From NCBI GenBank assembly GCA_963281255.1, contig OY725489.1, positions 6,944,523-7,008,522 of the forward strand: a DNA stretch of 64,000 bases, in the 5' to 3' direction. The notes beneath the pieces were generated by a model that made no database searches, was not told the DNA's origin, and saw only the letters and a program-made list of their open reading frames with translations. This document shows positions 1-64,000 of the stretch, piece by piece (the first letter of the stretch is position 1; each line of letters starts with the position of its first letter). The position numbers and the translations under genes are program-made. Origin of the DNA: Aphrocallistes beatrix (lineage: Eukaryota; Porifera; Hexactinellida; Sceptrulophora; Aphrocallistidae).

Positions 1-399
1 ATTTTGACCTGACTATTATACTTTCGTTTCTTTGCTGCCATAGCCATAATTAAATAATTTTGTTATAATTTCATCCTGTGGGTAAGCATATATATAGTGC
101 CTTCAATGTATATTGTTTTTGGTTTGGCGAATCCTTGAAATGGCATGATCTTAATCACAATAACATAATAGGTTTCTGGTTAGTTCTGTAGTTGTCGTTG
201 AGTGTGAAATTGATATTTAACTTTAATCATAGCTGTGAAATGAATAATTTGTGATCTTATTTCTGAAACTACGATTTGAAATCTTAATAGGAAATAAATC
301 ACGACTCTAAGTCTGCATTGGTCGCATTGTACTATTTTCGAGTGAGTGGATGATCATACAATATAATATTTAGAAATTTAGTTTTGAGATTTCTTAATC

Positions 400-942
400 A
401 CAAGCGCGCTTCGCTTGCTTGCGCTACGCGGCTGGCGGACACTTCGTGTCCGCCGGAGGCTCACTTCGGGCGCCTGAAGGTGACATTGGTTAATTATTAG
501 GGAGAAATCATCTCTAAATATGTGCATCTTAGTTTTAAAATCGATATCACTCGAAAAATCACCAAATTTGTCAATTTTTAAAATTTTGATGAGTAATGAT
601 GACGTCATAACAAAGTGATGAGTCATCACTTTTTGGTGATAGTTACATCATATGTGAGGCATGTTAGTATACAGATTCTATTAAAATTTCAGCCTTCTAT
701 CTCCTATAATGATTGAGTTATGCCCGAATAACGCTGTTGCTTAACTTTTAAAAATGTGACAATGACGTCGTAATTCCATGATGAGTCGACATTTTGCTCT
801 GAGCTCAGAACTTACTGGAGCCATAGCCAAAAGACTCCCACATGCCAAAAATCAGCCTTCTACGCCTGGCAGTTTCTTCAATCAATTCGATACATATATA
901 TATATACACACATTAATCGAGTTTTAATAGTAAGGATATCAT
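400..942 (-). repeat. Repeat family A, full-length copy
   Basis: Read on the minus strand, this copy starts with a module around CTTACTATTAAAACTCG, then a TA-rich tract, then the conserved block GAATTGATTGAAGAAACTGC. It ends in a GC-rich tail of consecutive hairpins whose last bases are GCGCGCTTGT. Further copies lie at 5250, 6950, 10740, 37608, 41640, 62093 and 63448. It has no terminal inverted repeat and no clear target duplication, so it resembles a non-autonomous Helitron/Helentron-like or SINE-like unit. The class is inferred. The short ORF inside it is not a gene. Confidence 0.8.
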
Positions 943-1184
943 TCCCCCCCTCAAAATGATCAAATTCCCCCCAGTTTGGGAACCACTGCCATAGACGGAG
1001 TATAAAAAGACATTCCGCTGCTGGGTAGACCGTCTAAAAAAGTGTATTCGCGTCAAGGGAGACAAGGGAGACTATTTCGAAAATATGTAATTAAATAACA
1101 CATCAGTCGTTGCTTAGTATAATTGGTGGGGGGTGATCAGTACTTTTGAAATGACCTAAGTATTGACATTATTTTTATAATTAA

Positions 1185-1380
1185 TTCGAACTAATGATAA
1201 TGAGTATATGTCCAAATTCGATTCGAAATAACGACTACATGGCCAAATTCTAATTCGAACTAACGACTACATGCCCAAATTCTAACTCTAACTAACGACT
1301 ACATGCCCAAATTCTAATTCGAACTAACGACTACATGCAAAATTCGAACTAACGACTACTGTGAAATTCGAACTAATGCG
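1185..1380. repeat. Minisatellite, about 36-bp unit
   Basis: About five imperfect tandem units contain AACTAACGACTACATG followed by an AATTC-rich stretch. The last two units are shortened. No coding potential is seen. Confidence 0.75.
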
Positions 1381-1651
1381 CGCGCCTCTTTACGTACTGT
1401 GTCACATCTGTTTATTTTTCATTGAAGTTGTGACTCAATATTTAATTTGATTGCCATATTTCGGAGGTTGGCGTATTTCAGAGGTCACGCTTTTAGAGTT
1501 TTACTTAATTACATATAATGAAGTGTTCAAATACTTTTGTCCGGATAGTGTAATTCTTTGATATTTTTTCAAATATCTATCCCTTGCTCCTTTTGGAGCT
1601 AATATTACCACTTTCATTTGCATGTTTTATGTTATTTTCAACTTCTGATAG

Positions 1652-4600
1652 GTTATGTTGCCCCATGGAGTGGTAGATTTTACTCGTTGTGGGACACTGG
1701 ATATGCTAAGATCCATATTCCTATAATCGCTTCCGTTTCTGAACACCAGCCAACAACATGGGCTGCTTTCTTCTTCGATCTACACATTCTCATATGCGTT
1801 TTTCCGTCAGGAATCTGGATCGTGCTTAGAAGGATTACTGATGAGAGAGTATTTTGTGAGTTTTTCAATTTTATATTATCTTAATTCTTCCTAATTTGTA
1901 ATTGAAACTTTTAAAATATAAATATATGTACTTTAACATTTGTACGTTTTAGTGGTGCTGTATGGAATTTTCGCAGCTTATTTTGCCGGTGTCATGGTCA
2001 GATTGATGCTTACTTTCACACCTATTGTTTGCTGTCTGGGAGCTATTTCAATCTCTCAGACACTCACTCAAAATTTCACTCCTGATGAAACTACTACAGT
2101 CCCTCAGCCCTCCAAAATCAAGTCTGTTGTTCAAAAGGTTACGTAGATTTTGCAAATTTGATATTATCATGATGAAATTTTAATTAATAAGATCATAACT
2201 TTCTGTATACAAGCCCTGCCATTAAAATCTCCAAAATGGGTCAGGGATATGGTGGTCGAAGATAGTTGAACTGATACATGATCTACCTTAAATCATTAGC
2301 CACGTAGATATAGCTTAGGAATGTATTACCAGCGTATATAAATATGGTGTCAAAGTACCCATATCCTTTGTTCAAATTTTGTTAATCATCATATGATTAC
2401 ACAATAGGTTATATTCATCTTGAAATTAGTGATTTGAGATACTGTTTAAGGACGCTTTTAAGTGTTTTTAATATAACATTTATCGCATAGAACTGAGCTG
2501 TGAATGGGTTGATGCAAAAAATTTTTCATAGAATGTTGCTACATTCCAGCGTTGCTATGGGAACGCATTTGGTCATTTGATCTTGAAAACCTCAATCACT
2601 GAGCAATTTTTGATCTTATTTGATAGTCAATAGACTACAGTCTGTTTCAAAAGTATTGGCAGTAAATCTAAACACTAGTATTTCGAAATCTGAATTGATA
2701 ATGCAGTTTCTAAAAATTGCATAATAGTAATGATACAATAATGTGACAATGTGCGCAAATCAATATTTTATCTTTTCCCTTTCGACTTTATGCACATTTT
2801 CAGGCGTTTAGGCATATAATATACGAAAAATCGGGGGTAAAAGTTTCCCACTCTGTAAAGATAGCAGTTCCTAAATCTTGCAAGTTATAGAAGCATCTCT
2901 TGGATAGCCTCTGCTTAAGAACGCCCCAGATGTTTTCAATAGGGTTTATATCAGGCGAATAAGCTGGCCACTCCAATAATTGAAGGATTTAGCTCTCTTT
3001 CCATGATTTACTGAGCTTGGATCGATGCATTGGTGAATTGTCTTCTTGGAGAGTCCAACCATCTGGATAGTAAACATTAGCAGTTTCGATTAAGGATTCA
3101 TTCATTGTATCAATATACATCTTAGGAGACTAGCTTCCAACGGTTGACATGGGGTTTTTAGTGCTGTGGATTTCGAATATTATATTTTCGGATCCATGTG
3201 AGAAATTATTCGTTAACTTTTATTTACAATATTTATATAAAGGAAAAAATAAATCTCAAAATATGTTAGATTAAGTAACTCCAGGCGCCCACATGACGAC
3301 TCTGCGGACACGCAGTGTCGGAAATCAGCGCCATGCGCAAGCAAGTGAATCGCGCTTGTTTATTACTAAAATATTGCAGATACATGCTAGCTCATCGTTA
3401 AAAGATATATATAGTGAGTGTCCTTCCCGCTGACCATAATTCCTCCCATCGCAAGAATATTGGAAATCAAAACTTTTTAAACCACTATATAGTTTAAATT
3501 TCACCTAAAACAAAATCTGCTGAATCATCATTATTACACGGTATTAATATTATTTAAACCATTAATCTGTAATTTTCATTATTGCAAATATACTATTTTT
3601 GATTCCTAATTGGATTGCGTATCAATTCATGTTTTTCTCATTCGATGGTTGAAGCACACTTATATTCCATTCCTGATCTTTTTTTACACACTTGTACTGT
3701 TGTGATTATATGAATAATTTTTCATAAACCATAATTATCATTATAATGTTTGTTCGGTTACGATATGTTTTTTATCACGCAGACAAGACAGAAAGGCGCC
3801 AATCGTGACAAGCGGGAAGAATCACCTCAAACTGAACCAGATTTAGCTTTACAAGATGACTACCTCACATCTGGAACAAAAAACTTCATTATCATGGCTA
3901 TAGCTCTAACTCTTATGCTATTTACTGTTCACTGCACTTGGGTTACTTCGAACGCTTATTCGAGCCCATCTATTGTCTTAGCAACACAAGGTGCAGATGG
4001 GTGAGTTTAATTAGACCGCTTAATCACACTTTTTATAGACTACCGGCTATACTGACCACCTTTGGAATCTACAGGTGATCATCTAAGAAACAGGAACTCG
4101 GGAATACTGCAAAAGCGGTCCAAAATAGTTATCATGAATTAACTGGCCATTGAAATGACATTATAAACCAGGTGTAGCATTAAATTTCTGTCTTAACTAT
4201 TAATAATGAAGTTTAAATATTATATTCAGCGCTAAGATTCTTTAATTCTGGTATATCTCCCGTATATCTTCTTTGAATTGAGATAATATTCTATCTCTAT
4301 GGAGAGTTAAGCAAGTTAGTCATTCTTTTGAACCGCTAGTATATTTTGGTATTATAGCTATTTAAATATATTTTCAAGTTACTCTTTTATCGAAGACCGT
4401 GAGTCAACATACAAGGAGGCCATTCTGCTTGTACTGAACTTATTCCTAATTGTGAATTATCGATTGGAGTAAATCTGATGACTTTTAAAATCTTAATTTA
4501 TGAAATATACCAAACGAATCCTTATATGATTTACTAATTGTATTTCCAATGAATTTAATACATAGCCTTTTGTAGAAGCCGTATGATCTTGGATGACTTT

Positions 4601-7600
4601 AGAGAAGCATACTATTGGCTGAGCCAGAACACAGCTGATGACGCTACTGTAATGTCCTGGTGGGATTATGGGTACCAGATAGCTGGAATGGGAAATAGGA
4701 CCACCCTGGTGGATAATAATACCTGGAACAACAGCCATATTGCTCTGGTATGTTCTTAACCCCTTTTTAAAGTTCAATTCTGCATTGTATTCAGTTGTGG
4801 ACAAATTATTGTGGTGATTGTCGCTATCTCTTCTAATCCCACTGATCTTGCTTATTCTCTCTGTTTATCTGATCCGAGACATTCGGAAAAAAATGCATCG
4901 ATAACTAGATTCAGTGATCTAAACTTATTTATTATAATGGTTTTTCGCTTACTCGATCTATTCGTTAAAACTTAATTATAGAATATGTGTTTGCATACGT
5001 TGTTTTCAGCCGTATGCTAATTTTTCATATATTTTAGAGGCCCGTGCCTACTTATTGTCATAGGGAGCAATCTCTGAACATCCGGCACATGTCTGCTCCT
5101 AAAAGTGTAGGATTTCGGAAAATTACGTGTGTAAGCGATGCATGGGAAGCGCTCTAATTTTTATCTGTTCTTCGGGCTAAAGGAAAATTTGTCAAATATT
5201 ATTGTTCCATATCTATAAAATCTTTGATTTTATAGCTAGCAAATATATCCTTACTAAAGTATTAAAACTCGATTAATGTATACAGTACACCCTCGCTAGT
5301 CCGAACCTCGCTAGTCCGAATCCTCGCTAATCCGAACACTTCATTCTTTCAATCCGAACACCCGAAATATAATATTTTTCGCCTCTATGCTTTAAATCAA
5401 CGTTTATAATATTATACACTTCAATAAGATTGAGAAACCTCATTAAAGAAGTAATTATAACAAAATATTATCCTAATATTCTAACAATTCAAATTTTTTA
5501 TAGTTAATACCCCATTGAATTAGTGTTATTTCACTAATCGGAACAAATTCACTAATCCGAACGATTTTTTAGGTCATTGGCACAGAGCTGTTCGGATTAG
5601 CGAGGGTGTACTGTATTTATATATATATATCTGTAACGAATTGATTGAAGAAACTGTCCGGCCCAGAAACCTGATTTTTGGCATGTGGGAGTTTTTTGGC
5701 TATGGCTCCAGTAATTTCTGAGCTCAGAGCAAAATGTCGACTCATCATGGAATTATGACGTCATTGTCACATTTGTTAAGCAATACAGTTATTCGAGCAT
5801 TACTCAGCCATTATAGGAGATAGAAGGCTGAAATTTTAATAGAATCTGTATACTAACATATCTCACATATGATGCAACTATCATCAAAAAATGATGACTC
5901 ATCACTTTGTTATGCCGTCATCATTACTCATCAAAATTTTAAAAATTGATAAATTTGTTGATTTTTCGTGCGATATCGATTATCACAGTAGGACAGACGT
6001 ATTTAGAGATGTTACCCACCTTATAATTAACCAATGTGAGGCCATGCGACCGAAGGGAGTGTCCGCCAACCGCGCAGCGCAAGCAAGCGAAGCGCGCTTG
6101 TTATTACTATTACAAGAATATAAACAGTACTGTTATTAACAGGATGTTGTTTTTATTATCAATCCCAAAATATATTCTGTAAACAACAGCATTCATTGGA
6201 GTGTGTAATTTATATATAAAACTATTATTATTTCTAAATTTAATATGGGTATTGACATATTTAAAATTTCTTGTAAAATATCTAAAATTAAATTTGCAGA
6301 AAAAATATTTAGGATAGACAAAAATATATACAGTATACATACCATTGAACCAACAATCAATCAGATTAGCGTATTTGTTCCGATTTGATAATTTATGATA
6401 TTAACTATGATTAATTTGCTTTGTTAGAATATTAAAGATATTATTTAGTTAAGATTGCTTTTTAATCAGGATTCTCAAACTTATTGAATGACATGAGTTA
6501 TAAGCATTGATTCAAAGCATGGAGGTGAATAAGATTATATTTTGGGTGTTCGGATTGCAAGAATGAAACGTTTTGCTTAGCGAGAGTGTACTGTATTTGA
6601 GCTAGTTTATAGTATATTTTTCAAAATTAATCAAATATGCTGAAACTGTTTTTTCCTACATGCCAATTTAATATCCCTGCGAATTGCCAGTACTTCGATT
6701 GATTTCAGACAGAAAAATGAACAAACAAACAACAAAAAACTAACAGACCGAATTGGAGTGAGTCGCTATACCCCGATTTTAGTTTTTTCTGAAAATGTCG
6801 TCATCATTTTAAATAGCATAATATTGTAGATCCATGAATACCAACAGTTCATTAATTATATATTCACTTATATCTCTTTTTATTCATGAGATATTAACTA
6901 AACAGCTTAAGCATCTTATAATTCATCCTTAATATTAACCTCGATGAATATTTTTATATATGTAAACGAATGGATTGAAGAAACTCCCAGGCAAAGAAAA
7001 CTGAATTTTGCCATTTTATTGTCTTTGGGCTATCGCTCCACTAATCTCTGTCCTCAAACGAAAATATCGACACATCATGAAATTAGGACTTCATTATCAC
7101 TTTTTCGCTTGTTTGCACTGCGCGGTTGACAGACACTTTGTATTCGCCAAAGGCGCCCTTTGGGCAACTGGGCTCACATTGATTAATTATAAGTGAGATA
7201 GCATCTCTAAATATGTATGTCTTACTGTTTAAATCGATATCACTCGAAAAATCATCAAATTTGTCAATTTGTAAATTTTTGCTGCGCAATGATGACATCA
7301 TATTAGTGATGAGTCAGCATTTTTGATGATAGTTGTATGTAGATATAATATACAGGTATCCCTCGCCGTTCGCGGGGGTGACGTTTCTGAGAATTATCGC
7401 CAATTACTTCTAGTCTTATGTGCAAAATACAAACTGTAGAGCATATCCGTATTTTGCTGAAATTTAATGAAGTGTAATGAATATTAATACAAAAGAGGTT
7501 GAAAATTGCAATTTCACTCAACCCTTACCAGTACTAATGAGCATATCGATTTGTGATCTCGGCTGACGACCAAACGCCAACATGTGCAGAGATATTTTCT

Positions 7601-10600
7601 CGATGCGTTGTCTAGATTATTGTAGTAGAAAGTAATCTCTTGCAACAACGATGGCTAGGAACCCTTTTCTAGGTAGTATTCGAGCATTAAGCAACGTATC
7701 ACTTGTTTGACGAAGCATATAGTCTTTTGACCATCCCATCAGACTCCGGGTGTGACGTTGTGGTGTGACGTTTACTATAATCCCTAAGTCGTGGCACAGC
7801 TTGTGCAACGCTAACCCATCCACATTCTTCTCCTGAGATGTTAGCATAATATTTGGTACGTTATCTCCACGATAGACCCATCCTTCCATGAATGCGTTAA
7901 TGATGGACTTGGCAGTCTGGTCTTTCAACGGGATTGCTTCGAAGTAATGTGAGATCAACTATGTGTAAGAAATACCTGTAGCCTCCATTGCGCAGTGTCG
8001 TATTCAGCAGGTTAATAGTAAATTCACCTTAATTGTCTGGAAGATGTGAGGTGCTCCATGTTCACATTATATAGATATCGCATTGTACTTTTGAATGGAA
8101 CTCATCCAAAGTAATAGCTCCAAAAGATCGCCGGATATTCAGTCACAGGGAATTCTCAGTGACTTTTGATTTACTTTCGCCCACCTCCTTTTTTGATGTA
8201 CCAGATCTTTCATTTCAAATTCTTTTCAGGGTATTGTAAACTGTGGCTAGTGAATATCCAAGAATGCTCGAAATTTTCATGGGTTTGTGTTTTGCAATTT
8301 GGAAAAGAATTCGGATGTGTTCTCTCGTCTCACTTTGAGTCATCAGAGTTGTTCTATACTAATTTCCAAAAGAGATAAATATAATAGCTATAACTATTGA
8401 AAAATCTTCAGATTTAAAAAATTCCAGGGAGAAACAAGTATATTAGTGACGAGGAAAAAATTTTCATTTTAAGATGCATTTTCACGGTACGAATTTTACC
8501 TCACCATGGATTGGTTCAAGTCTATTTTATAAATAAACCATAATGTTTGAAGTAAATTTACCTGCGATAAAATGCAGTATATTTTATAGAATAAGTATCG
8601 TTATTAGTTTATATTGTATTACCTACAATATTTCATACATTTGTTTCTAATTCCCAATTTACTCATCTTTCTTAGCAGTATGCTAAATAGGTGTACTAGT
8701 GTAGCCAACTGCTGCTCCTATTACAGCACTGATTTCCAGTGTTTGAAATGTTGAATCCTTGGTCCAAGGAAATGCAAGATGAAAGGCGAAGATTCCCATA
8801 GAGATCTTGCATGGAAACTGTTGAGAGTCTTTATCTGTGCGAGACATTTCCGTGACGAAGGTATACTACTTCATCTCGATATTCCCTAAGGTGACGCATA
8901 GCATACGATATATACAGCTAGACATGTTGCATAAACTCTAAAAAATAAAAGACCACTTTTCTCTTTGAAATCTGATTGTGTATTTAATTGAATATACTTA
9001 CATAAGTACTTGAAATACAGTAGGTAAATAAATAATGTCCTTAAAAAAACTATGAGTAATAGTTATAATCATATCTTTTGGCGTTGACGGCTTTTGAATG
9101 TTTCAACCTGTTGCTTTCGTTGTGTATGACTAATTTCATTTGCTAAGTTAGAGAAGAAGATGTTGGTTGATCGACGTAAATGCATTCCTTGACTAACATT
9201 ATTCCAGATTCTAACTCAACACGATAGGCGGTAACATGAAAGTCGTGGATATCTATCTTGAGTCCTTTGTGCTCATCTCTAGTAGTGAAGAATAAGGCAA
9301 TGTCTTGAAGTGTTTCGACATTGTACCCTTTAAATCGCGGAAGTTCATCTTCTTGATAAACTCTTTTGACTGGATGTTTTCTAGGTTTCTTTTGAATGAC
9401 TTTTTGACTCTTGGGAATGGAGGATTGATGAATCGTAGGAATAGGAGCAAGTGAATAATTGAGTCGTTGTCTGTTAGAATGGTGGACTATATACTTGTCT
9501 TCAAAATGCTCAATACAAATACAGGACTGAGGAGTGAGTGAGTAATCTGCTCTGTTTAGAAATTTCGATCCATTTTTCCTGTAGAGAAATGCTTTTTGGA
9601 AAATGGAACAAAGGTGTCCTTGGACCATTCGCATAACCAACCCTGCCCTACAACCAACTACTGCGCATTTATTAGGCATATCATATAATAGTTAGCGAAT
9701 AAAATACAATGTTAAGATAAATAACAGGAGGAGAGATTATTCTAACTAGGATATTTAGGAACAAGAGACAAACATAATAAAAACAATGTCAATATTTACA
9801 TCAACAAATACATATAGTTTACAAATGTGGTTTTATAACAAATTATACAATGGACTCTTATTTTTTAATAGTTTATGCAACATGTCTAGCTGTATATATA
9901 GTAGGCTATGGGTGACGGTACAGTGAAGATGGTTTCCAGAAAACCTGGTCTTCGTAAAATACCAACCCCATCAATCTTCTTAACTGTCCTTCATATTTAA
10001 GTGTGAATTGGGACTCCCAATTGTCATGCATCCTGAAGAAGTAGCCGACAAGTCGGCGAGAAAGACGAGGCTATGGGAGAGCATGGAACTGGTGATATGG
10101 AGGAGTTTAGAGAAGATTGGTTAGATAGACCTAGATGGACCTAGCAGATGACCAGGACTGCTTTAGAAAGCTTATTGTGGTGAGAGCGCTTCAAACGAAG
10201 TCAGCGGAAGGTGAGCATACCGGAATCAGATGTGCCAAAATCACATTACGGCGGACTCTGAAAAGGATCAAATGCGAAAAAGAATTTCTTCGTCATACCT
10301 TCATGCTTCCAGAGAAAACTAGATGTTAGCGTATTGAATGGGCCTAAAACAATCGTAATCAAATCTGTGCAAAGGTTATCTCAGTTAAATCGGAGTTATT
10401 GAATCCCATAATAAATTTATTCTCGATTTCAGTTATTAATTGTCTTTGGTCGTCTGTGTGGTAAGACGACCAAAGACGAATAATAAACTGAAATTGAGGA
10501 TAAATTTATCATGGGATTCAATAACTCCAGAATTTTTGACTACTTCCTGGGGTTTTGCGTCGTAGGTGCCAGATGCTACTAGAAAGCAACGGTTTTAAAA

Positions 10601-13600
10601 TAAATTAACCATTCTAAATAGTTTTACTCTATTCGAGTATTCTTGAATACTTAAGATCTCACTTGATTTTGAAATGATATACGTCTACTTTTTCTAAATA
10701 ATTATGATCGCTGACTGTATATATATATATATATATATACGGTAAACAAAAATCTACTCAATAATCGAGTTTTAATTGTAAGGATTTGAAATTTCAGTTT
10801 TTAGACTGTACTCAGCCATTTGGGGGATAGAAGGCTGAAACTTTGTGAGAACGTGTATATTATTAGATCTCAAATTTTATTCAACTATAATAAAAAAATT
10901 ATTATTCTGCAATCTGTTATGACTTCATCATTACGCATCAAAAATTGAAAAATTTACCAATTTTGTGATTTTTCCGGGTGATACCGATTATAGCATTAAG
11001 ATATACGTATTTAGACGTGTTGTATATATTATATTTAATCAATATTAGCTATAGTGCCCAAAGGGGGCCTCCAATGGAAACAAAGTGTCTGCCAGCTGCG
11101 CAGCGGATGCAAGCGTAGCGCGCTTGTTTTTATAAATTACTCATTCGAGAATGAAATGTTGAAAATTAATTTATTACAAACCCGCTTCACATGCTTGCGC
11201 TGCGCGGCTTGCGGACACTGCGTGTCGACAGAGTCGCCATGCGGGCGCCTTGAGTTACTCAATCAAACCTATTTTGGGAATTTATTTATATAAATATTGT
11301 GAACAAAGGTCAACAAATAATTTCTCATATGGATCCAAAAATATAATATTCTACAGCACTAAAAACCAATCTACAGCACTAAAAACCACCCGTTGGAAGC
11401 TAGTCTTTTGCATATTTTCCAAAATTCATCAATAGTGTGAAAATGTGTATATAAAGGTGTAAAATATGCACATAATCTTTTGTATTGCCATACACTATAA
11501 TACATTTAAGATATCAAACATAAGTTATGGCTTTGAAGTATTAATAACTTTGACGATCTATTGTAGTGTCGCCAATGGTTTCATTGTGATAATGTAGTCA
11601 TTTATTTTGTATAGACAAAGTGTGAAAAATTTCCATTTTTTTAGCAGACGTGTGAAAAATTTCGCTTATTTTCTAGAACTTAATCGTTGTCATATAATTT
11701 GACACCTACATGCCAATTTTCATATCTCTACGACTTACCAATTCTACAATCAATTCGAACAAACACAAACAAAAAAATTAGCGTTTTAATATGTAAGATT
11801 TTATGTTCCTCATTATTTAGCATGTCTTCAGGAAACCAGGAAAATTTCCTGGATCACGAATTTCAGAAATTGTCATAGAATTTTGATCAAGTGATTATTT
11901 AACGCGTTAGATGACATTATATACGATGTACCTTTCCCTAAATCGCTTACTTATCCATTTCGAAATCTTATTTTACATATATTCAGCCTTGATTTAAAAT
12001 CCAGGGAATTCCCTGGATATTCAGGGATTTCCCATCGATCGCGAATTTCGAAATTTAAATCTATTGATTCATGCTAATTTAGTCATTAAAATTAAAAATA
12101 TAATACTTAACATCCAGGGATTTACCATTGAAATCCAGGGATTTCACTCCTAAACCCAAGGAAATTCTCAAGGGGGATTGGTAAGTATCTAACCATTTAG
12201 AACGTATTATCAGCATATATAAACATGATGTCAGTATGCACATATCTGTTGGTGACATTTTGATTTGTTATCTTATCATTACCCAACAAGTCATTTTAAG
12301 GATGTTTTATCGATTTTAAAAACTGTTTTGAGCCTACTTCTTGTTTGTAAGGTATTTATTTTTTGTAGAACCAAGATTAGTACTGTTGCGTGGTATTTTG
12401 AAATCCTAGTATTAACTAACTATGGATTAATTCCTATCGTGCATAGCCCACTCTATTTAAGGCCTGCCATCTACATCTCAAAAATGAACCAGGGATGCAT
12501 TCGAAAATGATATACTCGAGTACGATTTGCAATCATTTTATTTAATATAATAGATTAATATGTAAAATACTAGCATTCTATATATTTACAAGGGGCTATA
12601 GGTAAAAATTTCAGTATCTGCAGGCACCTCATATATATTAGTTATTAAAATGAAATATAATAGAGACAGATCGGTAATGTCTGATTTACCGATCTGTCTC
12701 TAATTTATTTCATTTAAATAACTAATATATATGAGGTGCCTGCATTTGTTTGAATTTTCAAGTTGTCATTTGTTAGTATTCTCTCAACTGTCACTTGTTT
12801 GAATCGTTTTTCTAGACTGCTGTCACTTGTTAGAATCGTTTTCTAGACAACTGTCTCTTGTTAGAATCGTTTTCTAGACAACTGTCACTTGTTAAAATTT
12901 AATATCAGATATTTTCAGAAGACATTGATTACCATATATAGTATCCTGATTAAATTAACATAAATTAAAATATTGAATATTGGATATGAGAAGTAGTTTT
13001 GAGGTTTCGTTTTATGTAGTAGTATGTATACACTTTTGGTGAGTATTTCAGGAAAACCATCTCACTACGTCTGTCGGTGAAGGCTAATTTGTAAATGTTC
13101 TTCATTTTGGACCGTTAATCATCTAGGATAGAAATGGCCTTAGGGTTCGGTTCATCTTTTGCACTGGTGACCTCCTCCAACCACTTTTGAGCGGTAACCT
13201 TATCATTTCCAGTAGTTGTTTTAAGAATGTAAGTAAGTGACTTTGGTTCCACTCCATATTGTACCACAAAGGCGGTATCACTTACTGCGCTAGGTATTTC
13301 TTGTAGGATCGAAGGCCATTCCATCCTTTTCAAATCCACTATCTTCCAGGAGACAGCGCATTACCTGTTTGACTCCATCTCAGATTGACAAGCACCTTAA
13401 AAGTTTAAAAGTTTATAGATTTATATACCTCATCCGCAATTCTCTAAATCTCCACAACCTTAGGGAATAGATCAGTTAGCAAAATGAAATATCTGGACTA
13501 CCAGCCGACCATGTTAGCGTTGCGATATCCTAGGCTAGTACTTGCTTGGTTCCTCGGCGAATACATTCGGCTCTAGAGGTTCCTCAGTCGATTCTTGGGT

Positions 13601-16600
13601 TTATCTTTCAGACAAACCAGACACTTCGCAAAAATGCTCCACATCTCGGTATAGACCCCTCCAAAAGAAATATGAATTAACTTTTGCGACAGTTTTTCTA
13701 ACACCTGTGGGTGCGAATCATTGTGGATTCGCATTAAACTTCGTTTCTCTGACTGTAGTAGATATGCAACTTGATCGCCTCTGTACAGAAGCCTTCTCTG
13801 ATTTGCATCCTTTTCTGTCATTTAAACCTCCTTGAATAGATTACCTTATCGTTCAACAGCTGACTCAATGCCAAAGAAGTGCCTCTGTCAAGCGTAATTC
13901 TTCTTTATTCCTAAAAAAAAGAATAATTCATTGAGATCAGTATAGAAAACATCATTGTTTACACTCTGATCTACTTCGCTAGGGTGTCTGGATACATAAT
14001 CAGCCGCCGTGTTCTCCTTTCCTTTTACATATTGAACTTCATATTTAATCGCCTCTCTATCTCCTGGATCGATTTCAGAAACTTGTGTCTCGGGTCTTTC
14101 TACCATCAGTCAAGAATATCACCTTACGTCCTGCCATCTTTGATATCCTAGAAAGATCTGACAGCCAACTTTTCTTCTCTTTACATTCAAACTGTACTCT
14201 TAGACTGATCGTTTGGTTCACTACATAGACCTGTTTCATGCTATTTTCACCCATATGCTATTTCCACCCAAACCATTGATAGACCATGGATATTCTATCT
14301 CTATGCTACTTTCACCCAAGTGTTGATTAGTAGATGATCGTTTTTATGGTTTCGATCATTGTTGTTGATGATGATTACAATGGTATTATTTATATACAGT
14401 TATGCACAATCATGAGTTTTATGTGATTATTGTTAGAAATGTATGAATAGTAAATATACGTAGAGCTAAAATAAATACCATTGTAATCATCATCAACAAC
14501 AATGATCGTAACCATAAAAACGATAATCTACTAATCAACACTTGGGTGAAAGTAGCATAGAGATAGAATATCCATGGTATATCAATGGTTTGGGTGGAAA
14601 TAGCATATGAGTGAAAATAGCATGAAACAGACCTTCTTCTTTTGAATCATATGAAATGCAACGATGCTTAGCGGATGCCTGGCTAGAGTAGTATGAAGAA
14701 CATCCTGGCAAGAAGCATGGAAATACTTTTGTCTGAGTCAGTAAATGACCTTTTAGTATCCACACAAATATATCACAAATCATATTCTCAATGAATATAC
14801 AGAGTGGAAATGTTACCATTGAGCTAAAAAGCTGCCTACAAAATGCCTAATGCCTACTACAAGTTAATTTGGGAACATGTTTACCTGTTGAAACTATTCG
14901 AATTTTATTGGAATTTATCCACATTTTAATTTTGCCTATAGAAAGCCAAATCGACATCTCATCTGCAATTCGATTTGATACCACAACTCCTTGGAGTATT
15001 TTTTGCTTTCTAGTCCTTTCCAGTGATTGCACTATGTGGACAAAGGGATATTATATATTAGGGCATTCATAAAGTTTTAATCCCATATCTGTATCTCAAA
15101 TGATAGTGAAACTAGGATATTTTCGATATGTCCATTGTATTCTTTAGGGGATAAGCTCCCAATTGATATATTAGTTTATCTTAGGAGGACAATTATTGTG
15201 GTTTCTACGTTAGATTTTGTACATCGGTTTAGTGTAATTTCGAAAGTTGGAATCTTCCCATTGAGGCTTAAAACTAAATTAAGAGAATAAAAATCGTGAA
15301 AATCGTAATAAGATCATTAAAAGGTTAAATACTAATTAAGAACCAATGTGAAAGAGTAAACGGCAGGTGTTCAATAGAATTGCTCGTGTTGAAAAATATC
15401 ATGCCATTTTTAGTTGATTTTTGATCAATTTTGGACAAAATTGTAGTAAACCACTTCAAAACACGTTATTGCCTCAGCCTAAAACTAAGATATTTCAGAT
15501 TATTTAATTTATACGTTAGTTTGTGCATATAATTCGATGGCGGGATCAGTTATAATCTAAATTTGATCAGAACTGAAATATATCAAAAGGAACGCCAAAA
15601 ATCACGTTCAAACTTTAAACCGATGTACAAAATTATAATATAGGAACCACAATAATGTCCTTTTAAAATAACCAATATGCAATTTGAAAGCTGATCCCCT
15701 AAGCCTACGGAATACATTGGACAAATCGAAAATATCATATTTCCACTATCATTTGAGATAAAGATTTGGCCTTAGAACTTTTTGGATGCCCCAAGCAGGT
15801 ACTTCTTGCTAAAGTTGAGCTTATTTAAGGCACGCCAGACGGTTTTATTAGATGCGCTAAACAATTCAATGATGATAATGTGCTTAGTTATGCATGTGCG
15901 TCTATATGTGTATGTATGCTTGTAGGGTATGTGTATGCGTTGAAATTAATTTAATAACTTGTATATTAAAGATTTAATTAAGTGGCTGTGTCGTATGCGA
16001 AAGATGAGTTTTCAGGGTTTTTTTTGAAAATAAGTGAAGGGGCATTCCGAATGCTCGGAGACCTGAGGATCGTCGGCATAGCAGTGCATGTCGGGGAAGT
16101 GGGACCTAATATGGTCGAAGGGAGGACTGATGATAAATCTTTGTCATATTCAAATGAAAATGATTTACCACAGAACAACAACACTTGAAAATTAAGAGAA
16201 ATAAATTGGGGTCTTTGACTATTCACCACCGCATAGTCATTTATCACCTTTAAAAATAAATATATTACTGCATGAACTGTGGAACACCCCCAATCGAACT
16301 ATTAAATTTAATGAAATGTGGATCCCATATGAAACCTTATATGTTAAAATGGGAGATACCCCCAAAGCTAATCCATAAAATCAAAAATGGGTGGCATCTC
16401 CAAAATTGAATCCTACATTTAGCATCTTTTAGCAACTCTCACTTTGTCTACAATCAAAATATTAATTTGCATCAGGATAATCACAGATTTATTTAGTTAA
16501 CCGATTTATTCAAGATTTAAAATTATACATACCTTCTTATAATATTAAGAACCCTGAATTATTGAGTTAAAATATTCTATACCTTTGACAATATCCTCGG

Positions 16601-17495
16601 CATTGCATTGAACGAAAAGAAAAGGCAGATCTGTTAATATTTCAACAACTTTTTTTGAGAATCTGACAAATCAATTTCGGATCTGATTTTATAGAGTTGA
16701 ATGAACTAGTATTTTCGATTCAAGGTGTGAACATTTTAAATGAACCTGATCGAGTAGATCCTAAAAGCGAGTATTGTTTGGTAAACTATTTGAGCTGGAG
16801 TATTTATTAGAATTTATTCAGATTTCTTGATGCTCAACCAAATTTACCTACAATCGGAGTTGTTAAGATTGCATGTATTTAATGTATTTTTAGATTAATA
16901 GTGAAAAATATTAATCCGGAATTTTACCAAAATATCATAAATTGATTTATTTAAGAAATTCGTTACCAGTTTCAACCACATCTTTTAACGTACATTTTCG
17001 TGTATGAATAGAATTTAAAATTCAAAAGAAGATTGCTTATTTCGATTCATATTACTTTAATGATAATTTTATATCGATGAATATGTTGTGTTTTTGTTTT
17101 CTTTTAAGGAATTCCAGAGGTAAACTCATAATTTCGAGAATGAACCTCCCCATCAATATGTCCTATATCCGTGCCTGCCCAAATCTATTATATTAAATAG
17201 AATTATAGAATAGAATACTGAATAGATTATATCCTTGGAGGATAATTATAACAGTAACTTACATAAACCTGTTTACAAATACTATTTCGACATCATAACT
17301 GTTACAATAACGTTATTTTAGGTTGGAATGGCCATGTCTTCTCCAGAAGATCGCGCATACAAGATAATGCGAGAGCTAGGAGTAGACTATGTCCTGGCTA
17401 TATTCGGAGGATTCATTGGATATTCAGGTGATGACATCAATAAATTCCTTTGGATGGTACGAATCGCTCAGGGAGAGCATCCATCTGTTATCAAG
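1652..17495 (+). CDS. STT3B: STT3B-like oligosaccharyltransferase catalytic subunit (partial, 5 exons)
   Basis: STT3 is the catalytic subunit of the ER oligosaccharyltransferase; it moves the lipid-linked glycan to Asn in N-glycosylation sequons. The exons are 1652-1855, 1953-2137, 3783-4000, 4576-4747 and 17322-17495, with matching reading phases across all four junctions. Exon 1 here encodes [18 protein letters not shown] and the [10 protein letters not shown] loop of family members. Exon 2 encodes the [11 protein letters not shown] membrane segment. Exon 3 has a charged linker and another membrane segment. Exon 4 carries the catalytic-core WWDYG motif and [10 protein letters not shown]. 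Exon 5 carries [17 protein letters not shown], equivalent to the DK/MI region. The VGMAMSS start of exon 5 and the AEGEH-like end fit STT3B better than STT3A. The N-terminal exons lie left of the window. The C-terminal exons (after ...HPSVIK) were not found downstream. The donor after 2137 (GTTACG) is weak. Confidence 0.93.
2638..3125 (-). pseudogene. Tc1-like transposase C-terminal remnant
   Basis: The minus strand encodes [19 protein letters not shown] and [20 protein letters not shown]. These are the last two acidic residues of a DD34E Tc1 transposase; I count 34 residues between D and E. An in-frame stop lies between them. The presumed element end is a TA followed by CAGTCTGTTTCAAAAG near 2638. 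The upstream half is missing because repeat B starts at 3126. It sits in an STT3B intron on the opposite strand and is surely dead. Confidence 0.85.
3126..3362 (+). repeat. Repeat family B, 3' part
   Basis: It begins with ACTAGCTTCCAACGGTTGAC and ends in the hairpin-rich tail shared with family A (GCGCTTGT). It replaces the 5' half of the Tc1 remnant. It matches the copies at 43880-44540 and 47640-48112. Confidence 0.75.
3363..5249. other. STT3B intron and exon sequence without further recognised elements
   Basis: Apart from STT3B exons at 3783-4000 and 4576-4747, I see only AT-rich intron sequence with no recognisable gene or structured repeat. Confidence 0.6.
5250..6102 (+). repeat. Repeat family A, copy split by a MITE
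   Basis: The 5' module (ATTAAAACTCGATTAATGTA) is at 5263-5280. A TA-flanked MITE follows, then the copy resumes with ATATATATCTGTAACGAATT near 5622 and ends with the GCGCGCTTGT tail at about 6102. The ORF across it is not a gene. Confidence 0.8.
5283..5613. mobile_element. Pogo-type MITE nested in repeat A
   Basis: Ends CAGTACACCCTCGCTAGTCC and GGATTAGCGAGGGTGTACTG are inverted repeats flanked by TA on both sides. It is 331 bp and has no ORF. The phrase CTCGCTAGTCCGAA is repeated next to the left end. TA target sites and CAGT termini fit the Tc1/mariner/pogo group. Confidence 0.85.
6331..6593. mobile_element. Probable decayed relative of the 5283 MITE
   Basis: The right end reads GCTTAGCGAGAGTGTACTG followed by TA, like the right end of the 5283 element. 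A possible CAGTATAC left end after TA is at 6331. Most of the interior is unrelated AT-rich DNA, so the left boundary is uncertain. Confidence 0.4.
6950..7345. repeat. Two family A fragments joined head-on
   Basis: 6950-7103 matches the 5' part of family A on the + strand (GAATGGATTGAAGAAACTCC onward). From 7104 the sequence becomes the minus-strand 3' part of another copy, starting in the GC-rich tail and running back through CACTCGAAAAATCATCAAAT. The junction lacks the last bases of the tail. Confidence 0.7.
7617..8060 (-). pseudogene. Gypsy-type integrase fragment
   Basis: The minus strand encodes [20 protein letters not shown], then [16 protein letters not shown] and HKLCHDLGI. This is the central integrase core of gypsy-type LTR retroelements, around the second catalytic aspartate. 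That Asp is lost: the usual DQ reads SQ. Upstream of 7958 the match continues in another frame, so it is frameshifted. No LTRs were seen. It is an old copy in an STT3B intron. Confidence 0.75.
8480..8896 (+). pseudogene. P-like THAP-domain gene fragment (interrupted)
   Basis: The + strand resembles the N-terminal part of the THAP gene at 31170. It has an initiator-like AACTGCTGCTCC cysteine pair, a shared WPK-like region, then [19 protein letters not shown], where CARH is the second half of the C2CH zinc ligand. It stops at 8896, where another P-like element is inserted. The match resumes at 9911 (SRKPGLRK). Leader sequence near 8500-8540 also resembles the 31.0 kb copy. Stops and frameshifts make it a pseudogene. 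Confidence 0.75.
8897..9910. mobile_element. 1.0-kb P-like element with 7-8 bp target duplication
   Basis: The terminal inverted repeats run about 45 bp. The left starts CATAGCATACGATATATACA and the reverse complement of the right starts CATAGCCTACTATATATACA; both continue with GCTAGACATGTTGCATAAAC. GGTGACG is present on both outer sides (8890-8896 and 9911-9917). The element interrupts a P-like THAP reading frame. It carries one THAP gene on the minus strand and no DDE domain, so it looks like an internally deleted, non-autonomous copy. Confidence 0.85.
9143..9679 (-). CDS. THAP-domain protein of the 1-kb P-like element
   Basis: 178 residues. The N-terminus [10 protein letters not shown] gives the first two zinc ligands (C-x4-C), and CICIEHF near residue 55 gives the C-x2-H pair. 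THAP domains bind the ends of P-family transposons. After the domain there is a basic linker ([19 protein letters not shown]) and a short C-terminal part, but no RNase H-like nuclease domain. The frame is open throughout. It may act as a DNA-binding regulator or be the remnant of a transposase. It lies between the inverted repeats of the 8897-9910 element. A domesticated role is possible but unsupported. Confidence 0.8.
   Translation of the reverse strand: MPNKCAVVGCRAGLVMRMVQGHLCSIFQKAFLYRKNGSKFLNRADYSLTPQSCICIEHFEDKYIVHHSNRQRLNYSLAPIPTIHQSSIPKSQKVIQKKPRKHPVKRVYQEDELPRFKGYNVETLQDIALFFTTRDEHKGLKIDIHDFHVTAYRVELESGIMLVKECIYVDQPTSSSLT
9911..9980 (+). pseudogene. Continuation of the interrupted THAP gene
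   Basis: After the duplicated GGTGACG the + frame gives [16 protein letters not shown], matching the post-THAP linker of the 31.2 kb paralogue (DGSINKFPRKPSLHK). This confirms that the 8897-9910 element landed inside a P-like gene. Confidence 0.65.
10080..10370 (+). pseudogene. Possible Tc1-like N-terminal (helix-turn-helix) remnant
   Basis: An open stretch includes TLRRTLKRI, then [13 protein letters not shown] and, after a stop, RIEWA. The order resembles the second helix-turn-helix and linker of Tc1-type transposases. There are stops and no catalytic core. The assignment rests on weak similarity. Confidence 0.35.
10393..10527. repeat. Foldback palindrome, about 60-bp arms
   Basis: GAGTTATTGAATCCCATAAT through TTTGGTCGTCT is followed, after about 8 bases, by its near-exact reverse complement ending ATGGGATTCAATAACTC. 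No ORF is present. It could be a young foldback element, a replication-slip inversion or an assembly chimera. Confidence 0.8.
10740..11130 (+). repeat. Diverged repeat family A copy with internal deletion
   Basis: It follows a TA array at 10719-10738. AATAATCGAGTTTTAATTGT at 10761 resembles the 5' module in inverted orientation. From 10800 the body (GGGGGATAGAAGGCTGAAAC, then the TACGCATCAAAAATTG region) ends in the GCGCGCTTGT tail near 11127. Confidence 0.65.
11177..11790 (-). repeat. Repeat family B copy
   Basis: Reading on the minus strand, the 5' block AATTGATTGTAGAATTGG lies near 11750. The body contains repeated TTTCACAC-type words, and the GC-rich hairpin tail ends at 11177. It is the mirror of the 43880-44540 copy. 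The ORFs over the tail are spurious. Confidence 0.7.
11820..12180 (+). repeat. Repeat family C (CCCTGGAT-rich)
   Basis: About 360 bp with repeated AAATCCAGGGAATTCCCTGG and ATCCAGGGATTT words, many of them palindromic. A second copy lies inverted at 47145-47480, sharing the landmark AACGCGTTA and the ATTCATGCTAATTTAGTC stretch. No ORF. Confidence 0.7.
12619..12744. repeat. Foldback palindrome, about 58-bp arms
   Basis: The left arm TGCAGGCACCTCATATATAT runs to GACAGATCGGTAA. Its reverse complement returns as TTACCGATCTGTC and ends at ATATGAGGTGCCTGCA, with a spacer of about seven bases. There is no target duplication or gene. Confidence 0.8.
12784..12895. repeat. Minisatellite, about 33-bp unit
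   Basis: Three to four tandem units of CACTTGTTAGAATCGTTTTC plus TAGACAACTGT lie directly after the 12619 foldback. Confidence 0.75.
13115..14106 (-). pseudogene. Gypsy-type retroelement pol remnants
   Basis: The minus strand carries pieces in several frames. At 14106-13888 is [19 protein letters not shown], the RNase H end of gypsy pol. At 13821-13573 is a piece with [11 protein letters not shown] and [10 protein letters not shown], matching the H-H-C-C zinc-binding N-terminus of integrase. At 13339-13115 is an unassigned 74-residue piece (possibly gag). Frames change and stops intervene. No LTR was recognised. Confidence 0.7.
14232..14629. mobile_element. Ginger-type MITE with 170-190 bp inverted arms
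   Basis: The termini are TGTTTCATGCTATTTTCACC and its inverse, flanked by GACC at 14228-14231 and 14630-14633. The arms match the left end of the Ginger-like element at 26123 and the right end at 38342. It is 398 bp, has no ORF, and is nearly all arm. TGTTN termini and 4-bp target duplications are the known signature of Ginger transposons. Confidence 0.8.
15060..15793. mobile_element. Mariner-type foldback MITE
   Basis: The left end GGGCATTCATAAAGTTTTAA and the right end AACTTTTTGGATGCCCC are inverted and diverged. Several inner blocks also pair, for example TTGTACATCGGTTTA with AAACCGATGTACAA. The GGGCATTC end resembles the mariner at 48797. No transposase is encoded. Confidence 0.75.
15800..17320. 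other. STT3B intron without recognised elements
   Basis: AT-rich sequence with a short TG-rich stretch near 15895-15940. ORFs on both strands at 15978-16247 overlap each other and match no family I know. I see no gene. Confidence 0.55.
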
Positions 17496-17999
17496 GTATT
17501 ACGATATTTTAAGACGAATCTTTTCTGCTTTTATGACGCCTGAGTTCAAGTAGTCTCAGTAGTCTAATATACAAAGTGTAACAAAATTGATGCCCTATCA
17601 AATTAGTAATTATAATTTTCGATTGGAAAAGCGTAGTTCATTAATCACTCTCCAATATCCACCATTTAGTTTAACACATGTTTAACCCTTCTCAGGCATA
17701 CTGCTAACAAAGTTAACAAAAATATCGGGGGGTTATCTGCGATCATTCGAATTTCAGCCGTTTTTCAAGAAATTTTAGTTTCGTTGCTTCCTACATGTCA
17801 TCGATTCTGCTCTGCACAATAGCACATACACCTAGTATATAAACTGACGTATCACTCTCACTCATATCACGGTAAAATTCTAATAGGCCTAATTCGATCT
17901 AAATAACTTCTGTTCTGCTTGGAATGTCTGCATAGTCTTGGTGTCTAAAAGCAAGGAATCTTTCAAAGAATTATTCTATGCTCTTCAATTTTCAGTTTG

Positions 18000-19440
18000 A
18001 GACCATTCAACATCATTTCTGGTCATTTTTGTAAATTTCTCAAAAATTTTCAAAATTCGTCAATATTTTTGGCGACAAATCCTGAAATATAATACACAGA
18101 AGATTTGTCAAACTTACTGAGATGAGTAGTATCAGAAAAACAGGTATCCTGTAATTCAACCTCTTCCTCTTTCAAATCTGTGAAACAACACTCTCGCTCA
18201 TAATGAACAACGGTTCCAGAAATATGGAGTCGGTTGAATATTTTTATTCTTTGGAGTTTGAGACTATTTTTTATTTGCTCTCTTGACACGTAAAAATTTC
18301 CTCCGTATTTATTAACTCCGCAGATATTGAATAAATTGGAATTAACCTGGCCACAATGCTCGAGCTCCGAACATAGGGCATACTAACGCCAAAATCATTG
18401 TTTGTTTTATCAGCTGGTTTATCAGCGTCAGCAGCAAACCAAATGATATGATTACCATAGTATCGAATAGAAGGTTTGATTTGTACTTCATCCAGTAGAA
18501 TCTTACAATACTTATGGGGGCCCCAAGTTCCATGAACACAGTCTTTACTGCATGTGTACATTATTGTACTGATCCCGGATCGGAAAGTGTTCCAAATAAT
18601 GATTTGATCCGACGTGAGTGGGGTAAAATTAAGAATTCTCACAGTGCTGAGTAGCAGTTTCGACTTCGTAGGAAAAGGGATATAGCGTTTTAAAAATCAA
18701 TCTTAGAGTACCTTCGGCCATGTTCGGTGAATGGACACAATTCCAACTGCCTTGTTATGAACTCAACTCTTTTTCCGTGTTCATTATCAAGTATTTCTTG
18801 GCTAAAATGTTTAACCATTTCAAATGTAGTAGAAACAATCTTAGTTCTTAATTCCGGTTCATAATCGCAAACGAAACTGATGATTTCTCTCAATTGCGAA
18901 TAACGGTCAAGAATCGGATTAAACCCTAAGAATTGTCTGATAGCTACCTTATAATTTGTTTTTTGAAGCAAGTAACTTTGAAATCAGTTGTAATAGTTAT
19001 ATAAAAGGAAATCGATGGTGGGTAATTTTCTTGATAGTATAATTTGAACAGAGTTAGAGATTATTCTTCATACCTGTCTTTAACAAGATCCAAAGAATTA
19101 CGATAAGATACCAAAACATCCCACGTTTCTATTTTGTCATCTTGTTGATTGGCCTGCTGCACATGTTTTCCAGTTGATTTTTAGCGAATTTCTGAAGAAA
19201 CTTTCTGATATTGACATTACGCAACTTTTTCGACCCAGTTTGTCTACAGCACGATTTCGGTACTCTCCTAAATACCGATGAAGCAACTGCAGGGACCAGA
19301 TGTCTGCCAGAACGCTTGATTAGGTACTTAGGGGTCAGTGAAGCTCACATATCCCCATATTTCCCGTTATGCTATTAGTTGAAATCGACGCATTTGGAAA
19401 TCTAATCCAAGCTCCCTTTCACTTTTGTCTTGAGAAAATC
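18000..19440 (-). pseudogene. P-like transposase, decayed
   Basis: Read from 19440 down: a diverged THAP end (PKYLIKRSGRHLVPAVASSV), then a coiled region (18971-18690), then the nuclease core (18642-18271) with KILLDEVQIKPSIRYYGNHI. The Asp of LLDE fits the first catalytic residue of the P/THAP9 RNase H fold. SSSIVARLIPIYSISAELI follows and aligns with the 57 kb copy. The last piece (18289-18050) ends near SGFVAKNIDEF, like the C-terminal YVAGYAIF block. Pieces are in different frames and stops are common. Confidence 0.75.
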
Positions 19441-19911
19441 CGTATCTCTGCCCATTTTAAATTTGACGAATTCCACTTATCCCCAGAACTCTTCCCATAC
19501 AAGTACATACTATAATTCGCTAATTTGAGCAATACAAATAATAATTAGATACAATTACACAACCTTTTTATCATTTTAACTTACAAAATCAAGCAAACAC
19601 GCCTATGGAGAATGTTAGCGGATGATTTATGGCGTCAAAATGGTAAAGTATATTTAATTATTTTTAGGATTCCTACGACTCGGATTCAACAATTACAATG
19701 CTTAGAAAAAGTGAATATATGCAATAGTGCATCCAAGAACATGAAGTCTCTTGTAGCTATTATCAATCTACTAAAAATGGGCGAATTTTGGGAATTTTCT
19801 GCCTATTATAATTTTACCGTGATATGAGTGTGTCACGTCCTTTTATATTGGTGTCCGTGACAATAACCCACAATTCTCGATTGGATTCAAGTCTGAGGAG
19901 TTGGATTGCCA

Positions 19912-20160
19912 GGGGCCTTATTCACTAAACTTAACTTAAGTTTTGCTTAACTTAAAACTTAAGTATAACTTAAGCAAAAACTAAGTATTTGCTTAACTTT
20001 AAGCAAAACTTAAGCAAAACTTAAGTATTTGCTTAAACTTAAGCAAAACTTAAGTTAAACTTAAGTTTTGCTTAAGTTGGTATTCACTAAGCTAAACTTA
20101 AGCAAAATCTAAGTATTTGCTTAACTTTAAGCAAAATCTAAGTATTTGCTTAACTTGAGA
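19912..20160. repeat. Harbinger left end with subterminal AACTTAAG repeats
   Basis: It begins GGGGCCTTATTCACTAAACT and continues with many direct and inverted copies of AACTTAAGC and TAAGTATTTGCTTAA. TATTCACTAAGCTAAACTTA recurs at 20081. Such repeats are typical transposase-binding sites of PIF/Harbinger elements. The matching right end was not found. Confidence 0.7.
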
Positions 20161-20322
20161 AATAGCCAAGAATTTGCTTGCTTTACAAAAATGTCAAGAA
20201 TTTAATACTTTTGAATTATCCAAATGCAATCACTATCAAGTTCCATGGTTAAATTATATGAACAATAGTCCTATTAAATAGTTATAAATTTCTGAAGAAA
20301 TATTCTAGTTTAGTTAGATTTC

Positions 20323-21378
20323 ATGGCTTCTGCACGAAGTTTACTTGAGATTGAAATTGAAATTATTGAAAACAGTTTACGTCGCCAAAGAGTTTTTAGG
20401 GATCGACTTAACCCAATGGTGGCATATTCTGACTTCGATTTTATCGCTAGATACAGAATAACGAAGTATATGTTTGTAAACCTCTTGAACAACATTTCCA
20501 TCAAACTTCATCGATCTACTGCTCGTTCCCACTCAATCGCTCCAGCAACACAACTAGCTGTAGCTCTGCAGTTCTTAGCTACTGGAACTTTTCAGACAGT
20601 TATCGCATCCGCACATGGAATCTCGCAAACGTCTGTATCGAGATGCGTAACTGCTGTGACTAAAGCATTAACCAGCATAGCTCCAGCATATATCAAATTT
20701 CCGAATACAACTCGACAAAGGGTCATTCAAGAATATTTCTTAAAGAAATACAAGTTCCCACTAGTTCTTGGATGTATTGGTGGCTCCCATGCTCCCATCC
20801 TTGCGCCATCAACGAATGAGGATCTCTATGTTAACCGAAAGGGATTTCACTCTATAAACATCCAAGCAATTTGTGACCATGAATTTCGCTTCATCAATGC
20901 TGTTGTCAAATGGCCCGGCTGCACTCATGATGCTTTTATTTGGCGTCAATCAGGCATCAACCGGGAGATAACAAGTGGTGGGATTGAAACTGTCCATGGG
21001 TGGCTCTTAGGTGATAGTGCGTATGGATTACGTACTAAGTTAATGACTCCTATAACTTCTCCAGCTACACCTGGGCAAAGAAGGTATAATCGGGCTTTCC
21101 TTAAAGTTCGTCAAACAATTGAGTGCACTTTCGGTATTTGGAAGAGCCGTTGGAGGTCCATGGATAGAACAGGAGGGACTCTCTGTTATAGTCCTGAAAA
21201 ATGCTGTAAAATAATCATCGCTACTATGGTGCTGCATAACATGTGTATCGACCATGGCCTCCTGACCGAACTCGACTCAACAATGGATGAACCCACTCCT
21301 GACATTGATTATCTGCAGGAACCTTCAGAAAATGGTATCATAATGAGGGAAGCTATAGTAACTGAATTTTTCCAGTAA
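20323..21378 (+). CDS. PIF/Harbinger transposase (HARBI1-like nuclease)
   Basis: 351 residues, uninterrupted. The N-terminal part is helical. The middle has a helix-turn-helix-like region (AHGISQTSVSRCVTAVTKAL, about residues 98-117). The DDE_Tnp_4 nuclease follows: GCIGGSHAPI, then PGCTHDAFIW, LLGDSAYGL and RQTIECTFGIWKSR. The second Asp (GDSAY) and the Glu (IECTFG) are present. The first Asp, normally in a DGTH-like motif, is Gly here (GGSH), so catalysis should be impaired. It pairs with the Myb-like gene 295 bp downstream on the other strand, the usual two-gene Harbinger layout. Confidence 0.93.
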   Translation: MASARSLLEIEIEIIENSLRRQRVFRDRLNPMVAYSDFDFIARYRITKYMFVNLLNNISIKLHRSTARSHSIAPATQLAVALQFLATGTFQTVIASAHGISQTSVSRCVTAVTKALTSIAPAYIKFPNTTRQRVIQEYFLKKYKFPLVLGCIGGSHAPILAPSTNEDLYVNRKGFHSINIQAICDHEFRFINAVVKWPGCTHDAFIWRQSGINREITSGGIETVHGWLLGDSAYGLRTKLMTPITSPATPGQRRYNRAFLKVRQTIECTFGIWKSRWRSMDRTGGTLCYSPEKCCKIIIATMVLHNMCIDHGLLTELDSTMDEPTPDIDYLQEPSENGIIMREAIVTEFFQ

Positions 21379-21477
21379 ATTATGCTTTATCATTGCATGT
21401 CAAATTTATGTTAATTTTATTTGACTTTACATTGTATTGAATTCCAATTACCCATTCTTAATACATTTTAATATACA

Positions 21478-21560
21478 GTTGAAACCGCTTCGTCGGAACA
21501 CTTTCAGAGTCGGTGGCTCTCGATTATCCGATATGATGTCCCGATTCACGATGATTTTTA
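21478..21560. mobile_element. Solo end of a pogo-type MITE
   Basis: TA then CAGTTGAAACCGCTTCGTCG resembles the CAGT-plus-AACC starts of the other TA-flanked elements here. No partner end was found. Confidence 0.35.
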
Positions 21561-21672
21561 GTTTAAAGAAATTATTTTCGACAATTCTATCCTGATTAAG
21601 CTGCTTCACTGTCTCAACATCATAACTAGTTATCTGAAATCATTAAGATTACAAAGTGAACAGAAATAGTAA

Positions 21673-22488
21673 TTAATAATCACTGGAACTTGGAGGATAG
21701 AAAGGTCCTGAAGGGAAACTCTTAGGGTAGGATGGCGGAGCAAATGGTCCTGCGAATGGATGCATATGAGGCTGTGTCAAGGCAGATAACATCGCTTTTT
21801 GGTTTGCGATCATCTCTGGTAGATTCTGCAACATATCTCCTATTCTCTGCATATGCGATTCAATTCTCTCTAAACTTGACTCTATTCTTTTGACTACAGC
21901 CAACTTCTCTTCTTCCTTCTCTAACAAAATATGTTTAGTATTTGTCAGTTGCATATCTGCAGTTGCGCCAGATAGTGGGTACGAAAACTTTCTTTTTCGA
22001 CTGGGTAGTCCCGCCAGGTTGGGTTGCTCATCATCCGTTGAAAACAGAGGGCTTGTGACCATTTGATCAGAATCATAAGACACTTGGGAGTGAGTAGGTT
22101 CATTCGTGATGTCTACCCCAGAAGCGATGCCCTCAAATAATTGTTTCCCTTTGATGCTTTGGATTTTCTCCTCCAGTGGAGTTAGTTCACTTCCAGGGGG
22201 ACCTCCGCCAGTTTTTTTCATCGAAGCAAGCTTATCGGCAATTAGTGGTTTATGCTTGCTCAGGAGGTTGGACCACTTTTTGAGGACATCGTCTCGATTC
22301 CTTGATGTGCCATGAAGTGTTGACAATCCAGACGCGACTTCATCCCAAACTGTGTTCTTCTCCTCGAAATTGAAGGAAGCACTCAAACTGCCAAACAGTT
22401 GGGATTTTCTCTCCTGAATTAAATCCACTAAGGAGTTTATTTCTTCAGAGGAAAAGTTTTTCGCCCGGGGTTTGGATTTTTCTGCCAT
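21673..22488 (-). CDS. Harbinger Myb/SANT-like accessory protein
   Basis: 271 residues, open frame. The N-terminal third is a Myb/SANT-like (Myb_DNA-bind_5 type) domain: NFSSEEINSLVDLI, then NTVWDEVASGL and DVLKKWSNLLSKHK. The middle is Ser/Thr-rich, followed by a coiled region (LLEKEEEKLAVVKRIE) and a Pro-rich tail. In Harbinger elements this protein imports the transposase into the nucleus and binds the element ends. It is divergent from the transposase gene and probably belongs to the same element. Confidence 0.88.
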   Translation of the reverse strand: MAEKSKPRAKNFSSEEINSLVDLIQERKSQLFGSLSASFNFEEKNTVWDEVASGLSTLHGTSRNRDDVLKKWSNLLSKHKPLIADKLASMKKTGGGPPGSELTPLEEKIQSIKGKQLFEGIASGVDITNEPTHSQVSYDSDQMVTSPLFSTDDEQPNLAGLPSRKRKFSYPLSGATADMQLTNTKHILLEKEEEKLAVVKRIESSLERIESHMQRIGDMLQNLPEMIANQKAMLSALTQPHMHPFAGPFAPPSYPKSFPSGPFYPPSSSDY

Positions 22489-22639
22489 TAGTTTCAGTAT
22501 TTCTTATTCCGTGAGATGTTTCGAATTTATTTGTTCTTGTTTCCAGCAGTAGTTTATATAGTAGTTTGTTTTCAGATGTTTGTTCTGGAAAACGTTTGTA
22601 GAATAATTATTCATATTCTATAGTAGATATTCGCTAACT

Positions 22640-23652
22640 TCCATTTAGATCACATACTTAAGTATAATCATTTTAATACGTCATGGATGTCATGGATATA
22701 TTTAGACAATTAGATTCTTTACGCATCTCAATCACTCTTCGAAAACATTTGTATTCTAATAATATTCAAGCAGTTATTCGCCAGCTTCCAATTAGATCAT
22801 TTTAATACGTCATGGATGTCATGGATATATTTAGACAATTAGATCCTTTACGCATCTCAATCACTCTTCGAAAACATTTGTATTCTAATAATATTCAAGC
22901 AGTTATTCGCCAACTTCCAATTAGATCATTTTATACGTCATGGATGTCATGGATATATTTAGACAATTAGATTCTTTACGCATCTCAATCACTCTTCGAA
23001 AACATTTTGTATTCTAATAATATTCAAGCAGTTATTCGCCAGCTTCCAATTAGATCATTTTAATACGTCATGGATGTCATGGATATATTTAGACAATTAG
23101 ATTCTTTACGCATCTCAATCACTCTTCGAAAACATTTGTATTCTAATAATATTCAAGCAGTTATTCGCCAACTTCCAATTAGATCATTTTATACGTCATG
23201 GATGTCATGGATATATTTAGACAATTAGATTCTTTACGCATCTCAATCACTCTTCGAAAACATTTGTATTCTAATAATATTCAAGCAGTTATTCGCCAGC
23301 TTCCAATTAGATCATTTTAATACGTCATGGATGTCATGGATATATTTAGACAATTAGATTCTTTACGCATCTCAATCACTCTTCGAAAACATTTGTATTC
23401 TAATAATATTCAAGCAGTTATTCGCCAACTTCCAATTAGATCATTTTATACGTCATGGATGTCATGGATATATTTAGACAATTAGATTCTTTACGCATCT
23501 CAATCACTCTTCGAAAACATTTGTATTCTAATAATATTCAAGCAGTTATTCGCCAACTTCCAATTAGATCATTTTATACGTCATGGATGTCATGGATATA
23601 TTTAGACAATTAGATTCTTTACGCATCTCAATCACTCTTCGAAAACATTTGT
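22640..23652. repeat. Satellite, 127-130 bp unit, about 8 copies
   Basis: TACGTCATGGATGTCATGG recurs at 22677, 22807, 22934, 23064, 23192, 23321, 23449 and 23577, so the spacing is 127-130. Copies are almost identical and alternate between a shorter and longer junction (TTTATACG and TTTTAATACG). The array runs into the assembly gap. A degenerate half-unit precedes it. There is no coding potential. Confidence 0.95.
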
Positions 23653-23852
23653 NNNNNNNNNNNNNNNNNNNNNNNNNNNNNNNNNNNNNNNNNNNNNNNN
23701 NNNNNNNNNNNNNNNNNNNNNNNNNNNNNNNNNNNNNNNNNNNNNNNNNNNNNNNNNNNNNNNNNNNNNNNNNNNNNNNNNNNNNNNNNNNNNNNNNNNN
23801 NNNNNNNNNNNNNNNNNNNNNNNNNNNNNNNNNNNNNNNNNNNNNNNNNNNN
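23653..23852. other. Assembly gap (200 N)
   Basis: A round-number run of N inside the satellite, so the true array length is unknown and the 200-base size is likely a placeholder. Confidence 0.97.
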
Positions 23853-23969
23853 GGCCCGAGCCCGATCGGGCTCGGACCGAGAATTCAGACCCGTTGCGAC
23901 CTCTATTATACAGTTTATATACTTGAGGTATTAAAGAAAACTTTGTGAACAACATCAGAAGTCGAGACT

Positions 23970-24320
23970 CCATGGATTATTTTGGTACCACGAAAATACA
24001 AGTGCATACACTGCAGGTGTAACAGATTTTATAACCGATAAGCTGATCGAGGTCCTTAGCTCCGTCATTTTCCCCAGACCTATTACCCTGCGACTACTTT
24101 ATGTTCCCTAAAGTGAGAGATATCATGCGTGGGATTGTTTGAGTCTCCTGAAGCAACAGTTGATGCCTATAAAGACCACCTTGAAACCTTCACCAGGTCA
24201 CAGTGGTGTAATATCATTGAAAAGTGGTTTGGAAGGATAAAACTTGACATACAAGCTTGGTTTGAATAGTTTGAAAACCTGTGAAAATTTGAATAGATCA
24301 AATACTTTTTGCGTAGCTAA
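23970..24320 (+). pseudogene. Mariner-type transposase C-terminal remnant
   Basis: Frames on the + strand give FSPDLLPCDYFMFPKVRD and then, after a frameshift, FESPEATVDAYKDHLE and WFGRIKL. This is the last catalytic Asp region and C-terminus of a mariner transposase. The upstream part is lost at the gap. Confidence 0.75.
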
Positions 24321-24515
24321 AAAACTTTCCGCGTACCCCTCGTACTTGTCTAGGTTTTGTCAATTAACAAGTTACAATATCACAGGTTGATATGTCTTCA
24401 ATATTATTTCAATCAACAATACTGTGCCATATAACTACAATATAGCTTGCAAATACAAAGTAATTAGAAGATCTATAAGTGACTCTAACCATAACCAAAT
24501 TTACAAAAATATATC

Positions 24516-24731
24516 ATAAAGATACCCCGTTTGCTTTCACCTTTAACAAGCAGTCGCCAGTCAGAAATCCCACAAATGCGCCAGATACCAAGTGAGTGTA
24601 GTCTAGCACAGTGGGACTTATTTGAGGAATAACTGAGCCAGACCATACTCACTTGATATCTGGCGCTTTCATAGGATTTCTGGCTGGCGACTGCTTGATA
24701 AAGGTGGAAGCAAACTGGGGCATCTTTATAA
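24516..24731. mobile_element. Foldback MITE, about 75-bp arms
   Basis: The left end AAAGATACCCCGTTTGCTTT and the right end GCAAACTGGGGCATCTTT are inverted. The arms continue through the CAGTCGCCAG and CTGGCGACTG blocks and the GCGCCAGATA / TATCTGGCGC blocks. TA flanks both ends. No ORF. Confidence 0.8.
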
Positions 24732-24865
24732 TATTTTTAAAAACACCTCTCGAGGTGCGAAAATTCTGATATTTTTGAGGAAATGTTTTTGGTAAACATT
24801 GTATAGCATAACTAATGCAAATTCAACAATTTTGATTTTTATGATGAGTCATCGTCACTTAACTA

Positions 24866-25703
24866 CACTGCAGTATCGATTTTACGAACTAGTTGGGACC
24901 CAAACTGTTCGTAAAATCGATCATCCTTTATAACTTAATTTAATTTTTTGTTCAAGACTTGTGGTTGGAAATAAACACAAACAAATATTTTTGTATTTTA
25001 TAACACCGTCCAATTCTCTGATCCGAAATATAATACAGGTGACTCCGCTTAATCGGGACATTTTGCTCCCGGATATTTTGTTCCGATTAAGCGGAGTTCC
25101 CAATTAACCGATTAAATTTAGTATTAGTTTCTATGTATGAGAACCATTTCATTCCTGGAGACTTGTCCCCATTTAGCGGTTGTCCCGATTAAGCGGAGTT
25201 GCCCTGTATAGAGTTATACATTTACAAGTAGTATTATTCATTGGACAAACATTAAGCTCAATAAACTGGATGCTGAACTAGTCCTAGAAAATTTGTCAAA
25301 CATTTTATATTTCTAACTAGGCTTGTTTGGAATTACAAACTTCAAGTTTCAGATTACGCAAAGCATTATATAATTCAAATTTAAACTTCTAAGCCAACCA
25401 TCACTACTTCATTAGAATCATGCATCTATTGATATGAATTCGTAAAATCAATACATTGTTTGAGTTCGTAAAATCGATAGTTTGAGTTCGTAAAATCGAT
25501 AGTTTGAGTTCGTAAAATACTACGTAATTTGTATACATACTACTACGTATGCACTATTGATATAAAAGACAACCAAAATTGTTTTACAAGATACAAATAT
25601 TATAAGTGCTAATAAAATGAATTTGGAGAGGGAAATTCATAAAATCGATAAATACTTGGAAATAATTCGTAAAATCGGTGTTCGTGAAATCGATACTACA
25701 GTG
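24866..25703. mobile_element. TA-flanked element with TTACGAA-type repeats
   Basis: Inverted ends CACTGCAGTATCGATTTTAC and GTGAAATCGATACTACAGTG are flanked by TA. AGTTCGTAAAATCGATAGTT is repeated in tandem near 25460-25520. A second MITE (25036-25206) is nested inside. No ORF. Confidence 0.8.
25036..25206. mobile_element. Nested pogo-type MITE
   Basis: Ends CAGGTGACTCCGCTTAATCG and CCGATTAAGCGGAGTTGCCC are inverted and flanked by TA. The GATTAAGCGGAGT word recurs inside. It belongs to the same sequence theme as the 60739 element. Confidence 0.8.
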
Positions 25704-25846
25704 TACATATATGCCCATCAAAAGGTGTCAGGATAATGATGAACATTTATTCGTTGGAACCTTTTTTATATCACTTTTTAATGTGGAATTACCAAGTTTT
25801 AAACATCTGTATGGGAGTCCGACAATCCGTAACACTACGGGCATGC

Positions 25847-25888
25847 CTAATTTACGGGACGGGACGGCATCCCGTCCCGTAAATTAGG
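25847..25888. repeat. Perfect 19-bp-arm palindrome
   Basis: CCTAATTTACGGGACGGGA is followed after five bases by its exact reverse complement. It lies in the left arm of the outer element, absent from the right arm, so it is probably a small insertion. Confidence 0.8.
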
Positions 25889-26186
25889 TACCTAGATTTT
25901 CCGGAATGGTCCCAATCCGTAAACTAGGCATTCCCCCAACACGACAACTCGCAACACGACAATTCGCAAGAGACAACTCGCAACACCAACAATTCGCAAC
26001 GTGAAGACTCATAAATACTTAGTATTTTGATTAATTAATTTCAATTATAAGTTTTCCTTTAAATTGGTTTCATTAGATGGGGCCCCTGTGAAATGAAAAT
26101 ATCAAGGTGTATTATGTAGACCTGTTTAATGCTATTTTCACCCATATGATATTTCCACTCAAACCATGGATATTCTATCTTTATGC

Positions 26187-26737
26187 GGGGCGCTTCGTAA
26201 GTCCTACTCCTAAATTGGCATTAGTCCTACTTTTTTCAGATGTAGACGTTAGTCGTACTCCTAAAATTGGCATTAGTCCAACTTTTTTCAGATGTAGACG
26301 TTAGTCCTACTCCTAAAATTGGCATTAGTCCTACTTTTTTCAGATGTAGACTTTAGTCCTACTCTCACAATTGTCTACCATTTTAATGAGATATATGTAA
26401 GAAGAAAGGGATAGCAGCATTTTGAGTTGGGAATATTAGCCAAAGGCTGTGAAAGGGGCATTTATGAATGAAGAGGTGGTTGAGTGGCATTTTAAGTGAG
26501 AGACAAGGAATAACAGGGATAAATGATGCCTTTTGGTGAGGATTAATTGTAATAGTTTTAGTAGTAGGACTAACGCTAACATCTGAAAAAAGTAGGACTA
26601 ATGCCAATTTTAGGAGTAGGACTAACGCCTACATCTGAAAAAAGTAGGACTAATGCCAATTTTACGAGTAGGACTAACGCCTACATAGAGAGTAGGACTA
26701 ACGTCTACATATGGAGTAGGACTAACGCATGCGCCCC
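26187..26737. mobile_element. MITE with 8-bp target duplication and AGTCCTACT repeats
   Basis: Ends GGGGCGC and GCGCCCC are flanked by CTTTATGC and CTCTATGC (one mismatch). The uninterrupted site in the 14232 MITE reads CTCTATGC. The interior holds direct copies of GGCATTAGTCCTACTTTTTT on the left and their inverse on the right. 8-bp duplication suggests hAT type. Confidence 0.8.
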
Positions 26738-26882
26738 CTCTATGCTACTTTCACCCAAGTGTTGATTAGTAGATTATCGTTTTTATGGTTTCAATCATTG
26801 TTGTTGATGATTATTAAAATGGTATTATTTATATACAGTTATGCATATAATACCTTTGTGCAAGTTGTAATTTTTACTTATT

Positions 26883-29800
26883 CCCCAAAGAGTACTTGAA
26901 GCAAGTTCCAGATATGCAGTCAAGAATTACAGAGCTATGGCAGCAGGTTACATAGTAAAAGAGGGTTCTATTTACAAGGTAAGGATTCAAAATCAGCATA
27001 GCAACGAGCAACAAAAAATATACTAATTCAAAATGATGTTTGGTCCATGGCTCAAAATACTATTTTAAATGTGCATACGTATTATTTATACTTGTAGATC
27101 GTGAAACAGGTTGACGAGATTAAATTCTTAAAAAGCGCTAAAATACAAGAAGTACAAGAATTACTGAAAAAATTCCATGATGTGCCAGGTCATGATGGCA
27201 TCAACTCTACATATCGTATATTTCCAGGGAATTTTACCGGAAGGCAATGTCAAGAGATGTTAAAGAATATGTGAGTTGTTTATTTACTACCTCATATGAA
27301 GCCAGTTTATCCAAACCCTTTGCAGGGGACGTAGGAAGCTTTATTAGTTGTTTCCTTATTAGTAATTCAATTACAGAGACATAAAATCTCAATTGTTAAA
27401 AATTCCTTTGAATTCGTTTACACATTCAGACGATAAGTGGCCCGAGGGTCCATGGACACCCATGAACAATGTAGTTGCTTTTTCTCTATTACTATCACGC
27501 CGTAGATGATCCCCCGCAGTAATTGGTCCGGCCGGACCATCTACGGCAGTGGTGAATGGTCCCCCTTTGCCGTATTTAGTCCACCTCTAAATCTCACACC
27601 ACAGTGTTGTTTTAATGGGTATTTTGAGTTTTTCATAATTGTTTACTAAATTTCAATGAATTAAAATTGGATTAAAATTGTGTTTTGACATATTTTTCAT
27701 AGGATCGGTCTCAGTCTTGAACAGTATATTTAAGAGTATTTCTAAGTAGTCATACCATAATCAACAATAGAAATTCTCACCAGACACAAAAGGAAATACT
27801 AAATACATCAACCTGGCTAAACAAATGTCTATTTTGTACAAATAATCTGGGGAACAATTTAGTTCGCCGTGGATAGACTGAGACGGGGACTATCTACGAA
27901 AGAGGCGGACCACGGCGTCATGGATAGTCCGGGGGACCATATGTGGCGCCGTACATGGTCCCCCAGACCATCCATGACGTCGTGAATGGTCTGGCCGGAC
28001 CAACCTTAGGGGGGACCATCTACGGCATGACACTACCATATACTTTCGTACATCAACTATATTATCATGTCTAATTATTCGAATACATGGATTACTCTCT
28101 ATTTTCGATGTATTTATATTGTAAAGGTGAAAAATTGTCAATATTGTCAAGTGGAAGCTTCAATTCCTCACAATCACGACAGAGAATTGCAACCTATCCG
28201 CCCCCCAAGTTATCCATGGAAACATTTGGGCATCGATATAATCTCAGATTTTGAATCAGACAATGATGAATTTAAGCACATTTTTGTAACAGTCTGTTAT
28301 TTGAGCAAATTCGTTTGTGCACATCCACTGAAGAGCAAAAGAAGTTCCGAAATAATTTGCCTCTGAAAAAGACATTTCTCGCTTATGGCGTGCCAAACAA
28401 AACACGATCAAGGGCCATAATTTATTAGTAAGGTGCAATATATTTTAAGTTTATTTGTAAAATAATTTATTCTATGCTTAAATATATATAATTATCTAGG
28501 AAAGAAATTCGCTGAACAACTCAAAATTGATAATAGATCTACGGCAGCATACCACCCTCAAGCAAATGGCTTGGTAGAATCCCACAATAAAATATTGAAA
28601 AGGTAATTGATTTCAATACTACACTTTACTGTCAAATATTTTAAACTAATCGAATTATGTTATAAATGTCATGTAGAGTGCTAACAAAGATGACAATCCA
28701 ATCTGGCAAAGAGTGGTTAGAATTGCTTCCTGCTGCTGTCTTCAAAATGAATTGCACCTACAAACGCTCGATTAGGACTACTCCATACAAAATCATGTTT
28801 GGAAGAGAGAGTGCTTATATTAATCTACTAACTACTCAAATTAATTCAGTTTGATTCAGTTGAGGAGGAAATCACACCAAGTGAAGATGAACATTCGCTA
28901 AGTGATGTTGAAGATAGAGATTATTTGACTGATTTTGATGTATCTAATTTCGAGAACAAAAGAAAAGTATCACAGAATATAGCCCGAGAAAGCATTCTTC
29001 GTGAACGAACTATTCAAAAGCGCATTTTTGATGCAAAGGTTCAGCACAAGAGGTATATTTAAGATTATAATATATATCTTTTACATTCTCTTATATACAA
29101 TTTAACCAGTTTACATTGTTGATAGGTATAAAATTGAAGAAAATGATCAATTTATCATCAGAAACAAACCCAAAGAAAAGAAAATACCGGGTACAAAAAG
29201 TCAACCAAAATATCTAGGACCTTTTACAGCAGAAAGAGTAACACCTACTTGCATTGAATATACTCCTAACAAAATTGACAAACGCAAAACGAAGAAAATA
29301 ACAACTCATCTTGCTAAAAATTATTTTTCAAAGGAAAAGGTTATTACGAATTCTACAATTTAACTGTCGATGTTTAATAGTACTTATGCAGATCAATATA
29401 TCATTGATAGAATAAGACAGATCTCCGAAAAGAGCAGGTCCCTTTGAAATCGCAATCACAAAACAAACATCACTCTGAAAAATGGGTATATGGATTTGAG
29501 AAAGAAGAAGTACTTAGACAGTTGGAATTGTTCAAGGTACTGAATCATTTAGCAGTAACAATTGATTTGAATTATTTATCTATCATTTTTGCATAAATTA
29601 GACTGATTATTACTACCACTGGAAAAAAGGAACCTACTTTTCTGAGCCCCACAAACTACTTGATGATAATAACTCAAAAAAAGGGTTCTTCATACCTGAT
29701 GGACTGATATGTGATCTAATCAAGGATGCTGGGAGATTGGAAATGGTATGTATTTTAAGTTATTAGTTATTTCTTAGGATATACATTGAGACAAACCCTG

Positions 29801-29980
29801 AAAAATCATTATATGAAGATAAACTTCGCTATTTCATCACTCTTTTTTACAGAAATCACTAATAGTTAATTCCTTAATGGAACTCACCCAAAGAATGAAT
29901 CCTACATTGGGAGCAACAGCAGCATGTGATCATGTCTTAAAAGTTGTTTATGGCGTGGTAAGATAATTATCTAGAGTTGT
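26883..29980 (+). pseudogene. Ginger-like integrase/transposase gene, several exons
   Basis: Proposed exons: about 26883-26979, 27099-27269, 28126-28366, 28500-28602, 28677-29050, 29127-29338, about 29436-29537, 29601-29743 and 29853-29958. The second and third supply the H-H-C-C zinc finger (HDVPGHDG, then CQYCQ). Exon 3 has the first catalytic Asp (HLGIDIISDFE). NGLVESHNKILKR supplies the Glu. KYLGPFTAERV matches a GPY/F module. The segment that should carry the second Asp (AYGVPNKT, then a DQGHN-like stretch near 28400) is frameshifted, so the enzyme is dead. Exon limits are judged from GT/AG sites. The OTU part follows. Confidence 0.75.
27495..28031. mobile_element. MITE in a Ginger intron
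   Basis: Inverted ends containing GCCGTAGATGATCCCCC and GGGGGGACCATCTACGGC. GGTCCGGCCGGACC-type palindromes lie near both ends. It sits between two integrase exons. The reverse-strand ORF inside is spurious. Confidence 0.7.
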
Positions 29981-30028
29981 TAGAAATTACCATGAAAATT
30001 ATGTTAAAGTGTCTATTATTTCTAGGCA

Positions 30029-30742
30029 ATGGAATCTATAACGTTATTACTGATGGAGAAAATAAAAGTAACACCATTCCATAAGATGGCAGACTCGAAA
30101 CACAAGATAATGCCCCTCGAAAATCATTTCATATCTCCGTTAAGTGTGAATTGGCAAATGGACAAATGCTCGAGACTCGGAATAATATATAGACAACCTA
30201 TTAAACAGCTTTCTACACTCGCAGGGCGTAAACTGAGTGATTACCTTCCATGGCAGTATGAAGATATTGAAAAGGATGGAAATTGTTTTTTCAGATGTGT
30301 TTCTAAACTTATTTCTGGTTCTCAAGAGTACTAAGCAAAAATCCGTGGAGAAATATGTAGATTCATCGCGAAGGATGGGAAAGATGTATTAGGATGGTAT
30401 TTTCATGTTATATCTGAAACGTCATTGAGTTACTTAACGCGGACTACTATGGAACTAAATGGAGTATGGGGCAGTGAAGTTGAAATATTGGCTGTTTCTG
30501 CAATTTTAGAAACAGAAATCTATGTTGCTGTTGAATGTGATAACTTCACCAAAGAATCCCCATATAATATTCTACAAAAGAACATAAAATGGCATCGCTA
30601 CACCGCATCAAACAATTACAACAAGTCTTTTGCAATATACATTGCTAATCTCGAAAACCACTATGAACCTGTAATCTCGCTAATTAATAGTGGATACCCC
30701 ACATACGCTCAAAACTACCAAGATGTTATATCAATAGAATGA
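30029..30742 (+). pseudogene. OTU cysteine protease domain of the Ginger-like element
   Basis: OTU proteases cleave ubiquitin chains. EKDGNCFFRCVSKLISG gives the Asp and catalytic Cys. VWGSEVEILAVSAI matches the middle conserved block, and LENHYEPVISL gives the catalytic His. One in-frame stop lies after SGSQEY (30332), otherwise the whole domain is readable in one frame. It is the last exon region of the Ginger-like gene, and its acceptor is near 30026. OTU domains are known in some Ginger elements. Their role in transposition is not established. Confidence 0.82.
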
Positions 30743-31169
30743 TATGTTATATAAGTATTTACTCTTCAGAATGATTTAGATTCTACTATACAGGCTCTTT
30801 AGATTTATTCTCGTCCCTCTTTTATGCTTGTATTACAATTCTATTTTTGATCTAGATGAAAACATGTAGTTTCTTGACAAATAACTAATTAGAGCAATTG
30901 TTTCCAAACGGTAAAATTGACCATTATTGTGAGGAAATATTCCATACCCACAGACTACGTTACTATAGACTATTCACTGAGTAATTTCTCCATTACCATA
31001 GATTACTTCAAGTCTATTTTCTAAACCACCCATAAAGTTTGAATACAAATTTACTACTATTCAGTCTAGGTCAATTTTTTATTACATTCTAATTACCACA
31101 CCATTCACCCCTCCTTTTTTGCTTATACTCTCTATTTACCATTTTCTTCCTTTTTTATTTGCTAGAAAC

Positions 31170-31646
31170 ATGCCCAATAGGTGTAATGTTGCTAATTGCA
31201 CTTCAAATTATGATGGTACTGAATATACTCCTGTATTTGAGATGTTGAATCACTGGCCAAAGGAAGTACAAGATGAATGGAGAAAGTTTTTACACCGAGA
31301 TGATGCCTCGCAATTGACCAGAGTTTTAATCTGTGCTAAGCATTTTAGTGAGAAGGACCTGTTACTTACTGTTGAAATACCTCAGAGCGATGGTTCTATC
31401 AATAAGTTTCCCCGCAAACCTAGTCTTCACAAAGGTGCAAAGCCTACCCTTCTACCAAATTGTCCATCTTACTTACAAGGTCAAAATGAACCTGCGGAAC
31501 GTCTTGACCGTGATGAAATAGATATCCGACACTTCCATCGTGCGCTTGAGTTGAGTATTGCTGAGCACCAAACAGAGAATGAAAAGTACTCAGTAATTAC
31601 CATTGATGAAGTCCAACAGAAATATTCAATATTAAAACTTGCATGA
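31170..31646 (+). CDS. THAP N-terminal part of P-like transposase
   Basis: I chose the ATG at 31170 because it gives MPNRCNVANC, the canonical THAP start; the frame is open from 31119. The zinc ligands are C5 and C10 and C-x2-H in ICAKHFSEKDL. A PRKPSLHKGAKPTLLPN linker follows (the position of the AVPSIF motif of THAP), then a short acidic-basic helix. It ends at TGA 31644-31646 just before the nested inverted-repeat element. As it stands it is a 158-residue THAP-only protein. It may have been a longer transposase before the insertion. Confidence 0.85.
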   Translation: MPNRCNVANCTSNYDGTEYTPVFEMLNHWPKEVQDEWRKFLHRDDASQLTRVLICAKHFSEKDLLLTVEIPQSDGSINKFPRKPSLHKGAKPTLLPNCPSYLQGQNEPAERLDRDEIDIRHFHRALELSIAEHQTENEKYSVITIDEVQQKYSILKLA

Positions 31647-32149
31647 ATAATGGATGAAGTTAGCAGCACGAAAAGTGAGCACGACATAACTCGTTATAAC
31701 TTTTCGCTTAGGCTGAATATCCGGTTCAAATTTGTATAACAGCATTATGAGCGAGGTAGTTTTGTATCACTCCAATTTTTTGTCCCTTTCTTCAAAAACC
31801 ACTTCACAGTGACTTTGCAAAAATTCCCGATTTTCACTATACAAATTCATGTACGATTTGACTGATCACGACATAACTGGTTATAACTTTTTGCTTAGGC
31901 TGAATATCCGGTTCAAATTTGTATAACAGCATTATGAGCGAGGTAGTTTTGTATCACTCCAATTTTTTGTCCCTTTCTTCAAAAACCACTTCACAGTGAC
32001 TTTGCAAAAATTCCCGATTTTCACTATGCAAATTTATTAATATGCTAATATTTCTATTCTTGACGCGCTAAATCAGAATTGCAATCTAATTGTGTACTAG
32101 TTCTAAATTTCTATGTGACTAACTTCATAGTATATTTACTATGGAACTA

Positions 32150-32587
32150 AACTTCTTATTTTGGAAGCCCTTGAGTTCTGGTGTTAACCTTGATGACAGG
32201 CTGAAAGTGGCTCATGTTTAATCTCAAATAAACTCTGCGTTCTGTTAAATCATGTGTAGATTTAGCATCAATGAAGCCATGTCCTGAGAATTTCAACCAG
32301 GATTGTTCTTCATCATTGTACTAGACAAAGATATCTGTTCTCAGGATGATAGCTGCTAAAAATATTTCTAGGTATGTACCCCAAGATCCTACTCGGTCCA
32401 TTTTGCTTGCTTTCAGATAATCTTCAATCGAATTGCAACGTTCCTCTAGCAATAAATCTTTTCGAGTTTGAACGTAATTGGTGGCTAATTTCCTATATTC
32501 GCCCTTCATTTTATCAATTATTAACTCCCGTATTTCTTTATGATTGTAATCTGTTCCAGTAATTATGATAAAGAGCGAAACAAGCAA
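32150..32587 (-). pseudogene. OTU protease domain of the nested element
   Basis: The minus frame continues the OTU domain begun at the end of the 32563-33459 ORF (SPDGNCLFRSLS, catalytic Cys). It then reads TGTDYNHKEIRELI, GSWGTYLEIFLAAI and, after an in-frame TAG near 32320, LNMSHFQPVI with the catalytic His. A frameshift separates the Cys block from the rest. The order and spacing match the OTU of the Ginger-like element 1.8 kb away, although the sequences differ. Confidence 0.8.
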
Positions 32588-33459
32588 TTCCCATCAGGTG
32601 AAATCCTTTTTTCTTTTGTAGGAATTAATTGTCGAATCTCAAGAGATTTATCAGCGGCTTCATTTTCATATAGTATTCCTGTTGTAAATGTTAGTCTTAT
32701 CACCTTGCACTTTTCCCTTTGCCAACTCGGAGTTACAGTCTTGAATTCTCCATGATAATAGGATTTTACATCTACTATAGAGAGAGTTTCATCTGGAATA
32801 GAATCGTCATTAGACAAATCAGTGTACAATGTTACTGCCTTTGAGTTGACCTGAGGGCTAGTGACCATTATGGAAGGCAAATGATTAAGTTTTCCGTGTC
32901 TTGGATTCTTGAACTTTTTAAGTGAAGCTTGTTTGTTAGAGTTCATTGGCTTTCCTGGTTTGAAGTATGTCTGTCTTGGTTTCTTCTTCTCCCACATTTC
33001 ATCAATTTGATCATAATATTTTGGTTGTTGTGTTTTTTGTCTCTTGAGAACTTTAAGGCTCAATGGATTGAATGCAAATTCGAATGCCTTTATTCTACCA
33101 ACAATACCTCCCCTTAATTTGAGAATGAAATCTCCCGGTCTTAGTTTGCATTGTTTCTGTAAAATTGTTATCTTTACAATTCTCATCCAGTTTTCTGCAA
33201 TTGCATTCGTGGATGTCACGTGATATTGACCTGGGTGCAAGGATGGGCCTAGTATAAGACCTGACCAGAGGGGACAAACTGGCATGTAATGAGTTACAAA
33301 AAATGATGGTAAATCTGGAAAGTAGTAGTTGTTTTTAGGAGTGTTTTCATTCTGTTCTTCCATTTCAAATATGCCAACAAGCGTCTTGCAGTTCATTAAT
33401 TCATTCTGAAAATGTATACCAAATGGAGATCTTGATTTGTATGTTTTGCTATCTCCCAT
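32563..33459 (-). pseudogene. Transposase-like protein with NAIAEN motif, fused to OTU
   Basis: 298 residues. Residues about 85-100 read NAIAENWMRIVKITIL, then KLRPGDFILKLRGG. The Glu in such an NA-x2-EN-W helix resembles the last catalytic residue of DDE-type transposases; this is inference. A Lys-rich linker (about 130-190) leads to the start of the OTU domain. Upstream, minus-strand pieces (33789-33592) give further protein in other frames. I cannot name the family. Intact homologues would be needed to see the whole protein. Confidence 0.6.
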
Positions 33460-33591
33460 TTCATTGGGTAATGATTCATCTAGTTCTGTGATTTAACAAC
33501 ATTATCTGTTCTTCACTATACAAGTGAATGATGAATGGGGAATGACTTATGAATTGAATGTAGCCGTTAAGAGTATTCCCAATGATTGTGC

Positions 33592-33830
33592 TCATATATG
33601 ACATTTGGGTGCTAATGATGTCCTGCCACATATCATTATTAAATCGGGATTTTTCAAAGTGCTGTGACTTGACCTTTCTAATGACATCGGTTGAGTGTAA
33701 ATAATTGAAGTTTCCTTTTTTGGCAACGGATAAATTTTGTGAATCAACAAAGAGGGAATAATGAAGATTAGAAGGACTGGAAAGTTCAAGCTGTTTCGCA
33801 GTGGCTTCTCTTCTGTCTCCTGATAAATGT
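33592..33830 (-). pseudogene. Middle fragment of the nested-element protein
   Basis: It carries KKGNFNYLHSTDVIRK and RFNNDMWQDIIS across frames between the 33872-34576 ORF and the NAIAEN part. It is frameshifted and probably the same polypeptide. Function unknown. Confidence 0.45.
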
Positions 33831-33871
33831 CGGCTGTGCGAAATTAAATTAGATGAATGTTCTTCAGAGAT

Positions 33872-34576
33872 TCATCCAGTAGCAGTATAATTAACGAGAT
33901 AAAGATTGCTTGCGTTTGTTTGCGGTGTTTCCATTTCAAATTTGAAGGTGAAACAATTGCTAAACTTGCAAACTGCTGCTGCAATAAGAAATGCATTTCC
34001 ACGTCTTGAATAGCTTTTGTTAATTCGATGGTATAAAAATTTTAGAACACAAAACGGGTAGTAAACGGAAATTTTCTCATTAAATAAGGTTGTCCATTCT
34101 GACTTTAGAGCACTTTCTGAAAAATTTGGAAAAATTCTGAACCATTCTTGGCCTGTCAATCCAAATTCACCTCGATTTGTCGACTGAACTATGTGCATTT
34201 TACTAGATACCTGATCAGTGGATTCAATGCTAATAATTGAGCTTATGTCTGATTCTAGTGAATTATCAGAATGGGAGAAAAGCACGTTATGATTACGAAT
34301 ATCTGGTAATTCAGAAATGTTGATACTGATAGGTAGAGTAAATTTATCTTTAGGTAGTGTCAATGCTTGTGTTACCTGAGATTTGATATTCCAGTTGTTG
34401 TTTCGCCAGATGTTCATAAGTTTCGCCCGTAGTTGCAAGCGATTTCTTCTATAAACATATTTTGCCAGCTTACCCCAGATAGAAGAGGCATCCCGCCAAT
34501 TTCGTGTTTTAAGCAATTCGAGATTGTTCAGAATTAATGAACCATGTCCAGTTAACTTGGATAAGGCATCGGTCAT
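33872..34576 (-). CDS. Protein following the 2A peptide (unknown)
   Basis: 234 residues from the in-frame Met. The reading frame extends upstream by splicing from the 2A exon: an acceptor TTGATTCAG near 34635 is followed by FIIETGDVKQG. Contains a basic stretch (YVYRRNRLQLRAKLMNIWR), an acidic Ser-rich middle, then LTGQEWFRIFPNFSESAL and a C-terminal part with two Cys. No known motif. It stops with TGA at about 33872, but similar coding continues downstream in other frames. Confidence 0.6.
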   Translation of the reverse strand: MTDALSKLTGHGSLILNNLELLKTRNWRDASSIWGKLAKYVYRRNRLQLRAKLMNIWRNNNWNIKSQVTQALTLPKDKFTLPISINISELPDIRNHNVLFSHSDNSLESDISSIISIESTDQVSSKMHIVQSTNRGEFGLTGQEWFRIFPNFSESALKSEWTTLFNEKISVYYPFCVLKFLYHRINKSYSRRGNAFLIAAAVCKFSNCFTFKFEMETPQTNASNLYLVNYTATG

Positions 34577-34705
34577 CTTTGAGACAATCTCGTTACCTTG
34601 CTTGACATCACCAGTTTCTATAATAAATTCTCTGAATCAAATATATCATTGCTTATTATTAGAAACATCAATAAAAATACGTATTGTGTAGTATATGTAA
34701 AATAA

Positions 34706-34972
34706 CTAACCATTATATCTTGGTCCAGGGTTCACTTCTACATCTCCGCAAATAATAAGGAATAGAGATAGAATTGTTAAGATGGAGATCAAAATGTTGC
34801 ATGTAACAAATCCAGGAATATCTATCATTTTGCAGCATCTTGATTTTGTAGATTTCCGTGAATTGAATATGCCAATGTGGTTGCGCCATGTACAAAGATC
34901 AACCCCCATTAGTAAATGCAAAACTGAAATGTTATAGGCGTGAAATTCGAATAAGTTATCAATATTATCCAA
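34706..34972 (-). CDS. 2A ribosome-skipping leader peptide
   Basis: 88 residues ending in ICGDVEVNPGPRYNG, a full match to the 2A consensus D-V/I-E-x-N-P-G-P. Ribosomes skip the Gly-Pro bond, here between residues 83 and 84. The preceding 25 residues (about GFVTCNILISILTILSLFLI) are hydrophobic and could be a signal sequence. A second Met at residue 49 (codon ending 34826) would make a leader of about 35 residues. A GT donor (GTTAGT) directly after the RYNG codons would splice it to the exon ahead of 34576. 2A peptides are known from RNA viruses and some non-LTR retrotransposons. Here the setting is a DNA-transposon-like unit. Confidence 0.8.
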   Translation of the reverse strand: MDNIDNLFEFHAYNISVLHLLMGVDLCTWRNHIGIFNSRKSTKSRCCKMIDIPGFVTCNILISILTILSLFLIICGDVEVNPGPRYNG

Positions 34973-35539
34973 TAACCAAAGAATAATCGTATTAACTATT
35001 AACTATATTTATTTGTATTTATCAGAATATTATGCTATAGTCACAGAAGCCAAAATAATGAATACGTCAAAACACTCGTCCAAAATTAACTACAAATGAC
35101 GACAATTAACAATCTATGACAATAGCATTTTGTACCTAACACTGTGTACTACAAATATGCAACTCAAATCGTACATGAATATGTATAGTGAAAATCGGGA
35201 ATTTTTGCAAAGTCATTGTGAAGTGGTTTTTGAAGAGAGGGACAAAAAATTGGAATAATACAAAACTACCTCGCTCATAATGCTGTGATACAAATTTGAA
35301 CCGGATATTCAGCCTAAGCGAAAAGTTATAACCAGTTATGTCGTGCTCAGTCAAATCGTATATGAATTTGTATAGTGAAAATCGGGAATTTTTGCAAAGT
35401 CACTGTGAAGTGGTTTTTGAAGAGAGGGACAAAAAATTGGAATAATACAAAACTACCTCGCTCATAATGCTGTGATACAAATTTGAACCGGATATTCAGC
35501 CTAAGCGAAAAGTTATAACCAGTTATGTCTGATACCTTA

Positions 35540-36875
35540 CCTTATCAACTAGCAACGGCTTCCTTCCAGGATATCAGGAATTTATACAAGTTGGAGCAAT
35601 TTTCAAATGCTAAAACAGCCCACAAATTAACTTCCTAAGCAGTCTGGCCATCAACATTTGAGAGACAAAGTGTACCTTTAGCTCTAGCAGTTTGGGATCA
35701 ATCAACACACAATGCTATCTTCGTATTCAACCAGAGAAACAAAATTTTCAATCAGACTCATCAATTTATTGCTCTTATATCCAGATTTTGGAAGATTTGC
35801 AACATTCATAGTCCTGGTAAAGATATTCGTCTACTCGATGCTGATTCTAAGGTATTTAAAAACCAAGATGACCGTTTTGAATTCCTTGCAAAATTTTGTT
35901 CTTGGCTATGAGGACTGGAAAATACTTAGCTGTACTGGAAAAGCTGGTAAACTTAGCTCACAGACCTTTGCAAGCTTAATTCACACTACTAAAGTTATTC
36001 CTAAAATTATCAATCACTTGACCAGCGATGAATGTGGATTTTCCTATGTGCTAACCGGATTCTTACAAAACGACTCACTCGAGAAGCATTTTGGTGTTTA
36101 CCGATTAATGTCTGGTTGCCAATACAACATTTCTTTTTGTCAAATTCTTGAGAGTGAGCGACGAATCAAGATTGGTTTCATTCTGAAGTTGTACCAAGCC
36201 CAAGATGGCAAGTATGAGTCTTCACTGAAGGAATTTGTTAGAAGCTTTTCAGTTCAGCCGAATACCCCAGTTCACCAATCAGACTTGAGCATTTATTCTC
36301 CTCTTCTACATGAAAATTTTGATTTCTCACCTACTATGGAAATTCGCCAAACATTGGCTTTTATTGGTGGATATGCTGTTCACAACATTTATAAGAATAT
36401 GCTCTATTCAAAAAAGTCTAAGCCCACTTCTTATTGTAAACATTGTGTATCTCTACTCACTGAAGTTGAATGTTTTTCCCTGTCGTGTGAAGAGTCTGAT
36501 CTTACTCTCATCCACTTAGCTGACCGGGGTGGTCTTAAATATCCATCCAGCGATGTAATAAGTGCAGTTACTATTCAATGGCAAATACTTGTTATTCTTG
36601 AGCAGAACCCAGCTTTGTTCAGTCATTTTATTTCTGAATCAGATAAAAGTATTCTAATTCAATTAGCGATGTCAAGAATTGAATTCGTTGGTTTTGAATT
36701 CTGGAGAGATAAATGCCCTGATTGTCAAAGACCTTTCGTAAGCTACCTGGCTCAAATCATCTCTGCTACAACTAACTGTTTACTGAAGAATAAGATAAGG
36801 AATTTGAACTCTAAACGAAAACTGGATAATCCTAAAGGATCGAAGAAAAAACTACGAAAGTTGCAGTCAAAGTGA
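35540..36875 (+). pseudogene. P-like transposase C-terminal region
   Basis: Starts with FQDIRNLYKLEQFSNAKTAH in another frame, then the ORF 35712-36875 carries NDSLEKHFGVYRLMSGCQYN, ISFCQILESERR, FIGGYAVHNIY and a Cys-rich end (CPDCQRPF). These match the transposase at 55.5-57.7 kb. Several frame changes occur before 35880. The Asp-bearing middle of the transposase is absent, so this copy cannot be active. Confidence 0.85.
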
Positions 36876-37106
36876 TTTCTAACAGTGTGTATTATTACTT
36901 GTAATATTAGTTAATTTGTGTAAGCAGGGATGCGTAGTGTGATAAAATGCTATAAATCTATTTGTTTTTCAATTTATCGAACGATTCAAAGCATGTTAAT
37001 AAATATTAGAGAGTACATTATAGATTTGATTTTTCGAAGCACTAGACTTGAAGTAATCCATGGTAAATTCAGTGAATAGTCTATAGTAACGTAGTCTGTG
37101 TCCATA

Positions 37107-37353
37107 CCGTATTGCGAATAAGCGCCCCTATTTATTTCGTTCACCCTTTAGACCGGGCGCTTATTTTTTCATTTACTATTTTGACCACGAACATAAAAGA
37201 GTATATAAAGAATATACAATAGAAGCTCTATAAGTGGGACAATATTAATATTAATCAATATTAAGCATAATATAAACAAAATTAGAACTAAATTGCTGGA
37301 TGCTTATTTTTTCATTCATTATCTTGACCAGGTACTTATTCGGAGCAATACGG
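37107..37353. mobile_element. TA-flanked MITE next to the P-like element
   Basis: The left end CCGTATTGCGAATAAGCGCC and the inverse of the right end (CCGTATTGCTCCGAATAAG) agree, with TA outside. Its first two bases lie inside the TCCATACC duplication of the P-like element, so the P-like element inserted at the MITE edge. Confidence 0.8.
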
Positions 37354-37607
37354 TATACGTATATATTCGAATATTAATACAAATGTACTTCAGTTATAAG
37401 TTCCTCTAATTCCCCTAATACAAAAAAATAATTCAGCAATAGCATCCCTAATGAAGGTAACTTAGTGGCTTATATTCTACTACACCGTAGATGGTTCGCC
37501 TGGGCTACTCAAGGTACTAACGAATAGTACGCCTCTTAATTTACTTAAGATGCATGCGGTATGTTCTGTATTACTTTTATGCATGTTTTTCTCATGAGTT
37601 TTAATTA

Positions 37608-38300
37608 CGAATTGATTGAAGAAACTGCCAGGCGCAGAAAGCTGATTTTTAGCATGTGGGAGTCTTTTGGCTATGGCTCCAGTAAGTTCTGAGCTCAGAG
37701 CAAAATTTCGACTCATCATGGAATTATGACGTCATTGTCACATTTTTAAAAGTTAAGCAATATAGTTATTCGAGCATAACTCAGCCATTATACGAGATAG
37801 AAGGTTGAAATTTTAATAGAATCGGTATACTAACATATCTCACATAAGATGCACCTAGTATCATCAAAAAATGATGGCTCATCACTTTTTTTATGACGTC
37901 ATTACTCATCAAAATTTAAAAAATTGATAAATTTGGTGTGATATCTATTATAACAGTAGGACAGACGTATTTAGAGATGTTATTTCCTTTATATTACTCA
38001 ATGTGACCCCAGGCGCCCAAAGGGCGCCTCCGGCGGACACTTTGTGTCCGCCAGCCGCGCAGCACAAGCAGGGGTTTATCTAGGTGCTCGGCCAGCACTT
38101 ATAGGTGCCAGTCTGGTATCGTCGGAGGAGTCAAGATGCTTGCAGTGTGATTCGATTTTGGCGTTGGGTTGCCATCACCCCTGGAATTACAAGATAAACC
38201 CCTGTTTAGGTGCCATGTAACTTTTATCACCTCCAAAAAAGTGCCGGACTGGAAAATCTTAGATAAAACCATGAGCGCAAGCAAGCGAAGCGCGCTTGTA
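37608..38300 (+). repeat. Repeat family A copy split by a MITE
   Basis: Starts ACGAATTGATTGAAGAAACT and ends in the hairpin tail. Between GCGCAGCACAAG and GCGCAAGCAAGC a 205-bp MITE is inserted. It truncates the right arm of the Ginger-like element. Confidence 0.85.
38069..38273. mobile_element. hAT-type MITE
   Basis: Ends CAGGGGTTTATCTAGG and CTTAGATAAAACCATG. AGCACAAG and AGCGCAAG flank it (one mismatch). A second copy lies inverted at 46011-46190. Confidence 0.8.
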
Positions 38301-38359
38301 TAGATATAATATCCATGGTTTGGGTGGAAATAGCATGAAACAGACCTCTATAATTAATA

Positions 38360-38597
38360 TAAAAAGGTCGTGATTTTTTGAACTCAAACACATATTATTA
38401 TGGCAGAAGTGCACCACCCGTCTTTCAGACTAACCAGATCTCAGAGAGGTGCAGAGAAGCTAATCTAAGGAGGCTACATTTATGGGAAATAGAGAAGAAT
38501 TGGGTAAACAACATATTGGTTGTGTGAACGGTGAGGATTGTGCAGAGCAATAATACACACCAAAGGATTAGAAATAATCAAACAAACATAATACACC
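38360..38597 (+). other. Right inner part of the outer element, possible coding remnant
   Basis: ATG at 38401 opens MAEVHHPSFRLTRSQRGAEK before a stop. It may be a remnant of an N-terminal exon. I cannot assign it. Confidence 0.25.
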
Positions 38598-38744
38598 TTG
38601 ATGTTTTCATTTCACAGGGGTTGGTGCACCCATCTAATGAAACCAATTTAAAGGAAATCTTATAATTGAAACTAATTAATCAAAATATTTATGAGTCTTC
38701 ACGTTGCGAGTTGTCGTGTTGCGAATTGTCGGACTCCCGTTAAG

Positions 38745-39440
38745 ACTTCACAAATTGATTTGTATTATAACAATTTGGGTGGAACATTACATTCACTTAA
38801 AACAGTCCCGTCGTTGACGTTTCCATTACAATTAACCCCTATTAAACGGCCACTGAGAGAGAGAGAAGGGATTTATGATCGTTAAGTCATAAATTCTTTC
38901 TCTCTCTTCATTGATCATTGCTATTTGTATTTTCATAACTTAAATGTTACTAACACTAAGATGAGTTTTTATGATGAACAACATTAAGATTCTTCACTGG
39001 TCAGTGCAGCATGAAATTACTTGGGTTTTATTGAAACTGAAATGCTGTAGACTAACCTTTGTATACTTATTTGGCAAGAAAGTTCTCATGTAGCTAGCAG
39101 AACCAGGAGCGGTCCCAGGGGGGGGGTATCCGGGCTATTTGCCCCGAGTTTGATTCTGCGGCCCCGGATTTCATTCGGCCACCTAAGCCAAATCATAGTG
39201 AGGGCACCGATTATATTTCTTTGGCCCTGTCTCGCCCCGTGCTTGGAAAATTCCTGTGACCGCCCCAGAACAGAACAAAATAAATTTTTCATTTGAAACA
39301 TGTTCGATACTATTCAGATGAAAATACAATTTTAATTCAAAAATAAAAAAAAGTTTCAATAAGTGGCAATATAAACAAGCAAATAATCAAACAAAACAAC
39401 ATTTATGGAGAAAATATCTGAAGTCCGTAGTTACAGTTTA
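38745..39440. other. No gene seen
   Basis: AT-rich with a G-tract region at 39105-39275 (GGAGCGGTCCCAGGGG and CCTGTGACCGCCCC) that looks like a degenerate inverted-repeat element, without a clear target duplication. Confidence 0.4.
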
Positions 39441-40306
39441 GAGACACAATAGCAAGGTTCAGGTTGAAAACAAAGCTGATCCACGAGGAAAATCAAACAT
39501 TCCTACTTGGTATCCATGTTTCCCCAGCGTATTAATGAGAATTTCTTCATTTGAGAATGTTTTGATCTTGTGAGCACCGCTATCGCTGATAACTATGCTC
39601 TTACTGATGTCGAGATCAAAGAATACAGGGCAACGTGTCTGCAATCCATCACCACGTGTGATTAAAAAGCGTATTTTGTGTTCATTAAGACGAAACAAGT
39701 GTACAGGACGAATCTATGTAACTAAGTACGTAGATCTCTGCTTTCGTCAATTTCATGTCAAAAGGTCAGGGTAGAGAAGGATGTGTTAACTCTTTAATCC
39801 TCTGCAAAGAGTTTTCAATCATGTGATTTATGTCGTTGTTACTGTCAGTTATGTACACATCTCCATTAAAATAGATAGAGAGTTGGCAGGGTCCATCAAA
39901 TTTTCTGACCTTAGACCCTAGACCACCGAAACTAACGACAGGGCGGATGTTAGGCTCAATCTTCAAAAGGAACACCTCGTTAACTCCAAATCTGTCATAG
40001 ATATGTTGTTTCGATGTATGGTGATACCTCATAATGATTTCACGTGCTTGTGAGTGTAGCTGTTTAGGTAATTACCCGATTCTGAGAATAACGATATTTT
40101 CGCAAAATCAGGAAATAAACGCCCCACAGCGACATATGTATAGCTAGTGATGAGTCAATAGCAATACTGCGAGGGCAACAGAGGCAATCAGGAGCTTCGC
40201 CCTTCTTCCCACATGCAACCACGTGGCAGAAGCATCGGTTGGTATGGACATCTGTTGATTCAACTGGATATGAAACGAGGGGAAAGTAGTGAAATATCAT
40301 AATCAT
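39440..40306 (-). pseudogene. NHL-repeat gene, broken paralogue
   Basis: Three pieces in different frames align in order to the intact gene at 44927-45832: 40306-40064 (HVVACGKKGEAPDCLCC), 40032-39766 (CQLSIYFNGDVYITDSN, IKELTHPSLP) and 39698-39459 (VISDSGAHKIKTFSNEE, GMFDFPRG). Two frameshifts and internal loss make it a pseudogene. Confidence 0.85.
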
Positions 40307-40539
40307 TATATGCCAACTAGAAATGTAACTAATAGTGAGCTAATATTTACCATTGAAATATAATTATTTTATGTTTTTATCCATTGTTAATAGGAAAAAA
40401 GCATAGGCCGTAGAAAGCTAATGAATTAGTAAGACGGAGATAATCTTATACGTCTAGAATGGTATATTACTAGTATTCTCTGAAGCGAAATTATGGGATT
40501 ATGACAGAACGGGAATTGTTAAATAATACAATTTTTGTT

Positions 40540-41570
40540 ATAGAGGCCATGACCTCTCTATAACAGTCTCTACCTTTCTATAAGATCACCACCTGTCTAT
40601 AATGGTCAAACCCCTTTATAAAGTTTACTACTCATCTACTTGTATAACGACTATTACCTGCCTATGATGGTCACTACCTCTCTATATTGGCAATTACCTG
40701 TACAGGGTGACTATTAAGTTCTGTTACAAGCTTCATTAGGTATAAAATTTCTTATACTCAAACGATCTTAGTTATTATGGTCCTGAGATTGCAATTCGAA
40801 TATCCTCAATGATTTTAAAAGATTTTTCGATTATATGACTTAGAAATGTGTTTTGTATGGTGAGTTTTGAGAAAAAAAAATGTGTCCCGGTCCGCAGCGA
40901 AAATCGTGAATCAGGGTCCATTGCTTTACAAGTTATCTTCCCAGAGTCTTCAAATTCTAGGAAAATTAGCACACACATTTTCCTCGAACACTTTAAATTT
41001 GTAGAGATATAAGATGTTTAGATCAGTCAATATTGAAGACCAATTGGATGAGATTTTTTTGAGATGTGAAAAAAATTGCCATTTTGGGGAATTTTGCAAA
41101 ATGTACCTAATTTGAACTGCGACTGAATAACTTTTTCTCATTTCTGATAACGAATTCAGTGGATTTATGAAATATTTCTATGGCGAATGAAAGGTACCTG
41201 GTGCTAAATCGTCATGGGACATCGATTATGAAGACATTTTTTACAGAAGCAGTGGGCCATGATTCACGATTTTCGCTTTGGACCAGGACACATTTTTTTT
41301 CTCAAAACTCACCATACAAAACACATTCTAAGTCATAGAATCGAAAAATCTTTTAAAATCATTGAAAATATTCGAATTACAATCTCTAAGGACCATAATA
41401 ACTAAGATCGTTTGAGTATAAGAAATTTTATACCAAATGAAGCTTGTAGCAGAACATATGGGTCACCCTGTATAATGACTACGATATTCTATAACGTCGA
41501 TAAACTCGGTTACTACCTGTCTATGATGCACTTTGATTACAATGACTACTATTTCATCAACACAGGTAAT
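40540..41570. repeat. CTGTCTATAA-type repeats interrupted by a foldback MITE
   Basis: 40540-40700 and 41471-41570 hold degenerate units such as CCTCTCTATAACAGTCTCTA and CACCTGTCTATAATGGTC. These words are shared with the MITEs at 53116 and 61778. Confidence 0.6.
40703..41470. mobile_element. Foldback MITE, arms over 200 bp
   Basis: Ends CAGGGTGACTATTAAGTTCT and AGAACATATGGGTCACCCTG, flanked by TA. The arms pair through AAAATTTCTTATACTCAAAC and the GGTCCGCAGCGAAAATCGTG / CACGATTTTCGCTTTGGACC blocks. Encodes no transposase. Confidence 0.88.
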
Positions 41571-41639
41571 TAGAGAGCGTATCCTATGTCATGGCCGGAT
41601 GAATTATCCTTACTATTAAAACTCGATGATTGTATATAT

Positions 41640-42150
41640 ATCTATATATATATCTGTAACGAATTGATTGAAGAAACTGCCGGGCGCAGAAGGCTGATTT
41701 TTGGCATGTGGGAGTCTTTTGGCTGTGGCTCCAGTAAGTTCTGAGTTCAGAGCAAAATGTCGACTCATCATGGAATTATGACGTCATTGTCACATTTTTA
41801 AAAGTTAAGCAACACAGTTATTCGGGCATAACTCAGCCATTATAGGAGATAGAAGGCTGAAATTTTAATAGAATCTGTATACTAACATACCTCACATATG
41901 ATGCGACTTTCATCAAAAAATGATGACTCATCACTTTTTTATGACGTTATCATTACTCATCAAAATTTTAAAAATTGATAAATTTGGTGATTTTTCGTGC
42001 GATATAGATTATAACAGTAGGACAAACGTATTTAGAGATGTTATCTCCCTTATAATTAACCAATGTGACTCCAGGCGACCGAAGGGAGCCTCCGGCGGAC
42101 ACAAAGTGTCCGCCAGCCGCGCAGCGCAAGCAAGCGAAGCGCGCTTGTTT
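41640..42150 (+). repeat. Repeat family A, best-preserved copy
   Basis: TA tract, then CTGTAACGAATTGATTGAAG, the body, and the tail with three successive stem-loops (around GCGACCGAAGGGAGC, GGCGGACACAAAGTGTCCGCC-like arms and CAAGCG/CGCTTG). It abuts an NHL pseudogene fragment, so it probably inserted into it. Confidence 0.85.
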
Positions 42151-42154
42151 CTTT

Positions 42155-42335
42155 AATTGGGTGTAGAGAACAATCTAGGATTTGAATTCGGTCATTTTTC
42201 CCCTCAGCTATGTACATATCCCCGTTAGTAGAGATGGTGAGTTGATGATAACATCAAATTCCGATTCCAGATACTCTGATCCCGAATCTACCCACCAAAC
42301 GAACCTCCATCTACAAATTGAAAATATTGTGTACG
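42155..42335 (-). pseudogene. NHL-repeat gene fragment
   Basis: The minus strand gives LTISTNGDMYIAEGKNDRIQ and ILDCSLHPI, matching LSISTNGDVYIADSYNDRIQ of the 44927 gene, and upstream NNVCLTDRNVHNIF in another frame. Only about one and a half blades remain. Confidence 0.8.
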
Positions 42336-42374
42336 TTTCTGTCCGTTAAACACACATTGTTTAGATTGGAAATA

Positions 42375-42864
42375 CACTCGAACCTCTCTTATCCGGGCAG
42401 TGCCGGACCGGAGGGCGCCCGGATATCGGATGTCCGGATAAGAGAGGTGCCCGTAACTCAGAAATCAACTTGAATAGCAGTTCATAGTGTTAAAACTGTC
42501 AATTTGTATAATGGGTGAGTTTAAACAATATCTAGTGCCCGGAACTTAGAGGTTATCAAAATTTGAGTTCCGGATAAGAGAGGTGATTGTAAAATAGATA
42601 TTCTATAAAGGAAAAGAAACTATTCCATTGCGGTTGATTAATACATTTTAAGCAGTATTTACCACTGAATATATTAGATGCCGCAATTATCCCAAATTCA
42701 TTATCAAAGTTCATTAAATAATATTACATGATAATGATTGCTGGAATTGTGGTTAATAATTGACTTTAAAATAGGACAATTGCATATTGACTAAATGTCG
42801 AAAGGGCTGCCCGGTTGAGAGAGGTGCCCGGATATCGGAGGTCCGGATTAGAGAGGTTCGAGTG
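42375..42864. mobile_element. TA-flanked MITE
   Basis: Inverted ends CACTCGAACCTCTCTTATCC and GGATTAGAGAGGTTCGAGTG with TA outside. GGATATCGGATGTCCGGATA near the left recurs near the right as GGATATCGGAGGTCCGGATT. A similar start (CAAACCTCTCTATAGTGAAC) occurs just after it, as a solo end. Confidence 0.85.
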
Positions 42865-42899
42865 TATAGTCAAACCTCTCTATAGTGAACACTCTCAGT

Positions 42900-43870
42900 C
42901 CGGATTTTCTGATCATTATAACGAGTTGTTTATTAAGAGTTTCCATTGAAATAGTATAACAGTGAAATTTTAATATACCTTGTTAAATGCATAATCACAA
43001 CTTTAATCCAATACAAGCCCGCTTCACGCACTAGTGTAACACGGATAGCGTTTTCCAGAGTCACTCTATAGGCGGCTGGGAATGTAATCCAATTAACAAT
43101 CTCCAATGAGTGCTAAATAATAATACTTTCACTAACCCATTTCAAATATGACTACTTTATGAATTTATTGTCAACAAAAATAATCAATATAAAATCAAAA
43201 ATATGCATCTTAAATCTCGATGGTAACCATCGGAAACTATTTTCCTACTTCAAACTACAGTAGATATTAGGTAGAGACAGTTTAGCCGAAGAATAACCAA
43301 GGTGATGCGAACTTAAAAACAAATTAATAAATAAAACAAACAAACAAACTCATTATTGAATAGAAGCAAACTTGATTACTTCACTTCTGGTTCAGGGGTA
43401 CATTCCTTCTAGGATTTCTTTCTGACTCTGTACGTACGGTAGTCCCAGCTGCAATGGCTCGTTTCTGCACGTGCTTTTCGTGAAGTGGAACTGTTTATAC
43501 ATCACATCCCCTCTTATCTCACAGTTTCTATGCCGTCTAATAGCTATTATCTGAACTCGGTCATTTGAGTCCTCATCTGCGCCGCCTTCTTAGCATTGTG
43601 GACAGAGACGTTCTCTCCTGAGTTCACCTTCTTCATCCTATGGCAGAATAGGATTATGGACCATGGATAACACATTTCAAATCTAATATAATCTTCTCTG
43701 GCAGGCTCGCCGGTTGCTGGGGTTCTTGCTAGACTTGCTAAACTGAATCTTGCTAGACTGAATGGAATATAATAAAAGATGGAAAGAAATACAAAGATAT
43801 CATTGGAGCAGGATTGTCACGAATTGGAGAAGAGGTTTACCAAGTATACGTATATACTATATCTTATATA
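42900..43870. other. No gene seen
   Basis: AT-rich sequence, with a short AAACAAACAAAC tract near 43335. Short ORFs match nothing I know. Confidence 0.5.
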
Positions 43871-43879
43871 TTAAAATTT

Positions 43880-44540
43880 TTTTGTTTGTTTGTTTGTTCG
43901 AATTGATTGAAGAATTGGCAAATCGTAGAGATACGAAAATTGGCATGTAGGTTTCAAATGATGAATCTACGATTAAGTTCTAAGATCTAAGCGAAATTTT
44001 CACACCTCTGCAAAAAAAATGGAAAACAATTTTTCACACCTTTTCTATACAAAATAAATGACTACACTATCACCTTCTATAGAAATTGGATGGTTCAAGT
44101 ACGACACTAGAATAGATCGTCATTATTATTAATAATTCAAAGCCACAACTTATGTTTGATATCTTAAATATATTATAGTGTATGGCTATAAAAAAGATTA
44201 TCTGCATATTTTCACACCTTTATATACATATTTTCACACCATTTGATTAATTTTGAAAATAATGCTAGAGACTAGCTTCCAACGGGTGACATGGGGTTTT
44301 CAGGGGTGTAGATTTCGAATATCATATTTTCAGATCTATATGATAATTATTTGTTTACTTTTGTTTACAATAGATACATAAAGTAAACAAATCTCAAAAA
44401 TATGCTACAAACTTGATTTCAACGGTTAAAAAAATTTCAAAAATAGTTTAGATTGAGTAACTCCAGGCGCCCGCAGGGTGACTCTGCGGACACGCAGTGT
44501 CTGCAAGCCGCGCAGCGCAAGAAAGCGAAGCGTGCTTGTA
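43880..44540 (+). repeat. Repeat family B, full copy
   Basis: Starts GTTCGAATTGATTGAAGAAT (shared with family A), then repeated TTTTCACACC words, the ACTAGCTTCCAACGG block near 44272, and the common GC-rich tail ending CGTGCTTGT. Confidence 0.8.
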
Positions 44541-44926
44541 TAAATAAATTCTTGAATGTCAGTCTTTTAATGAGGAGATTTAACAGTACACGGCCCCTGA
44601 AAGAACACTGGTGGAGTTGCAAGAGTTTTATCATTTTTTTCAAGGTAATACCCAGGATTTTGTGATTGACGAGCACAACATTCAGTTAGATGTCTGGGGC
44701 GGTGCAAGCATATGCAACTTGACAATATTTATTATGCAAAACAAATATTTTCAAATTCCAGCTGAATTTTCCATTTATGACCAAGTATTCATTATTGTAA
44801 AGCTAGTATTGTATCTTATAATGAATTATCACAGCGCATACCCCAAAGCTGTCTTGACTAAATTCTGGAAATCAAAAGGTTTTTAGGTACTAAATAAAAG
44901 AAGCAAATAATCACTGAAAACAAACT

Positions 44927-45832
44927 TCATAAAAAGGAAAAAATTTGAAGTCCATATTTCAAGCTCATTGACACAGTAACTAATTTTAGATTAGTAGTGA
45001 GAGTTAATCCGAAAGGACTATAAAACATTCCCGCTTCATGTCCACATTCTCCTAGAGTGTGAAGAAGTTCTCCGTTATTTGAGAATATTTTGATATTGTG
45101 GTTAATTATATCGCTCATAATCAAGCAGTTTTCAGGACCAAGACAGAAGAAGCAGGAAGCTGCTTGCATTTCATCACCACGTGTGAGTATATCACGTATC
45201 TTATGGCCACTATAATTAAACACATGCAAGTGAGTAGAATCTCCTGAACAAAGTACGTAGATCTCTTCTATCGTTAATTTAACATCAATAGGGCTGTGTA
45301 TGGAAGGATGTGTTAATTCCTTAATCGGGTGGTGGGAACTATCTAGGACTTGAATTCTGTCGTTGTAGCTATCAGCTATGTAAACATCTCCGTTAGTAGA
45401 GATAGAAAGTTGGCGGGGTTCATTAAATTGTCCGAAATCAGACCCTTTGCTCCCAAGTATAGCTATTAGACGGAGGTCACTTTCTATCTTCAAATAGAAT
45501 ACAGTGTGTACCTTCCAGTCTGTCACGTAAACATTGTTTTCATGTATGGCGATACCCCATAATGCTTCCATGTGTTCATTAGTGTAACTGTTCAGATACT
45601 CCCCATAATCAGAAAATATAGACACTCTTGTGCTATTTTCATGATTTAGACTTCCCTCGGTGATGTATATATTGTTACTGGCAGGGTGTATAGCGACACC
45701 AAGAGGAAAATAGAGATTACCGGGAGCTATACCGATCTTCCCACACGCGACCAGATGATCGAACACTCTTTCAATGTGGACCTCTGGCTCCTCGATCTGT
45801 GAAGTGGGAAATGCTCTGGTCATTCTGATCAC
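44927..45832 (-). CDS. NHL-repeat beta-propeller protein
   Basis: 301 residues in one exon, starting at MIRM (a second Met at residue 4 is also possible). About six NHL repeats span residues 35-300, for example YFPLVGVAI-like LYFPLGVAIHPASNN, MEALWGIAIHENNVYVTD, FNEPRQLSISTNGDVYIAD and GMFYSPFGLTL. That number would close a six-bladed propeller. There is no RING, B-box or filamin domain and no signal peptide, so this is the bare propeller found in TRIM-NHL-type proteins. Such propellers bind RNA or protein; the ligand is unknown. Paralogues lie at 39440, 42155 and 52113. An upstream exon cannot be excluded. Confidence 0.85.
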   Translation of the reverse strand: MIRMTRAFPTSQIEEPEVHIERVFDHLVACGKIGIAPGNLYFPLGVAIHPASNNIYITEGSLNHENSTRVSIFSDYGEYLNSYTNEHMEALWGIAIHENNVYVTDWKVHTVFYLKIESDLRLIAILGSKGSDFGQFNEPRQLSISTNGDVYIADSYNDRIQVLDSSHHPIKELTHPSIHSPIDVKLTIEEIYVLCSGDSTHLHVFNYSGHKIRDILTRGDEMQAASCFFCLGPENCLIMSDIINHNIKIFSNNGELLHTLGECGHEAGMFYSPFGLTLTTNLKLVTVSMSLKYGLQIFSFL

Positions 45833-46010
45833 TTAAGGGAATACTAAATAACACTGCTAATGGACGAAAGTTTCGTGAAGTTAGTTTAACTACTGAAATG
45901 AAGAAGTCACAAATGAATGTGTACAATACACTACTCATCAGTTCTTATAATATAATCCTTAGTTGCTAATATTTGAGTAGTATGTTTATTCGAACTCCAA
46001 TTACTTACGA

Positions 46011-46190
46011 CCATGGTTTTAACTAGGATTTTCCAGTCCGACACTTTTTTGGAGGTGATGGCAACCAAACAGGGGGTTATCTTGTAATTCCAGGGATGAT
46101 GGAAACCCAGCACCAAAATCGAATCACACTGCAAGCACCTTGGCTCCTTGTACGATACCAGACTGGTACTTAGGTAAACACCTGCTTACG
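46011..46190. mobile_element. Inverted copy of the 38069 MITE
   Basis: TTTTAACTAGGATTTTCCAG through GTACCAGACTGGTACTTAGG is the reverse complement of the 38069-38273 element with about 15 percent difference. Confidence 0.75.
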
Positions 46191-46639
46191 ACTGTCAATG
46201 TGTAAACATCACATATTGATGCTGTCATGTCCGAACAAGTAAACAGTACTACTCACATAAACTAATATGAAGTAAACTAATCGACAAAATTGGGTGCACT
46301 CTTTCGTATAAAGAGAACACTGCCCACCACATTCCAAAATTCGGCACTAATTTACCAGTCACCAGAAACTGACGTCGCAATGGGCGACGCGGCTTTCCCG
46401 GGCTCCTGGTAAGGTCTCGGGCCTTGGGTATTTTGATACAAGCTTGCTTCATTCACCTATCAGTAGGTTTAGTACATCATCCAGATTGTAAAGTACCTAA
46501 GAACATGTGTTTTAAAAAATGGAAACCCATTTCATTTTTGGACCTTTATGTCATAGTTTTAATTATAACCCAATAACATGTGTTAGCCAATACCACCTGA
46601 TATGCTAAAAACAAAGCAATGGACAACTCAAGAGTGAGT

Positions 46640-47150
46640 ATGATGTGTTCAGAAATATTTAGAGACAAAGTCGTTTGCGAAAACGCAACAGAACTTTTTA
46701 CATGTTTTGGGGGACGGAACTACCCTCCTCCCATTTAGCCGCATGACTTTTGAAAGCTGGATGGAACCCTGTCTACAATTATGAGAGTGATGACCGAAGA
46801 TCTGGGCATGTTCCCATACCGGATACAAACACATCAGAAGCTTTCTGAAGCTGAAAAGAATAGGAGAAAGGAGATGGCAAAAGTTCTGGTTAACAAGATT
46901 GAGGAATCTGACACATTTTTGACGAATCTCTGGACAACTGGCCCACTTTCACTTGGACGGTCAAGTGAAAAAAATAATGTAATTTGGTGTACTTCGCCTC
47001 CTGTAGAAGTTGCTGAAAGACCATTCAATTCATAGCATGGGTTGCGATATCTTCAAGAGGGATTATATTATTGGCCCATTCTTTTTCGGAGGAATGGAGT
47101 GACTGTAACCGTGAACTCAGAACGATACTTTAACATACTTACTAACCCCT
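46640..47150 (+). pseudogene. Mariner-superfamily transposase fragment
   Basis: The ORF 46781-47035 gives RVMTEDLGMFPYRIQTHQKL and KIEESDTFLTNLWTTG, matching the pre-catalytic region of a widespread invertebrate Tc1/mariner-superfamily transposase. The expected SDEAHF-like catalytic segment is degraded. After 47036, GIILLAHSF- and VTVNSERYFNI-like pieces continue in other frames. Broken. Confidence 0.6.
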
Positions 47151-47480
47151 CTTGAAAATTTCCCTGGATTTTGGGAGAGAAATCCCTGGATGTTATTATA
47201 TTTTTAATTTTTATGACTAAATTAGCATGAATCAATAGACAGGTTAAATATCGAAATTTGCGAAATCCCCTACGAAATCCCTGGATATCCAGAGGGAATT
47301 TCCTGGATTTTAAATAAAGGCCGAATATCCGTAATTAAAGATTTCGAAATGGACAAGTAAACTATTTAAAGAAAGGTACATTGTACATAATGTCATCAAA
47401 CGCGTTAAATAATCGCTTGATCAAATTTCTTGAACAATTTTCGAAATTCATGAGTCCAGGAATTTTCCAGGATCCCTGGA
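47145..47480 (-). repeat. Repeat family C, second copy
   Basis: Inverted relative to 11820-12180, with the TTTCCCTGGATTTTGGGAG edge, ATCCCTGGATATCCAGAGGG palindrome and AAACGCGTTAAATAATCGCT landmark. Confidence 0.7.
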
Positions 47481-47639
47481 AGACTTGCTAAATAATGAAA
47501 AACATAAAATTATAATAAATTCCATAAACTAGTAGTATATTGCATTAATGGAAATTATTATAGGCAAGCAAAAAGCTCAAAATTCCTGGATTTTTTCATT
47601 AAATCATACTTCAAACAATAACTTATAAGAATGTCTCAA

Positions 47640-48112
47640 TTATATATTATAGTGTATGGCAGTTAAAAAGGTTATTTGTATATTTTCACACCTTTATATA
47701 CATATTTTCACACGATTTGACGAATTTTGAAAATGATGCTAGAAACTAGCTTTCAACGGTTGACATCGGGTTTTCAGGGGTGTAGATTTCGAATATCATA
47801 TTTTCAGTTCGATATTATAAATTATTTGTTTACTTTGTTTACAATAGATACATAAAGTAAACAAATTACAAACATAGGTTAGAAACTAGCTTTCAACGGT
47901 TGACATCGGGTTTTCAGGGGTGTAGATTTCGAATATCATATTTTCGGATCCATATGAATAATTATTCGTTGACCTTTGTTTACAATATATATATATAAAG
48001 GAAAAAAATTCCAGAAATAGTTTAGATTGAGTAATTCCAGGCGCCCACAGGGCCACTCTGCGGACACGTAGTGTCCGCAAGCCGCGCAGCGCAAGCAAGC
48101 GAAGCGCGCTTG
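47640..48112 (+). repeat. Repeat family B, tandemly doubled copy
   Basis: The ACTAGCTTTCAACGGTTGAC block appears twice (47744 and 47886), followed by TTTACAATATATATATAAAG and the common GC-rich tail ending GCGCGCTTGT at 48112. Confidence 0.75.
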
Positions 48113-48521
48113 TAAATCTATAAACTTTTTATAGCTAATCAAATGTATAGTCATACTCTTGGAATATAAGAACTTATATGAGATCATTACACGAGATTGA
48201 TACACGTGATTAACCATTATGTTGAAAGTTTCTCAACTGATTTACTGAATACGATATCTATAATATATTGGTTAGAATAACTGTGTGAGTATATCAATGG
48301 TTTAAATAAAATAGATAATACACACTAAGCGTTAACTTTGCGGAATTTTGGTGATGTAGAAATGCTATTGCACAGCACTTATTAAATACGATTACACACC
48401 CATTAAACACACTAACACACTCGAAGTATATCAGCCGGTAGCTTACAACTGACATTTTCATAGTTATCTTACAAATTAATAATCTATTGAGATTTCTAGC
48501 GGATTATATATTTGTGATTGA

Positions 48522-51500
48522 ATGTTCCTATCAAATTGCATTTTTGGAACTGTTCTCTTAATTGCTGAACTAGCAGTTTGTCAAGGAAGTGTAAGCTGTC
48601 GAGATGAATATGGAGAAGAGATAGATTGGTAAGTAAAAACGACAGTTCTGAAATTTCCAGATAAGAGAGTTTGAATGCAAAATTTTGAATTTTCCTCACC
48701 GGTGGTCCTTAATTACTTGTACTCAGCCAATTACAAAGAAACACAATCAAAAGATTTTCGTTCTTGTTGCAATTATTTGGTATCCATTAAATAATACTTA
48801 GGGCATTCAATTAGTTCGTAACCCTTGCTTTAACTTATATTGTTTAACCACATTTCTCCCCTATTTGCTTTCAATTATATAGCTTATATATTCTTCTAGT
48901 AGCAACAATTTAGTTTGATAGAATCGATTGATTAATTTCCAAGTTACGCTTTCCTAAAGATCGACTATAGTAAATTTTACTTGAGCAGAGAGCCTACATC
49001 AAAATTCGCTCATTACTCAGCGATACTCCAAGGAATATCCACCAAGACTTGGTTACCGTATTTGGGGAAGAGGCCTGTTCGGAATCGACGGTTAAGAAGT
49101 GGAGTCTTCGTTTTGTGGAGGTAGGGAGTCGATAGAAGATGACCCTCGGATGGGATAACCCGTTACTGCTACTATCTCCAACAATATTGCTCTTGTAGCT
49201 GAACTGTGTCATTCTGATCCGCATATTACAGTCGAACAGTTAGCTGGCACCCTGGACTTGTCAACGGGAAGTGTTCATACTATTCTGACAAAGCATCTTG
49301 GTATGTCAAAGATTTGTTCACGTTGGGTGCCACATTTCTTAACACAGGCTCAAAAGGAGAACCGATTGAGAATGGCCAAAAACTTGCTTGAAAAATATTA
49401 GCATTGCGATGAGAGGCGATTATCTGAAATATGTACCGGGGATGAAACTTGGATAAGATATTCAGAGCCTCAACGCATGCAACAGAATAAGGTATGGGTG
49501 GCAAAAGGGAGTGCTCCCCCAGGATTACCGAGACCCGATCGCTGGGCCCCCAAGGTTATGTACACGATATTTTTTGATGTGTATGGTCCAGTGTGCCAAA
49601 TATGTGCCCCAAAGGAGCAAACATTTACTGGCAACTTCTACTCAACAATTGTTCTTCCTGAGATCCAAAAACATTATTTTAAGCGTCGACCAGCCACCGG
49701 ACTCAAACGAATCAAACTTTTGCACGATAATGCCAGACCACACAAATCTAAGGTGGTGAAGGAAACAATTGCTTCTATGGGTCTTGAGGAGTTAGAACAT
49801 CCACCATATAGTCCTGACCTAGCACCCTGCGACTTTTGGCTCTTCGATGGGCTCAAAAGACATCTAGCTGGATCGGTTTTTGAGGAAGATGCACAAATTG
49901 AAAGGGCAATTCGTCTGTATCTCAGAGACATCCCCCAAGAGGAGTATAAGAAGACAAGTGGATTGAACGTTTAAAGCTAGTAATTGAGCAGAAGGGAGAT
50001 TACTTTAAACATTTAATGTAGTTTGATGTTTAGGTTTCCAAATAATAAAAATAATTGCAGGGTTACGAACTAATTGAATGCCCTAAGTATATCTTAAGTC
50101 ACAGGCAGTCCATGCCACTGTACCAGAAAGGCATAATCCTTTTGTAGAGTTCATATCGTATATTCGAAATGAAAGCTTTTTCTACGAATCAATGTTGAAA
50201 TAATCTAAAATGAATTTTCAGGTGGATCATCTACAAACTCCCTCACGACGATGACTCTGGCAACGAATGGATAAGAGAAGGCACTGGGTACCTCTACCTC
50301 AACAGTGAAAAATCAGGGAAATTTGTTTTGGCTGAAAAATCTATCAAAGATTCTCGAAGTTCTGCAGGCCACACCCTCTCACAGATATATAAATCATCCC
50401 CCGATATGGTAGGGTATGCCATGTACAACGACGAAGATCCAAATGGCACAGATGACTCAGACAGAGCACATAGCAAGGGAGTCGTCTCCTACGACTCCAG
50501 TTCTGGATTCTGGCTAGTGCATAGCGTCCCTAAGTATCCCCCTTATCCTAACTCCTCCTATTCCTACCCGTCGAGCGGGACCACGTACGGACAGTCCATG
50601 CTCTGCATGTCTTTAACACTGGACGGTATTAACAAAGCAGGCATACAATTCCAGACGAATGGACCGCACTTCTACAAATACAGCATGCCTGAATCACTAC
50701 AGAGTAACCTGCAAGATCTGTATGATGCGACAAAATTCAATAAGACAGTGAATGGCACTGACTCTAATATAGAGAAGTTAACCACTATGGGCAGAAAATA
50801 TTTCACCTCCTTCGCCAAGTCAAGATCTTTTGACAAAGATCTCTATTCAGCCCTTGTCGCACCTACGCTTAGGAAATCATTGCTAGTCGAGAGCTGGATT
50901 AGGGGAGAGGTTGTCTCCAGCTGCTGTCCTCCTAACTGTTATTATGCTGTGTATAACGTGGCGACTCTGCGAATCGGTGACATAATGAATTTTACAGAAA
51001 CACAGGATCATAGTAAGTGGGCAGTAGCTGATGACAAGAGCACTCTCTGCATCGGGGATATCAACAGGATGGTAAGTTGTTCCTGTCTGTCATTCGGATT
51101 ATTCTACGTATTTTAACTTGGAAATTGGGAAGCTTCGCTCTCACATACATACGTTATTAATGAAGGAATCAAGGTGAATACAGTTGAAACTATAATTTCA
51201 AACCAAGCATTTGTGAATCAATTAGACCATCAGGAGTGCGTTTACTTCACCTTGAACTTCCAAAGGTTAAAGGATCGAATCATGTAAAAACTCAGAAACT
51301 TTGGCAATTTTTCGTCTATGACAACGATATAGCAAGTTTAGAATGTAACAACATTCTAAAGAAGAAAATAGTCTGAATTCGTGTTGTACATATCTTTAAA
51401 TTTGATCCGGATTGCGAAAAGTTGAAAAATCTTTTTACGTAGCTGTCGTTTGGATGGACTCTTGGGTATTTGACTTCTTGCGTATTACTATTATTACTAT

Positions 51501-51683
51501 TATTTTCTCGAGTAGAAGTCCCAGTTCCACAGAGGAGGAGGCACTGTGTGTTTTGAAAATTCGAATACTGCCAGTCTCTACAGAGAAGCTGTAGCAACCT
51601 ACCACCACTGCGAGCACAGTCACAAGAAGGAGAAGTCATCTAGCTCCAAGAAGATACACCTTAACCACAAACTTGATTTTTAG
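48522..51683 (+). CDS. DNASE2: Deoxyribonuclease II (lysosomal acid DNase), 3 exons
   Basis: DNase II cuts DNA in lysosomes at acid pH without metal. Exons: 48522-48628, 50222-51071, 51516-51683, about 375 residues, all junctions in phase. Exon 1 is a signal peptide (MFLSNCIFGTVLLIAELAVC) followed by CRDEYGEEIDW. Exon 2 starts WIIYKLPH and holds AHSKGVVSYD, GFWLVHSVPKYPP, TYGQSMLCMSL and, near its end, QDHSKWAVADD with the catalytic His of the HxK motif. Both HxK motifs of the family's two active-site halves are present. Exon 3 gives RGGGTVCFEN and a Lys-rich end before TAG. Intron 1 is enlarged by a mariner element. The Met at 50328 is internal, not the start. Confidence 0.95.
48797..50087 (+). 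mobile_element. Mariner element in DNase II intron 1
   Basis: Inverted ends CTTAGGGCATTCAATTAGTT and AACTAATTGAATGCCCTAAG, with the inverted repeats about 30 bp and TA on both outer sides (48795-48796 and 50088-50089). 1291 bp, the usual mariner size, with one transposase gene in the same direction as DNASE2. Confidence 0.95.
48990..49974 (+). pseudogene. Mariner transposase (DD34D), inactivated
   Basis: An N-terminal helix-turn-helix part (VTVFGEEACSESTVKKW), a frameshift after about 49120, then the second HTH (VEQLAGTLDLSTGSVHTIL). The catalytic core has GDETWI, LLHDNARPHKS and YSPDLAPCDFWLF; I count 34 residues between the last two Asp. Besides the frameshift there are stops at about 49159 (TAA) and 49399 (TAG). 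The rest, from 49477, is open to the end. All three Asp remain, so the copy is fairly young. Confidence 0.9.
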
Positions 51684-51904
51684 GAAGTTTTCGTTTAAGA
51701 ATTTTAGTACAGACTAATTTAAATGATTTTTGAATATTTTGTTTTGAAACTTTTAACACCTATCCTACTCTATTGTCCTACTCCTATGCTAGTGCTAGTG
51801 GGAATAGTTAGACACGGAGACGAAATCATCTATAATTATTTATTTTACTTAAGTTTTGAACCAGAACCATGTGAATGAAGGGATGCTATACTTCATCAGC
51901 AGGA

Positions 51905-51965
51905 GGCGTGAAGAGGGAAGAAGGAAAGAGGAAAGAGGAAAGAGGGAAAAGGGAAGAGGAAGGGG
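51905..51965. repeat. Polypurine tract
   Basis: About 60 bases of A and G, mostly GAGGGAAGAAGGAAAGAGG repeats, in the 3' flank of DNase II. Confidence 0.8.
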
Positions 51966-52112
51966 CGCGCTTCCCCAGATTCTAAACCAGTGGGAACGCA
52001 TAAATGATATCAAATCTGGACCACCGGCAATTGACATAATGCACCAAATCAAGAAATTAAAATAAACAAAAATATAAAAAAGGAAAGAAAATCAAGGAAT
52101 ATATTATTAAGG

Positions 52113-52997
52113 TTAGAGTATGAGAAGGCGATGATGAAGCACAAGTATGATTCTACTTTTTGAATCTAATGTAACTCCACATGGATATTCTATACGGTCA
52201 GTAATTGTGTGCACTAATTCACCTTGCTGATTGAAAATAACAATAGCATCTTGATCATGATCAGATATAATAAAGTTACCAGATCCATCTACACAGAAAG
52301 CATTAGGAGCTTTCAAGTGTTTGGAAATAGAACTGACTGCAATATTGTGTGTTTGAGTGAAGTTATAGGTGAAAGAGTAGAGGAAAGGTTGAGAATCGCT
52401 AAGCACAATAATGGATTCGTTAGTTAGTTTGATGTAATGAGGACGTGTCAATATTCCTTGTCCGAACTGCAAATTGGTTGGAAATTCGTTTGATAATACC
52501 TGTATTCTATGAATACCAGAATTACAAACATATATATCTCCATTCATTTCATTGATTGCAATACCTTGTGGGTAAATGAATTGAGATTCTCTATCACCTC
52601 TACTTCCAAATTGTGCAATGAAATTTCCATTCAAATCATAAACTAACACACAATGAGACCATAACTGACTGACAAATACTTTATTTTGTGAGAAAGCAAC
52701 ATAACAAGGACCATTCATATTCTCTTCAAACTTGAACAAATACCCTCCATCACTATCAAAAACCTGAACTCTGTTGTTATATTCACCTGATACGTATATA
52801 TTCCCAGTTTGGCACTCCACTTCAACTTCATAAGGAGAATCGAACATCCCTTCAGAATTACTCTGTGCCCCTCCTACAGTGACTACAGGTGTCATTCTAT
52901 CTTTATAATCTACTACAAGCAGACAAGGTACTTCAGGATTAGACTCAGTAACGAGTGGATATGGTTCATAATTCTTCCTGTTATCTCCAAGCATCAT
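52113..52997 (-). CDS. NHL-repeat beta-propeller protein
   Basis: 294 residues from the first Met of MMLGDNRKNYEPY. The frame is open further up to 53174 but that part runs into a MITE (53116-53486), so I prefer the internal start or an upstream exon. Six repeats are visible: FDSPYEVEVECQTGNIYVSG, MNGPCYVAFSQNKVFVS, FIYPQGIAINEMNGDIYV, LTRPHYIKL, LKAPNAFCVDGSGNFIIS and YPCGVTLDSKSRIIL. Like the 44927 gene it is a bare propeller, but it is only distantly similar. It lies 430 bp from the DNase II stop on the other strand (tail to tail). Confidence 0.85.
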   Translation of the reverse strand: MMLGDNRKNYEPYPLVTESNPEVPCLLVVDYKDRMTPVVTVGGAQSNSEGMFDSPYEVEVECQTGNIYVSGEYNNRVQVFDSDGGYLFKFEENMNGPCYVAFSQNKVFVSQLWSHCVLVYDLNGNFIAQFGSRGDRESQFIYPQGIAINEMNGDIYVCNSGIHRIQVLSNEFPTNLQFGQGILTRPHYIKLTNESIIVLSDSQPFLYSFTYNFTQTHNIAVSSISKHLKAPNAFCVDGSGNFIISDHDQDAIVIFNQQGELVHTITDRIEYPCGVTLDSKSRIILVLHHRLLIL

Positions 52998-53115
52998 AGT
53001 AACAGTTGCTACGACTGAGCTAATATTATTGCTAGATACTAACACAATGTAATTAAATACTCTTAAAAGTTCAATATCTCTCCTATATGAATACTTAAAT
53101 TTAGATGCATATATA

Positions 53116-53486
53116 CAGTGGAACCTGTATATAACGGCCACCCAAGGGACTGGATAAAATTGGTCGTTATACACAGGTGACCGTATATATACAGGTGATT
53201 GTCTTAACCCTATCTAGAATAAAACATAGTTACTACATGTAGTTCCATTACTTGAAGTGATTACATGAAACTTGTTTATCGTTCGTAACAGTTCCTATAA
53301 TAAACACATAAAAAGGTGAAAAAGGTGATGGCCGTTATAGACAGTTTTAGGGTCAGTAAGGGACTACAAACGGGTGGCCGCTATACACAGGTTCAATATT
53401 ATGGAATTTCGGACGGGACTGTTCATTGGTGACCGCTATAGACAGGTGACCGTTATATAGAGTGGCCGTTATAGCAGGTCCGACTG
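53116..53486. mobile_element. TA-flanked MITE
   Basis: Inverted ends CAGTGGAACCTGTATATAAC and GTTATAGCAGGTCCGACTG with TA outside. TAACGGCC-type words recur inside. A partial inverted copy is at 61778-62077. Confidence 0.85.
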
Positions 53487-54230
53487 TATATGAATTTAGG
53501 TTAGGGGTCAACAAGTCTTTAAATTCTGGATGGGCAAGAAATATTATTTCAAAATAAGCTTCGATCGCAAAATACACTATCACACTAATTACAATCATAT
53601 AATATTATACAAATTTAAGGGCCTACTCAATATAATACCTCGCAAATTATGGAGTAGGAATGAAGCAGTAGCCGATTGAAATAATATACGATTAGCCACA
53701 GCATTCTATACACTAAGGCAATGGTGCGTTCTAAAATTATTGGACCATGGACAAACTAGTATAGTTATGTATTTTTTCATAGATATACTCAGTAACATAT
53801 CAGAATCCTCGTATTAACATAGATTACTCCTTGCCCACACTATATAGTTTAAAACTACAACTCGAAGGATAACTATAACTTATTAATAAATATTGAATTC
53901 AAAAGACAACGTATAATGTAGTAGGTAATATAAAGAGTAAATACATACTAAATATAAACTAGATGAGTGTTACAAGTACTAAAAAAGTAAATTAAAGAGC
54001 TAGTAGGTAGATAAGCACTATTTGAGGAGAGAAGAGAGCAATAAGCGGCTGCGACCATCTGGTTGTATGTCATATCATATAGATGACTGTATCAGAATTT
54101 GTATCAGTGAGTAGTATGTATATTGTTGACTGTTTAACGATGTAGTTTCATAAGGATGGTTACAAAGGTGACTGTGATTTTCTTGTCTCGTATTCTGTGT
54201 AACGGATCTAAGGAATAGAAGGATATTATA

Positions 54231-54820
54231 GGGTGTCTCAAAAGTTCTGCAACAACCAATTTTACTTTGTTAATTTGACTAAGATCACTTGATTGTATTC
54301 CAAATTAGCCTCCATAAATGAAATCTAGCACCCTTCTAGCATAGAAATGAACTCAACTCATTACGCAAAAAACATTTTTTATAAAATTTTAAATAATTAC
54401 AGACCAATTACTCCAAAATTTGGAGCTCAAAAGTGCGAAGTTTGAAGATCACTATTTTTCTAATGAAATATTACATCAATCACTTCTATATTCTGTAATT
54501 GATTCATAATACTAAAATAATATTATTACTTTTGAATTATGTAGCAGTAATCTTCGATAAGAACGAGTATTTTTAAAGTATAGCCATAAAATGTACCTGA
54601 GATGTGAGATTTTTTATTGAGTTAAAAAATATTCTTTACGAGAGAATGAAATATATGATCCATCATTGCAAATAAATTGAGAAATACAGGCCATTGGAAT
54701 GCAAAATAATTAAGATAATCCTCTCTTATTTTTGATTAAAATGAAGTATCAGATGTTCGATCTATTTATCTATGTATAATACATTAGCAAAATTTGTTGC
54801 AGAACTTTTGAGACACCCTG
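54231..54820. mobile_element. TA-flanked mariner-type MITE
   Basis: Ends GGGTGTCTCAAAAGTTCTGC and GCAGAACTTTTGAGACACCC are exactly inverted, with TA outside. It lies between the transposase end and the left end of the P-like element. Confidence 0.88.
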
Positions 54821-54961
54821 TAAGTATTATTACTGTACTTTTGTAACTTAGAATTATCACGACCTACTACCATGGCATTATAGTTTTTAACCGCTTTTGA
54901 TAATATGCAATTAGCTACAGTGTTACACAGTTTCTTAAGAATTTCCCATTTTGGAACGGCA

Positions 54962-55542
54962 CAGAGATGCAGCGGTCCGGTGATTTCATGGACCGGACCG
55001 GACCGTCATATGTATTCTCTAGACGGTCCAGACTGCACGATTAAAATATTGGACCGGTCCAGACCGATGAATCGGTCCAGACCGGTGGACCAGTCCAGAC
55101 CGATGGATCGGTCCAGACCGATGGACCAGTCCAGACCGATGGACCAGTCCAGACCGATGGATCGGTCCAGACCGATGGACCAGTCCAGACTGATTGTCCA
55201 TACTAGGATGCTGAATCGGTCCAAAACGATGGATCGGTTCAGCCCGATGATTCTGTCCAGACGGATTGTTCGTTCCAGACCGATTAATCGGTCCAGACCG
55301 ATTGTTCAGTCCAGACCGAATGTTCGGTCCAGACCGCTGGACCAGTCCAGACCGATGGACCAGTCCAGACCGATTGTCCATACTAGGATGCTGAATCGGT
55401 CCAAAACGATGGATCGGTTCAGCCCGATGATTCGGTCCAGTCCAGACCGAACTTTAAAAAGGCGGACCGGACTGAGCTGAAACCGGTCGGTCCGGTCCGG
55501 ACCGGTCTGGACCGCAGTCCAGTCCAGACCGCTGCACCTCTG
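54962..55542. mobile_element. hAT-type MITE filled with GGTCCAGACC-type repeats
   Basis: Ends CAGAGATGCAGCGGTCC and GGACCGCTGCACCTCTG, with GAACGGCA duplicated at 54954-54961 and 55543-55550. The interior is about 30 tandem 15-bp units of the type CCAGACCGATGGACC. CAGAG ends and an 8-bp duplication are hAT features. ORFs on both strands across it are repeat artefacts. Confidence 0.93.
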
Positions 55543-55550
55543 GAACGGCA

Positions 55551-57722
55551 CAGGTACACCAATCTCTCCAAACTTCACTGTGCTTCTTTTCGATTACTAA
55601 AATTGTTAAATGAACCAATTTTCGACGGCAAGACCCTTCAAAGAAACTTTTACTTAACCCTGGGTGACTTTTAATTTTGAGAAATAATTCATACATAATG
55701 CTAACAGATTGATAGACAATTTCGGATGGATAATTAAGTGAACCTCTATCTAGCATGTCAATCAATGAAAAACCTGTGTCATTGTATACCTGAATATCAT
55801 TTGGAGAAGTTAAAAACTTTTTACAGTCTAGACATTCTCTTGATTGTTTTAGGTAAGAAAATATGGCATACCCTGCGACATAATTTAGACAGTCTATCTG
55901 TGAACTATTAAAAACACAATTTGGGATTCCCTTAATTTCATTTAGATAGTATTCAAAATCAAAATGAGCATGTTTTTCTTCTTCTTCACTACTATCCCAT
56001 ATGAACCCTTTTAAGTATTCTTTAAGAGATAAGGGTTTATCTATCGTTGGGGATTGTTGTTTGATGGAAAAAAAACTTGAGAACATTTGATAACTGAAGC
56101 CGACGTTCACTTTCTAGAATTTGACAAAAAGATATGTGGTAATGTGAACCAGACATTTGCCGATAGAGGCCAAAGTGGTGTTCCAAAGAGTCATTTTGAA
56201 TTCTGGATGTTAATAAATATTCAAAACCACATTCTTTGGTTAGTCTCAGAAGTAAAATGGGGAGAGCAATACAGGTATGCCTAAAACTAGTAAAGGTTTG
56301 TGGTGTCAGTTTCCCTCTCGAAACAGGTATTTGCCTCCAACAATCTAACCAGTATACAATGTTTTCCAAAAAGGTTATTCTGTCATCATCTAAAACCAGT
56401 GGAGCCATATCTTGGTTATTAAATCGAATATTTTTCCCAACCCAATTGACATTGAAAATATTCCAAACTTTATTTATCAAATTTAGTAATTCGACTGTCT
56501 GGTGAGTAAGGTTACGCTCATTGGAGTAATTTAATAGCCCTGCAGCTGTCGTTTCATGAAAAAAGAGCCAAGCTTAAGTTTTGACGTTCCAACTTTGATG
56601 GCCAACAAGCTTTGGAAGTTAATTTTGGAGCTATCTTAAGGATCGAGAATTTGTCTGCCTTATACATATTTCTAATATCCTCAAATACAGCCGAACAAAT
56701 TGGAGGACATATGGAACTAGTCGTACCCATAGGGTTCAGTGTAATGCCAGTAATAGGTATATAAATTATTACCTGATTGCAAACTGGATTCGTAGCATTA
56801 GCTAGTGTTTGAGTACAGTCGCTAAATCGAGGAAATATAAATGTCTTTTCATAATCTTTCAGATTAAGCCAGTTGTTACGGATTGATTTAATAATATGGA
56901 CGATATCAAAAAATACTTATAATACAAGATTTCGAGCTGGATTACAAGGGTGTTCAACTTTTGGCTGTAATGTTTTGCCGTCGTGAGAAAATAATTTAAA
57001 TAAACTAACGTTCAAGGCATAATTGTCAGTACAAATTGCTTCAACCAATAAATTACAGCTTTCGATATCAATAATAGTGTTTTGAATTATTGGGTAAAGC
57101 TCCGTTGCAGAAGAGGACCCGAGGGGAATTAGCCTTACAATTGTGGAAAATTTTTTCATTAAACTTGAAATCATCATTGCAAACACAGTAGTTGCAGGGT
57201 CTCGTGGGTTTTCAATAGAACCTAAAACTCTACCAAAAACACCAACCGTTTCTTCGTTGTCTGCCAAACTCTTTGAAAAAGCCTCCTCCATCCTCAGCTG
57301 CTCTTTGTCTTCTTTCGATAGCCTCTTCGTCTTGATATTGTGATCAGTGAGATAAGGAGGGCAATTGGGGAATATGCAAGGCACTGCGTTTTCCTTCAAA
57401 GCCACTCTGTCCTTCAGAACTGTCACTGTGCATTGTCCATCAAAATATTCAAAAGTACTGTCAATGTCATGCTCTTTGAAATGAATGATGCATACCTGAG
57501 AGGAGAGGTGGGCAAATACTACACTGAGGGAAGATTTGAATAAGACAATAACAAACTATTACTAACCTTCAATTGCTTGTTATTCTGGTAGTCAGCTTTG
57601 GGTCTTGGGATTGCTCTGAACCATTTTTCACGCAATTCTTGATCTTTCGGGAAGTTGAATGAGGTGGTGAATCCAGCTTGACTTTTATAGTTGGATTTAC
57701 AACCAGGCACAATGCAGGCCAT
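55551..57722 (-). pseudogene. P-like THAP transposase gene, interrupted
   Basis: Exon 1 (57722-57567): MACIVPGCKSNYK, the first THAP ligands. Exon 2 (from 57495): VCIIHFKEHD completes C-x2-H, then CIFPNCPPYL, a coiled segment and STIVRLIPLGSSSATELYPI. A TAA lies at 56917. Then DIVHIIKSIRNNWLN, FEDIRNMYK, NDSLEHHFGLYRQMSGSHYH, YVAGYAIFSYLK and WRDWCTCAVP. The last stretch is cut by the 54962-55542 MITE; the sequence beyond it (54953 downward) continues the protein. The region with the first catalytic Asp (compare KILLDEVQIKPS at 18.5 kb) is missing, joined as VLGSIENPRDP. It is broken by at least one stop and the insertion. Confidence 0.85.
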
Positions 57723-58002
57723 GTTAGAGCAAAGAAATTCGTGTGAGTATAGTAATGAATGTATAAGTAGAGATAGTAGAAGTTTGAAATAACAACTTAA
57801 TAGTAGGCATGCTTATATAGTGTGTAATATTCAGTACGATTTTTGGCGCCTAAAATTCAGCCAATCAAAATTGAGCAATTATAACTATACTAGTTAGTCT
57901 ATAGTCCACGTTTTTTGAACCGCGCCATTGCCTTAGTGTATAGAATGCTATGGATTAGCCTAAAATCGTTAACCTTGCAGAATAGACCTTAAGAATGTAT
58001 TA

Positions 58003-58175
58003 CAGTAGAACCGCAATAAGTGGGGTCCCGAGATGGCGATATACCTTCTTCTCCATTTCCCACTTATAATTTTGTACAATAATCACAAAGTATTCAGCCA
58101 AAATTGTTTGAATAAATCCAAATACAGTAGATATTGGATATAGTGATATTTTTCTCTGTTTGAAGTGTCCTAGAC
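58003..58175. mobile_element. Solo left end of a TA-type MITE
   Basis: TA then CAGTAGAACCGCAATAAGTG. No matching right end was found. It is followed by the hAT-type MITE. Confidence 0.35.
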
Positions 58176-58719
58176 CAGTGGTTCCCAACCCCGGGGTAAT
58201 TACCCCAAGTGGGGTAATTTGAAGATTTTCGAGGGGTAATGGAGTGCTTCTTTATCTTTATAATTCAGGTCAGAATTTGTTATTATTATTTCAGCATAAA
58301 TTTTCTGTTATTCGTTTTGCAGGATATTAATGGTTTCTAATTGGCTTCATACTGTGAATTATAAACTAATATTGACTAAACGTGTTTGAAGGTATTCCTG
58401 TGATAAATTTATATTGGTTATTATTATATATTACCTACAGAAAAACTTACCGCCGGATTTTCGTCTTTGCTTGCCATAAAAACCAAGCAACGCAATAAAT
58501 TAGATTGCGAGGGGGATCTGCGATGTGTATTGAGCAAAATGGAACCTCATTTGACAGATTAGTGGAAAAAACAGAAACAAGTTTCCCATTGAACATATAA
58601 TATTCAAATTTAAATTAATAAACGTGATACATCTGATACATTGCCTCCTCAATTCGGGGTAGTAGGGTTAACAGTGTCGAACAACGGGGTAATAACAATA
58701 ATAAGGTTGGGAACCGCTG
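58176..58719. mobile_element. hAT-type MITE
   Basis: Ends CAGTGGTTCCCAACC and GGTTGGGAACCGCTG, with TCCTAGAC duplicated exactly at 58168-58175 and 58720-58727. 544 bp, no ORF. CAGNGGTTC-type ends are typical of Charlie-like hATs. Confidence 0.95.
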
Positions 58720-58749
58720 TCCTAGACAATGACAATGCCATACTAATTA

Positions 58750-59160
58750 TTGGATAGAGTCAGGGTTGGGTTCAATTACAGTTTTTCAATTATAATTACG
58801 GTACCTTGAAATTTAAATTACAATTATAATTATAATTACGATGTCCATAGAATATTAATTACAATAATGATTGAGAATCTACAATTGTTTTATTAGATTT
58901 TTTGTATAATATATTGTATTGAAAATTGTGAAGAATTATGAATTCTTTAATTAAATGAATTATTCAAAATCTCAAACATTAGTGCAGATTCTACTATGCT
59001 CCAAAGTGGTTAAAAGGTTGCTCATGTTATATATCACCAACATTGTTCAGTCCCTAAGCGAAATATCAAATATTTGTTCATTACATATTTAGTTTCAAAA
59101 TTTTAGTTATTCATTGATAGTACATGAATTAGTCAACTTAGGAATTGTATTACTTGTACT
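58750..59160. other. No gene seen
   Basis: AT-rich, including a TTACAATTATAATTATAATT run at 58790-58850. No ORF of interest. Confidence 0.5.
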
Positions 59161-59166
59161 AGAGCA

Positions 59167-60325
59167 TTCAAAAAGTCTTGCGGGTCATATTACAAAAGTA
59201 AATGTATGCACTATAGAGACTAATGTAGTAGATTTTTTATTCAAAGTAATCCCCTCCTACTGATATAGACTTTCTCAATCTTTCAACCCACTGAACAAAC
59301 ACTTTTCTGTCAGGGTTACCATACGTCCTTTTTTAGAAAGGACAGTCCTTCTTTTTTGCTACCTGTCCTTTTTAAAATATGCTGTCCTTTTTGTCCTTTT
59401 TTTCGCTTTTTGTCCTTATTGTACTTTTTTTTCGCTTTTTGTCCTTTTTGTTCTTATAAACTCATTCTTGTCCTTTTACGTTTTACTTGTAGATTATATA
59501 CTAGAATGGCTATCATGATGATTTAGCATATTTTGGAAATCGAAACCCTAGGTGAGAATTTACATATATGTCCGCAGCTTAACATAAAAATTCAAACTGA
59601 TATCTCTTAAACTCAGGTCTGTACACCACATACGGCCGGACACCAGCACTCATTTTAGAACTGTGCTACTATAACATTATATTGGATCAGAGATCCAATA
59701 TAATGTTGTAGAAGCACACAAAAAACATTCAAAACAATTCCTTGGGGTGCTAGCACCCAGACAGCCATTATTGTCGTTCGCTACGCTCTCTCTTTACATC
59801 GTTTTTCTAAATCTTCGATCTATCCCTGAGTGTCCTTTTTTTATGACTGAGGAGATGGCAACTCTGTTTTCTGTACTCTCTGGATTTGATGGATTTGAAG
59901 TACTGGTATACAGCAGTTCCTAGTGCTTGTCTCGTGTCAAATTCTTTACCCTGGAGATATATTTTCAACTTTGGAAAGAGCCTAAAATCACAGAGAGCTA
60001 GGTCTGGTGAGTATGAAGGGTGAGGAAGTAATTCTATCATCTCGGGTTCCAAAATATTATTGGTAAGCTTGGCTGTGTGGGAACTGGAGTTATCAATCAA
60101 TAATTTATACCACTCATTCCAGCCTTTGTATGAGCCTCATTTTCAAGTTTGGTAGGATTTTTAGAGTAAATAGGTCGCATTGATAGATTTACCACTCTCA
60201 GAAGGTAATTGTAATACAATAGCGCAACTATTGAAGAAATTGTGTACATTACCTCCACGATCGCATTTTATACCTGCTATATGGAATGGAAAACGGTACC
60301 CAAGTCTCATCGCCAGTTATAATTT
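59167..60325 (-). pseudogene. Mariner transposase (DD34D) split by a hAT-type MITE
   Basis: From right to left: GDETWVPFSIPYSRYK at about 60320, then after a degraded part SWYKLLIDNSSSHT, PSYSPDLALCDFRLFPKLK (34 residues between the last two Asp), AVYQYFKSI. The MITE (59311-59866) intervenes, and then the C-terminus VFVQWVERLRKSISVGGDYF is read from 59310 down. The N-terminal part is missing beyond 60325. Dead. Confidence 0.85.
59311..59866. mobile_element. hAT-type MITE inside the mariner
   Basis: Ends CAGGGTTACCATACGTCC and GATGGCAACTCTG (inverse CAGAGTTGCCATC). TTTTCTGT is duplicated exactly at 59303-59310 and 59867-59874. The left side is rich in GTCCTTTTT repeats. Confidence 0.93.
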
Positions 60326-60344
60326 CTGATAATTTCTTTTGATG

Positions 60345-60480
60345 ATTGTTGCATCATATGTGAAGCATATTAATATACACATTCTCTTAGTTTCAGCCTT
60401 CTATCACTTAAAATGGCTGAGTTATGTTCGAAAAACTGAAATTTCTAATTATAAAAATGTCGGTCGACAGACCGATAATG
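60345..60480 (+). repeat. Repeat family A body fragment
   Basis: GTTGCATCATATGTGAAGC and GCCTTCTATCACTTAAAATG resemble the middle of family A read from the minus strand. Both edges are missing. Confidence 0.5.
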
Positions 60481-60738
60481 CAGCTCCAGGAAGTAGCTCG
60501 AAGGAACATGAAATGTGAATATCGGAATACATCGGGAAATACTCATTTTAGGGCATTCTAAGTGTGAAATTTGGAATCTACATATTAAAATACCTTATAA
60601 TAGCCGTTGAGAGCTCGCATTTAGCTTAAAATAAGAGTTTTTCAATAGGTGTGAAAATATGTATATATGAGTATTTAATAGCTCATAAAATATCCACATT
60701 ATTTCTTTCAAAGTGTGAAAATCGGAATCTACATAGTA

Positions 60739-60926
60739 CAGTCGACTCCGCTTAATAGGGCCACTGTTTAATCGGGTCAGCCGCTTAATCGGGCCACTTT
60801 TGGCAGGACCGGAATAGCTCTCACACATAGAAGCTAATACAAAATATTTTCGGTTAATAGGGTCCTCCGCTTAATCGGGGCAAAATGTCCTCTGACCGAT
60901 GTGGTCCTATTAAGCGGAGTCGACTG
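60739..60926. mobile_element. Pogo-type MITE in the satellite
   Basis: Ends CAGTCGACTCCGCTTAATAG and CTATTAAGCGGAGTCGACTG are exact inverses, flanked by TA. Same word (GCTTAATCGGG) as the 25036 MITE. Confidence 0.92.
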
Positions 60927-61203
60927 TATTTAAATATCATATATTAGCCGTTGAGAACTCGGTTTTAGCTCAAAATACGATTTTTTTTCAAAAGGTGTGA
61001 AACTATGTATACATACATATGTTAGAAACTCATAAAATACTTAGATTACCACTTTCAAAGTGTGAAAATCGGAATCTACATATTAAAATATCCTATATTA
61101 ACCGTTGAGAACTCGCATCTAGCTCAAAATAAAACTTTTTTAAAAGGTGTGAAAATATGTATATATCAATATGTTAATAACTCATAAAATATTCATGTTA
61201 TTA

Positions 61204-61506
61204 CTCTAGGGGTCCGAATAAACGGGCCCCCCGCTTAATAATTTTTGAAAAAATTTCCATCCCCCCCGCCTATTCCAACCCACCCGTTTATTAAATTTTA
61301 TACTAATTGAAACTTTTTTACCAAACCATAGTTTCTGACTTGATGTTCTGAATCAGTTAGAATTATCTACTATAATATTGTACTTTATTCTAATTACGTA
61401 CTCTAGGGGTCCGAATAAACGGGGCCCCCCCCGCTTATTAATTTTTGAAAAGATTTCCACCCCTCCCCGCTTATTCCAACCCCCCCGTTTATTCGGACCC
61501 CTAGAG
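61204..61506. mobile_element. TA-flanked MITE with internal duplication
   Basis: Ends CTCTAGGGGTCCGAATAAAC and GTTTATTCGGACCCCTAGAG are exact inverses with TA outside. The left end and its C-tracts recur inside at 61402, as if two copies had fused. Confidence 0.85.
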
Positions 61507-61654
61507 TACTTTCAAAGCGCGAAAATCGGTATTACATGGTGAAATACCCTACATTAGTCGTTAAGATCTTGCTTATATCTTTAAATAAAGCTTTGCAGTG
61601 GTGGTGTTAAAATATGAATATATACTTATAAAAACTGGAAGTGATAAGATTTTG

Positions 61655-61700
61655 CATACATACATACATACATACATACATACATACATACATACATACG
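61655..61700. repeat. (CATA)n microsatellite
   Basis: About ten tandem CATA units; the motif is the complement of the array at 63222 and shares the GGACGGACG flank. Confidence 0.95.
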
Positions 61701-61777
61701 GACGGACGAGATACTCCGTCCATGCCATAAGGGCATCTCCCTATAGGAGCTGCACTAAAAAAAAGGTGACAAACAAT

Positions 61778-62077
61778 GACGTCCCTTACTGATCCTAAAA
61801 CTGTGTGTAACGGCCATCACCTGTCTATAACGGCCACTACCTGTCTAACGGCCACCACCTTTTTCACTTTTTTATGTGTTTATTACAGGACCTGTTACGA
61901 ACGATAAACAAGTTTCTTGTAATTACTTCAAGTAATAGATTTCTAAAAACTTGATATTTATTGCATTACATAGATACCTTTGGGGATTAAGACAATCACC
62001 TGTATATAACGGTCACCTGTGTATAACGGCCAATTTTGTCCAGTCCCTTGGGTGGCCGTTATACACAGGTTCCACTG
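61778..62077. mobile_element. Copy of the 53116 MITE, truncated on one side
   Basis: Ends with GGCCGTTATACACAGGTTCC and ACTG followed by TA. TCCCTTACTGATCCTAAAAC near 61782 matches the interior of the 53116 copy in reverse. The left terminus is absent. Confidence 0.75.
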
Positions 62078-62092
62078 TATATATACGTATAT

Positions 62093-62745
62093 TCTTACTA
62101 TTTAAACTCGATTAATGTTTGTGTATGTATATATATATATATATATATCAGGGTATTATACAGCCTTCCAGAGATACGCTCCTAATTTAAAATTTCTAAA
62201 TTTTCATACGCCTAAATCGCTAAATAATATTATAATATTGGGTAAATTGGGTATTTTTCTGAATTTTTACGCTCCTAAACACTTTGCAGCTTAAAATCAT
62301 ACGCCTAAAGGAGCGTCTCGCGCTCCTAGATAATTCCTTGATATATATATATCTGTAACGAATTGATTGAGGAAACTGTCAGGCCCAGAAAGCTGATTTT
62401 TGTCATGTGGGAGTTTTTTGGCTATGGCTCCAGTAAGTTCTGAGCTCAGACGAAAATGTAGACTCATCATGGAATTATGACGTCATTGTCACATTTCTAA
62501 AAGTTAAGCAATACAGTTATTCGAGCATTAATCAGCCATTATAGGAGATAGAAGGCTGAAATTTTATTAGAATCTGTATACGAACATATCTCACATATGA
62601 TGCAACTATCATCAAAAAATGATGACTCATCACTTTGTTATGACGTCATCATTACTCTTCAAAATTTTAAAAATTGATAAATTAGGTGATTTTCCGTGCG
62701 ATATAGATTATAACAGTAGGACAGACGTATTTAGAGATGTTATCT
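62093..62745 (+). repeat. Repeat family A copy with nested MITE, 3' tail missing
   Basis: The 5' module (TTTAAACTCGATTAATG) is at 62101, then a TA tract, the 62149-62340 MITE, and the body from CTGTAACGAATTGATTGAGG. It stops at GATGTTATCTC where a GC-rich hAT-like end begins. Confidence 0.8.
62149..62340. mobile_element. Small hAT-type MITE in a TA tract
   Basis: Ends CAGGGTATTAT and ATAATTCCTTG, with ATATATAT on both sides (which the surrounding TA tract would also give by chance). ACGCTCCTAA-type repeats inside. Confidence 0.6.
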
Positions 62746-62748
62746 CCA

Positions 62749-62840
62749 GGGGCGTCGGAAGCGGGGGGGATGGGGGTGATTCATCCCCCCCATAATTTAA
62801 ACGAGGGGGGATTATCCCCCCCACGCGTAATCGCGATTTG
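62749..62840. mobile_element. Solo hAT-type end
   Basis: CAGGGGCGTCGGAAGCGGGG followed by G- and C-tracts. No partner end was recognised. Confidence 0.45.
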
Positions 62841-63220
62841 ATAGTAACAAATTTCAAATTTCTTAGCTTGAATAGGAAATCTCATACACCAGTCTGCAAT
62901 TTGAAAACTGGTTTGAAGCCTGATACTTTAAATCATAGAATATGTTGATGATTGAAACCTTGTTATGTGTGTATACATAACTGATAATTTATAAAATTGT
63001 TTTCCATTTGTTTCATATCTGCTGTGATGAAAAAGTACACTATTACTGAGACATTAGTAATGATTCAACTTAATATAAATTAACTCAGATTACGATTTTA
63101 TCATTGATTTGTTGTTTCTGTGCTTAATTAATTTCGACGATTTCTAAAAACTACAATAAAGAAACATGACCTGTCCATCTGGTAGTAATAATCGTAAGAG
63201 ACATCGAGTATCTCGTCCGT
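62840..63220. other. No gene seen
   Basis: AT-rich sequence between the solo hAT end and the tetranucleotide array. Confidence 0.5.
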
Positions 63221-63221
63221 C

Positions 63222-63317
63222 CGTATGTATGTATGTATGTATGTATGTATGTATGTATGTATGTATGTATGTATGTATGTATGTATGTATGTATGTATGT
63301 ATGTATGTATGTATGTC
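63222..63317. repeat. (TATG)n microsatellite
   Basis: About 24 uninterrupted units. Long ORFs on both strands across it are artefacts of the repeat. Confidence 0.97.
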
Positions 63318-63447
63318 CGTACGCGCGTTACTGCGAAATCTACCAGTCCGGTTTTACCAAATATCGCATGCAGGATCTCTTTATGGTGTAGATGTGCACC
63401 GTCAACATTTTTTCGCAAAATCTCATCACTTCCGGTTTTTATAAGTA

Positions 63448-63990
63448 CAAGCGCGCTTCGCTTGCTTGCGCTGTGCGGCTGGGGGACACTTCGTGTCCGC
63501 CAGAGGCTCCCTTCGGTCGCCTGGAGGTGACATTGGTTAATTATAAGGGAGATAACATCTCTAAATATGTCCATCTTAGTGTTGAAACCGATTTCACTCG
63601 AAAAATCACCAAATTTGTCAATTTTAAAAATTTTGATGCGTAATGATGACGTCATAACAAAGTGATGATTCATCATTTTTTGATGAAAGTCGCATCATAT
63701 GTGAGGTATGTTAGTATACAGATTCTATTAAAATTTCAGCCTTCTATCTCCTATAATGGCTGAGTTATGCCCGAATAACTGTGTTGCTTAACTTTTAAAA
63801 ATGTGACAATGACGTCATAATTCCATGATGAGTCGATATTTTGCTCTGAACTCAGAACTTACTGGAGCCATAGCCAAAAGACTCCCACATGCCAAAAATC
63901 AGCCTTCTGCGCCCGGCAGTTTCTTCAATCAATTCGTTACAGATATATATATATATATATATATATACAATAATCGAGTTTTAGTAATAG
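63448..63990 (-). repeat. Repeat family A, full-length copy
   Basis: Minus-strand orientation: 5' module CTTACTATTACTAAAACTCG near 63990, TA tract, CTGTAACGAATTGATTGAAG near 63930, and hairpin tail ending at 63448. The ORF 63128-63676 is an artefact. Confidence 0.88.
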
Positions 63991-64000
63991 TAAGGATATA

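Follow-up and report, generated by a model that had tools for sequence, protein, structure and literature searches.

We considered a 64,000-nt stretch of the Aphrocallistes beatrix genome (contig OY725489.1, hereafter the window), and we assign the 2A-like motif that it carries, with a probability of roughly 0.78, to a MULE-like cut-and-paste DNA transposon in which the transposase-OTU mRNA opens with a short exon that encodes a 2A (StopGo) peptide. The preliminary description had placed a 2A leader ahead of a transposase-like protein with an OTU protease at its end, in a DNA transposon, and this was borne out by the reading frame, by the terminal inverted repeats (TIRs) and target-site duplication (TSD), by the linkage of motif and transposase in the genome, and by recurrence in several families.

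On the minus strand of the window the ORF 34706-35002 reads ...FVTCNILISILTILSLFLIICGDVEVNPGPRYNG (also quoted as ...SLFLIICGDVEVNPGPRYNG). GDVEVNPGP lies at 34721-34747 and its octapeptide DVEVNPGP at 34721-34744. To obtain a motif-led list, we searched both strands of 100.5 Mb for the exact pattern D(V/I)ExNPGP, using the reversed pattern as a control. There were 30 matches in the genome against 0 for the control and 0.04 expected by chance (both strands, 100.5 Mb, G+C of the window). The earlier reading of GDVEVNPGP as a full 2A consensus stands. By sequence, the 30 matches were divided into families A (9), B (6), C (10), D (2) and E (2) and a singleton, L028 (1500, minus strand), a lone 2A leader reading RLLSCG-DVETNPGP. 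The features of the element in the window, and of the element that hosts it, are the following.

30949-37100, plus strand: P element that received the 2A element, with TIRs and the 8-bp duplication TCCATACC (30941-30948 and 37101-37108).
31650-32037, plus strand: left TIR, with the terminus ATGGAT-GAAGTTAGCAGC and two units at 187-bp spacing (element copy comparison).
32159-32587, minus strand: OTU-like protease at the C-terminus (residues 903-1044), read in a different frame and holding one stop (PF02338).
32566-33492, minus strand: transposase residues 600-908, including ENWMR (Glu699 in L010); comparison with L010, residues 382-599 being deleted.
33494-34629, minus strand: exon 2, transposase residues 1-381, with one internal stop (tblastn match 33494-34636).
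34630-34710, minus strand: predicted intron of 81 nt, phase 1, G/GTTAGT ... TTCAGAG/AATTT (sequence; phase-1 introns at a like place in B, C, D and G).
34711-34909, minus strand: exon 1, leader MGVDL...FLIICG-DVEVNPGP-RYN, 66 aa plus one base (exact pattern match C2:6979244-6979266, leader alignment).
35164-35529, plus strand: right TIR, two units at 187-bp spacing (element copy comparison).

In the window copy 34711 is the last base of exon 1 and is followed by the donor G/GTTAGT; joined to the in-frame acceptor TTCAGAG/AATTT, it would give the predicted junction PGPRYN-EFIIETGD. A donor directly behind the motif and an in-frame downstream exon, both claimed earlier, were thus recovered as a predicted splice, and in several families. 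Of the acceptor expected near 34635, the existence of an in-frame site was confirmed, while its position was a few bases off, exon 2 beginning at 34629. The alternative acceptor CAG of family A was discarded as out of frame (in the window its AG lies two bases earlier).

The leader region could be aligned in the window copy and in L009-L017, ten copies in all; in two of these, insertions allowed only a partial alignment. A 59-residue part of the leader gave 15 genome matches with E <= 0.001 (100.5 Mb, 28 contigs, G000), 6 of which, the window included, were 97-100% identical across 58-59 residues; the leader query also matched two proteins, P0008 (100%) and P0009 (81%). Two diverged loci found via the leader, L018 and L019, carry a decayed 2A (YPGP and NPEP), with GTAAG still at the place of the donor. 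By eye, L019 also shows, one after the other, pieces resembling OTU, THAP and P transposase.

Three copies (L010, L011 and L015) span the whole element. Intact copies, to be sought in the genome and read as a polyprotein according to the preliminary description, are represented by L010, in which exon 2 is a single open frame of 1044 aa preceded by an intact leader. In L015 the match extends over all 1044 residues at 98%, but an insertion interrupts its leader, and L011 is open across residues 1-801. The same comparison reveals the internal deletion of the window copy, which is dead: it lacks transposase residues 382-599, i.e. both catalytic Asp and the CxxH, it keeps three transposase pieces, two of them with one stop each, and it has lost one terminus, since the outermost right terminus was looked for in this copy and not found. 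The OTU profile PF02338 matched the window at 32321-32590 (minus strand) with E=1.8e-4 and 22.5 bits, below the cut-off of 23.3, and L010 with E=1.1e-9. In L010, DGNC at 899 and HFQPV at 1028 are what we take to be the catalytic Cys and His of the OTU domain.

The window 2A element is nested inside the P element, which bears an ORF with a THAP domain (Met 31170 to 31646; PF05485, E=1.5e-7). The region 35688-36875, without any Pfam match, is presumably the C-terminal part of the P transposase, as judged from likeness, and the P element seems to lack its central portion. The plus strand at 28031-30742 holds integrase-like pieces (by eye, no Pfam match), with an OTU domain behind them (PF02338, E=2.9e-5). 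A repeat of about 400 bp at 37607-37993 was also seen in or beside the element copies L009 and L011-L015. Scans of the window for tRNAs and Rfam families gave 0 and 0 matches.

Regarding the termini, in family A they are long and inverted and are built of tandem units of about 187 bp. TSDs of 9 bp were found in A (3 copies), B (1) and C (1), and none in the one D copy examined. The units of the terminal arrays measured 187 bp in A, 184 in B, 186 in C and 185 in F, a further family described below (L010, L050, L051 and L055, respectively); no tandem units were reported at the TIRs of D. Unit lengths of 184-187 bp are nucleosome-like, though the printed A and C units look unlike each other. MULEs have TIRs and a TSD of 8-11 bp, a range that includes the 9 bp seen here; a DDE transposase core with CxxH, which we take as a mark of the MULE type, is present as well. 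No transposase profile of Pfam or NCBIfam matched, an absence that is weak evidence. A PDB sequence search with the alignment gave 0 matches at E up to 1, the same search with L010 alone gave only three weak matches in the OTU region (best E 0.021), and the best Foldseek hit was Hermes (E 4.3e-3), none being at or below 0.001. The long TIRs, the 9-bp TSD and the DDE core with CxxH resemble MULE and Rehavkus elements. In the part of PMC6446971 available, Rehavkus has a minisatellite adjoining its 3' TIR, and the minisatellite-like terminal units of A, B, C and F recall this arrangement. Unlike both groups, the present element has a C-terminal OTU domain and a 2A leader exon, and the PHD finger of Rehavkus was not among the Pfam families matched in the 8 members scanned, several of them partial. 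At the C-terminus of two homologues, P0005 and P0007, we noticed by eye a resemblance to the start of a USP-type protease rather than to OTU; PF00443 was matched in one of 8 members scanned (E=0.039).

The 30 motif-led matches were chosen by motif; a transposase-led list is the unbiased one, and it includes families without 2A. It held at least 55 matches, 44 of the 767 candidates having been scored. The transposases of A-D were 35-64% identical in pairs over their aligned parts, and the further families were F (59%), G (51-53%), H (36-37%), I (35%) and J (34%). Family G reads MSSLILRCG-DIETNPGS in all four copies read; the NPGS pattern had 8 genome matches against 0 for its control, seven with a sequence of the G type and one resembling C. 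Family F has five matches that score identically and an open frame of 1041 aa. In the two of its five copies that were read, identical over 852 bp, the upstream 1.3 kb held no 2A and gave only short chance-like matches to four leader peptides; a weak candidate exon, MSADYSN, with a 69-nt intron was seen there. No 2A was found in the upstream stretches read for H, I and J (two copies each), nor a motif upstream of the transposase matches L061 and L062, while L063 is a G copy.

A hydrophobic segment had been described before the 2A of the window, and in family A it is strong: the highest 19-aa Kyte-Doolittle mean was 2.59, against 0.70 in B, 1.44 in C and 1.07 in D (one copy each). It is no feature of the family as a whole. 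The leader of B consists of MGNNLDAMLLLLCG and the motif, with 14 residues ahead of the latter when counted from the leader's Met, and that of G is just MSSLILRCG plus the motif; with B and G lacking such a stretch, we rejected a hydrophobic leader as a conserved feature. These data bear on a reading in which the leader acts chiefly as a signal sequence or as a membrane anchor, giving dual targeting as in the sea-urchin NLR proteins, and the 2A sets the cytoplasmic share of transposase. In the part of PMC4981915 available, N-terminal 2A signal sequences do exist in these proteins, often with a hydrophobic stretch; those are host immune genes, whereas here the protein is a transposase, which needs the nucleus. 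Because the stretch differs between families, a general signal-sequence role is doubtful, and the shortness of the B leader makes cargo or targeting unlikely as a shared purpose. We therefore regard the anchor reading as unlikely.

Every junction that could be modelled was predicted to be in phase 1. In A, the frame was kept and an AG present in 7/9 copies (of the other two, L046 would run into a stop after splicing and L047 no longer has the AG); the junction was in frame in 6/6 copies of B, 7/10 of C (the other three being without an acceptor), 1/2 of D and 4/4 of G, here with a 66-nt intron. Several copies with modelled junctions are broken farther on. The in-frame acceptor of A, CAGAG or CAAAG, is weak; in 6/9 copies a CAG that is out of frame stands directly before it, and the leader start Met-Gly-Val-Asp is retained in only 5/9. 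The predicted splice signals are nonetheless consistent in five families, namely A-D and, with NPGS, G, and from them we infer splicing; E has the 2A exon, with a transposase fragment beyond it in one copy. If the motif were unused, exon 1 would serve as 5' leader or as a short upstream ORF, with translation starting from a Met in exon 2. Such an early Met is present in C (ENMETL), D (VSIMPNS) and A (VSKMTD), and H and J seem to begin in exon 2, as do the relatives P0003 and P0004 at about that point. Against this, B has no such Met before the conserved N-terminal part, and the octapeptide codons differ between families but its residues persist (one copy per family), which leaves an unused motif improbable.

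For the history of the exon we used a tree of 16 sequences and 496 columns (supports as UFBoot / SH-like, taken from the Newick strings because the re-rooted listing shifts labels). It separates A-D, F, G, P0001 and P0002 from H, I, J and the rest (77 / 0.937), and groups A with F (100 / 0.998). With this modest support the simplest reading would be a single gain and a loss in F. We infer that a single MULE/OTU clade probably acquired the exon, on one occasion, and that it was then altered in G (P19S) and lost in F. Conservation of the 2A in homologues, on which the preliminary description was staked, thus holds in part: the octapeptide is canonical in A-E and in frame in A-D, but it is NPGS in G and was not found in the upstream stretches read of F, H, I and J. 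The alteration in G, and the finding of no 2A in F (two of its five identically scoring copies read), would suit an inherited relic, now inactive. Such a relic is very unlikely, given a canonical octapeptide in A-E despite differing codons and leader lengths, and an upstream hexapeptide that fits an active StopGo class in most copies (compared by eye; YYYICG of L033, not L-rich, is the exception).

Linkage was determined on the motif-led list. Precisely, the transposase lay downstream on the same strand within 1.5 kb in 25/30 matches and upstream on the same strand in 0/30. The five without it within 1.5 kb downstream were L021 and L031 (E), L028, and L035 and L048 (C); for L031, L054 yields a transposase fragment about 2.8 kb beyond, on the strand of the leader (strand from coordinates), and in 5.5 kb further beyond L021 none was found. 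A chance motif, or the 2A of another element (LINE or RNA-virus insertion) lying beside the transposase, could account for the singleton L028, and 2A is known in such elements, but this linkage, the empty control and the lack of any reverse transcriptase by Pfam in the pieces scanned make it negligible, and for families A-D it is already contradicted.

Heras 2006 and Odon 2013 reportedly described 2A in the coding sequence of non-LTR retrotransposons. Those elements are RNA-based, whereas here a cut-and-paste DNA element has a predicted spliced 2A exon, and neither reverse transcriptase nor endonuclease was found in L010, where Pfam matched OTU only. The octapeptide and, mostly, the hexapeptide context are like the L-rich motifs 2 and 6 of viral StopGo/2A (PMC12846837, in part); unlike these, the element is not viral, and the Ser of G at p19 is not among the natural variants in the part of that source available. 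The same source calls cellular use of 2A rare and contains no word starting with "transpos". In the available parts of PMC4981915 and PMC11512398, the sources given for 2A are RNA viruses, non-LTR retrotransposons and some NLR genes, and not DNA transposons. Titles and abstract beginnings of the papers listed gave no 2A in a DNA transposon, and novelty is provisional on that scope.

In the transposon that we propose, translation would first yield a leader of about 20-60 residues; at NPG/P no peptide bond would form, the leader would come free and the ribosomes would go on to the transposase, which would then begin with Pro; a fusion, or the leader alone, would come from unskipped or fallen-off ribosomes. 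Because leaders vary in length and hydrophobicity between families, we think that the function kept is the skip itself, acting on transposase amount and N-terminus, and not leader cargo or targeting. More tentatively, N-terminal StopGo may be a valve on transposase output in this DNA transposon clade, gained once, canonical in A-E, tuned by P19S in G and dropped in F, with its five identically scoring copies, as if the loss of the valve had set this family free, a possibility that we hold to be less likely than not. One clade thus offers natural variants (canonical, NPGS and none) on homologous transposases, which makes the purpose of an N-terminal 2A directly testable.
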